Assembly (NCBI GenBank): GCA_945887955.1
Contig: CAMCZO010000014.1
Span: 1-41,606 of the forward strand
DNA length: 41,606 bases
Direction of reading: 5' to 3'
Source: Chitinophaga pinensis
GTDB taxonomy: Bacteria; Bacteroidota; Bacteroidia; B-17B0; Aurantibacillaceae
Below, piece after piece: positions 1-41,606 of this stretch (position 1 is its first letter; every line of letters starts with the position of its first letter). Both the position numbers and the translations under genes were made by a program. The notes under the pieces were generated by a model that was not told the DNA's origin, made no database searches, and was given only the letters and a program-made list of their open reading frames with translations.

Positions 1-1329
1 TTTCAGATCGCGTCAAATACCAAAGCATTTACAACAACTGCACTTGCTATTTTAGAAGAGGAAGGTAAATTAAAATGGACTGACAAAGTGATTGACCATA
101 TTCCTGAATTCAAAATGTATAATAATTATGTTACCGAGAATTTTAATATCCAAGATCTATTAACGCATCGCAGCGGACTTGGTTTGGGTGTAGGAGATTT
201 AATGTTTTTTCCAGATGGTTCAGATTTTACGATTAAAGATGTTGTAAGCTCCTTTCAGTATTTTAAACCTGTATCAGCCTTTCGAACAAAGTTTGATTAT
301 GATAATTTATTATACATGGTGGCAGGTGAAGTAATTGCAAGAGCCAGCGGCATGAGTTATGAATTATTTGTGCAAAAGCGAATTATCGAAACTTTACAAA
401 TGAACAATACCTTTGTTGGTTCATTGCAGAAAGACAAAAGCAATTTGGCAGCGCCACACTCATCTGAATCCAGTACAATAAAAATAATAGATAGTTATGA
501 CATAGGAATGGCAGATGCAGCCGGTGGAATATTCTCTAATGTTGCAGATATGTCAAAATGGATGTTGCTGCATTTAAATAAAGGAAAGTATGGGGCTGAT
601 TTAAAATCTTCTTTGTTTTCATTAAAAAATCACCGTGAAATGTGGCGGATACATACTGTTTTAGAAACAAATAATAATCCAAGATACAATTCCCATTTTA
701 ACGGTTATGGTTTAGGTTGGGGATTAACGGATTTAGTAGGAAAATTTGAAGTATCGCATACTGGCGGACTGCCCGGAATGCTTTCTATCGTAGCGATGTA
801 TCCAGATTTAAATTTAGGGATAGTTATTTTAACCAATACTGAAAATGGAGGTGAAGGACTTTTTTCATCCATTGCAAATACCATTGCTGACAGTTATTTA
901 GGCTTGGACGATTATGCATGGATAGATAAAATGGTAGCGTGGAGAAATAAGGATAAAAATGAAGAGGATAGTATCACAAAAAAAACGTGGGAACAAGTTG
1001 ATTTGGCAAAAAAAATTAAGGTAAAAAATGAAAACTATTTAGGAATATATGCCGACAAATGGTTTGGGAAAGTGGAAGTGTTTGAAAAAAATAAGCAATT
1101 ATGGATTAAATGTTTTCGTTCTCCAAAATTAAATGGACCAATGGCTTTTTACAATGAAAATACTTTTGCCATAAAATGGGAATACCAAGCAATGAATTGT
1201 GATGCTTTTGCAATGTTTTCTTTTGACGATACAGGTAAAGCACAATCTATTAAAATGAAAGGTATTTCACCAAATATAGACTTCAGCTTTGACTTTCAAG
1301 ATTTAGATTTAAAAAGAATTAATAAATAA
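1..1329 (+). CDS. Serine hydrolase of the beta-lactamase/class C PBP fold, 5' truncated
   Basis: The reading frame is open from base 1, so the gene starts upstream of the window; the first in-frame ATG at 88 would remove the catalytic motif and is not the start. The nucleophile motif SxxK reads SNTK at window codons 5-8, the second motif YxN reads YDN near base 298, and the third motif HTG is near base 757, so all three active-site motifs of the beta-lactamase/AmpC/DD-peptidase fold are present. The C-terminal ~100 residues resemble the DUF3471 domain that often follows this fold. The likely role is hydrolysis of a peptide, ester or lactam in the periplasm; the substrate cannot be told. Any signal peptide lies outside the window. 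The family call is firm and the specific activity unknown. An AraC-type regulator follows 113 bases downstream on the same strand. Confidence 0.9.
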   Translation, partial: FQIASNTKAFTTTALAILEEEGKLKWTDKVIDHIPEFKMYNNYVTENFNIQDLLTHRSGLGLGVGDLMFFPDGSDFTIKDVVSSFQYFKPVSAFRTKFDYDNLLYMVAGEVIARASGMSYELFVQKRIIETLQMNNTFVGSLQKDKSNLAAPHSSESSTIKIIDSYDIGMADAAGGIFSNVADMSKWMLLHLNKGKYGADLKSSLFSLKNHREMWRIHTVLETNNNPRYNSHFNGYGLGWGLTDLVGKFEVSHTGGLPGMLSIVAMYPDLNLGIVILTNTENGGEGLFSSIANTIADSYLGLDDYAWIDKMVAWRNKDKNEEDSITKKTWEQVDLAKKIKVKNENYLGIYADKWFGKVEVFEKNKQLWIKCFRSPKLNGPMAFYNENTFAIKWEYQAMNCDAFAMFSFDDTGKAQSIKMKGISPNIDFSFDFQDLDLKRINK

Positions 1330-1442
1330 GCAAGCCGAATAATTTACTTATTAGTAAAATAAAATAGTATTTAATACATATATTTGAAAAACAAGATGCT
1401 AATTCATCTTATTGATTCTCCAAAATTATAATTGACCCGTAT

Positions 1443-2285
1443 TTGAAATTTCGATTAATTAATCATAAAACACAAAGACTCTCAGCCAAATATTTGACTG
1501 ATGTTTATGATTTGTCTTGTGGAGAAAAAGAATTTATTTACTGTTGTGTTCCAAATGGAGAAATAGGAATTACGGTAATTTTAGATGGGGACTGCCATAT
1601 AAAAACAGAAGATGGATGGCAGAAACAATCGAACGTGCATCTTTACGGATTAATTAATAAAGTTCAATTACTTAAAATGAGCCCCAATTACCGTGAAATT
1701 TCATTTGGGTTTTATCCACATTGTTTGCAATTGTTTTTAAAAGACGCCTTGCATTCGACTAATAAAACCAATGGAACAGATTTGTTTGATTTATTTAAAA
1801 AAGAGGAAGTCAATAAACTGTATGAGAATTTAAGCCAATGCAAAAATGATGGAGCTTTAATGGATAAAATTGAAGATTTTTTGAAAGATAATATTCTTCT
1901 TGAAGAATTGGATAAAAGGATTTTAGTAGCCCACCATTTAATTACAAATAAAAATATGTATAAGGTTGATGAGATAAGTTCAATCTTAAATGTTACATCC
2001 ACCACTTTACGAACTCTTTTTAATAAACATGTTGGAATTTCCCCAAAAGACTTAATCAAGATCCATCGAATAAAAAAGGCATTGGGCTATCAGGTGACTA
2101 ATGAGGAAACACTTACTCAAATAGGCTATCATTTAAACTATTTCGACCAAGCTCATTTCTGTAAGGATTTTAAAGATTCAATAGGCATTTCTCCTAAACA
2201 ATATTTTTTAAATAGCCAACTATCTTCCGATTTTTCTGATTTTCAACATTGGCGCTATGATAGTTTTGAAACTATAATCAAATAG
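1443..2285 (+). CDS. AraC-family transcriptional regulator
   Basis: A 280-aa cytoplasmic protein. Residues 1-165 form a divergent N-terminal domain that could be a cupin-like sensor. The C-terminal ~110 residues carry two helix-turn-helix units of the AraC/XylS type (about 173-200 and 222-255), ending in the family signature around DQAHFCKDFKDSIGISPKQY. The second helix-turn-helix is the better conserved, as is usual. The start is assigned to TTG at 1443, because no ATG precedes the conserved part in this frame; a rare start codon makes the exact N-terminus uncertain. It stands alone between a serine hydrolase and a secreted-protein array, all on the + strand, and could regulate either; the sequence does not decide. 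The inducer is unknown. Confidence 0.85.
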   Translation: MKFRLINHKTQRLSAKYLTDVYDLSCGEKEFIYCCVPNGEIGITVILDGDCHIKTEDGWQKQSNVHLYGLINKVQLLKMSPNYREISFGFYPHCLQLFLKDALHSTNKTNGTDLFDLFKKEEVNKLYENLSQCKNDGALMDKIEDFLKDNILLEELDKRILVAHHLITNKNMYKVDEISSILNVTSTTLRTLFNKHVGISPKDLIKIHRIKKALGYQVTNEETLTQIGYHLNYFDQAHFCKDFKDSIGISPKQYFLNSQLSSDFSDFQHWRYDSFETIIK

Positions 2286-2436
2286 GAATCATACTACTTA
2301 TCGTATAATTATGATACATGAGGTCTCTTCACTCAATATTATTTTTATGTTAACAAGTATCTCACTTTCGATTTTTACAATTTTATATTCTTTGGCCGCG
2401 ATATTTTTATCAAATATTAATTTAAAATTTTTAAAA

Positions 2437-2910
2437 ATGAAAAAAATTATACTATTTACAATTTCCTTTTTGTTTTTTTTAAGCAAGGTAACTGCACAAA
2501 CCTCAACCAATGCGGCAGGTGGCGATGCTTCAGGCGTAGGCGGCTCGGTTGCCTATTCGGTAGGGCAACCATTTTATATTACCTATTCGGGCGCCAATGG
2601 TTCAGTCGCTCAAGGGGTGCAGCAAACCTATCAAATTTTTAGTTTAGGAATAAACCAAAGCGAACTAAATATTTCTTTAGCTGTTTATCCCAACCCAACT
2701 TACGATAACCTAAACATAGAGATAAAAGAGTTTAATAACGAAAATTTAAGCTACGAATTATTTGATATTCAAGCTAAACTATTGGCAAGCGGATTAATAA
2801 CAAGCAAGCAAACTCAAATAAACCTGATTAATTTGCCACCTTCGGCATACGTAATGCACATCAGCCAAAAAAATAAAAAAATACACTCATTTAAAATAAT
2901 TAAAAACTAA
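2437..2910 (+). CDS. Small secreted protein with a type IX secretion C-terminal sorting domain
   Basis: A 157-aa protein with a clear Sec signal peptide (MKKIILFTISFLFFLSKVTAQ). The frame is open from an ATG at 2311, but the ATG at 2437 gives a textbook signal peptide, so I start there. The mature N-terminal part is a ~50-aa Gly/Ser/Ala-rich segment of the kind seen before T9SS sorting domains in many Bacteroidota proteins. Residues ~80-157 form a type A T9SS C-terminal domain: it begins with VYPNP and ends in the positively charged HSFKIIKN. The product should be exported by Sec and T9SS and anchored at the surface or released. No catalytic domain is present, so its function is unknown. The last ~30 bases of this gene recur upstream of each following gene. 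Confidence 0.85.
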   Translation: MKKIILFTISFLFFLSKVTAQTSTNAAGGDASGVGGSVAYSVGQPFYITYSGANGSVAQGVQQTYQIFSLGINQSELNISLAVYPNPTYDNLNIEIKEFNNENLSYELFDIQAKLLASGLITSKQTQINLINLPPSAYVMHISQKNKKIHSFKIIKN

Positions 2911-2915
2911 AAATT
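2881..2915 (+). repeat. Leader repeat, copy 1 (3' end of the T9SS gene plus spacer)
   Basis: Thirty-five bases directly before the ATG at 2916. They comprise the last codons of the T9SS-sorted gene (HSFKIIKN and its TAA stop) and a 5-base spacer. Near-identical copies precede the next two genes at 3944 and 4999, each the same distance from its ATG. This copy is the source, since only here are the codons part of a working gene. Confidence 0.9.
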
Positions 2916-3866
2916 ATGAAAACAAAAATTTATTCTATCCTAGCTGGGCTTTTATTATCGGTAAGCGTATTTGCCCAAGCCCCACAAAAAATGAGTTTTC
3001 AAGCCGTAATTCGTAACAGTAGTAATGCACTTGTAACATCAACAGTGGTAGGCATGAAAATAAGTGTTTTGCAGGGTTCGCCAACAGGCACAGTTGCATA
3101 TAGCGAAACGCAATCGCCAACTACTAATGCCAACGGTTTGGTAAGTTTACAAATAGGTGCAGGAGCGGCTATATCAGGTACTTTTGCTGCGATTAATTGG
3201 GCAACTGGCTCTTATTTTATAAAAACCGAAACCGACCCAACAGGAGGTAACGCGTATTCTATTATAGGCACAAGCGAATTATCAAGTGTGCCCTATGCGT
3301 TGTTTAGTGCAAATGGATCTTCATCTGCTGGTAGTTTTTCACATTACAAAGGTGAACTATTTGGTGGTGGCATTATAGTATCTGTTTATAAAACGGCTGG
3401 TGTAGAGCATGGTTTAATTGCAGGTTTAAGTGATTTAAGTCCAGGGATACCATGGGCAACACCATCTTACACTAGTCTTTCAGTGTCAGGTGGAGCAACT
3501 AACCAAGTTGATGGCCTTGCTAATTCAAATGCCATAGTAGCAGATTTTGGAGCAGGCAACACTTATGCAGCTGGTTTGTGTCGAGCATCTACTGCTGGAG
3601 GTTTTAACGATTGGTATTTGCCTGCATCATTTGAATTACAGGATTGTTTAAAAGCTGCAAGCATTATAAATAATATTTTAGGTAATTCGAATGGGATTTA
3701 TGTTGGTAATCCTATAGGGAATTATGGGCTCATTAATTGTTATTGGAGTTCTACAGAAATAGCTTCCTCAACCGCTTGGTACCAATCCTCCCCATTTTTA
3801 TTTTTAGGATGGTATAATACTATTAAAACTGAATCATATAGAGTTCGTGCAGTTAGGAGATTTTAA
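2916..3866 (+). CDS. Secreted DUF1566/Lcl-like (C-type-lectin-like) protein, tandem copy 1
   Basis: A 316-aa protein. Residues 1-20 are a Sec signal peptide ending in VFAQ. Residues ~21-135 are a module, starting APQKMSFQAVIRN and ending VPYALFSAN, that recurs almost unchanged in the next two genes. Residues ~145-316 resemble the DUF1566/Lcl fold, with DWYLP, YWSSTE and a terminal RVRAVRRF, a C-type-lectin-like ligand-binding scaffold. No T9SS sorting domain or lipobox is visible, so how it is held at the cell surface is unclear. It follows the T9SS gene by 5 bases and is probably co-transcribed. A role in adhesion or binding is an inference from the fold; no ligand can be named. Confidence 0.8.
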   Translation: MKTKIYSILAGLLLSVSVFAQAPQKMSFQAVIRNSSNALVTSTVVGMKISVLQGSPTGTVAYSETQSPTTNANGLVSLQIGAGAAISGTFAAINWATGSYFIKTETDPTGGNAYSIIGTSELSSVPYALFSANGSSSAGSFSHYKGELFGGGIIVSVYKTAGVEHGLIAGLSDLSPGIPWATPSYTSLSVSGGATNQVDGLANSNAIVADFGAGNTYAAGLCRASTAGGFNDWYLPASFELQDCLKAASIINNILGNSNGIYVGNPIGNYGLINCYWSSTEIASSTAWYQSSPFLFLGWYNTIKTESYRVRAVRRF

Positions 3867-3890
3867 AAATAAATTTTTATTCCTGAGCGA

Positions 3891-3918
3891 AATTTTTTGA
3901 AAGAGATTTTGATTAATT
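3891..3918 (+). repeat. 28-base direct repeat downstream of tandem copy 1
   Basis: An exact 28-base match to 4946-4973, lying a little downstream of the stop codon of each of the first two tandem genes. It shows that the intergenic segment was duplicated along with the gene. No hairpin is evident in it. Confidence 0.85.
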
Positions 3919-3943
3919 AGGAAATTTTATGAAACGCAAGAAA

Positions 3944-3978
3944 ACACACTCACTTAAAATAATTAAAAACTAAAAATT
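3944..3978 (+). repeat. Leader repeat, copy 2 (vestigial sorting-domain tail)
   Basis: Thirty-five bases before the ATG at 3979, nearly identical to 2881-2915. Read in the old frame it still encodes a tail like HSLKIIKN and a stop, but no open gene leads into it. It is a relic of the upstream T9SS gene carried along in a tandem duplication, and it now serves as the leader of copy 2. Confidence 0.85.
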
Positions 3979-4917
3979 ATGAAAACAAAAACTCAACAAT
4001 TTAGAGTTTTATTACTAACCCTAATAATTACCGGTTCAATATTTGCTCAAGTGCCACAAAAAATGAGTTACCAAGCCGTAATTCGTAATAGCAGTAATAC
4101 GCTTATAACCTCAACTTTGGTAGGCATGAAAATAAGTGTTTTGCAAGGCACGCCAACAGGCACAGTTGCATATAGTGAAACGCAATCGCCAACTACTAAT
4201 GCCAACGGCTTGGTAAGTTTACAAATTGGTGCAGGAGCTGTTGTTTCAGGAACATTTACTGCGATTAACTGGGCAAATGGCCCTTATTTTATAAAAACTG
4301 AAACCGATCCTACAGGAGGTAACGCTTATTCTATTTCAGGCACAAGCGAATTAACAAGTGTGCCCTATGCCTTGTTTTGTGCAAATGCAACACCTGGCCC
4401 GGCAGCCCCAATTCATTTCATAGGCGAACTATTTGGTGGTGGAATTGTAGTAAGTGTTTATAAAATTTCTGGTATTGAACATGGCCTTATTGCCAGTTTA
4501 ACAGATTTAAGTTCAGGGATACCATGGGCAACAGCATCTTACACTAGTCTTTCAGTGGCAGGTGGAGCAACAGACCCAGTTAATGGACTTGCAAATTCAA
4601 ATGCCATAGTTGCAGATTTAGGCGCAGGCAACACTTATGCGGCTGGTTTGTGTCGAGCATCTACTGCTGGTGGTTTTAACGATTGGTATTTGCCTGCAGT
4701 ATTTGAATTACAGGATTGTATAGATGCTGCAAGCATTATAAATAATATTATAGGTAATTCGAATGGGATTTATTTGGCTTTGAGCCCTCGTTATTGGAGT
4801 TCAACCCAAACTGGTCCAACTGGCGCTTGGTACCAAGCCACATCATATTTATATTTGGGGTCTTATAGTACCTATAAAAATAATACATATAGGGTCAGAG
4901 CAGTTAGGCGTTTTTAA
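3979..4917 (+). CDS. Secreted DUF1566/Lcl-like (C-type-lectin-like) protein, tandem copy 2
   Basis: A 312-aa paralogue of the gene at 2916. The signal peptide (residues ~1-24, ending SIFAQ) differs, but residues ~25-138 are nearly the same as in copy 1. The C-terminal domain is similar over most of its length (SLSVAGGATDPV, DWYLPAVFELQDC). It diverges most between residues ~265 and 300, around YWSSTQ, where the ligand-binding loops of this fold would lie. It ends in RVRAVRRF like copy 1. The surrounding intergenic DNA is duplicated as well, so the unit of duplication was about 1.06 kb. Surface binding is an inference from the fold. Confidence 0.8.
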   Translation: MKTKTQQFRVLLLTLIITGSIFAQVPQKMSYQAVIRNSSNTLITSTLVGMKISVLQGTPTGTVAYSETQSPTTNANGLVSLQIGAGAVVSGTFTAINWANGPYFIKTETDPTGGNAYSISGTSELTSVPYALFCANATPGPAAPIHFIGELFGGGIVVSVYKISGIEHGLIASLTDLSSGIPWATASYTSLSVAGGATDPVNGLANSNAIVADLGAGNTYAAGLCRASTAGGFNDWYLPAVFELQDCIDAASIINNIIGNSNGIYLALSPRYWSSTQTGPTGAWYQATSYLYLGSYSTYKNNTYRVRAVRRF

Positions 4918-4945
4918 AAAAAATTTTTCTTCCTAAGCTTAGCGT

Positions 4946-4973
4946 AATTTTTTGAAAGAGATTTTGATTAATT
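4946..4973 (+). repeat. 28-base direct repeat downstream of tandem copy 2
   Basis: Exact second copy of 3891-3918, in the same position relative to the preceding gene. Part of the tandem duplication. Confidence 0.85.
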
Positions 4974-4998
4974 TATAATTTTTAGGTCATTCAAAAAA

Positions 4999-5033
4999 GT
5001 ACAATCATTTAAAATAATTAAAAACTAAAAATC
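4999..5033 (+). repeat. Leader repeat, copy 3 (vestigial sorting-domain tail)
   Basis: Thirty-five bases before the ATG at 5034, closely matching 2881-2915 and 3944-3978. The first few bases have diverged; from about 5005 the match is almost exact up to the start codon. Confidence 0.85.
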
Positions 5034-5909
5034 ATGAAACTAAAAATTTATTCTATCCTAGCAGGGCTTTTATTAACATTAAATGTATTTGCTCAAGCGC
5101 CACAAAAAATGAGTTTTCAAGCTGTAATTCGTAACAACAGTAATGCACTTTTAACATCAACTTTGGTAGGCATGAAAATAAGTGTTTTGCAGGGCTCGCC
5201 AACAGGAACTGTTGCGTATAGCGAAACGCAATCGCCAACTACGAATGCCAATGGTTTAGTAAGTTTACAAATTGGTTCAGGTATTGTTGTATCAGGAACA
5301 TTTACTGCGATTAACTGGGTAACAGGCCCTTATTTTATAAAAACCGAAACTGATCCTACAGGAGGGAGTGCTTATTCTATTATGGGCACAAGCGAATTAA
5401 CAAGTGTGCCCTATGCATTGTTTAGTGCAAACGCAGCTGTTGGGGGATTTACACACTACCTAGGCGAAGCCTTTAATGGCGGAATAATTTATTACCTATA
5501 CAAAGGCAGCGATGGTTTAGAACATGGCTTAATAGTAGCACTTACCGAAAGTTTAGCTGCTTGGCAAACAACAGGTACATTAGTAAACGCAAATCGTACC
5601 GAAGACGGGGCTTACAATACAAATTTAATGACAGGTAGCCCAGCAGCAACGTATATTGCATCATTAGGTGCAGGTTGGTATTTACCAAGTATTGACGAAT
5701 TAGCGTTATTGTATTACAACCGTTACAGTGCCCAAAAAGGTTTGCGTACTGGCGGAAATACCCTGTTATCAAATATAGCTTACTATTGGAGCAGTAACGA
5801 GTATAACGCTACCTCTGCGTACGCCTTCAACTTCAACCTTGGTTACGCCTCCAACGCTAATAAAGCAGGCGCCGGTACGTCCATCGTGCGTGGAGTAAGG
5901 GCTTTTTAA
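5034..5909 (+). CDS. Secreted DUF1566/Lcl-like protein, tandem copy 3, with a DGR-target-like C-terminus
   Basis: A 291-aa paralogue. The signal peptide (MKLKIYSILAGLLLTLNVFAQ) and residues ~21-133 closely match copy 1. The C-terminal half is a different member of the DUF1566/Lcl fold (GWYLPSIDELALLY, then YYWSSNEY, ending IVRGVRAF). The last ~40 codons are G+C-rich (about 52%, counted over 5789-5908) and dominated by NNY codons such as AAC, GCC, TAC and TCC, unlike the A/T-ending codons of the rest of the gene. The layout, a C-type-lectin-like domain whose last residues vary just before the stop, is that of diversity-generating retroelement target proteins. No reverse transcriptase or template repeat is in the window, so this remains a resemblance. 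A strong terminator lies downstream. Confidence 0.8.
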   Translation: MKLKIYSILAGLLLTLNVFAQAPQKMSFQAVIRNNSNALLTSTLVGMKISVLQGSPTGTVAYSETQSPTTNANGLVSLQIGSGIVVSGTFTAINWVTGPYFIKTETDPTGGSAYSIMGTSELTSVPYALFSANAAVGGFTHYLGEAFNGGIIYYLYKGSDGLEHGLIVALTESLAAWQTTGTLVNANRTEDGAYNTNLMTGSPAATYIASLGAGWYLPSIDELALLYYNRYSAQKGLRTGGNTLLSNIAYYWSSNEYNATSAYAFNFNLGYASNANKAGAGTSIVRGVRAF

Positions 5910-6044
5910 CAATTTATTTAACAATTTAATAGTTGCGTTAGATTTTTATGTAGTTTTAATAATTATATCGGTTATAAAATTATTGAATTATGGCCTAATA
6001 ATAAGCAGCCGCCAATTAAAAAACGTATTAGAGAAATATATTAA

Positions 6045-6074
6045 AAAAAGCCATTCTGAAAAGAATGGCTTTTT
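6045..6074. terminator. Bidirectional Rho-independent terminator
   Basis: A perfect 13-bp stem (6045-6057 with 6062-6074) closed by a GAAA tetraloop. The stem has an A-run on its left flank and a T-run on its right, so it can end transcription in both directions. It sits between the convergent lectin-array gene ending at 5909 and the rhodopsin gene ending at 6124, which fits a shared terminator. Confidence 0.9.
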
Positions 6075-6123
6075 GATTTTAAAATATATAAAAGCTTTTT
6101 GAAGGCCTTGGTAAAATTAATTA

Positions 6124-6840
6124 TTAGTCTTCGCTTCTGCTTAATGAATAAATAACTAAACCAAAACCAATTTTATTGATGGCATCAGCAATGTTATATA
6201 CTATGTCCATTGCAGCTACTGCAGCTTTAGGATCAGTAACTAATTGAATTCCAAATAATCCTCCTGGAGTTCCTAAAATATAACCTAAAGGATAAATAGC
6301 CCAACCTACTAAAACAAACCAAGCTAAAACTCTGGTAGCTTTTGCTACTTGCGGACCAGCTGTTTGAGCTAGTTGAGCAACTTCACCAAACCAAATTAGG
6401 TAAGCAATATAAAAATACGCAGCACCTGAAATTACTCCCCACATTACGCTATTATCACGAGAAATTGTCTCACCAAAATAACCAGTAACTAACATAACTA
6501 AAGAAGCAAAAATTAACTTCCATAATAAACCTATTTTAGCACCTGCTTTTTTGGTAATTAAATAAAATTCAACACACATTAATGGCACTGTTAAGATCCA
6601 GTCAACATATCTAAAAAAAGTTGGCGATTCGCCTGTTTCTAAATTATAACCTCTCATGTAGTAGTAATGCACTGCTGCAATAAAAGTTATTAGTCCAGAA
6701 ACTAAAACTGATGTTCTCCATTTTTGAGAAGTGTTACTTAACTCAAAAAAGAAGAAAACTGATGCGGCCATCATGGCCATTGTTCCGATAAAAAACGTAA
6801 AGGCTACGTAATTATCTGTTGCAATTTTTAAATGTTCCAT
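6124..6840 (-). CDS. Proton-pumping rhodopsin (proteorhodopsin/xanthorhodopsin type)
   Basis: A 238-aa seven-helix retinal protein, a light-driven outward proton pump by its motif residues. Helix C reads RYVDWILTVPLM, giving Asp80 (proton acceptor), Thr84 and Glu91 (donor), the DTE pattern of proteorhodopsins. His58 matches the His that pairs with the acceptor. Lys223 in helix G is the retinal Schiff-base lysine, with Asp219 as counter-ion. Met88 occupies the spectral tuning site (Leu in green, Gln in blue marine types), so green absorption is expected. Gly135, in MWGVIS of helix E, aligns with the xanthorhodopsin Gly that leaves room for a carotenoid antenna, where classic proteorhodopsin has Phe. 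It ends the minus-strand phototrophy block, 266 bases after the DoxX-like pair, and probably has its own promoter in that gap. Confidence 0.95.
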   Translation of the reverse strand: MEHLKIATDNYVAFTFFIGTMAMMAASVFFFFELSNTSQKWRTSVLVSGLITFIAAVHYYYMRGYNLETGESPTFFRYVDWILTVPLMCVEFYLITKKAGAKIGLLWKLIFASLVMLVTGYFGETISRDNSVMWGVISGAAYFYIAYLIWFGEVAQLAQTAGPQVAKATRVLAWFVLVGWAIYPLGYILGTPGGLFGIQLVTDPKAAVAAMDIVYNIADAINKIGFGLVIYSLSRSED

Positions 6841-7006
6841 TTTTTTATTTATTAAAATTTATATAGTCCTACTCTTAAGGATTTTCAGTTTCTCCCTGTT
6901 TTTTATCGGTTTATCAGCTCCAATTTTATTTAAAACAATTTAATATGATAAATGTTTATTTAATTGTTAAAATATTTAACAAGTATATTTAATTCATTTT
7001 AAATTT

Positions 7007-7014
7007 CAAAAATA
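7007..7014 (-). promoter_or_regulatory. Possible -7 box for the rhodopsin gene
   Basis: Reads TATTTTTG on the minus strand, matching the Bacteroidota -7 consensus TAnnTTTG. It would give a long leader of about 160 bases, and no -33 TTTG/TTG was found at the usual spacing, so it is weak. The rest of the 6841-7106 gap holds no gene. Confidence 0.2.
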
Positions 7015-7106
7015 TATTCGGCAGAATGGCTCTTTTTGTCGGTAGACGTTCCAATTTTAAAGATAAAACCGGATTTTTGCTAGTTTATAAGTTAAAAACC
7101 CATAAA

Positions 7107-7445
7107 TTATTGTATTGCCGCCAAAAAAATATAAGCATTTAAGCACATATAAAATAGGGCCGGGAATGATATCCAAATGCTATCTTTTGATTTTATTCTT
7201 ATTATTAAGCCTGATAACATAAGTAAGGCAAGGCCTATAGACGATATTATTAAAATTGGAGTAAATTTTAGTCCGATTAATAGGCCCATGGCCCCTAAAA
7301 GTTCTAATATTATGGTTAATAGTCCAAGTTTATCTAAATTAAATCGTTTGAATTCGTTTTTCATATGGGGCGATAAAAAATATGAAGCAACATAAGTAAA
7401 GAAAGAGATGCTTGATAATAAAATACAAATTTCTTTTAAATTCAT
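7107..7445 (-). CDS. DoxX-like membrane protein (second of a coupled pair)
   Basis: A 112-aa integral membrane protein with four predicted helices and charged turns, the size and layout of the DoxX-like family. I start it at the ATG at 7445 (MNLKEICILL), not at the upstream in-frame ATG at 7481. The 7445 ATG overlaps the stop codon of the preceding gene as ATGA, which implies translational coupling, and the longer form would add a polar leader before the first helix. DoxX-like proteins are small quinone- or redox-associated membrane proteins in the few studied cases; here the function is unknown. It lies between the carotenoid-processing gene and the rhodopsin gene on the same strand. Confidence 0.7.
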   Translation of the reverse strand: MNLKEICILLSSISFFTYVASYFLSPHMKNEFKRFNLDKLGLLTIILELLGAMGLLIGLKFTPILIISSIGLALLMLSGLIIRIKSKDSIWISFPALFYMCLNAYIFLAAIQ

Positions 7446-7786
7446 AAAGGGTATTTTGATGCAATTGCTATAAAAGCACATAAAATCAAAAGGAATAGAG
7501 AAGGCAGATGTTTTATAAAAATATTTTTTATTTTAAAATGAAAATATTGAGCGACAATCATGAAAAGGCCCATAAGAACTGAGGAAACAAAAACAAATGA
7601 CGAAAACCAAATACCAACAAAAAGCAATGTTGCTAAACAAATTTTTGTTGCCCCTACAAAATTGCGGGTTAAATCGCTTAGACCAAATTGCTTAAAGTCT
7701 TTAAGCACATTATCAAACCTAAAAATCCAAACATAAGCAACAGATAGTGCTATAGTTATTTGTGTTAATTTTATAATGTATTCCAT
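7442..7786 (-). CDS. DoxX-like membrane protein (first of a coupled pair)
   Basis: A 114-aa protein with four predicted membrane helices. It has a FGLSDLTRNFVGATKICLATLL segment of the kind found in the second helix region of DoxX-like proteins. It is about the same length and layout as the next gene (7107-7445), whose ATG overlaps its stop by four bases; the two are probably an old tandem duplication forming a heteromeric pair. No catalytic residues can be identified. The 92-base gap upstream separates it from the multi-spanning membrane protein at 7879, with no terminator between them. Confidence 0.7.
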   Translation of the reverse strand: MEYIIKLTQITIALSVAYVWIFRFDNVLKDFKQFGLSDLTRNFVGATKICLATLLFVGIWFSSFVFVSSVLMGLFMIVAQYFHFKIKNIFIKHLPSLFLLILCAFIAIASKYPL

Positions 7787-7878
7787 TTATTTATTTTTAA
7801 AATTTATGGCGTATTAAAAATAGATTTGTTTTTTAAAATTGAAAAACGCGTTCTAATTTCGAATATAGTTTTTATTAA

Positions 7879-8784
7879 TTATTTATTGCTTTTTTCCAAT
7901 GCAATTTGCTTTTCAAATTGATTATGTATTATAAGTATAAGTAAGCCAAAAATAATAGCAGTTAAAATCAAGGCTGTATTTAATAAACCACTAACAGAAA
8001 AAGATACCCTAATTAAGATAGTAGATATTATAAAGCCAGAGTTTCTAATGACCTTATGAAAATCAACAGTATGAAAAAAAGAAAATAATAATAAAACAAC
8101 ATCTGCAATAATTAAAATAGTAAAAAATTGTTCGAAGAAAATATTATTGATATTTTTAAATGAGACTTCTGAATCTGAATTAAGCTCAACAGAGCTTATT
8201 AGCCAATTTATAAATGAATAAATAGCAACAAAAAACAGAATGGGCACTAAAGAGGCAGCAATTATTTTTTTAATTTTTATAAATCTTACAGTGCCTTCAA
8301 TTTGAGAATCTTCGTTTTCATCGGTTCGGTATCTTTTTTTACTTTGTTTGTAAAATTGTAAAATAAGAAAAAAAAGTAAAACGGAAGCCACTAAATCATA
8401 TGTAAACTGTAAATCATATTTTATTTTAAACCAGTCAGATGAAAGTGACAAATTAGAAAGATCTTTGAATAATCGTCGGATAATAATAAGGGTAATGATT
8501 TCATATTGCTTGCTGATATATGTTGTAATAGATTTTGGCAGATAATGTATTAATAAGTATACCTCATAAACAAGAATAAATGAAAAAGGCGTATAAATTG
8601 CAGCTATAGGATTTTTAAGTAAATCTGATGGATTATTTAGCGAAATAATACCAAAATCAACGAGGTAAATTATTAATAGATGAATAAGGAAGCTGGCAAT
8701 GGCTATTAATAAAATAACACGTTCACTTCTTTTTTTAGTTTTCTCCGAAAGAAGATTATGATAAAGAAGCTTAATTTTCTCCAT
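7879..8784 (-). CDS. Multi-spanning membrane protein of unknown function
   Basis: A 301-aa protein that I do not recognise. It has about seven to eight hydrophobic segments, near residues 23-47, 58-83, 92-103, 127-145, 172-196, 216-238, 245-268 and 269-287. A charged cytoplasmic-looking loop (KKRYRTDENEDSQIEG) lies between the fourth and fifth. The stretch YEIITLIIIRRLFKDLSNL places charged residues inside a hydrophobic segment, somewhat like a voltage-sensor or ion-pathway helix, but this is only a visual impression. It lies on the minus strand between the lycopene cyclase-Blh gene and the DoxX-like pair, so a link to the rhodopsin system is possible from position alone. Confidence 0.65.
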   Translation of the reverse strand: MEKIKLLYHNLLSEKTKKRSERVILLIAIASFLIHLLIIYLVDFGIISLNNPSDLLKNPIAAIYTPFSFILVYEVYLLIHYLPKSITTYISKQYEIITLIIIRRLFKDLSNLSLSSDWFKIKYDLQFTYDLVASVLLFFLILQFYKQSKKRYRTDENEDSQIEGTVRFIKIKKIIAASLVPILFFVAIYSFINWLISSVELNSDSEVSFKNINNIFFEQFFTILIIADVVLLLFSFFHTVDFHKVIRNSGFIISTILIRVSFSVSGLLNTALILTAIIFGLLILIIHNQFEKQIALEKSNK

Positions 8785-8956
8785 AAAGCATAAATTCCAA
8801 TTTTATTAGCAATTAACCTTTATTTAACAAATTAAAGCTGATAAAGTTTTAAATTTCGATAAAATAGCTGTATCTTTTAATAGGCATTTATCTTTTCTTG
8901 ATAAGCTATCATGTAAATAACAACTATTTAGATTCGAATAGGCTCTTGAGTTAAAT

Positions 8957-11059
8957 TTAATTTTCAAGAACTTTTTTCTTATAAAATAAATGCATAAGTA
9001 TAACGTGGGGCAGGCTTATGCAGGCTAAAAAAATAAAACCATCTGCCTGCAAACGATATAAATCAAAAAGCCCAATGAAATCAAAAATAAATAAGGCTAA
9101 GAAAAGAGACAGGGCGCCAATTAAATACGGTAATGCTTTTTTATACAAAGGTATAGAATTGATATGTAATTTAAGTTTTAAATGCCCCCAGGCATTTAGG
9201 CTGTGCTGACAAATAAAATATAGAGAAAAAGCAAGAATTAATGGCATTTTACAGCCCACAATAAGAATTAAAATCAGCATTAAAAAACCGCCTTTTTTAA
9301 ATAATAAAAATTCACATGAAAGATAAACTAAGCTAATTAGAGACAAAGGAATTTTAAACATGATTAATTCATTCGTATATAATTTAATATTTTCTAAGCC
9401 TCCAATTTTTGAGATAACTTCAATTGATTCATTCAAATGAGTAAAAATAATAAATAATAAAATAGATAATCCTATTAGAAAACTCCTTATGTAGATGCTG
9501 ATGCTATTCAAATTAATTCCCATTTCCTCTAATTCGGATTCTCCAAAATGAAAAGAAGAATATAGTATAAAAAATATAATCGAGAATAATGGAAAGTAGT
9601 GCCAAATTAAAAAATAGAATATAATTAGTAATAAATACTTTAAAATAAATTGAAACAAAGAACTTTTATTCTCAATTTTCAGCAGGTGATCAACTGAACC
9701 ATGAGGAATTCCAACCAACAATAAGCCGATAATTATTAAAAAATATCCGAAATTAAGTGATGTAACATTACTGTAATAGTGTATTATAAAATAAATTAAA
9801 ACACTAACAAATGAAAATAAATAACGCAAACCATTTGTTTTTTTTAAATGTATAAATAAAGACTTTATAAAAGTAAAGATGGGCAAAGATGCAAATATTT
9901 TAAGCTCTTGTCCAACAGTTGTTTTTTCATCTAAAAATAAAAAGATAGTATATATATTTTGACTTTTAAACAAGTTCGTAAAAATCTTTTTTCCTTTTTT
10001 AGGCCATTTAAGAAGTATAGTAAGCAAAAGAATATCGTAAAACCGAAAACGACTTTTTTTATGGAGTGATATTTGATTAAAAGGTTTAAAGTTTTCGTTG
10101 TAGATATTATCAGAAACTATTGAAGCAAAATTATACATGTTTTTAAATCCATATCCTGTGCTTGGCTTAATTAAATTTGCCTTAGCACCAGTATTTAAAA
10201 CGCCTTGAAAATCATTTTTAGGATGTTGATAGCTTGTCATTGGAATACAACCAGATTCTTCAGCAACAATTTCATAGCTGCCATATTCAGCTTTTATTTT
10301 TTTATCTAAAATTTTCTTAGCGTAATCCAAATCAATTTTTTCTGATCCAAATCGGGTTAATTCAATTAATGATTCTTTTGATGAGAAAGGGAGTGTGTAA
10401 AAAAATTGTGTAAAATCACTTTGGTCTACATTAAAGTTCATCATTTCAAAAGAATCTTTAAGAAAAACAGGCTTTTCACATTTAATGTGTAGTCCATAAA
10501 ATGATTGATTTAAGTATATTTCATTAGAACTTAGTTGAGAATATGGAGGGGTTCTACTATCAAATATGAATTTGGATTTTAATGTCCCACCTGAAGTATT
10601 TAAATGATAAATTTCATCAACAGAAATTATTGTATCTGCATAAAAGCTTAAGATAGGAATGTCTTCGTTTACTAGTTTATTTATTATGTGCTCATATAAA
10701 TCAATACTTTTAATAAAATAATAGGGTTGTTTTTCAATATTTTGTGAAGGAGAGCCATTAACTTCAATGGCAGTATAATAATGACTTATTATAGGCTTAA
10801 GATCATTAACAATTGAATCATTTGGTGAGGCCCAAAAGCAATAAGTTTTATCATTTGTATTCTTTTTTGTTGGCTCAACAACTGCGATTTTTTTATTTGA
10901 AATCAAGCCTCTTTTTAATAGAGATAAAAGAATTAAACTATTGCCTGCGCCAAGGCCTATAAAAAGGAAATCATAAACCGTTTCATTATTAATAAAAGTA
11001 GTGGATGATTTTGTTTTATTCATAATATGATCAATTAAAGGTAAATCATAAAACAACAT
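8957..11059 (-). CDS. Fused lycopene beta-cyclase and Brp/Blh beta-carotene 15,15'-dioxygenase
   Basis: One uninterrupted 700-aa frame with two complete enzymes. Residues ~28-405 are a flavin-type lycopene cyclase (CrtY family): nucleotide-binding FIGLGAGNS (33-41), DSR (167-169), QSFYGLHI (185-192), LPFSS with LIE (Glu233), EESGCIPM (267-274) and KPSTGYGF (298-305). Residues ~411-695 are a multi-helix Brp/Blh domain with its conserved histidines: GIPHGSVDH (450-458), SSFHFGE (501-507), QHSLNAWGH (618-626) and LPHVILMH (683-690). Together they would turn lycopene into beta-carotene and cleave it to retinal for the rhodopsin 2.1 kb downstream. In known systems crtY and blh are normally separate genes. 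The MDxxVDQ motif of relatives reads MNFNVDQ here. A second start at 11023 (MNKTKSS) is as likely as 11059. The gene faces the lipoprotein gene at 11118 across a short divergent gap. Confidence 0.92.
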   Translation of the reverse strand: MLFYDLPLIDHIMNKTKSSTTFINNETVYDFLFIGLGAGNSLILLSLLKRGLISNKKIAVVEPTKKNTNDKTYCFWASPNDSIVNDLKPIISHYYTAIEVNGSPSQNIEKQPYYFIKSIDLYEHIINKLVNEDIPILSFYADTIISVDEIYHLNTSGGTLKSKFIFDSRTPPYSQLSSNEIYLNQSFYGLHIKCEKPVFLKDSFEMMNFNVDQSDFTQFFYTLPFSSKESLIELTRFGSEKIDLDYAKKILDKKIKAEYGSYEIVAEESGCIPMTSYQHPKNDFQGVLNTGAKANLIKPSTGYGFKNMYNFASIVSDNIYNENFKPFNQISLHKKSRFRFYDILLLTILLKWPKKGKKIFTNLFKSQNIYTIFLFLDEKTTVGQELKIFASLPIFTFIKSLFIHLKKTNGLRYLFSFVSVLIYFIIHYYSNVTSLNFGYFLIIIGLLLVGIPHGSVDHLLKIENKSSLFQFILKYLLLIIFYFLIWHYFPLFSIIFFILYSSFHFGESELEEMGINLNSISIYIRSFLIGLSILLFIIFTHLNESIEVISKIGGLENIKLYTNELIMFKIPLSLISLVYLSCEFLLFKKGGFLMLILILIVGCKMPLILAFSLYFICQHSLNAWGHLKLKLHINSIPLYKKALPYLIGALSLFLALFIFDFIGLFDLYRLQADGFIFLACISLPHVILMHLFYKKKVLEN

Positions 11060-11074
11060 AAATAAACAAAGGAT

Positions 11075-11105
11075 TTTGAATTTTCAAAAAAAACTAATAA
11101 TTTTG
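11075..11105 (+). promoter_or_regulatory. Bacteroidota-type promoter for the small lipoprotein pair
   Basis: TTTG at 11075-11078 and TAATTTTG at 11098-11105, separated by 19 bases. This matches the -33/-7 consensus (TTTG, about 19 bases, TAnnTTTG). The ATG of the first lipoprotein gene follows 12 bases later. Confidence 0.55.
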
Positions 11106-11117
11106 AAAAAAACATTT

Positions 11118-11423
11118 ATGAAAAGAATTATTTTACTTTTATTTATTATTGCAACGTTTTTACCATCTTGCAAAAAAGCTTACACCTGCGATTGCACGGT
11201 AACAGAAAAAATAACTGATGATGCTACTGGAGATGTAGAAACCTTTGTGTATAAAAATAACACTTCTGTTTATAGTGAGAAGATGACAGAAGCTCAGGCC
11301 TCATCAGCTTGTGAACATGAAGAAACTGGCATTCAATCAAATTTTGATGCACTGATGACAGATAATGGCACAAACCCTCCTGACCCGAATGATGTTGTTA
11401 CCACAGATTGTAAAATAAAATAA
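11118..11423 (+). CDS. Small lipoprotein, tandem copy 1
   Basis: A 101-aa protein. The frame is open from 11076, but the ATG at 11118 gives a proper lipoprotein signal (MKRIILLLFIIATFLPSC), with the lipobox Cys at about residue 18. It also leaves room for the promoter that overlaps the longer version. The mature part begins CKKAYTCDC and contains YSEKMTEAQASSACEHE, both shared with the next gene, and ends near a Cys (TTDCKIK). Four cysteines after the lipidated one suggest two disulphides in the periplasm. I do not recognise a family. The next gene, 17 bases downstream, is a clear paralogue, and the two are surely co-transcribed. Confidence 0.75.
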   Translation: MKRIILLLFIIATFLPSCKKAYTCDCTVTEKITDDATGDVETFVYKNNTSVYSEKMTEAQASSACEHEETGIQSNFDALMTDNGTNPPDPNDVVTTDCKIK

Positions 11424-11440
11424 AACATAAAAATCTAAAC

Positions 11441-11743
11441 ATGAAAAATTCTCATTTAATTTTAATTTCTATAGTTGTTTTGGCAATTATTTCTTGTAAA
11501 AAAACATATACTTGTGATTGCGAAACCGATACTGTAATCTCTTTTATGGGATCAGGCGATTCAATATATTCTAAATCTACAACAGTTCCTTATAGTGAAA
11601 AGATGACAGAGAATCAAGCCCAATCTGCTTGTGATCACGAAGCTGCCTCTATAAAAACAACAGAAGAAAATGCCATTAAGAATCAAATTCCTCCCGGACT
11701 AGGAATATCCACGCAGGTTTCTACTACTTGTGATTTAAAATAA
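11441..11743 (+). CDS. Small lipoprotein, tandem copy 2
   Basis: A 100-aa paralogue of the gene at 11118. It has a lipoprotein signal peptide ending in the lipobox AIISC, then the shared CKKTYTCDC motif, the shared YSEKMTENQAQSACDHE motif and a final Cys in STTCDLK. The cysteine pattern is conserved between the two copies while the loops differ, which points to the same disulphide-bonded fold. The function is unknown. It ends 29 bases from the convergent urocanate hydratase gene, with no clear hairpin between them. Confidence 0.75.
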   Translation: MKNSHLILISIVVLAIISCKKTYTCDCETDTVISFMGSGDSIYSKSTTVPYSEKMTENQAQSACDHEAASIKTTEENAIKNQIPPGLGISTQVSTTCDLK

Positions 11744-11772
11744 ATGATTTTTTGAAATTTATTTAAAATTAA

Positions 11773-13782
11773 TTAAAACACAATAGCTTCAATATCTGAG
11801 TCGTTTACAATATTTGGAATGGTAACTATTAAATTAGGGGTTCTTTCCATTTCGCGTTTAATCGCAAATAAAGCTTCTTCGTTTCTGGCCCAAGCTCTTC
11901 GAGAAATGCCATTGTTAACATCCCAAAACAACATTTGCTCAAGTTTTTTTTCGGCATCATCGCTTCCGTCCAACACTAAACCAAATCCGCCATTAATTAC
12001 TTCTCCCCATCCAACGCCGCCACCGTTATGCAAACTTACCCAAGTAGCGCCTCTAAAAGCATCTCCTACAAAATTTTGAACAGCCATATCAGCGGTAAAT
12101 TTACTACCATCATAAATGTTGGAGGTTTCTCTGTAAGGCGAATCGGTTCCGCTTACATCATGATGATCGCGACCTAACACGACTGGCGCTGAAATAAGTC
12201 CAGTTTTAATGGCTTGATTAATGGCTTTCGCAATTTTAATTCTTCCTTCGCAATCTGCATATAAAATTCGCGCTTGAGACCCAACTACTAAGTTATTTTT
12301 TTTAGCATCTTTAATCCAAACTATATTATCATGAAGCTGTTGTTTTATTTCTTCAGGAGCATTTTGATAAATTTTAGAAAGAACTTCTTCGGCTAATTTA
12401 TCGGTAATTTCTAAATCTTCAATTTTTGCTGAGGTACAAACCCATCGGAAGGGGCCAAAACCATAATCAAAACACATTGGCCCTAAAATATCCTGTACAT
12501 AACTTTTGTATTTAAAGTCGCCATTACTTTTTAAAATATCGGCTCCTGCGCGACTTGCTTCTAACAAAAAAGCATTACCATAATCAAAAAAGTACATGCC
12601 CTTTTCTGAAAATTTATTTATGCAATCGGCATGCCTTCTTAACGTTTTTTGAATTTCTTCTTTAAATTTGTTAGGGTTTTCAACCATCATGGCGTTGCTT
12701 TCTTCTAAAGAATAACCACAAGGATAATAGCCGCCGGCCCAAGGATTATGTAAAGAAGATTGATCGGTTCCTATATCAACTTGTACATTTTCTTTCAAAA
12801 GCATTTCCCATAAATCAACTACATTGCCTTGATAAGCCAAGCTCACAGCCTCTTTATTTATTTGCGCTTGTTTAGTTCTATTTATTAATGCCTTTAAATC
12901 AGTATAAATTTCATCTATCCAACCTTGAGCCAAACGCGTTTGTGCAGCTTTGGGATTAATTTCGGAGGTGATAGAAACTAGGCCTGCAATTTTTGCTGCT
13001 TTTGGTTGGGCCCCACTCATACCGCCTAAACCACAGGTTACAAATAATTTTCCTTTACGATCTTCGTGTGTTTTGAATTTTTTTCGTGCAGCATTCATAA
13101 CAGTTATTGCGGTGCCGTGTACAATGCCTTGGGGACCAATATACATAAAACTACCTGCTGTCATTTGACCATATTGAGTTACACCTAAGGCATTATATTT
13201 TTCTAAATCATCGGGCTTACTATAATTTGGAATCATCATTCCGTTTGTAACAACTAAACGCGGAGCATCTTTATGCGAAGGAAACAAGCCAGTAGGATGA
13301 CCGCTATAAATTACAAGCGTTTGCTCATCTGTCATAGTTGCTAAATAGCTCATCGTTAATAAATATTGTGCCCAGTTTTGAAAAACCGAACCATTACCAC
13401 CGTAGGTTATTAATTCATGAGGATGTTGAGCAATATCGTAATCTAAATTATTACTTAACATGTGCATAATTGCAGCAGCTTGGATGCTTTTATGAGGATA
13501 ATCTGAAATTGGCCTAGCATAAATTTTATAATCGGGGCGAAATCGATACATATAAATTCGACCAAATGTTTTTAATTCTTCGGCGAATTCTTTTGCTAAA
13601 ATAGCATGATCTTTTTTATCAAAATAACGTAAGGCGTTTCTAAGGGCTAATTTTTTTTCGTCTAAAGAAAGAATATCTTTTCGCTTGGGCGCATGATTAA
13701 TATTAGGCTCATAAAGTTTTTGATTAGGCAATTCTTTAGGAATGCCTTGTAAAATATTATTTTGAAATTCGTTTAGAGTCAT
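11773..13782 (-). CDS. hutU: Urocanate hydratase
   Basis: A 669-aa protein, the second enzyme of histidine breakdown (urocanate to imidazolone propionate), using tightly bound NAD as an electrophile. It is longer than the ~555-aa proteobacterial form and fits the long class with extra N-terminal sequence. Recognisable segments are YGGNGSVFQNWAQY, GLGGMSGAQPKAA in the NAD-binding region, DQSSLHNPWAGGYYP, and the glycine-rich GGGVGWGEVINGGFGLV near the C-terminus. No other hut gene is in the window. It is the last gene of an apparent operon with the DUF5522 protein (24-base gap) and a redoxin. Family assignment is secure. Confidence 0.95.
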   Translation of the reverse strand: MTLNEFQNNILQGIPKELPNQKLYEPNINHAPKRKDILSLDEKKLALRNALRYFDKKDHAILAKEFAEELKTFGRIYMYRFRPDYKIYARPISDYPHKSIQAAAIMHMLSNNLDYDIAQHPHELITYGGNGSVFQNWAQYLLTMSYLATMTDEQTLVIYSGHPTGLFPSHKDAPRLVVTNGMMIPNYSKPDDLEKYNALGVTQYGQMTAGSFMYIGPQGIVHGTAITVMNAARKKFKTHEDRKGKLFVTCGLGGMSGAQPKAAKIAGLVSITSEINPKAAQTRLAQGWIDEIYTDLKALINRTKQAQINKEAVSLAYQGNVVDLWEMLLKENVQVDIGTDQSSLHNPWAGGYYPCGYSLEESNAMMVENPNKFKEEIQKTLRRHADCINKFSEKGMYFFDYGNAFLLEASRAGADILKSNGDFKYKSYVQDILGPMCFDYGFGPFRWVCTSAKIEDLEITDKLAEEVLSKIYQNAPEEIKQQLHDNIVWIKDAKKNNLVVGSQARILYADCEGRIKIAKAINQAIKTGLISAPVVLGRDHHDVSGTDSPYRETSNIYDGSKFTADMAVQNFVGDAFRGATWVSLHNGGGVGWGEVINGGFGLVLDGSDDAEKKLEQMLFWDVNNGISRRAWARNEEALFAIKREMERTPNLIVTIPNIVNDSDIEAIVF

Positions 13783-13806
13783 ACTTAAATATAAAAAGAG
13801 TAACTG

Positions 13807-13989
<183 letters not shown>

Positions 13990-14020
13990 TTAAAGTTAAG
14001 AACTAAAAAACTAAGTAAAC

Positions 14021-14638
14021 TTATTCTAAGCGTTTAATTGAACAGCCTATTGATTTAGTTTCTTGCATTTGTGGCCTTTCATTTTTAAGTAATGAAGTAA
14101 GGGCATCTTTTAAATAAAATGCTTTAACTGCAGATGGATCTTTAATATTATCATCAATAGCGCCTTTATAAATTAAGGTTTTAGAATTAAATAAAAAGCA
14201 ATGAGGAGTTTTTGCGGCACCAAAAGCATCAGCTAATTGGCTTTTTTCGTCAATTAAATATGCGCATTTTAGTTTTTGATTAGTATAATATTTTATCATT
14301 TCTTCAAAACTATCTTCTTCATTGCGTTGGGCTTCGTTGCTGTTAATTATAGCACAACCAATACCATTTGACAAACAAAAATCAGTTATGCTTTTAATGC
14401 GACCTTCGCTTTTTATAACGTAAGGGCAAGTGTTACAACTAAAAATAACCAAAAGGCCTTTGTTTGTTATTAATTCTTTTAGAGAAACCTGTTTGCCCGA
14501 AACACCTTTCATCAGGTAATCGCTTTTAGGCAAGGAAGAATTTATAGGTAATTCATCTAGTTCGGCCTTATTAATAAATGAAATTGAGATAGCGCTAATA
14601 ATGATGGCTATATAAAAAAATAAGATTTTGTTTTTCAT
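14021..14638 (-). CDS. Thioredoxin-fold redoxin (AhpC/TSA-like), exported
   Basis: A 205-aa protein with an N-terminal hydrophobic segment (residues ~5-22) that is a signal peptide or anchor. A thioredoxin-fold domain follows, with the active-site motif CNTC (Cys68 and Cys71) in SCNTCPYV. The cis-Pro strand appears as AAKTPHCFLF. This pattern is that of the redoxin/TlpA-like proteins of the periplasm, which reduce disulphides or peroxides. A further Cys lies near the C-terminus (SIGCSIKR). It heads the probable operon with DUF5522 and urocanate hydratase. The partner is unknown. Confidence 0.8.
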   Translation of the reverse strand: MKNKILFFYIAIIISAISISFINKAELDELPINSSLPKSDYLMKGVSGKQVSLKELITNKGLLVIFSCNTCPYVIKSEGRIKSITDFCLSNGIGCAIINSNEAQRNEEDSFEEMIKYYTNQKLKCAYLIDEKSQLADAFGAAKTPHCFLFNSKTLIYKGAIDDNIKDPSAVKAFYLKDALTSLLKNERPQMQETKSIGCSIKRLE

Positions 14639-14658
14639 GAGTTTGAATTAAATGAATA

Positions 14659-14666
14659 CAAATTTA
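14659..14666 (-). promoter_or_regulatory. -7 box upstream of the redoxin operon
   Basis: Reads TAAATTTG on the minus strand, a full match to TAnnTTTG, about 20 bases from the redoxin start. The -33 element is poor (TTTC at a short spacing). The remainder of the divergent gap 14639-14824 shows only AT-rich sequence. Confidence 0.4.
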
Positions 14667-14796
14667 AGTTATTAAAGTTCAGGAAATCATATTTTTTGAA
14701 CTTAATTTTATATTAAATCGTTATAATTGTTAATCATTTTCCAATTTACTTTATAAAAAATTGATTGTTTATTTTTTTTTAAAAGGAATGTAAATC

Positions 14797-14803
14797 GAGG
14801 AGG
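14797..14803 (+). promoter_or_regulatory. Shine-Dalgarno-like purine run before the AsmA-like gene
   Basis: GAGGAGG, rare in this AT-rich window, lies 21 bases before the GTG start at 14825. An in-frame stop at 14810 forbids an earlier start, so the spacing is too long for a normal ribosome site and its role is doubtful. Confidence 0.25.
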
Positions 14804-14824
14804 AATATTTAAGAAATTTATATT

Positions 14825-17428
14825 GTGGAAGAAAATCTTATAGAAGAACAGAAAAAAAAATCACGATTAAAACAAGTCGGGAAGATTATTTTTTATGTTT
14901 TTTTGGTTATGTTATTGTCTATTTTGTCATTAGTCTCATTATTATTAATTTATGAAGATGAGGTAAAATCAGCTATTCTTTCTAAGTTAAACGCTCAACT
15001 TAACGCTGAGGTTAAAATTAACCCAAGCGATATAAACATCACTATTTTAAAATCTTTTCCTGATTGCTCGATTGAATTTAAGGACGCGCTTATGATGGAG
15101 GCCATAAAAATACAAAAGCGAGACACACTTTTGTTTGCTAAACAAATTAATTTATATTTTAATATAATGGATTTATGGAACAAAAAATATAACATTAAAA
15201 AAATAAAAATTGATCGGGCTAGAGTAAAAATTGCGATATCAGAAACTGGCAGTTCAAACTATGTTTTTTGGAAAAAATTAAATAATCAAAGTATAAAAAC
15301 AAATGACACCTTAAGCTTTAAACTGAACTTAATAACCATTAAAAACAGTAGGTTGTTTTATAATGATAAACAACAACAATTTAGAACCGAAGTAGCCATT
15401 AATCAGCTTGATTTAAAAGGAAATTTTACTGAAACTGATTTCGAACTTTCTACAAAGGGGAATCTTTTGGTTGATTTAATAGCATCAAATAATACAATTT
15501 ATTTAAAGAAAAAGAAAATTAATTTTTCGGTTGATTTAAATATAAAAGGACCTGCTTTTGCTTTTAATGAGGCAAGAATTAATTTAAATAAGATGGCCCT
15601 TGATTTTAATGGAAAAGGGGTTTATAAGGATAGCCTCGAAAGTTTAGAACTTAATTTTATAGCACCGGATATGGATATCGCTTCTGTGATGTCTTTATTA
15701 CCAAAAAAAGTATTAACCAATATAGATGATTATAATAGTACAGGAAATTTTTATGCGAAAGGCGAACTTAATTATTCTTTAAAAAATGAATGGAATATTA
15801 AATCTGCTTTTGGAATTAAAAATGGAGAGGTTACCTATAAGCCAAAATCTACGAAATTAACTAATGTTAAAATAGAAGGAGATTTTAATTACAGTAAACT
15901 ATCTTCTGGCTTAAATTTAAAGAATGTGAATTTAAAATTAAATAACGATGAAATTGAGGGTTCGTGCATAATTAAAGATTTTAAAGCGCCCTATTTAAAA
16001 TTAGTTACACAAGCAAAAGTTCATCTAGAAAATTTACAATCATTTTATCCAATAGACACAATTAAATTATTAAAAGGGAATCTTAGCATTAATGCTAATT
16101 TGGAAGGCTTGATTAGCGATTTAACTAATAAAACATTTTCTGAACTTGTTAAGTTAAAACTAGAAGCTATATTAAATAATGTTGAAGTATTGTTTAAAGG
16201 AGATGAGCATTCTTTTATTTTAGAAAATTGTAAGATTATTGCTCAGGATAGGGAAATTGAAGTAAAGGATTTAAAATTAAAAAAAGGCGATTCTGACCTT
16301 GAAGTGAATGGTAAATTACCAGGATTTTTTAAATACATTTTAGATAGTAACTCTCCATTAATTATTGAGGGAAGATTATTTTCAAATTACTTAAGGCTTG
16401 AAGATCTTTTGCCAAAACAAATATCTTCTGAAAAACAAAATTCAGCAATTATTCCTAAAAATATAAATTTTACGTTAAAGACCGAAATAAATAAACTCTC
16501 ATATTCTAAATTTTTAGCTAATACTATTTCGGGGCAGATTGAGATAAAAAATCAAAAGGCTATGATTAGCGATATGAGACTAAAAACGATGGATGGCACC
16601 GCGCAAATAGATATACTTGCTGATAATACGGGAGACAATTTGATCGTAGACTTAAGTAGTATAATTAAGGAGATAAATATTAAGCAGTTATTTAAATCGT
16701 TTAATAATTTTGGTCAAAGCACACTTATAGATGCACAAATAAATGGGCTTGCAAATGTAAATATTAACTTTTCAGGTAAATGGAATAATAGGCTCGAGGC
16801 CGACTTAAAATCTATAGAGGCTTCAGGCAATATTAGTATTGATAAAGGAGAATTAATTAATTTTAAGCCGCTTATGAGCCTTTCAAAATATTTAAAAATA
16901 GAAGATTTAATGCATATTAGATTTTCGACTCTAGAAAGTAATATTAAAATCAAAGAGTCTATAATTAATTTTCCTAAAACTGCGATTAAAAACTCGGCAT
17001 TAAATTTAGAGTTAGGGGGGACGCATAGTTTTGATAATATAATCGATTATCAAATAAGATTATTAGTTTCGGAGTTAAAATCAAAAGCAGGTAAATCAAA
17101 ACAAGAGGATTTTGGAGACATAGAGATGGACCTCGAAGATAAACGAACTATTTTTATGAGAATGAAAGGAAGCATTGATAATCCAAAAATAGAATATGAT
17201 TTCAAGGGACTGAAAACTAAAATAAAAGAAGATATTATAAAAGAAAAACAAACCTGGAAGGAATTAAAAGAACAATTTAAACAGGACATTGGCATAGGTA
17301 AAAAAGACACATTAGATAAAAAAGATAAAGCAACGCAAACTAAATTTGAATTAGAAAAACCTAAAAATAATAAGTTAAAGCCAACATTAGAATTAAAAAA
17401 GAAATCTGAAGATGATGATGACTTTTAA
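14825..17428 (+). CDS. AsmA-like inner-membrane protein
   Basis: An 867-aa protein with one N-terminal membrane helix (residues ~17-42) and a very long periplasmic region of beta-strand repeats. The first ~100 residues carry the AsmA pattern (LLIYEDEVKSAILSKLNAQL, then a DINITILKSFPDCS stretch). The C-terminal portion (NKGELINFKPL-type segment to GSIDNPKIEYDF) matches the AsmA-like end. The last ~90 residues are charged and Lys-rich. AsmA-family proteins form long hydrophobic grooves thought to move phospholipids to the outer membrane; that role is inferred here from family membership. The start is GTG at 14825, because a stop at 14810 closes the frame. A histidine kinase follows 78 bases downstream. 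Confidence 0.85.
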   Translation: MEENLIEEQKKKSRLKQVGKIIFYVFLVMLLSILSLVSLLLIYEDEVKSAILSKLNAQLNAEVKINPSDINITILKSFPDCSIEFKDALMMEAIKIQKRDTLLFAKQINLYFNIMDLWNKKYNIKKIKIDRARVKIAISETGSSNYVFWKKLNNQSIKTNDTLSFKLNLITIKNSRLFYNDKQQQFRTEVAINQLDLKGNFTETDFELSTKGNLLVDLIASNNTIYLKKKKINFSVDLNIKGPAFAFNEARINLNKMALDFNGKGVYKDSLESLELNFIAPDMDIASVMSLLPKKVLTNIDDYNSTGNFYAKGELNYSLKNEWNIKSAFGIKNGEVTYKPKSTKLTNVKIEGDFNYSKLSSGLNLKNVNLKLNNDEIEGSCIIKDFKAPYLKLVTQAKVHLENLQSFYPIDTIKLLKGNLSINANLEGLISDLTNKTFSELVKLKLEAILNNVEVLFKGDEHSFILENCKIIAQDREIEVKDLKLKKGDSDLEVNGKLPGFFKYILDSNSPLIIEGRLFSNYLRLEDLLPKQISSEKQNSAIIPKNINFTLKTEINKLSYSKFLANTISGQIEIKNQKAMISDMRLKTMDGTAQIDILADNTGDNLIVDLSSIIKEINIKQLFKSFNNFGQSTLIDAQINGLANVNINFSGKWNNRLEADLKSIEASGNISIDKGELINFKPLMSLSKYLKIEDLMHIRFSTLESNIKIKESIINFPKTAIKNSALNLELGGTHSFDNIIDYQIRLLVSELKSKAGKSKQEDFGDIEMDLEDKRTIFMRMKGSIDNPKIEYDFKGLKTKIKEDIIKEKQTWKELKEQFKQDIGIGKKDTLDKKDKATQTKFELEKPKNNKLKPTLELKKKSEDDDDF

Positions 17429-17506
17429 AGGAATATAGAGTTTAGAATTAGTAGATTCGGTTTAATTTTTTTAATCAGTATCTTTATCAATCTTAATCTA
17501 GTTATT

Positions 17507-19027
17507 GTGAACATTTACGATAAAAAAAATCGATGGAAATTAGGGCTTGCCCTTATGGCTTTCTTCATTGTGATTGCATCGTTTTGGTATACTGATAATT
17601 TAGTAAAAAATATTTCGAATAACGAAAAACAAAAAGTGAAATTATGGGCTAAGGCAGTTCAGAAAAAAGCTAGTTTAGTTAAATTTACAAAAAAACTTTT
17701 CGAAAAAATTAAATTAGGCGAAACCAAAAAAGCCGAACTTTTTGCCGAAGCAACAAAAGAATTAAGTAAAGGCTCAGATTTAAGCATTAATCAAGACATC
17801 TCTTTTATTTTAAAAGTTTTACAAGAAAACACGACCGTTCCGGTTATTCTTACCGACGCATCTGATAAAATTTTATCTAAACGCAATTTAGATTCTTTAA
17901 AAGAAAACGACCCGGTTTATTTAAATCAGGAATTAAATAGTATGAAAAGTTTATACGATCCGGTTGAAATATTTATTTACAAGGGAATAAAGCAAAAGCT
18001 TTATCATAAAGATAGCCGCGTTTTTAACGATATTAAATTAGTGTTTGATAGTTTAATTAAATCCTTTATTACCGAAGTGGCAATTAATTCTGCTGACGTT
18101 CCTGTTATTTTTACTAATAATTTAAAAGACACCATTATTGCCATTGGTAAAATTGACGAGTTTAGTGTTAATACCCGCGATAAATTACAATTAACATTAA
18201 ATAAGTTAGCTGCACAAAACAACCCAATCGAAATTGATTTAGGAGATGGGTCAAAGGACTATATTTTTTATGCCCCATCTGAATTAATAACAAGGCTTAA
18301 GTATTATCCATATATTCAATTTGGAGTAATTGGTTTATTTTTAATTATTGCATATATTTTATTTAGTACGGCCCGAAAAGCTGAGCAAGATCAGGTTTGG
18401 GTGGGAATGAGTAAAGAAACCGCACATCAACTAGGAACCCCGCTTTCGTCGCTTATGGCATGGAACGAACACTTAATCACTTTAGGAGTAGACGAGGCCA
18501 TAGTTTCAGAAATGAACCAAGATGTAAAACGATTAAATACCATTACTGATCGTTTTAGCAAAATTGGCTCTCAACCGACTTTGTCTTTAGAAAATATTAA
18601 TCTTTTGCTTACCACTGCCATAGATTATTTAAAAAAACGAACATCGCGTAACGTTGTTTATACTTTAAATTTAACTGAAAAAGATATAAATATAAATTTA
18701 TGCGCCCCTTTATTTGAATGGGTGATTGAAAATTTGTGTAAAAATGCGGTTGATACAATGGATGGAAAAGGCTCTATTACTGTTAATTTGATTGATTTTT
18801 CAGAAGGGATATTTATCGACATTATTGACACAGGAAAAGGTATTCCAAAATCAAAATTTAAAACAATATTTGAACCAGGGTATACCACTAAAAAAAGAGG
18901 ATGGGGCCTTGGATTAAGTTTATGTAAAAGAATTATTGAATCTTATCATCATGGAAAAATAAATGTGATACAAAGTGAAATTAATAAAGGCACAACCTTT
19001 AGAATAGAATTAAAAAAACTAATTTAA
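17507..19027 (+). CDS. Membrane sensor histidine kinase
   Basis: A 506-aa protein starting at GTG 17507. Membrane helices at residues ~12-29 and ~270-287 flank a ~240-aa external sensor region. That region contains two loosely similar halves, each beginning with VPVI (residues 111-114 and 198-201), suggesting an internal duplication. There is no evident HAMP domain. The H-box is ETAHQLGTPLSSL with His307, followed by the N-box ENLCKNA (408-414), the G1 box DTGKGIP (441-447) and the G2 box GWGLGL (465-470), so the kinase should be active. No response regulator is adjacent, so it is an orphan in this window. It probably shares a transcript with the AsmA-like gene. Confidence 0.9.
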   Translation: MNIYDKKNRWKLGLALMAFFIVIASFWYTDNLVKNISNNEKQKVKLWAKAVQKKASLVKFTKKLFEKIKLGETKKAELFAEATKELSKGSDLSINQDISFILKVLQENTTVPVILTDASDKILSKRNLDSLKENDPVYLNQELNSMKSLYDPVEIFIYKGIKQKLYHKDSRVFNDIKLVFDSLIKSFITEVAINSADVPVIFTNNLKDTIIAIGKIDEFSVNTRDKLQLTLNKLAAQNNPIEIDLGDGSKDYIFYAPSELITRLKYYPYIQFGVIGLFLIIAYILFSTARKAEQDQVWVGMSKETAHQLGTPLSSLMAWNEHLITLGVDEAIVSEMNQDVKRLNTITDRFSKIGSQPTLSLENINLLLTTAIDYLKKRTSRNVVYTLNLTEKDININLCAPLFEWVIENLCKNAVDTMDGKGSITVNLIDFSEGIFIDIIDTGKGIPKSKFKTIFEPGYTTKKRGWGLGLSLCKRIIESYHHGKINVIQSEINKGTTFRIELKKLI

Positions 19028-19064
19028 TTTAAAGAAGAAAAAAATTAAATTTATTAGAGTTATT

Positions 19065-19820
19065 TTAAGTTAAACTCGCTTTTAAATATTCTCTATTCAT
19101 CCTTGCAATATTTTCGAGAGAAATGCTTTTTGGACATTCTGCTTCGCAGGCCCCAGTATTAGTGCAATTGCCAAAGCCCTCTTCGTCCATTTGTTTTACC
19201 ATGTTTAACACTCGATCTCTCTTTTCAATTTTACCCTGAGGTAATAAAGCTAATTGAGAAACTTTTGCTGAAACAAATAGCATGGCACTGCTGTTTTTAC
19301 AAGCCGCTACACATGCGCCACAACCAATACAAGCCGCGGCATTAAAAGCATCATCGGCATCATATTTCGGAATTAAAATATTATTGGCATCTTTAGCGTT
19401 ACCGGTATTTATAGAAACAAAACCACCCGAAGCCATAATTCTATCAAATGAAGAACGATCTACGGCTAAATCTTTTATTACAGGAAATGCAGCGCTTCTC
19501 CATGGTTCAACTACAATAGTGTCTCCATCTTTAAAGCTTCTCATATGAAGTTGGCAAGTTGTAACACCCTGTTTTGGGCCATGTGGCCGGCCATTGATAT
19601 ACATGCTACACATGCCACATATGCCTTCTCGACAGTCGTGGTCAAATGCAATAGGTTCTTTTCCTGAGCTAATTAAATGTTCGTTTACAACGTCAAACAT
19701 TTCTAAAAAACTCATGTCAGGCGAAATGCCTTTTGCATCGAAAGTTTCAAAACGACCTTTTTCGTTTTTGTTTTTTTGTTTCCACACTTTTAAAGTGAGG
19801 TTCATATTTCCTTGACTCAT
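19065..19820 (-). CDS. sdhB: Succinate dehydrogenase iron-sulphur subunit
   Basis: A 251-aa protein carrying electrons from the flavin of SdhA to quinone at SdhC. All cluster ligands are visible: Cys63, Cys68, Cys71 and Cys89 for the [2Fe-2S] centre, Cys164, Cys167, Cys170 for the second centre, and Cys219, Cys225 and Cys229 with Cys174 for the others, arranged as [11 protein letters not shown] and [12 protein letters not shown]. It lies 5 bases after sdhA and is the last gene of the sdhCAB operon. The gene order C-A-B is the usual Bacteroidota type. Confidence 0.95.
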
Positions 19821-19825
19821 AATTA

Positions 19826-21814
19826 TTATTTATATGAACGTTGTGCGATTTTAATATTTTCGTATTTTAATTCTTCTTTGTGTAATTTATAATCACTTTC
19901 GTTTTTATATTCCCATGCTGCAACATAAGCGTATTTTTTATCATCTCTTAAAGCTTCACCTTCTTCTGTTTGATATTCTTCTCTAAAGTGCCCGCCACAG
20001 CTTTCATTACGATCTAAGGCATCTATACACATAAGTTCGCCTAATTCTAGAAAATCTGAAACCCTTGAAGCTTTTTCAAGTTCAGAATTAAATTCATTAG
20101 CATCTCCTGGAACCCGAACATTGCTCCAAAATTCTTGTCTCAAAGATTTAATTTCAGAAATAGCCCAAAGCAATCCTTCTTTATTTCGAGCCATGCCACA
20201 TTTATCCCACATAATTTTTCCTAATCTTTTATGAAAATAATCTACGGATTTAGTGCCTTTGATGTTCATTAATTTATTGATGTGATCTTGAACTTTGGCT
20301 TCGGCTACTACAAAAGCTTCATTGTCGGTAGGAATAACTTTGGTTCTAATTTCTTCTGATAAATAATCTCCAATTGTATAAGGAATTACAAAATAACCGT
20401 CGGCTAGACCTTGCATTAAAGCTGATGCGCCTAATCGGTTGGCGCCATGATCGCTGAAGTTAGCTTCGCCTAAAGCAAACAATCCTGGCACGGTTGTCAT
20501 TAAATTATAATCAACCCAAAGTCCGCCCATAGTATAGTGAACTGCAGGATATATTCTCATGGGCACTTCATATGGATCTTCGCCTGTAATTTGTTTATAC
20601 ATGTCAAATAAATTACCATATTTTTCTTTGATAACAGCTTTGCCTAGTTGAATAATTTCTTGTTTGTTTGGACTATGTAAATTATGTTTAGTCGCTTCAA
20701 TTTTGCCATAACGCTCTGTATTTGCAGTAAAATCAAGATATACCGCCATTTTACTTGCTCCTGATCCAAAGCCAGCATCACAACGCTCTTTAGCCGCTCT
20801 ACTTGCCACGTCTCGAGGAACTAAATTACCAAAAGCCGGGTATCTTCGTTCTAAAAAATAATCTCTTTCTTCTTCAGGAATATCGTTTGGTTTTCGGGTA
20901 TCATCTTGTTTTTTTGAAGTCCAAATTCGTCCGTCGTTTCTTAAGGACTCTGACATTAATGTTAGCTTAGATTGATGGTCCCCCGAAACAGGAATGCAAG
21001 TTGGATGAATTTGTGTGTAGCACGGATTTCCGAAAAAAGCCCCGTTTTTATGCGCTTTCCATGCAGCGGTTACATTGCAGCCCATCGCATTGGTTGATAA
21101 ATAAAACACATTACCATAACCTCCAGTGCATAATAAAACAGCATGACCAAAATGACGTTCTAATTTTCCGGTAACTAAATCTCGCGCAATAATTCCTCTA
21201 GCTTTTCCATCTATTTTTACTACTTCCATCATTTCATGGCGAGCTAATAATTGAACAGCTCCCATTCCAATTTGACGCTGAAGAGCAGAGTAAGCTCCTA
21301 ATAATAATTGTTGTCCGGTTTGTCCAGCCGCATAAAATGTACGCTGAACTTGCGTTCCACCAAAACTACGGTTGCTTAATGTACCGCCATATTCGCGCGC
21401 AAAAGGAACGCCTTGAGCAACGCATTGATCAATAATGCTACTAGAAACTTCTGCTAAGCGGTGAACATTGGCTTCGCGCGCACGATAATCTCCCCCTTTT
21501 ATAGTATCATAAAATAAACGGTAAACACTATCTCCGTCGTTTTGATAATTTTTCGCAGCATTAATACCTCCTTGTGCCGCTATACTATGCGCTCTACGCG
21601 GAGAATCTTGAAAACAAAATACTTTTACTTTGTATCCCATTTCTGCTAAAGATGCAGCGGCTGATGAGCCCGCAAGGCCAGACCCAACAACAATGATTTC
21701 TAAGCTTCGCTTATTAGCGGGGTTTACTAAGTGAACAGTTGAACGATATTTAGTCCATTTTTCTTCTAATGTTCCTTCAGGAATTTTTGCATTTATTTTA
21801 GATGATGAAGCCAT
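19826..21814 (-). CDS. sdhA: Succinate dehydrogenase flavoprotein subunit
   Basis: A 662-aa catalytic subunit oxidising succinate to fumarate in the TCA cycle. The FAD-binding motif is [11 protein letters not shown] (43-53), and His76 in [11 protein letters not shown] is the residue expected to carry covalent FAD. Active-site segments include IHPTCIP and [17 protein letters not shown]. Its length (about 660) is typical of the Bacteroidota/type B enzyme rather than the ~590 of proteobacteria. It is 22 bases downstream of sdhC and 5 bases upstream of sdhB. Confidence 0.96.
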
Positions 21815-21836
21815 AATATTTTAAATATTTAAAAGT

Positions 21837-22511
21837 TTATTTGATCAATTCTGTAAAAATTGCCACAGGCATTGAAGCAAATAATAGACAAACAATAATC
21901 GAGAACCAAAGCCCTATTTTCTTAATAATAGGAGTATATTTTTTGTGATTTAAGCCCAATGTTTGAAAGGCTGATTGAAAGCCATGCAAAATATGAAAAA
22001 GTAAACTACCAACACCAATTAAATAAAGGGCGACTATGTACCAATTTGAAAAAACTTCTTTCATTTCGTTGAAAGTATTATGTTTATCAGCCTTTCCGGT
22101 AAAAACCGCAATTTTAGTGTCTATCCAAAAATGGGCTAAGTGAACAACTAAAAAAATAAGTAATAAGGAGCCTAATATTCCCATTGAACGAGAATACCAA
22201 TTGCTATTAGCCGAACCATTTATTTTTTCGTATCCAATAGGTCGAGCTTTTTTATTTTCGAGAGTTAGTAAAAGTGCAAAAATGATATGCAAAATTAAAC
22301 CCGCAAAAAGGCCAATTTCTATTAAGCGAATAAGTGGATTTGTGGCCATAAAGTGAGCCGCGGCATTAAATGTTATTCCACCATCATTAATGAAGATACA
22401 AGAATTAACGCTTACGTGGACGATTAAAAAAGAAATTAAAAATAACCCAGTTAAACCCATTGATATTTTTTTTCCAATCGAAGAAGATAAAAAAAATGAT
22501 TTTTCGCTCAT
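21837..22511 (-). CDS. sdhC: Succinate dehydrogenase cytochrome b subunit
   Basis: A 224-aa membrane anchor with five hydrophobic helices, the single-chain cytochrome b558 form found with type B enzymes. His residues suited to binding two haems lie in LIVHVSVN (His32), in the second helix (HIIFALLL), in HLAHFW and in HILHGFQ. It is the first gene of the sdhCAB operon, and the long C-terminal helix ends at the cytoplasmic side. No separate SdhD is present, as expected for this class. Confidence 0.92.
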   Translation of the reverse strand: MSEKSFFLSSSIGKKISMGLTGLFLISFLIVHVSVNSCIFINDGGITFNAAAHFMATNPLIRLIEIGLFAGLILHIIFALLLTLENKKARPIGYEKINGSANSNWYSRSMGILGSLLLIFLVVHLAHFWIDTKIAVFTGKADKHNTFNEMKEVFSNWYIVALYLIGVGSLLFHILHGFQSAFQTLGLNHKKYTPIIKKIGLWFSIIVCLLFASMPVAIFTELIK

Positions 22512-22538
22512 ATATTAAAAACTTGAAAATTTAATGTT

Positions 22539-22568
22539 TAAAGGTACTCAGATAACAATTATAATCAA
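22539..22568 (-). promoter_or_regulatory. Probable promoter of sdhCAB
   Basis: On the minus strand TTG (22568-22566) and TACCTTTA (22546-22539) are 19 bases apart, one mismatch from the TTTG/TAnnTTTG consensus. The sdhC start is 28 bases further on. The rest of the gap 22569-22731 holds no gene or hairpin I could see. Confidence 0.4.
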
Positions 22569-22731
22569 GTTTAGGTTTAACTGTTTTTTTTATTAAATTA
22601 CTAAAAACCAAATTAAAAGAGCCGATGACATTAGATAAATAAGGGGTTTGTTGTTATTTAGAATCATTTTAAATATTATTTACTTGCCTTAAATTATTTA
22701 TATTTTTCAAATCTAAATCAGTAATGTTGTT

Positions 22732-23277
22732 TCAAGGGCTTTTATTTTCAAAAAAATGAGCCTCTTCCCATTTATCAGATAGTTTTAACAATGTAAATCC
22801 TTGGTAGTTGAATGTTTCATTTAGTTCTTCAGAAATAAATTTTTCTTTTAAAATAGGAAATAAATTTTTTTTTATATCCCTAAAGGCGATGGTGACATGA
22901 GGATGGAACCCACGTTTATCATCCACATCATTAAATAATTTTAATTTTTGTTTAGCAAATCGGGTTAATTCTAAATGTAGCTTATTTAGAATCTCATTTT
23001 TACAAACATCAACATAAATAACTCTGGGTTCAAAAAAATTGTAATTTTTTAATACGACTTCGAAATTTTCTTCAAATCGGAAGCTGGAGAGTGATTCTAT
23101 TAATATTTTTTCTTTTTCTTCTTTCCATACAAAAGGCCTATGAAGAGTTATGTGAGAAGGACTTCTTAAGGCACACTTAAGTTGATGCGATTTTAATAGT
23201 GAATTTTTTACAGCCTCGATTTTATCAAATAAGGGTTGTGGAATTACAATCGCAATAAAGTATTTTTTAAGGGGCAT
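22732..23277 (-). CDS. 2'-5' RNA ligase-like (2H phosphoesterase) protein
   Basis: A 181-aa cytoplasmic protein with the two HxT motifs of the 2H phosphoesterase superfamily: His42-Ile-Thr44 in SPSHITLHRPF and His127-Val-Thr129 in HPHVTIAF. Members hydrolyse or form 2'-5' or cyclic phosphodiester bonds in RNA or small nucleotides; the substrate here is unknown. It stands alone, divergent from the nucleotidyltransferase gene at 23333, with a 13-bp inverted repeat between them. Confidence 0.85.
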   Translation of the reverse strand: MPLKKYFIAIVIPQPLFDKIEAVKNSLLKSHQLKCALRSPSHITLHRPFVWKEEKEKILIESLSSFRFEENFEVVLKNYNFFEPRVIYVDVCKNEILNKLHLELTRFAKQKLKLFNDVDDKRGFHPHVTIAFRDIKKNLFPILKEKFISEELNETFNYQGFTLLKLSDKWEEAHFFENKSP

Positions 23278-23298
23278 ATTTACTTAATAACTTCATTA

Positions 23299-23329
23299 AA
23301 TTATACTATTTTTACCAAATAGTATAATT
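23299..23329. promoter_or_regulatory. 13-bp inverted repeat between divergent genes
   Basis: A perfect palindrome: 23299-23311 pairs with 23317-23329 around a 5-base loop, arm ATTATACTATTT plus one further pair. It ends three bases before the ATG of the nucleotidyltransferase and begins 22 bases from the start of the 2H phosphoesterase. It could be an operator, or an RNA hairpin masking the start of the + strand message. Confidence 0.5.
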
Positions 23330-23332
23330 ATT

Positions 23333-24343
23333 ATGCAAATTATTATTCCAATGGCGGGAAAAGGAAAACGTATGCGCCCCCATACACTAACTACCGCCAA
23401 GCCTTTAATCCCATTAGGAGGGAAACCAATTGTTCAGCGCTTAGTTGAGGATATCACAAAGGTTTGTGGAGAAAAAGTATCTGAGATCGCCTTTGTAGTT
23501 GGGCGAGATTTTGGAGCAGATATAGAACAAAATTTAATAAAAATAGCCGAAAGTCAAGGAGCAAAGGGAAGCATTTATTATCAAGATAAGGCTTTGGGAA
23601 CAGCCCATGCCATTATGTGCGCAAAAGAGGCAATTAAAGGAAAAACAATAATAGCTTTTGCTGACACCTTGTTTAAAGCTGATTTTGTTATGGATACAGA
23701 GAAAGAAGGCGTTATTTGGGTTCAAAAGATTAAGGATCCTAGCCAATTTGGAGTTGTTAAAATAAATGAGCTAGGCGTTATTACAGATTTTATTGAAAAA
23801 CCAAGTTTGTTTGTTAGCGATTTAGCAATTATTGGAATTTATTATTTTAAAAATGGCGAAAATCTAAAAAACGAATTACAATATTTATTAGACAATCAGA
23901 TTACCGAAAAAGGCGAATATCAATTAACAAACGCTTTAGAAAACATGAAGAATAAAGGCTTAAAGTTTATGCCTGGTCAGGTTTCGGAGTGGTTAGATTG
24001 CGGTAATAAAAATGCGGCGGTATATACCAATCAGAGAGTATTAGAGTTTGATAAAAACAAGCCAGAGCTGAAGGGCAATCAAATAAAAAATAATAATAGT
24101 ATAATAATAGAGCCATGTTATATTGGAAACAATGTTGAACTAAGCGAATCAATTATAGGGCCTTATGTAAGTATTGGACACAACTCAAAAATCACAAATA
24201 GCATTGTTAAAAATTCAGTTATACAAATTAGTGCAACTATTATTAATGCAAATATATCGGATAGTATTATTGGAATAGGTGCAGAGGTAAAAGGTAAATC
24301 TGTGGATTTAAGTATTAGTGATTATTCTCAAATTGTTACGTAA
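23333..24343 (+). CDS. Sugar-phosphate nucleotidyltransferase
   Basis: A 336-aa protein of the NDP-sugar pyrophosphorylase family. The nucleotide-binding signature MAGKGKRMRPHT (7-18) and KPLIPLGGKPIV (23-34) opens the catalytic domain, and YLDC-type chemistry is suggested by the conserved EWLDCGN near residue 220. The last ~90 residues are hexapeptide repeats of a left-handed beta-helix (IEPCYIGNNVEL, IGPYVSIGHNS). It makes an activated sugar (NDP-hexose) from sugar-1-phosphate and NTP; the exact sugar cannot be told. It opens an envelope operon and overlaps the next gene by 26 bases. Confidence 0.88.
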   Translation: MQIIIPMAGKGKRMRPHTLTTAKPLIPLGGKPIVQRLVEDITKVCGEKVSEIAFVVGRDFGADIEQNLIKIAESQGAKGSIYYQDKALGTAHAIMCAKEAIKGKTIIAFADTLFKADFVMDTEKEGVIWVQKIKDPSQFGVVKINELGVITDFIEKPSLFVSDLAIIGIYYFKNGENLKNELQYLLDNQITEKGEYQLTNALENMKNKGLKFMPGQVSEWLDCGNKNAAVYTNQRVLEFDKNKPELKGNQIKNNNSIIIEPCYIGNNVELSESIIGPYVSIGHNSKITNSIVKNSVIQISATIINANISDSIIGIGAEVKGKSVDLSISDYSQIVT

Positions 24344-26087
24344 AATTATAAAATATACATTAATTTTTTTTATATCCTGCATTTTTGTTTGGCTATTATT
24401 TTCATGTCATTTACAAAAAAAACAATCGGAAGTCTTAAAGAATAATTCAGAAAATTCGAAAACAGACGAGTTACAATTTGCTTTTTTATATGTTGATGCT
24501 TGCTCTGCAAGAATGAAAGGAAATTTACAAGAGGCATTAACAATGTTTAAAGAATGTAAACGCATTAATCCCATTAGCGCTCCTGTGAGTTATGAATTGG
24601 CGAATATTTACAAGCTATTAGGGAATAATAAAGAGGCCTTGCCGCACGCGAAATATTGTGCTGATTTCGATTTAAAAAACGAGTGGTATCAATTAATTGC
24701 TATTGATTGCTTGAATGGACAGAAACAATTTGGACAAGCATTGAAATTAAGACAAGCTCTTGCTAAAAATTTCCCAAATAAAATTGAATTTAAAGAAGAT
24801 TTAGCAATTCAGTTTGCATTGATAGGACAATATGATAATGCGTATAAAATATACGATGAACTTGAAACGAATTTAGGTGTTAGTGACCATGTTACTATTA
24901 ATAAAATTAAGTTGTTGAAGAGCCAAAATAAGGCCAAAGAAGCAGAAATTGAATTATTGAAACTGTCTCAATCAAACCTCAAAGAAGTCAAATATTATGG
25001 CTATTTGGCCGATTTTTATTTTGATATTAATAAGCCAGAGAAAGCAAAACAAATGTATGATAAGATGTTGCTTTTAGAGCCTAATAATCCTCATGTTAAT
25101 TTAGCTTTATATGATTACTATAATTCAATAGGGAAAGAAAATGAAGCCTTTGATTGTTTAATAAAAGCATTTCAAAATTCAGAAATTGAGGCAAAGACTA
25201 AGACAGATATTTTATCTTCTTATTACAAAAAGGCAGAAGAATCCTTGCAATCAGATTTTATAAATCAGGGGCTTAGGTTAGCAAAAATAATTTTAACTAT
25301 TCATCCAAAGTTAGCAGAACCAAATTTATTTATTGCAAATTTTTTAATGTTAAAAGATAGTTTGTCCGAAGCAGCATTTTATTTTTTTGAGGCGGCTAAT
25401 TTAGATAAGAGAAACTATAGCACATGGGATAAATTACTTCTTACGGATTATAAATTAGCTAAATTTGATTCTTTAGAGCATCATAGCGCTATTGCCATTG
25501 ATTTGTTCCCAACGTTAGCTTCAACTTATTTTTTTAATGGCATTGCAAATAATCAATTAAAAAATTATTTAAAAGCAGCTAAATCTTTAAACGAAGGCAT
25601 AGAGTTTGTTTATGATAATAAATCTTTAAAGATTGATTTTTACTCTAATTTGGGAGATGCGTATCATTATTTAAAAGAATATTCGAATTCTGATAAAGCG
25701 TTTGAAGAAGCATTAAAAATTAATTCTGACAATACCTACGTATTAAATAATTTTGCTTACTATCTGTCTTTAAGAAATGAAAAGTTATTAATTGCCGAAA
25801 AATATTCTAATCGAGCAAATGAATTAATGCCAAACGACAGAAATTATATGGATACTTTTGGCTGGATTTTATATCAACAAAAAAAATATACTGAAGCAGA
25901 AATTTGGTTATCTAAATCATCTGAAATGGGGATAAAAAACCCAACGATTTTAGAGCATTATGGCGATGTTTTATATAAATTAAATAAAAATGAGGAGGCT
26001 TTAAAAAAATGGATTGAGTCAAAGCAAGCCGGAAATAATGCAGAAGGTTTAGAAAAAAAAATTAAAGAAAAAAAATTAAATGATTAA
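24318..26087 (+). CDS. TPR-repeat lipoprotein
   Basis: A 589-aa protein starting at GTG 24318 (TTG at 24333 also possible). The N-terminus is a lipoprotein signal with the lipobox LLFSC, at residues ~26-30, and the mature part is almost all tetratricopeptide repeats. Good ones are near residues 56-110, 225-290 and 430-575 (for example NLGDAYHYLKEYSNSDKAFE). Such proteins scaffold complexes in the envelope. The operon order (nucleotidyltransferase, TPR, DUF4292, EnvC-like) recurs in Bacteroidota, which suggests an envelope-assembly role. It overlaps the upstream gene by 26 bases and the downstream gene by 8. Confidence 0.85.
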   Translation: MIILKLLRKIIKYTLIFFISCIFVWLLFSCHLQKKQSEVLKNNSENSKTDELQFAFLYVDACSARMKGNLQEALTMFKECKRINPISAPVSYELANIYKLLGNNKEALPHAKYCADFDLKNEWYQLIAIDCLNGQKQFGQALKLRQALAKNFPNKIEFKEDLAIQFALIGQYDNAYKIYDELETNLGVSDHVTINKIKLLKSQNKAKEAEIELLKLSQSNLKEVKYYGYLADFYFDINKPEKAKQMYDKMLLLEPNNPHVNLALYDYYNSIGKENEAFDCLIKAFQNSEIEAKTKTDILSSYYKKAEESLQSDFINQGLRLAKIILTIHPKLAEPNLFIANFLMLKDSLSEAAFYFFEAANLDKRNYSTWDKLLLTDYKLAKFDSLEHHSAIAIDLFPTLASTYFFNGIANNQLKNYLKAAKSLNEGIEFVYDNKSLKIDFYSNLGDAYHYLKEYSNSDKAFEEALKINSDNTYVLNNFAYYLSLRNEKLLIAEKYSNRANELMPNDRNYMDTFGWILYQQKKYTEAEIWLSKSSEMGIKNPTILEHYGDVLYKLNKNEEALKKWIESKQAGNNAEGLEKKIKEKKLND

Positions 26088-26970
26088 AATAGGCTATCTT
26101 TTTTTAAATTTTTTTATAACAATTACGCTTCTTTTTTTAGTGATAAGCTGTAAGCATAAGCTGAAAACACAAAAATCAAAAGAATCATTAATAATTGCTA
26201 CAGATTTAAATAATGAAAAATGTAAATTAGAGCATAAAAGCTCCAGAACCCTTTCTAAGCTTGTTAAGCAAAACGAATTTAATTTTGAATGGGTGTCAGC
26301 TAAAGCTAATGTTGCATCTTTAATTGATAATAATGAAGAGAGTTTTGATATTAAAATTAAAATGAGAAAAGATAGCGCCATTTTGATTTCTATTCAATAT
26401 GTTTTAGGGTTAGAGCTCGCTAAAATTTTAATTACAAAAGATTCGGTTAAGTTTGTGAACTATGTTCAAAAAAACTTTTTTATTGGCGATTTTAATTTTA
26501 TTAATAATTTGTTAAACGCAGATATTGATTATGATATAATTCAAGCCTTGTTGTTTGGAAATAGTGCGGATTTTTATGCTGAAGACGAAACGAAACTAAA
26601 GCCAGTAATCGATAAGCAAAATTGTATTTATTTATTAAGTACAATTCGTAGAATTAAATTAAAAAAAATACAAAGTGGGAAGATAGAAATAAAAGATGCT
26701 TTCCAGGTACTCTCATTAAACCCTGAAAATTTTAAAATTATTCAAAATGAATTTATTGACCCCGTTACAAATCGAAAATTTATGGCAAGATATAGCCAAT
26801 TTAATCAAAAAGATAGTGCTTATGCACCGCATCATGTTGATATTGATATTGTGGCAGAGAAAAAAGCTAGTCTAAAAATTGATTATGTTCGCATTGAGAA
26901 AAATGTAGCTCAAAAATTAATACTGATTATCCCTAAAAAGTATGATGCTCTGCCAATTCAAAAAAAATAG
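26080..26970 (+). CDS. DUF4292 lipoprotein
   Basis: A 296-aa protein with a lipoprotein signal (lipobox LVISC at residue ~24). It has the length and layout of DUF4292 proteins, which have a LolA/LolB-like half-barrel expected to bind a lipid or lipoprotein. I saw no catalytic motif. It starts inside the last codons of the TPR gene and ends after the EnvC-like gene begins (29-base overlap), so translation of the three is probably coupled. The role is inferred to be in outer-membrane assembly. Confidence 0.8.
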   Translation: MIKIGYLFLNFFITITLLFLVISCKHKLKTQKSKESLIIATDLNNEKCKLEHKSSRTLSKLVKQNEFNFEWVSAKANVASLIDNNEESFDIKIKMRKDSAILISIQYVLGLELAKILITKDSVKFVNYVQKNFFIGDFNFINNLLNADIDYDIIQALLFGNSADFYAEDETKLKPVIDKQNCIYLLSTIRRIKLKKIQSGKIEIKDAFQVLSLNPENFKIIQNEFIDPVTNRKFMARYSQFNQKDSAYAPHHVDIDIVAEKKASLKIDYVRIEKNVAQKLILIIPKKYDALPIQKK

Positions 26971-28348
26971 TGTTTTTATCTTTTTGTTGTTATCTTTTTT
27001 ATTTTTTTTAAGTCCAAGTTTTTTAGCTCAATCTTCGAATAAAAATCCAAAAAAAGAGCTAGAAAATAAGAAGAAGCGGATTAATGATGAGATTAAGGAA
27101 ATTAACTCCATTTTAAGCAAAACCAAAGCAAATAAAAAATCTTCAATCGGTAATCTAGTTACAATTAATTTAAGATTACAAAAAAGACAAGATTTGATTA
27201 ATACAATTAGCGCTGAATTAAAAAGCGTAGAATCAGACATTTTCCAAAACGAAAATAAACAAATTCAACTAAAAAATAATTTAATTAAATTAAAAAAGGA
27301 ATATGCTCGCATGCTCGTTTTTGCTCAGCGTAACAAAGATGCTTATAGTAGTCTCATGTTTATTTTTGCATCTTCTGATTTTAATCAGGCATATTCTCGA
27401 TTAAAGTATATGCAACAATATTCTGAATACAGAAAGAAACAAGCCTTAGAGATTATTAATAATCAAAACCAGATTTCGGCCTATATAATAGAGCTAAATG
27501 ATCATCGTCATAAAAAAAACCTATTACTTGGAAACGAAGAAGAAGAAAAACAAGTAATAAAGTTTGAAAAAGTAGAACAAGAGCAAGTACTTTCCGAGTT
27601 GCAAAAAAAGGAAAAACAATTAAAAGCTGAATTACAAAAAAAGAAAGAAGCAGCTTTGCAATTACAATTAGATATTAGAAAATTAATTGAAGAGGAGGTA
27701 CGAAGAAAATCAGTTCAGGCCGCGAAACAATTTGCTAAACAAAAAGAGCAAAAAACTAATTTAATTAAAAAATCAAACGAAGAACAAAAAAAATTAAATA
27801 GTACTGAAACAAAAATTATTCCCGCACCAAAATCTGATAAAATAGAAAATATACCTAAAGATATTATTAAGCCTGAAAAGAAGGAAAATTTATTTGTCCC
27901 TGTTTTAACAGAAGAGGCCGAAGCGTTAAGTATAGATTTCGAAAGCAATCGCGGAAAATTACCATGGCCTGTGGCAAAAGGAATTATTTGCGAACCATAC
28001 GGTGAACATGAGCATCCTGCAATAAAAGGGTTTATGATATTAAATAGTGGGATAGAGATTTGTGCCATTAAAGGAATGCAGGCTCGTGCAGTTTTTGAAG
28101 GGGAAGTTACAAGTATTGCCGTTTCTCCAACTGGTGGAAAACTAGTTATTATTCGCCATGGAGAATATTTAAGTGTGTATTGTAATTTAGCTGAGGTATT
28201 TGTTAAAACAGGACAAAAAGTAATGCTTAAACAATCAATCGGGATAATAATGCATGATGAGGACGAAGGAAAGACATCAATGAATCTTCAAATTTGGAAG
28301 GGCCAAAAAACCATGGATCCCAGCGCGTGGCTATTTAATGCAAGATAA
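26942..28348 (+). CDS. EnvC-like murein hydrolase activator with a degenerate LytM domain
   Basis: A 468-aa exported protein. A signal peptide (residues ~1-30) is followed by a long coiled coil (about 35-300, rich in Glu/Lys/Gln) and a C-terminal LytM/M23 fold (about 340-468). The zinc-binding residues of active LytM enzymes are missing: the first motif reads GFMILNSGIEI without the His/Asp pair, the YxHL position reads YCNL (413-416), and the final HxH position reads MNLQIW (447-452). This is the EnvC/NlpD pattern, where the domain activates an amidase instead of cutting itself. It is the last gene of the envelope operon; an ATG at 26945 is an equal start choice. Confidence 0.88.
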   Translation: MMLCQFKKNSVFIFLLLSFLFFLSPSFLAQSSNKNPKKELENKKKRINDEIKEINSILSKTKANKKSSIGNLVTINLRLQKRQDLINTISAELKSVESDIFQNENKQIQLKNNLIKLKKEYARMLVFAQRNKDAYSSLMFIFASSDFNQAYSRLKYMQQYSEYRKKQALEIINNQNQISAYIIELNDHRHKKNLLLGNEEEEKQVIKFEKVEQEQVLSELQKKEKQLKAELQKKKEAALQLQLDIRKLIEEEVRRKSVQAAKQFAKQKEQKTNLIKKSNEEQKKLNSTETKIIPAPKSDKIENIPKDIIKPEKKENLFVPVLTEEAEALSIDFESNRGKLPWPVAKGIICEPYGEHEHPAIKGFMILNSGIEICAIKGMQARAVFEGEVTSIAVSPTGGKLVIIRHGEYLSVYCNLAEVFVKTGQKVMLKQSIGIIMHDEDEGKTSMNLQIWKGQKTMDPSAWLFNAR

Positions 28349-28366
28349 TAAAAAAAAGCAATAATT

Positions 28367-29320
28367 TTATTTTATATTTTCTAGCATGTTTTTTACCAAT
28401 TTAGGTAAATCGTATTTTTCTTTCCAACCCCAATCTTTTTTTGTTTCATCATCGTTAATACTTTTAGGCCAACTATCAGCAATAGCTTGTCTAAAATCAG
28501 GCTTATAACTAATCTTAAAATCAGGAATATATTTTTTTATTTCTTCAGCAATTTGTTTAGGAGTAAAGCTTATGCCAGATAAATTATAGCTACTACGTAT
28601 TTTAATTTTTTCTGCGGGAGCTTGCATAATTTCGATGGTGGCCCTAATTGCATCCTCCATATGCATCATAGGCAAAGCAGTTGATTCACTTAAAAAACAT
28701 TCGTATTGTTGGGTTTTTATAGCTTCGTGAAAAATATGAACTGCATAATCTGTTGTTCCTCCGCCTGGCGAACTTTTCCAGCCGATTAATCCAGGGTATC
28801 TTAAGCTTCTAACATCTACCTGATATTTTTTAAAATACCATTCACACCATCTTTCGCCTGCTTGTTTGCTTATCCCGTATATAGTTGAAGGCTCCATAAC
28901 TGTATATTGTGGCGTGTTTTCAGCCGGTGTACTTGGACCAAATACCGCAATAGAACTTGGCCAATATAACTGTTTAATATGTTTTTCTTTGGCCAAATCT
29001 AAAAGATGAAATAAACTCTCCATATTTAATTTCCAAGCAAACATTGGATTCTTTTCGCCAGTAGCAGAAAGCATTGCCGCTAAATGATATACTTGGGTAA
29101 TACTATATTTTTTAACCAAGTCAAAAAGCGCGTTTTTATCTAATGCGTCTAATTTTTCAAAAGTATTATTTGTTGAGTTAATAGGAGGGTTTAGATCAGA
29201 AATAATAACACAATCATTACCGTATATTTTAGAAAGAGTTTCAGTCAATTCTATTCCAATTTGACCACTAGCACCAATTATTAAAATTTTTTCTTTTTGG
29301 AACGACATAATAGAATTCAA
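28367..29320 (-). CDS. L-threonine 3-dehydrogenase, SDR (epimerase-like) type
   Basis: A 317-aa protein of the extended short-chain dehydrogenase family. The NAD motif GASGQIG is at 16-22, and the catalytic Ser122/Ser123, Tyr148 and Lys152 (YGISK) are in place. The C-terminal FTPKQIAEEIKKYIPDF and PDFRQAIADSWP match the SDR-type threonine dehydrogenase known from cold-adapted flavobacteria, rather than a UDP-sugar epimerase. It would oxidise L-threonine to 2-amino-3-ketobutyrate; the partner ligase (Kbl) is not in the window. The start could also be ATG 29308. It converges on the EnvC-like gene. Confidence 0.88.
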   Translation of the reverse strand: MNSIMSFQKEKILIIGASGQIGIELTETLSKIYGNDCVIISDLNPPINSTNNTFEKLDALDKNALFDLVKKYSITQVYHLAAMLSATGEKNPMFAWKLNMESLFHLLDLAKEKHIKQLYWPSSIAVFGPSTPAENTPQYTVMEPSTIYGISKQAGERWCEWYFKKYQVDVRSLRYPGLIGWKSSPGGGTTDYAVHIFHEAIKTQQYECFLSESTALPMMHMEDAIRATIEIMQAPAEKIKIRSSYNLSGISFTPKQIAEEIKKYIPDFKISYKPDFRQAIADSWPKSINDDETKKDWGWKEKYDLPKLVKNMLENIK

Positions 29321-29350
29321 TTTATTTTAGTAAACATTTTTGTAATTTAG

Positions 29351-29358
29351 CAAACCTA
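29351..29358 (-). promoter_or_regulatory. -7 box upstream of the threonine dehydrogenase
   Basis: Reads TAGGTTTG on the minus strand, a full match to TAnnTTTG, about 30 bases from the start. No good -33 element was found. Confidence 0.35.
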
Positions 29359-29457
29359 ATTAAAAATGTTTTCATTTAAAAGAAAATAAATGATGGAAGT
29401 ATTATTAAATTCTTGAGATCCAAAAAGTAGATAGTACAAATTTATTTATGCATTAGT

Positions 29458-30522
29458 ATGACCCTTTTAGTAAATAAAATTAATAAAAATGTTTTAAAAC
29501 AACTTTTAAAAGAGGAAAATCTTAAACGGAAAACCATTTCTTTTTATAGGTATGTTTATATTCCAAATCCAATTGATTTTCGCAACGAGCTATTTAAAAT
29601 TCTGACAGATTTAAACTGTTTTGGAAGAATATATTTGGCTCACGAAGGAATAAATGCTCAAATGAGTGTGCCAGAAATTAATTGGGATAAATTTATAAAA
29701 CAACTTAATAATTTCCCTTATTTTAAGGGCATTTCAATTAAACTAGCCATTGATGATAATGGAAAATCTTTTTATAAGCTTGTGGTAAAAGTAAAATCTA
29801 AAATTGTTTCGGATGGAATTAAAGACCCAGATTTTGATCCATCTAAAACAGGCAATTATTTAAATGCAATTGAATTTAATAAAGCCATTGAGGATAATAA
29901 TACAATAGTGATTGATATGCGAAATCATTATGAAAGCGAAGTGGGGCGTTTTGATAGAGCGTTTTGTCCAGATGCGGATACTTTTAGAGAAGAACTTCCT
30001 TTAGTTGTTAATCATCTTAAAGGGCAGGAGGACAAAAAAATAATTATGTATTGTACTGGAGGCATAAGATGCGAAAAGGCAAGCGCCTTCTTAAAATATA
30101 AAGGATTTAAAGACGTAAATCATTTACAAGGCGGTATTATTCAATATACAAATGAAATAAAAGAGCAGAATTTAGATAGTAAATTTAGAGGTATAAATTT
30201 TGTTTTTGATGAAAGAATAGGCGAACGAATTACACCAGATATTTTATCCAAATGTCATCAATGTAACGAACCATGCGATACCCATGTAAATTGTAAAAAC
30301 GATGATTGTCATTTATTATTTATTCAATGCGAAACTTGTGCAAAAAAAATGAGCGGTTGTTGTACCGCAGAATGTTCTAATATTGCTTCATTACCAATTG
30401 AACAACAAAGAGAACTTAGAAAAGGCAGAATAAAAAATGGGCCTGAATGCTTATCAGTTTATAAGAGTAGACTTCGGCCTAATTTGAAAGAAATATTAAA
30501 AAAATCATTACCTTTAAAATAA
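29458..30522 (+). CDS. trhO: tRNA uridine-34 hydroxylase (rhodanese family)
   Basis: A 354-aa cytoplasmic protein of the YceA/TrhO family, which adds oxygen to uridine 34 of tRNA anticodons (5-hydroxyuridine). The N-terminal ferredoxin-like domain (about 25-115, with AHEGINAQMS) is followed by a rhodanese domain. The catalytic Cys199 sits in CTGGIRCEKA. A C-terminal Cys-rich segment (about 265-306, eleven cysteines such as CHQCNEPC and CETC) could bind zinc. It is the first gene of a short + strand pair with homogentisate dioxygenase, 10 bases apart. Confidence 0.93.
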   Translation: MTLLVNKINKNVLKQLLKEENLKRKTISFYRYVYIPNPIDFRNELFKILTDLNCFGRIYLAHEGINAQMSVPEINWDKFIKQLNNFPYFKGISIKLAIDDNGKSFYKLVVKVKSKIVSDGIKDPDFDPSKTGNYLNAIEFNKAIEDNNTIVIDMRNHYESEVGRFDRAFCPDADTFREELPLVVNHLKGQEDKKIIMYCTGGIRCEKASAFLKYKGFKDVNHLQGGIIQYTNEIKEQNLDSKFRGINFVFDERIGERITPDILSKCHQCNEPCDTHVNCKNDDCHLLFIQCETCAKKMSGCCTAECSNIASLPIEQQRELRKGRIKNGPECLSVYKSRLRPNLKEILKKSLPLK

Positions 30523-30532
30523 AAATTTTAAG

Positions 30533-31690
30533 ATGCCTATTTATCATAAGCTGGGTGAAATCCCTAAAAAAAGACACACTATTTTTAAAAGCAAAAATGG
30601 AAATTATTATTATGAACAATTATTTGGAACAGAAGGGTTTATTGGAATGGATTCTCTTTTATACCATACGCATAGGCCAACCCAAGTTAAAGAAATATTA
30701 AAAAGTTACTCTGTGGCCCCTAAAATAGCTGTAGATAAAAATATAAAATCACTTTTGCTTAAAGGCTTTGAAATAAAACCAGTTGAGGATTATTTAGAAA
30801 GTAGAAAAACATTATTGATTAATTCTGATTGCGCAATAGGATTAGCTGCACCAACAAAAAGTCAAACTAATTATTTTTATAAAAATGCCGATGCCGACGA
30901 ATTATTGTTTATACACAAAGGAAAAGGCGTTTTAAAAACATTTATGGGAAACATTTCCTTCGAATACGGAGATTATTTGATTATTCCTCGTGGCATGATT
31001 TATCAATTGCATTTTGAAACTAGCGACAATCGATTATTATTTTGCGAAAGCCATGCTCCATATTATACCCCTAAACGCTATAAGAATTCTCAAGGGCAAC
31101 TTTTAGAGCATTCGCCATTTTGCGAACGGGATTATAAATTGCCAACACAATTAGAAACGCATGATGAAAAAGGAGATTTCATTATTAAAATTAAAAAAGA
31201 AGGCATGATGCATGAGTTTTTATATGCAAGCCATCCTTTTGATGTTGTAGGTTGGGACGGTTATAATTTTCCATGGGGATTTTCAATTCATAATTTCGAG
31301 CCCATTACAGGCCGATTACATCAGCCCCCACCAGTTCATCAAACTTTCGAAACTGCAAATTTTGTTGTATGTAGTTTCTGTCCACGAATGTATGATTATC
31401 ATCCATTATCAATCCCTGCGCCTTATAATCATAGTAATATTGATAGTGATGAGGTTTTGTATTATGTGGCGGGTGATTTTATGAGCCGTAATAATATAGA
31501 ACAAGGCCACATCACCCTTCACCCTAAAGGAATACCTCATGGCCCAGCTCCTGGAGCGATGGAGCGCAGCATCGGACAAAAAGAAACACAAGAATTAGCA
31601 GTAATGATAGATACATTTAAACCTTTAATGGTAACAGAAGATGCCTTAGCAATTGATGATGGGAAGTATTATAAAAGTTGGGTAGATTAA
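30533..31690 (+). CDS. hmgA: Homogentisate 1,2-dioxygenase
   Basis: A 385-aa non-haem iron dioxygenase opening the ring of homogentisate in tyrosine/phenylalanine breakdown. Typical iron ligands are two His and one Glu; here His300 (in PYNHSN), Glu307 or Asp306, and His336 (in GIPHGPAP) fit. The Pro-rich HQPPPVHQTFE segment is family-typical. The length is shorter than the ~440-aa eukaryotic enzyme but normal for Bacteroidota. It follows trhO by 10 bases. Its stop codon overlaps that of the convergent trpS gene within TTAA. Confidence 0.93.
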   Translation: MPIYHKLGEIPKKRHTIFKSKNGNYYYEQLFGTEGFIGMDSLLYHTHRPTQVKEILKSYSVAPKIAVDKNIKSLLLKGFEIKPVEDYLESRKTLLINSDCAIGLAAPTKSQTNYFYKNADADELLFIHKGKGVLKTFMGNISFEYGDYLIIPRGMIYQLHFETSDNRLLFCESHAPYYTPKRYKNSQGQLLEHSPFCERDYKLPTQLETHDEKGDFIIKIKKEGMMHEFLYASHPFDVVGWDGYNFPWGFSIHNFEPITGRLHQPPPVHQTFETANFVVCSFCPRMYDYHPLSIPAPYNHSNIDSDEVLYYVAGDFMSRNNIEQGHITLHPKGIPHGPAPGAMERSIGQKETQELAVMIDTFKPLMVTEDALAIDDGKYYKSWVD

Positions 31691-32661
31691 TTAAAACCAA
31701 GCACTTGTCTAACTTGCTTTAATTTTTCGTTAGCAATTTTTGAAGCCTTTGTCTCTCCTATTGCTAGTTCTTTTTCAAGAGCAGAAGTATTAGTCATTAA
31801 TTTATTGTAATTAATGCGTTGCTCTTTATAGTTATCTAATATTAATTCTAATAATGCATTTTTTGCGTGACCATAACCAAAGCCGCCCTTAATATAATTT
31901 TTGCGCAACTCCTCAGTTTGATTTTCGTTTCCTAATAATTTAAAAATTTTAAAAATAGTATCCGTTGAAGGGTCTTTAGATTCTTCGAGTCCCTTACTAT
32001 CAGTAACAATACTCATTACAATTTTTTTAAGTTCTTTTTCTGGTAGAAAAATATTAATAAAATTATTATAAGATTTACTCATTTTTTGACCATCAATGCC
32101 CGGCACTAACATTACCCGATCATCGACTATAGCTTCAGGAATAACAAAAACATCTGTGCCAACTTTATGATTAAAAGATTTGGCAATATCTGCAGTAATT
32201 TCTAAATGTTGCATTTGATCTTTGCCAACAGGAACTTTGTGCACATCGTATAATAGAATATCTGCTGCCATTAAAACAGGATAAGTAAATAAACCAACAT
32301 TTACATCGCTCAAACGCTCTCCTTTATCTTTAAATGAATGGGCATTAGCTAACATAGGAAAAGGAGTATAGCAATTTAAATACCAAGTTAATTCGCTCAC
32401 TTGAGGCACTTTGCTTTGGCGATAAAAAATAGTTTTAGTTGAATCTAAACCAAAAGCCAACCAAGCGGCTGCTACAGCCATTGTGCTTTCTTTAATAAGT
32501 GCAGGATTTTTTATACTAGTTAAGGCATGAAAATCGGCAATAAATAATAAGCTTTCTGTATTTTCTTTTTTACTTAATTCTATAGCAGGCAAAATAGCAC
32601 CTAAAATATTACCTAAGTGAGGAACATTAGTACTTTGTATACCTGTTAAAATTCTAGTCAT
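31687..32661 (-). CDS. trpS: Tryptophanyl-tRNA synthetase
   Basis: A 324-aa class I synthetase that charges tRNA-Trp. The HIGH-like motif reads PHLGN (14-18) and KMSKS is exact at 193-197. Family segments such as VGKDQMQHLE (145-153) are also present. The length is typical of the short bacterial type. It is 25 bases downstream of an FAD-dependent dehydrogenase gene on the same strand, and its stop overlaps the convergent hmgA stop. Confidence 0.97.
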   Translation of the reverse strand: MTRILTGIQSTNVPHLGNILGAILPAIELSKKENTESLLFIADFHALTSIKNPALIKESTMAVAAAWLAFGLDSTKTIFYRQSKVPQVSELTWYLNCYTPFPMLANAHSFKDKGERLSDVNVGLFTYPVLMAADILLYDVHKVPVGKDQMQHLEITADIAKSFNHKVGTDVFVIPEAIVDDRVMLVPGIDGQKMSKSYNNFINIFLPEKELKKIVMSIVTDSKGLEESKDPSTDTIFKIFKLLGNENQTEELRKNYIKGGFGYGHAKNALLELILDNYKEQRINYNKLMTNTSALEKELAIGETKASKIANEKLKQVRQVLGFN

Positions 32662-32672
32662 AATTTAAAATA

Positions 32673-32680
32673 CAAATGTA
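32673..32680 (-). promoter_or_regulatory. -7 box between the FAD dehydrogenase gene and trpS
   Basis: Reads TACATTTG on the minus strand, a match to TAnnTTTG, 11 bases before the trpS start. The -33 element would fall inside the end of the preceding gene and is poor. trpS may have its own promoter as well as readthrough. Confidence 0.35.
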
Positions 32681-32686
32681 CAACTT

Positions 32687-34261
32687 TTAATAATTAATAC
32701 TATTGATACAGCTTTCTCCATCCATTGCCGCACTAACTATTCCCCCTGCATATCCAGCTCCTTCCCCACAGGGGAATAAATTATGTAGTTGAGGATGATA
32801 AAATAAATCTTTATCTCTTGGAATTCTAACTGGTGTTGAAGTTCGAGATTCTACACCAACAACAATTGCTTCATTCGTCATAAAACCCCGCATTTTAATT
32901 CCAAATGCTTTTAACCCTTCTTTTAATAATGGGCTAATTGTTTTACCAACAACATCTTTAATATTTACACTTGTTAATCCAGGCTGGTAGCTACAATTAG
33001 GAAGATTTGTACTTATTTTATCTTGCGTAAAATCTTCTAATCTTTGCGCAGGGGCCCTTTGTGTTTTGCCCCCAAAAATCCAAGCTTGTTTTTCTATTTG
33101 TTTTTGAAATTCTAAACCGGCGAGAGCGCCATGCTCTTTATATAGTTCAAAATCTTTTAATTCAAGCCCAACTACTATGCCACTATTTGCAAAAGGGTTA
33201 TTTCGTTTACTCGGACTCCAACCATTTGTTACCACTTCTTCTTGATTTGTAGCGCATGGGGCAATAATGCCACCTGGGCACATACAAAAAGAATAAACGC
33301 CATGATTTTTTGTTTGATGAACTAAACTATAACTTGCTGCAGGTAAAAATTCGCGAGTAGCCATAATTTCTTTTAAATTGCCGCAATGGTATTGAATGCC
33401 ATCAATCAAAGATTGAGGATGCTCAACTCTAATTCCAATTGCAAAAGGTTTTGGTTCTAATGATAATTTTTTTGAATTAAGAAGTTCGTATATATCTCTG
33501 GCCGAATGCCCAGTTGCTAAAATCATGTTTTGAATAGGCTCTTTAAATTCAGAAGTCTCTTTCATTAAAGTAATAGCAGAAACAGAATTTTCTTTTATAT
33601 CAAAATCGATTAATTTTGTATTAAAACGAACCTCGCCACCAAAAAAGAGTATTCGCTCTCTAATATTTTCAATTAATTGAGGTAGTTTATTTGTTCCAAT
33701 GTGTGGATGAGCATCTATTAAAATTTCAGGATTTGCGCCATGATAAACAAGAGTTTGAAGAATTTTTTTTATGTTGCCACGCTTATTTGATCGGGTATAT
33801 AACTTGCCATCGCTATATGTGCCAGCGCCACCTTCTCCAAAACAGTAATTGCTTTCTGGATTAACCAAATGATTTTTATTTATGTTAGCTAAATCGCGTC
33901 GACGAGCTTTTACATCTTTTCCTCGGTCAATTAAAATAGGCTTAATACCTAGTTCTAAACAGCGCAATGCGGCAAATAATCCAGCAGGGCCGGCGCCGAT
34001 AATGTGACAAGTTTTTGTTGATTCAGAAACATGCTGGTAATTAATAAAAATTTCATCACTGGTTAATATTTCATCTATGCCGACCAGTACATTTAAATTA
34101 ATTTTAATTTTTCTTCCGCGAGCATCAATGCTGCGTTTTAAAATTTTAATATTTAGGGTGGATCCATCATTTATCTGAAGATTCTTTCTTACCTCTTCTT
34201 TAATAGATTGTTCATTTAAAGAGGATTGAGGACTAAGTTGTAAATTTAATATTTTAGACAT
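32687..34261 (-). CDS. FAD-dependent dehydrogenase (COG2509-like)
   Basis: A 524-aa flavoprotein. An N-terminal ~80-aa ferredoxin-like domain (KNLQINDGSTL, RSIDARGRKIKI) precedes the FAD-binding motif IIGAGPAGLFAALR (87-100). Other family segments are CFGEGGAGTYSDGKLYTR, ATGHSARDIYELL and, near the end, CGEGAGYAGGIVSAAMDG. It belongs to a widespread but uncharacterised bacterial family, and its substrate is unknown. It precedes trpS by 25 bases and follows porT by 66. Confidence 0.85.
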   Translation of the reverse strand: MSKILNLQLSPQSSLNEQSIKEEVRKNLQINDGSTLNIKILKRSIDARGRKIKINLNVLVGIDEILTSDEIFINYQHVSESTKTCHIIGAGPAGLFAALRCLELGIKPILIDRGKDVKARRRDLANINKNHLVNPESNYCFGEGGAGTYSDGKLYTRSNKRGNIKKILQTLVYHGANPEILIDAHPHIGTNKLPQLIENIRERILFFGGEVRFNTKLIDFDIKENSVSAITLMKETSEFKEPIQNMILATGHSARDIYELLNSKKLSLEPKPFAIGIRVEHPQSLIDGIQYHCGNLKEIMATREFLPAASYSLVHQTKNHGVYSFCMCPGGIIAPCATNQEEVVTNGWSPSKRNNPFANSGIVVGLELKDFELYKEHGALAGLEFQKQIEKQAWIFGGKTQRAPAQRLEDFTQDKISTNLPNCSYQPGLTSVNIKDVVGKTISPLLKEGLKAFGIKMRGFMTNEAIVVGVESRTSTPVRIPRDKDLFYHPQLHNLFPCGEGAGYAGGIVSAAMDGESCINSINY

Positions 34262-34327
34262 TTTTTTGGAAGATTTTTATTCCTCATTTTAGTATTTATT
34301 AGCTTTTTGATAAAACCTCATAAATTA

Positions 34328-35083
34328 TTATCCTTCAAATGTAATAGTAAATAAGACCATTCTCGAACGCACTTTATCAATACTATTTGTCCAAACATTA
34401 TTCTCTTTTAGAATTAAATTATTAGTGCCAATAAGAAGTTTTATTTCAAAACCGAGTTTAAAATACTGTAAATAAAAATCAGTACCAATGCCCGAACTTA
34501 AAAAAAAATCATCACGATTTAATTTAACATTATTATCTAATTGATTTGCTCCTCCAGATGAAGTGCCTGCTTTTTTACGCGCACTTAAGTCGAGCGAATA
34601 TCCAACGCCGCCGATCGCATATGCACTGAAATTACCCAATCGTTTAGATTGAATTTTTGTTTCTAATGGAAAAATAAGAAATACGGATTCAACAGACTTC
34701 TCAAAAATCCGAATGCTATCTCTATTTAAATTAGAAAGGGTATAAATTATTTTTCTTTCGGCAAAAGTTAAACTAGGTGTAAATCTTAATCGAATATATT
34801 TTTTTAGTCTCGCATCGATAACTAATCCTATTCCAAAATTAGGAGAGGCGGAAGAATATACTGTTTTTATTTTATAACGAGAGAACGTAATAATTGTATC
34901 GGGTAAAAGAGAATTAGGGGTTGGATTAATTCTAAAGTCACTACTATTGCCAGCAATTGTAAATCCAAAATGAATTTTTTTATCATAAAATTTCGGCAAA
35001 TTAATACCATAACCGTCACTTTCTTGAGAAAGACCAAGTAAAGAAAATAATAGATAAATAATTATTAATTCTAGTTTTTTCAA
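34328..35083 (-). CDS. porT: PorT-like outer-membrane protein of the type IX secretion system
   Basis: A 251-aa protein with a signal peptide (MKKLELIIIYLLFSLLGLSQ), then a strand-rich beta-barrel. The early segment NLPKFYDKKIHFGFTIAGNSSDF matches the PorT signature (HFGF near the N-terminus, then N-x-DF). Its size and final aromatic-containing strand (RMVLFTITFEG) also fit. PorT is needed for T9SS export in Bacteroidota; the mechanism is unsettled. It is a lone gene of the - strand group with the FAD dehydrogenase and trpS. Confidence 0.75.
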   Translation of the reverse strand: MKKLELIIIYLLFSLLGLSQESDGYGINLPKFYDKKIHFGFTIAGNSSDFRINPTPNSLLPDTIITFSRYKIKTVYSSASPNFGIGLVIDARLKKYIRLRFTPSLTFAERKIIYTLSNLNRDSIRIFEKSVESVFLIFPLETKIQSKRLGNFSAYAIGGVGYSLDLSARKKAGTSSGGANQLDNNVKLNRDDFFLSSGIGTDFYLQYFKLGFEIKLLIGTNNLILKENNVWTNSIDKVRSRMVLFTITFEG

Positions 35084-35298
35084 TTAAATATATAACGTAT
35101 TTTTTCGATTTAATTGCATAAATGTATTGTTTTGTAGCTGTTAAATTATCAGACATTTTTTTATTATTTAACTCATTATTGTTTATTAATCAGTAAAATT
35201 TTAAAATGTGCAACAATTTAATTTTATAGCAATCACCATTTTTATTTTTAAACCATAGATTTAGAATAAAAGAGGGGTTTAAAACGAATAAAAAATCT

Positions 35299-35306
35299 TA
35301 AATTTG
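35299..35306 (+). promoter_or_regulatory. -7 box of the panD operon
   Basis: TAAATTTG, a full match to TAnnTTTG, only 8 bases before the panD ATG, with a near-match TTTA at 17 bases upstream. Elsewhere the 35084-35313 gap is AT-rich with no gene seen. Confidence 0.5.
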
Positions 35307-35313
35307 TAGCTCG

Positions 35314-35664
35314 ATGAAAATACAAGTTTTAAAATCTAAATTACATTGTGTAACAGTTACACAGGCAGAGCTAGATTATATTGGCAGCGTAACCATTGAC
35401 GAAGACTTAATGGATGCGGCCAATTTGATAGAAAATGAGCAGGTACATGTTTTAAATAAAAATAACGGTCAAAGGTTTGTTACATACGTTTTAAGAGGCA
35501 ACCGAGGTAGTGGCATTATTTGTTTAAACGGACCAGCTGCACTTTTAGTAAATTTGGGCGATATCATTATTATTGCATCATACGCTTCTATGGATTTTGA
35601 AAAAGCTAAAACCTTTAAGCCTTGGGTAGTTTTCCCGAATACAAACACAAATAAATTAAAATAA
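35314..35664 (+). CDS. panD: Aspartate 1-decarboxylase
   Basis: A 116-aa pyruvoyl enzyme making beta-alanine from aspartate for pantothenate and CoA. The self-cleavage site Gly24-Ser25 is in YIGSVTID and the length is family-typical. Other conserved parts are NKNNGQRF and [21 protein letters not shown]. It is first in an operon with a flippase-like protein (8 bases downstream) and a heptose-phosphate adenylyltransferase; the companions are not pantothenate genes. Confidence 0.96.
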
Positions 35665-35672
35665 TTTTAATC

Positions 35673-36683
35673 GTGAAAAACATCAAATCAATCATTCAGT
35701 TTGTTGTTTTATTAAGTGTTGGAATTTTATTTATTTATTTATCTTTAAAACAAGTTGCGCCATATAAAGCACAGATTATTGATGCATTTAAAAATGCGAA
35801 TTATTTTTGGGTGCTTATTACTTTAATTATTTCTTTTTTAAGTCATTTTTTGCGGGCTTATCGCTGGAATTTTTTGTTAGCCCCCCTTGGTTATAAAACT
35901 AATCTTTTTAATGCAACGGCTTATGTTTTGGTTGGTTATTTTGCTAATTATGGCATTCCACGAATGGGAGAAATAACTCGATGCACTTTGGCAACTAAAT
36001 ATGACAAAGTGCCATTTGATATTGCATTTGGGACAGTAATAACAGAGCGTATTATTGATTTTATTTTATTTTTATTTATTTTTATTTTAACCCTTGCTTT
36101 TCAGTTTAAAGAGTTAATTGGTTTAGTAAATGAGTATATTCTTTTTAAAATATCATTAAGTTTTTCCACTCTAAGTAAAAGCCCATTAAAAATTATTTTT
36201 ATTGTTGTTGGTTTTTTAGGAATAATGGCTTTATTTTTTATACTTCGAAAAAAAACAACGCAATTTTTAAAAGGGAAATTTGGTGGTTTTTTTAAAGGTA
36301 TTATTCAAGGCATAAGTTCTGTCCGCAAAATGGAAAAGCCAATTCAGTTTATTGTATTAAGCATAATGATATGGGCTTGTTATTTTTATTCACTTTATTT
36401 TTGTTTTTTTGCTTTACAGGGCACCTATCAATTGGGCCAGAAAGAATGTTTAACTTTGCTATTATTTGGGACGTTTGGTGTAATCTTTTCACCTGGAGGT
36501 TTAGGGGCTTATCCTTTTATAGTTGGCGGTATTTTATTAAACTCTTTTCATATAGATCAAGTTTCTTCTTTTGCCCTTCCATGGTTATCATGGAGTAGTC
36601 AATTTATTCTAATATTATTTTTTGGAGTATTAAGTTTATTTCTCTTGCCAATTTATAACAGAAAAAAAAATGTCGTTTCATAA
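35673..36683 (+). CDS. Lysylphosphatidylglycerol synthase/flippase-like membrane protein
   Basis: A 336-aa polytopic protein starting at GTG 35673, with about eight membrane helices. The segment FLRAYRWNFLLAPLG and the later GTFGVIFSPGGLGAYPFIVGG match the LPG synthase transmembrane (UPF0104) family. Only the membrane part is present, so transfer of an aminoacyl group is not expected; lipid transport is a guess from family. It follows panD by 8 bases and overlaps the next gene by 14, so the three are one operon. Confidence 0.85.
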   Translation: MKNIKSIIQFVVLLSVGILFIYLSLKQVAPYKAQIIDAFKNANYFWVLITLIISFLSHFLRAYRWNFLLAPLGYKTNLFNATAYVLVGYFANYGIPRMGEITRCTLATKYDKVPFDIAFGTVITERIIDFILFLFIFILTLAFQFKELIGLVNEYILFKISLSFSTLSKSPLKIIFIVVGFLGIMALFFILRKKTTQFLKGKFGGFFKGIIQGISSVRKMEKPIQFIVLSIMIWACYFYSLYFCFFALQGTYQLGQKECLTLLLFGTFGVIFSPGGLGAYPFIVGGILLNSFHIDQVSSFALPWLSWSSQFILILFFGVLSLFLLPIYNRKKNVVS

Positions 36684-37164
36684 TCAGTTAAAAGAAAAAA
36701 TAGTCTCTCAGGATCAGGCCTTAAAAGAATTAAAGACTTGGAGAGAAAAAAATAAAAAAATTGTTTTTACAAACGGATGTTTCGATATTATACATCCTGG
36801 CCATATAGATTATTTATCACAAGCAAGAGATTTAGGCGACATTTTAGTATTAGGTTTAAATACCGATCAATCTGTAAGACGATTAAATAAAGGCTCAAAT
36901 AGACCTATTAATGATGAAAGAACACGTGCTTACGTTTTGGCAGGCTTAGCGAGTGTTGATCTTATTGTCTTTTTTGATGAACAGACCCCATATAATCTTA
37001 TTAAATTATTACAGCCGAATGTTTTGGTAAAAGGAAAGGATTATGAAGTTGAAAAAATTATAGGATTTGATATTTTGAAAGAAAATGGCGGCGAAGTTAT
37101 TACCATCCCATTTTTAGATGGCTATTCAACATCTAGTTTAATAAAAAAAATAATTGAAGGTTAA
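36670..37164 (+). CDS. rfaE2: D-glycero-beta-D-manno-heptose 1-phosphate adenylyltransferase (RfaE2 type)
   Basis: A 164-aa nucleotidyltransferase. The HxGH motif reads HPGH at 42-45 in GCFDIIHPGHIDYL, and NTDQSVRRLNKG and VKGKDYEVEKI are family-typical. It activates heptose phosphate with ATP for lipopolysaccharide heptose; the kinase half (RfaE1) is not fused, as usual in Bacteroidota. It is the last gene of the panD operon, starting inside the preceding gene. Its stop overlaps that of the convergent OmpA-family gene within TTAA. Confidence 0.93.
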   Translation: MSFHNQLKEKIVSQDQALKELKTWREKNKKIVFTNGCFDIIHPGHIDYLSQARDLGDILVLGLNTDQSVRRLNKGSNRPINDERTRAYVLAGLASVDLIVFFDEQTPYNLIKLLQPNVLVKGKDYEVEKIIGFDILKENGGEVITIPFLDGYSTSSLIKKIIEG

Positions 37165-39287
37165 TTTTCTAAAATTTTAAATTCAATTCGTCTATTCATT
37201 TGTCTGCCCGTTTCACTTTCGTTACTAGCAATCGATTTAGTTTCACCGTAGCCATTAGCAACAAGCCTCTTTTCCGAAAGCCCTTTATTAACAAGATAAG
37301 CCATAACAGATTTTGAGCGATTAACACTTAAATTAAAATTATATTCAGGCGCCCCAATATTGTCAGTATGGCTTGATAATTCTATTTTTAATTTAGGATT
37401 TTCTTTAAGTAGAGATATTAAACGATCTAATTCAGAGGTAGATTCTGGGCTTAAAACGGCTTTACCAAAGTCAAAGAAAATATTTTTTAGTACAATACTA
37501 TTTCCGACATCTAATTTTTTAAGTCGAATATCTAATGTAAATTCTTGAAATTCTTTTGTCTCGGGAATAATAAAATTTTCAGAGTGAAATAAGTAACCTT
37601 CATGTTTTACAGCTACTCCATAGTTTTTACCACTCGGCAATGCTACTAAATATTTTCCTGTATTGCTATTAGATTTAAAAGTTGTTACTACTGTATTTTT
37701 TTCGTTGTCAATTAATTCTATATTTGATTCTATCGGCTCGTTAGTTTTTTCATCTGATATGATTCCTTTTAAGATCGTTAATTTTGAAGATTTACTTTCC
37801 ATCTTTGTGTCACTAGTATCATCTTTATTAAGATTTGCAATTGAATCTTGCTTATGAGCTAAAAATATTATTTTATAAATATCGCTTTCGCCATAACCGC
37901 CTGGCTTTTCGGAGGCAAAATAAGCGCAATTAGCACTTCCGCTAACTACAAAAAAAGCATCATCATCGGGCCCGTTAATTGGGTATCCTAAATTAACAGG
38001 AGATTGCCACTTACCGTTTTCATAAGTTGATTTAAAAATATCATATCCCCCCATTGAGTTATAGCCTTTTCCGCTATAATAAAGAGTTACTCCATCTGGA
38101 TGTAAATACACACCTTCCTCGCTATATTTGGTATTAATTTCTGGGCCTATGTTTTTTGCTGGACCCCATTCGCCTTTTGAGTCTAGTTCACTGAAATATA
38201 TATCTTCGCCACCAAATCCAGTTTCTTTAGATCTTACAAAAAATAAATGTTTGCCATCAGTACTTAAGCTAACTGAAGACTCGTTATATTTTGTGTTAAT
38301 GTTTTTATTTAGTTTATTTGGATTACCCCAATCTAAACCAAATAAGTTGCTTTCGTATAAATCACCTCCATCGTCGCCTCTTGCCCTATAAATAAAGAGC
38401 TTACTTCCGTCAAATGATAATCCAGCAGTAGCATCATGAAATTCTGTATTTATGCTTTTATTTAATGGTTTGGCCACCCCCCATTTTCCATCACTTTTTA
38501 CAGCTGTATAAATGTCTTCATAAAATCCATTATCATTTTCAGCTCTTTTTCCTCCAATTGATTCAGGCCTTCGGCCAGTAAAAAAAATTGTTTCTTCGTC
38601 GGTAGAGATAGATGGCTTGTACTCTGGAAAAGGACTATTTATTTTAGGCCCTAGGTTAGTAACATGAACATTTTCGGGCTTACTACTATATGATTTTCCT
38701 AAACTGCACTCAATTATTTTTTTTTTAACGTCATCAATTGCAAAAACATTTGCTTTCTCACGCTGTTTCAAAAAAGTTAAATATAAATTATAATATTTAA
38801 TGCCATCATCCCAGTGTGAATTTAAGTGATAGGTCCAACCTAACCAGTAAGTTAAATCAGGATTTATGTTTGGATCTAATGAGTAAGCTGTTTCAAATGC
38901 ATTTATAGTTTCTTGCTTTAGTGGATCTATAGTAAACCAAATAAAACCAAGCATATAGTTTAAATTAGCGTTTTTAGCATTAATTCGACTTGCATCTGTT
39001 AGAGGCCAAAGCGCTTCTTTTAAAACTTTAAACCCAGACTTTCTATAGTCTCTTCGACTAACTGGATAATATTTATTTAAGCCAACATATGTTCGTTTAA
39101 AATCATCAAATTCTTTTCGCCCATTTTCGTACAATATAGTACCTTCGTTAAGTTTTTTTAATCCCCACTTCAAATCATGCTTTTTATTTAAAAATGATTG
39201 ATCTTCAAACGCATAGTTTTGACTTAAAATACTATGGTAAAAAAAGAGTAAAAAAATTAGGCTTTTTATTTTATTTATAAGTCGCAA
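37161..39287 (-). CDS. PorE-like TPR, beta-propeller and OmpA-domain protein
   Basis: A 708-aa exported protein with a signal peptide (residues ~1-22). Domains in order: TPR-like repeats (about 35-200), a PD40-type beta-propeller (about 215-475; repeats such as KPSISTDEETIFFTGRR and YLHPDGVTLYYSG), a carboxypeptidase-regulatory-like beta-sandwich (about 505-590), and a C-terminal OmpA domain (about 600-708). In the OmpA domain, HTDNIGAPEYN, the LSVNRS segment and NRRIEF give the peptidoglycan-binding residues. This is the architecture of PorE, which links the T9SS to the cell wall; several paralogues of the type exist per genome, so the exact role is not proven. Confidence 0.85.
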   Translation of the reverse strand: MRLINKIKSLIFLLFFYHSILSQNYAFEDQSFLNKKHDLKWGLKKLNEGTILYENGRKEFDDFKRTYVGLNKYYPVSRRDYRKSGFKVLKEALWPLTDASRINAKNANLNYMLGFIWFTIDPLKQETINAFETAYSLDPNINPDLTYWLGWTYHLNSHWDDGIKYYNLYLTFLKQREKANVFAIDDVKKKIIECSLGKSYSSKPENVHVTNLGPKINSPFPEYKPSISTDEETIFFTGRRPESIGGKRAENDNGFYEDIYTAVKSDGKWGVAKPLNKSINTEFHDATAGLSFDGSKLFIYRARGDDGGDLYESNLFGLDWGNPNKLNKNINTKYNESSVSLSTDGKHLFFVRSKETGFGGEDIYFSELDSKGEWGPAKNIGPEINTKYSEEGVYLHPDGVTLYYSGKGYNSMGGYDIFKSTYENGKWQSPVNLGYPINGPDDDAFFVVSGSANCAYFASEKPGGYGESDIYKIIFLAHKQDSIANLNKDDTSDTKMESKSSKLTILKGIISDEKTNEPIESNIELIDNEKNTVVTTFKSNSNTGKYLVALPSGKNYGVAVKHEGYLFHSENFIIPETKEFQEFTLDIRLKKLDVGNSIVLKNIFFDFGKAVLSPESTSELDRLISLLKENPKLKIELSSHTDNIGAPEYNFNLSVNRSKSVMAYLVNKGLSEKRLVANGYGETKSIASNESETGRQMNRRIEFKILEN

Positions 39288-39385
39288 TATATTGATGTTT
39301 ATAACAATAATTAATAAATTAATCCTTTTAGCAGGGGTCTTCAGTTAAAATATTAAATAGCTCAGTAGTTAAAATTACTAAAAAT

Positions 39386-39421
39386 AGAAAGATTATTTTT
39401 TAAATTTAAAATAATCTTTCT
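39386..39421. promoter_or_regulatory. 14-bp perfect inverted repeat in a divergent intergenic region
   Basis: 39386-39399 pairs with 39408-39421 around an 8-base loop; the arm is AGAAAGATTATTTT. It lies 99 bases from the OmpA-family gene start and 142 bases before dprA. It could be an operator or a hairpin in an upstream leader; the AT-rich loop and absence of a long T-run argue against a normal terminator. The rest of the 39288-39562 gap holds no gene. Confidence 0.45.
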
Positions 39422-39545
39422 AACAATATATTCTTAATTTCCAAAAATTACTTTTAAGCACTCATTAATTAAAGATTATTTTTATCATCTAATAGCAATG
39501 AAAATAATGCTATAAAATAAAGCAATCAGTTCATGGTTTTGATTG

Positions 39546-39553
39546 TAAATTTG
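39546..39553 (+). promoter_or_regulatory. -7 box of dprA
   Basis: TAAATTTG, a full match to TAnnTTTG, 9 bases before the dprA ATG. No clear -33 TTTG at the usual distance. Confidence 0.45.
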
Positions 39554-39562
39554 TTATAATAA

Positions 39563-40672
39563 ATGGCAGAACCTGAACTTTTATATCAAATAGGATTAAC
39601 CTTAATAGATGGTATTGGCGATGTAAACGCTAAAAATTTGTTGGCTTATTGCGGCAAAGCAAGTGAAGTTTTTAACCAAAAAAAAGAGCAGCTTCAAAAA
39701 ATTCCTGGTATTGGATATGTTTTAGCAAAATCTGTCATAAAAAGTAAATCTGTTTTAGAGCAGGCAGAAAAAGAGCTGAGGTTTATAGAAAAATATAAAA
39801 TTGAACCTTTATTTTTTACAGATGAAAACTATCCAAAGAGGTTAAAATATTGCAGTGACAGTCCGATATTATTATATTTTAAAGGGAATACAGATTTAAA
39901 TTGTCAAAAAATTATTGGAGTGGTAGGAACGCGAAAGCCGAGTCATTATGGAAAAGAAAAAACACAAGAATTAATAAGTGAATTAAGTCAAACAGGCGCT
40001 CTAATTATTAGTGGCTTGGCATATGGGGTAGACGTTTTGGCCCATAAAACGGCTTTAGATGTAAATCTTCAAACGGTTGGTGTTTTGGCTCATGGATTAG
40101 ATCGAATATATCCTCAATTGCATGATAAAATCGCAAAGCGAATGATAAAGCAAGGTGGATTATTAACAGATTTTAGAAGTGGCACAAATCCGGATGCAGT
40201 TAATTTTCCAAAAAGAAATAGAATCGTTGCAGGATTATGCGATGCACTAGTTGTAGTTGAAAGTAAGCGAACAGGCGGAAGCTTAATAACTGCAACCATT
40301 GCAAATAGTTATAATAAAGATGTATTTGCATTTCCTGGTAGAGCAGGAGACCCATTAGCAGAAGGAGGAAATGGATTAATAAAAAAAAATAGAGCAGTCT
40401 TGATTGAAAATGCCGCTGATCTATTGTATGCAATGGGCTGGCAAGAAGAAGATAAAAAAGGCGCTAAAACAAAACAAATTCCATTGCAATTGAATTTAAG
40501 TGCGGAAGAACAGTTAATATTAAATTTATTTAGTTCGCGAGAATCTCTTCAGATAGACGAAATATGCCATCTTAGCCAATTAACAATTAGTTCGGTGTCT
40601 TCATTATTATTACAATTAGAGTTTAGTAATTTAATTAAAAGTAAGCCTGGAAAAATTTTCGAATTAATTTAG
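39563..40672 (+). CDS. dprA: DNA-processing protein DprA
   Basis: A 369-aa protein that loads RecA on incoming single-stranded DNA in natural transformation. A helix-hairpin-helix region (about 8-60; LIDGIGDVNAKNLL, KIPGIGYVLAKSV) precedes the Rossmann-type domain. Its signature runs from GVVGTRKPSHYG (119-130) through IISGLAYGVD (148-157) and FPKRNRIVAGL (215-225) to ESKRTGGSL (233-241). The last ~60 residues are the winged-helix domain. It stands alone on the + strand, 152 bases before the Rel gene. Confidence 0.96.
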   Translation: MAEPELLYQIGLTLIDGIGDVNAKNLLAYCGKASEVFNQKKEQLQKIPGIGYVLAKSVIKSKSVLEQAEKELRFIEKYKIEPLFFTDENYPKRLKYCSDSPILLYFKGNTDLNCQKIIGVVGTRKPSHYGKEKTQELISELSQTGALIISGLAYGVDVLAHKTALDVNLQTVGVLAHGLDRIYPQLHDKIAKRMIKQGGLLTDFRSGTNPDAVNFPKRNRIVAGLCDALVVVESKRTGGSLITATIANSYNKDVFAFPGRAGDPLAEGGNGLIKKNRAVLIENAADLLYAMGWQEEDKKGAKTKQIPLQLNLSAEEQLILNLFSSRESLQIDEICHLSQLTISSVSSLLLQLEFSNLIKSKPGKIFELI

Positions 40673-40824
40673 TGGATAAATTAAATTATTTTTTTAAGGC
40701 CTTAAATACTCGCCTAATTAAACTGATTTCAAAAAGCTAAAGATTTATACAATAAGTTTTGTTTTTTTTATTATGACAAAATATAATACCTTCATAAAAA
40801 TATTTATAAAATATAGTACTTGTT

Positions 40825-41606
40825 ATGCAAATAGATATTGAAGCCGAAAGAAAAGAGATTTTAATTCGCTATAAACGATTAATAAAAGCTTGTAAACGCC
40901 GATTAGAAAAAGGGGAGAAAGAAATTATTCGAAAAGCCTTTGAAGTCGCCGTAGAAGCCCACAAAGAAATGCGCCGTAAAAGTGGCGAGCCTTATATATA
41001 TCATCCCATTACAGTAGCTCAAATTTGTGCCGAGGAAATTGGATTAGGTGCTACTGGAATAGTTTGCGCATTATTGCATGATACCGTTGAAGATACTGAT
41101 TTATCTTTAGAAGATGTAAGAGGATTGTTTGGCGAAAAGGTTTCACAGATTATTAATGGCCTTACTAAAATTTCGGGAGTAATTGATAATACCACTTCTA
41201 TTCAAGCAGAAAATTTCAAGAAAGTATTACTTACAATGAGCGAAGACATTCGCGTAATTTTAATAAAACTTGCTGATCGATTACATAATATGCGAACGCT
41301 AGAGCATATGAAACGAGAAAAACAAATTAAAATTGCTAGTGAAACATTATTTTTATATGCGCCTTTAGCTAATCGCTTAGGGTTAAATGCTATTAAAACC
41401 GAGTTAGAAGATTTAGGTTTAAAATATACTGATTTAGAAACGTATACTGATTTAGAAAATAAATTAAAAGAAACTGAGCCAGAGCGTAAAAAATTTATTC
41501 AAAAATTTATTGACCCCCTAAAGGAAATATTAATAGAACAAGGTTTTAAATTAAAAATATTTGGAAGACCAAAATCTATTTATAGCATTCATAATAAAAT
41601 AAAAAC
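40825..41606 (+). CDS. Bifunctional (p)ppGpp synthetase/hydrolase, 3' truncated
   Basis: The first 260 codons of a Rel/SpoT family enzyme, running off the end of the window without a stop. The HD hydrolase domain is intact: His46 or His60 (PYIYHPITVA), His85-Asp86 with Glu89-Asp90 (LLHDTVEDTD), and Asp151 (LADRLHNMRTL) are the metal and catalytic residues, so hydrolase activity is expected, unlike RelA. The synthetase domain only begins (IFGRPKSIYSIHNKI at 245-259). It controls the stringent response. The start at ATG 40825 is well placed before the first helix. The gap 40673-40824 holds only AT-rich sequence. Confidence 0.95.
   Translation, partial: MQIDIEAERKEILIRYKRLIKACKRRLEKGEKEIIRKAFEVAVEAHKEMRRKSGEPYIYHPITVAQICAEEIGLGATGIVCALLHDTVEDTDLSLEDVRGLFGEKVSQIINGLTKISGVIDNTTSIQAENFKKVLLTMSEDIRVILIKLADRLHNMRTLEHMKREKQIKIASETLFLYAPLANRLGLNAIKTELEDLGLKYTDLETYTDLENKLKETEPERKKFIQKFIDPLKEILIEQGFKLKIFGRPKSIYSIHNKIK

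Follow-up and report, generated by a model that had tools for sequence, protein, structure and literature searches.

Within the window, the 41,606-nucleotide stretch of Bacteroidota DNA analyzed here, one reading frame appears to encode two successive enzymes of retinal synthesis, a FAD-dependent lycopene cyclase (CrtY) and a β-carotene-cleaving Blh enzyme. Does this frame specify a genuine bifunctional protein, and what would such a protein do in rhodopsin-bearing bacteria, where retinal and other carotenoids compete for one precursor?

Architecture of the CrtY-Blh fusion

The gene and its parts occupy the following positions of the window.

8957..11059, minus strand: crtY-blh fusion gene, 700 amino acids
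9866..10972, minus strand: CrtY domain, residues 30–398 (PF05834; invariant columns in 54 fusions and in the comparison with stand-alone CrtYs)
9728..9865, minus strand: junction, residues 399–444 (from the structural model and the alignment of 54 fusions)
8981..9727, minus strand: Blh domain, residues 445–693 (PF15461; invariant histidines in 54 fusions)

The fusion gene is a single frame of 700 codons that runs from an ATG to a TAA on the minus strand (11059..8957). A preceding sequence-only reading had described one frame holding both CrtY and Blh; its coordinates, the two domains, and all motifs it named were confirmed, and the strand is corrected here to minus. An AlphaFold2 model shows disorder over residues 1–22, and homology to related proteins begins near residue 13, so Met-13 may be the real start.

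Both domains are covered almost completely by their Pfam profiles, with scores far above the curated cut-offs. Lycopene_cycl (PF05834) matches residues 30–398 (E = 1.6e-36, 126.6 bits, profile positions 1–376 of 380), and BCD (PF15461) matches residues 445–693 (E = 3e-31, 109.4 bits against a cut-off of 28, profile positions 2–267 of 267). The Blh assignment is shared by NCBIfam TIGR03753 (Brp/Blh; 114.2 bits, cut-off 95.25), whereas the CrtY half stays below the NCBIfam cut-offs of TIGR01790 (88.3 versus 209.5 bits) and TIGR01789 (59.4 versus 215.2 bits). Because the separate CrtY that this genome has in its xanthophyll cluster likewise falls below both, these two cut-offs evidently miss the CrtYs of Bacteroidota.

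The CrtY half features the FAD site GLGAGN, the motifs NDKTYCFW, EESGCIPM, and KPSTGYGF, and Glu-233 within LIELTRF. Gly-35, Gly-37, and Glu-233 (the glutamate of the E-x-T motif) are invariant in fused and stand-alone CrtYs. The Blh half carries GIPHGSVDH, SSFHFGE, QHSLNAWGH, and LPHVILMH; His-453, His-504, His-541, His-619, and His-685 are invariant in the 54 fusions, and His-626 is nearly so. Measured against the nearest relative (locus L021), dN/dS is 0.17 over the CrtY half, 0.35 over the junction, and 0.26 over the Blh half, and purifying selection thus acts on both halves.

The AlphaFold2 model, calculated for all 700 residues from the alignment of 54 fusions, has a mean pLDDT of 89.6 and a pTM of 0.83. 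Its C-terminal Blh part is all-helical. The best matches among solved structures and folds are flavoproteins of the geranylgeranyl reductase type, as expected of CrtY; for the Blh half we found no solved structure similar by sequence, and the top fold matches were all CrtY-type flavoproteins. Scans for promoters and terminators returned nothing above shuffled sequence.

Distribution of the fusion

A scan of one genome per species identified 120 relatives, 80 of which were kept. Seventy-six of these contain an intact fused frame, with identities of 34–88%. The closest, L021 (88% identity), has the same neighbors in the same order. The fusion is therefore not the rarity that it might have seemed from the single locus. 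The search of viral contigs found no relative of the fusion, and plasmids returned unfused CrtYs only, the best with 28% identity over half of the query. Two fusion genes of the Bacteroidota type occur in metagenome-assembled genomes labeled Parcubacteria (L027) and Streptomyces (L074), a probable case of mislabeling or mis-binning.

Of an even draw of 395 Bacteroidia genomes, 72 contain a Blh. After contig ends and frameshifts were checked, 37 of the 72 have the fusion, 7 have crtY and blh as separate neighbors, 26 have an unlinked Blh, and 2 hold fragments. In four genomes that had appeared unfused (G298, G320, G360, and G397), the fused gene proved to be interrupted by a contig end or a frameshift, and these four are counted as fused. 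The fused share of Blh-carrying Bacteroidia species is thus about half, a species-level estimate for this sample, in which some genera were drawn repeatedly. For the genome comparisons below, a genome of the same genus as the window (G004) was added, bringing the fused genomes to 38. A sample of the whole phylum revealed one further genus with the fusion, belonging to another class (G580, G595, and G687), and there, too, a rhodopsin gene adjoins it. A 958-residue frame with Blh in G605 was rejected as an additional fusion; this high-GC genome has crtYcd and blh as two genes, and most of the long frame is spurious.

Origin of the fusion

Trees were built separately for each half. In both, the fused lineage forms one clade with support of 100/99 (25 rows for CrtY; 27 rows for Blh, including three secondarily unfused members), an indication that neighboring crtY and blh genes fused a single time, long ago. 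As their sister group, the fused CrtY halves have separate CrtYs from adjacent crtY-blh pairs (100/96), among them those of L115, L118, and L126, and the xanthophyll CrtYs form a clade distinct from the retinal-linked ones (98/93). The nearest outgroup of the fused clade is less certain in the Blh tree than in the CrtY tree.

The junction retains the dimensions of its presumed parents. The invariant residues Phe-397 and Gly-450 are separated by 49–54 residues in all 54 aligned fusions, separate CrtYs extend ∼10 residues beyond the equivalent phenylalanine, and separate Blhs begin ∼41 residues before the equivalent glycine. Judged by these lengths, the fusion is a plain end-to-end join without an added linker. 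In the model, the C-terminal helix of CrtY (residues 394–407) is followed by a helix (residues 411–429) that leads into the Blh part.

The fused clade includes three unfused members (L052, G019, and G256). In L052 (L052:359-2478), a close relative nested within the clade, crtY and blh are separate genes whose stop and start codons overlap (ATGA) precisely at the junction, an arrangement that we interpret as a natural fission. G019 and G256 kept the Blh half alone. Fused-clade Blh genes without a CrtY half lie at L139:7851-9773 and L122:1480-2343; in L139, a rhodopsin gene lies 130 nucleotides upstream of blh, in the place that CrtY would occupy. Within the genus of the window, the gene is present in few species, and these are scattered over different subclades, which suggests transfer or repeated loss.

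A second lycopene cyclase usually accompanies linked crtY and blh

The most informative result concerns the remaining cyclases of these genomes. The genome of the window has a second CrtY (G000:C36:19146-20297) in a separate crtB-crtI/crtD-cruF-crtZ-crtY cluster that includes a CruF-like hydratase and a CrtZ-like hydroxylase. By analogy with published clusters (PMC11855829), this is a gene set for monocyclic xanthophylls of the myxol or saproxanthin type, the predicted product of the cluster.

Counting cyclases of the families CrtY (PF05834) and CrtYcd (PF18916), we found a second cyclase in 35 of 38 fused genomes (class sample plus G004), namely 10 CrtYs and 25 CrtYcds and never both, and in all seven genomes with separate adjacent crtY and blh. 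By contrast, none of the 26 genomes with an unlinked Blh has a second cyclase, and each of the 26 has exactly one. Taken together, linkage by fusion or adjacency coincides with a second cyclase in 42/45 genomes versus 0/26 unlinked ones (Fisher p = 2e-16, uncorrected for relatedness, so that the association is weaker than this raw value). Counted by genus, a second cyclase occurs in at least one member of every linked genus (25 of 25). The position of the second enzyme can be filled by either family, as in G046, where CrtYcd replaces CrtY in the same place of the cluster (crtD, cruF, crtZ, crtYcd). The sequence-only reading had surmised that the fusion might fix the retinal:carotenoid output next to its rhodopsin; this contrast between linked and unlinked genomes supports a dedicated retinal output, and an effect on the retinal:carotenoid ratio would be a further possibility.

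Another 35 fused genomes, a set that shares at least two members with the first, behaved alike, with a second cyclase in 30 of the 33 new ones. Of the genomes without a clear second cyclase (three of 38 in the class sample, three of 33 in the second set), most are incompletely assembled or lose part of the cluster at a contig end. They include, from the class sample, G318 (77% complete, no CrtI detected) and G379 (CruF near a contig end) and, from the second set, G757 (no CrtI seen) and G762 (a cut-off CrtY beside CruF).

The real departure from this two-pool pattern is genus g280, which belongs to another class. In its three near-complete genomes the fusion is the sole cyclase of the CrtY and CrtYcd families searched (CruA-type cyclases lay outside the search), and CruF is absent, so that this genus looks like one with a retinal-only pathway. 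At locus L194:4758-7990, from a genus of another class, the fusion occurs together with a rhodopsin but with neither a second CrtY or CrtYcd cyclase nor CruF in the genome, a possible retinal-only pathway.

Among the linked genomes 43 of 45 have CruF, as do 18 of 26 unlinked ones (p = 0.004). This excess fits, without proving, a need for a retinal branch that is driven by CruF. As the single cause of fusion CruF was rejected: it is commoner in linked genomes, yet 18/26 unlinked ones have it as well, so that competition by CruF alone does not force fusion.

Rhodopsin and neighboring genes

Downstream of the fusion gene, the window contains the following features.

7879..8784, minus strand: 301-amino acid membrane-type protein, no Pfam or NCBIfam family
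7442..7786, minus strand: DoxX-like small membrane protein (PF13564)
7107..7481, minus strand: DoxX-like small membrane protein (PF13564)
6862..6928, minus strand: DUF805 RNA (Rfam RF03081, cis-regulatory; 56.9 bits versus a gathering score of 51.1)
6124..6840, minus strand: proteorhodopsin (PF01036) with D-T-E motif, methionine at the tuning position, glycine at the antenna (fenestration) position, and the retinal-binding lysine

The fusion gene is thus followed on the same strand by the gene for the 301-residue protein, two DoxX-like genes, and, 2.1 kb downstream, a rhodopsin gene. With its D-T-E motif, non-glutamine tuning residue, and retinal lysine, the rhodopsin is by sequence a green proton-pumping proteorhodopsin, which bears out the earlier placement of the fusion beside a rhodopsin gene. 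This linkage is general. Flanks of 1.5 kb or more were available on both sides of 59 fused loci, and in 48 of these a rhodopsin gene occurs no more than 2.5 kb away, on the same strand in 45 of the 48 and with a median gap of 74 nucleotides. The adjacent rhodopsin is absent in 11 of the 59. Fused loci with no rhodopsin nearby are L030, L046, L059, L060, L063, L069, L076, L083, L086, L088, and L096, several of them from marine Flavobacteriales.

All 102 rhodopsins examined, whether linked to fused, paired, or solo Blh, possess the D-T-E proton-pump motif, methionine at the tuning site, and glycine at the antenna site. By alignment to the bacteriorhodopsin sequence, the antenna position is presumably that of Trp-138. 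In published work, a carotenoid antenna site is recognized by a glycine at the Trp-138 equivalent (PMC12308411). We discarded this glycine as a marker separating fused from unfused systems, since all 102 proteins have it.

The DUF805 RNA ends 21 nucleotides before the start codon of the rhodopsin gene. Of 31 further loci scanned, 12 have this RNA, or the related DUF805b, immediately before the rhodopsin gene (L004, L022, L024, L025, L029, L031, L033, L043, L066, L080, L084, and L139). The DUF805-type RNA is a structured leader of Bacteroidota proteorhodopsin genes. Homologues of the 301-residue protein, a family with motifs such as PFSxLLxYEVYLL and VIRNSG, occur near the fusion in L021, L023, L043, L071, L079, L082, L084, L085, and L087 and often directly adjoin it. 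The two overlapping DoxX-like genes (7107-7786, minus strand) are kept in this arrangement in L021. The same locus also keeps two paralogous small lipoprotein-like genes (11076-11743, plus strand), which are divergent from the fusion gene.

Proposed function

The comparisons above establish the fusion itself, its intact domains and conserved residues, its single origin, its linkage to rhodopsin, and the presence of a second cyclase. We consider it likely that the fusion is a bifunctional lycopene-to-retinal enzyme, dedicated to retinal and supplying the downstream proteorhodopsin; both activities and retinal as the main product are predictions from the sequence. In the proposed mechanism, the protein would be membrane-bound. 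The N-terminal FAD-dependent CrtY domain would close both ends of lycopene to give β-carotene, and the C-terminal Blh domain would cleave β-carotene into two retinals, which would go to the proteorhodopsin encoded just downstream. The gene arose once, by end-to-end fusion of neighboring crtY and blh, and would then have spread through the Bacteroidota. Other carotenoids would be made by the separate cyclase of another cluster, leaving the fusion as the retinal-dedicated branch.

With cyclization and cleavage joined in a single protein, lycopene would be drawn away from the competing enzymes CruF and CrtZ, which would otherwise turn it into hydroxylated monocyclic pigments. In Escherichia coli, the CrtY of Nonlabens alone converts lycopene to β-carotene, and together with CruF it yields mainly the monocyclic 1′-hydroxy-γ-carotene (PMC11855829). 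Since CruF diverts the product of this CrtY, a cell with CruF risks starving Blh of its bicyclic substrate and has reason to protect a β-carotene branch.

Whether β-carotene passes physically from one domain to the other is a separate matter. Such channeling is speculative, and we regard it as a minority prospect; a junction of constant length and a confident model of the entire chain are both compatible with it. An equally minority prospect is the wider view of a widespread, undescribed retinal synthase that would channel β-carotene and keep retinal apart from a competing xanthophyll pathway with a cyclase of its own, which would let the cell control the chromophore of a rhodopsin system independently of the antenna or protective pigments of that system.

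The strongest alternative keeps both activities and dispenses with channeling: fusion would only fix a 1:1 ratio and co-localize the two enzymes in the membrane, and β-carotene would leave the protein and be shared with CrtZ, CruF, and others. We give this reading somewhat less than an even chance. Separate adjacent crtY-blh pairs in related genomes appear to do the same job, again together with a second cyclase, so that linkage seems enough and direct transfer is not required; the fission in L052 points the same way. The narrow range of junction lengths over 54 proteins and the pTM of 0.83, however, fit a fixed arrangement of the domains, although neither proves transfer.

The CrtY half might instead be a finishing cyclase that closes the second ring of γ-carotene delivered by the xanthophyll cyclase, with lycopene not its substrate. 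Nearly every fused genome of the class has a second cyclase that could supply γ-carotene, and some Bacteroidota cyclases, CrtYm of Flavobacterium P99-3 and CrtYcd of Algoriphagus, have been described as monocyclases (PMC11855829, PMC2889829). The fusion of g280, however, has no other cyclase of the families searched beside it and would there have to use lycopene directly. A strict division is also improbable, as Nonlabens CrtY accepts both lycopene and γ-carotene (PMC11855829). We therefore regard the finishing role as unlikely.

Could one half be catalytically dead and serve as anchor or regulator of the other? The conserved Asp-208 is replaced by asparagine in 40% of the fusions, including that of the window, and the third glycine of the FAD motif is also replaced. 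Asp-208 is nevertheless kept in the other 60%, and the third glycine gives way to asparagine or alanine, the former being found in proteobacterial CrtY as well. Together with the invariance of Glu-233 and other conserved residues and the low dN/dS of the CrtY half, this makes a dead half very improbable. Chance, or an assembly or frameshift artefact joining two neighboring genes, is excluded for practical purposes: neighboring crtY and blh genes whose ends overlap do occur, but 76 intact fused frames come from independent assemblies, form one clade in both halves, and share a constant junction length, and the dN/dS values (0.17/0.26), pLDDT (89.6), and pTM (0.83) agree.

On the preferred reading, a bifunctional enzyme dedicated to retinal, the chemistry is ordinary, and the architecture is solid and apparently unreported. 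Its presence in about half of the sampled Blh-carrying Bacteroidia species would make a two-step lycopene-to-retinal enzyme a recurrent way of separating the two carotenoid pools, and a cyclase dedicated to retinal could be recognized simply from the genome, as a Blh-linked CrtY accompanied by a second cyclase. Engineered microbes might use the fusion as a ready-made part for the production of retinal or vitamin A, and it might serve as a natural test case of substrate transfer between membrane enzymes.

Comparison with known systems

No account of an FAD-type CrtY joined to Blh was found in the open-access full texts searched. The architecture is apparently unreported, and it may well be visible in domain databases without comment. 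The sequence-only reading had held that characterized gene sets keep crtY and blh separate, in agreement with the literature searched. Against its own proposal it had set the existence of many published fused homologues: fused homologues are plentiful in public genomes, and none was found described in the papers searched.

The nearest described protein is the predicted CrtI-CrtB-CrtYcd-Blh of Thecamonas trahens, which also places a lycopene cyclase and a C-terminal Blh in one polypeptide and for which direct conversion to retinal was likewise suggested (PMC10016063). It differs in being a eukaryotic, four-domain protein, known from prediction only, with an unrelated membrane-type CrtYcd and a Blh close to haloarchaeal forms (PMC10016063). 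Other natural fusions of consecutive carotenoid enzymes, CrtIB in rhodopsin clusters of Verrucomicrobiota (PMC10284914) and CrtYB and CrtIBY of fungi and thraustochytrids (PMC10016063), cover other steps and contain no FAD-type CrtY-Blh.

The stand-alone CrtY of Nonlabens spongiae from clusters of the myxol/saproxanthin type (PMC11855829) is a homologous cyclase, and the genome of the window has one of this kind (G000:C36). Stand-alone CrtYs of Bacteroidota differ from the fused CrtY half by forming a distinct clade, belonging to a xanthophyll cluster, and having no Blh. A counterpart in gene organization is the separate adjacent crtY-blh of rhodopsin clusters (XR-crtY-blh, PMC13043013), which shares the enzymes, their order, and the rhodopsin linkage with the fusion but encodes two polypeptides. 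The separate pairs found here (L101, L104, L113-L115, L118, and L126) have, as in fused genomes, a second cyclase elsewhere in the genome.
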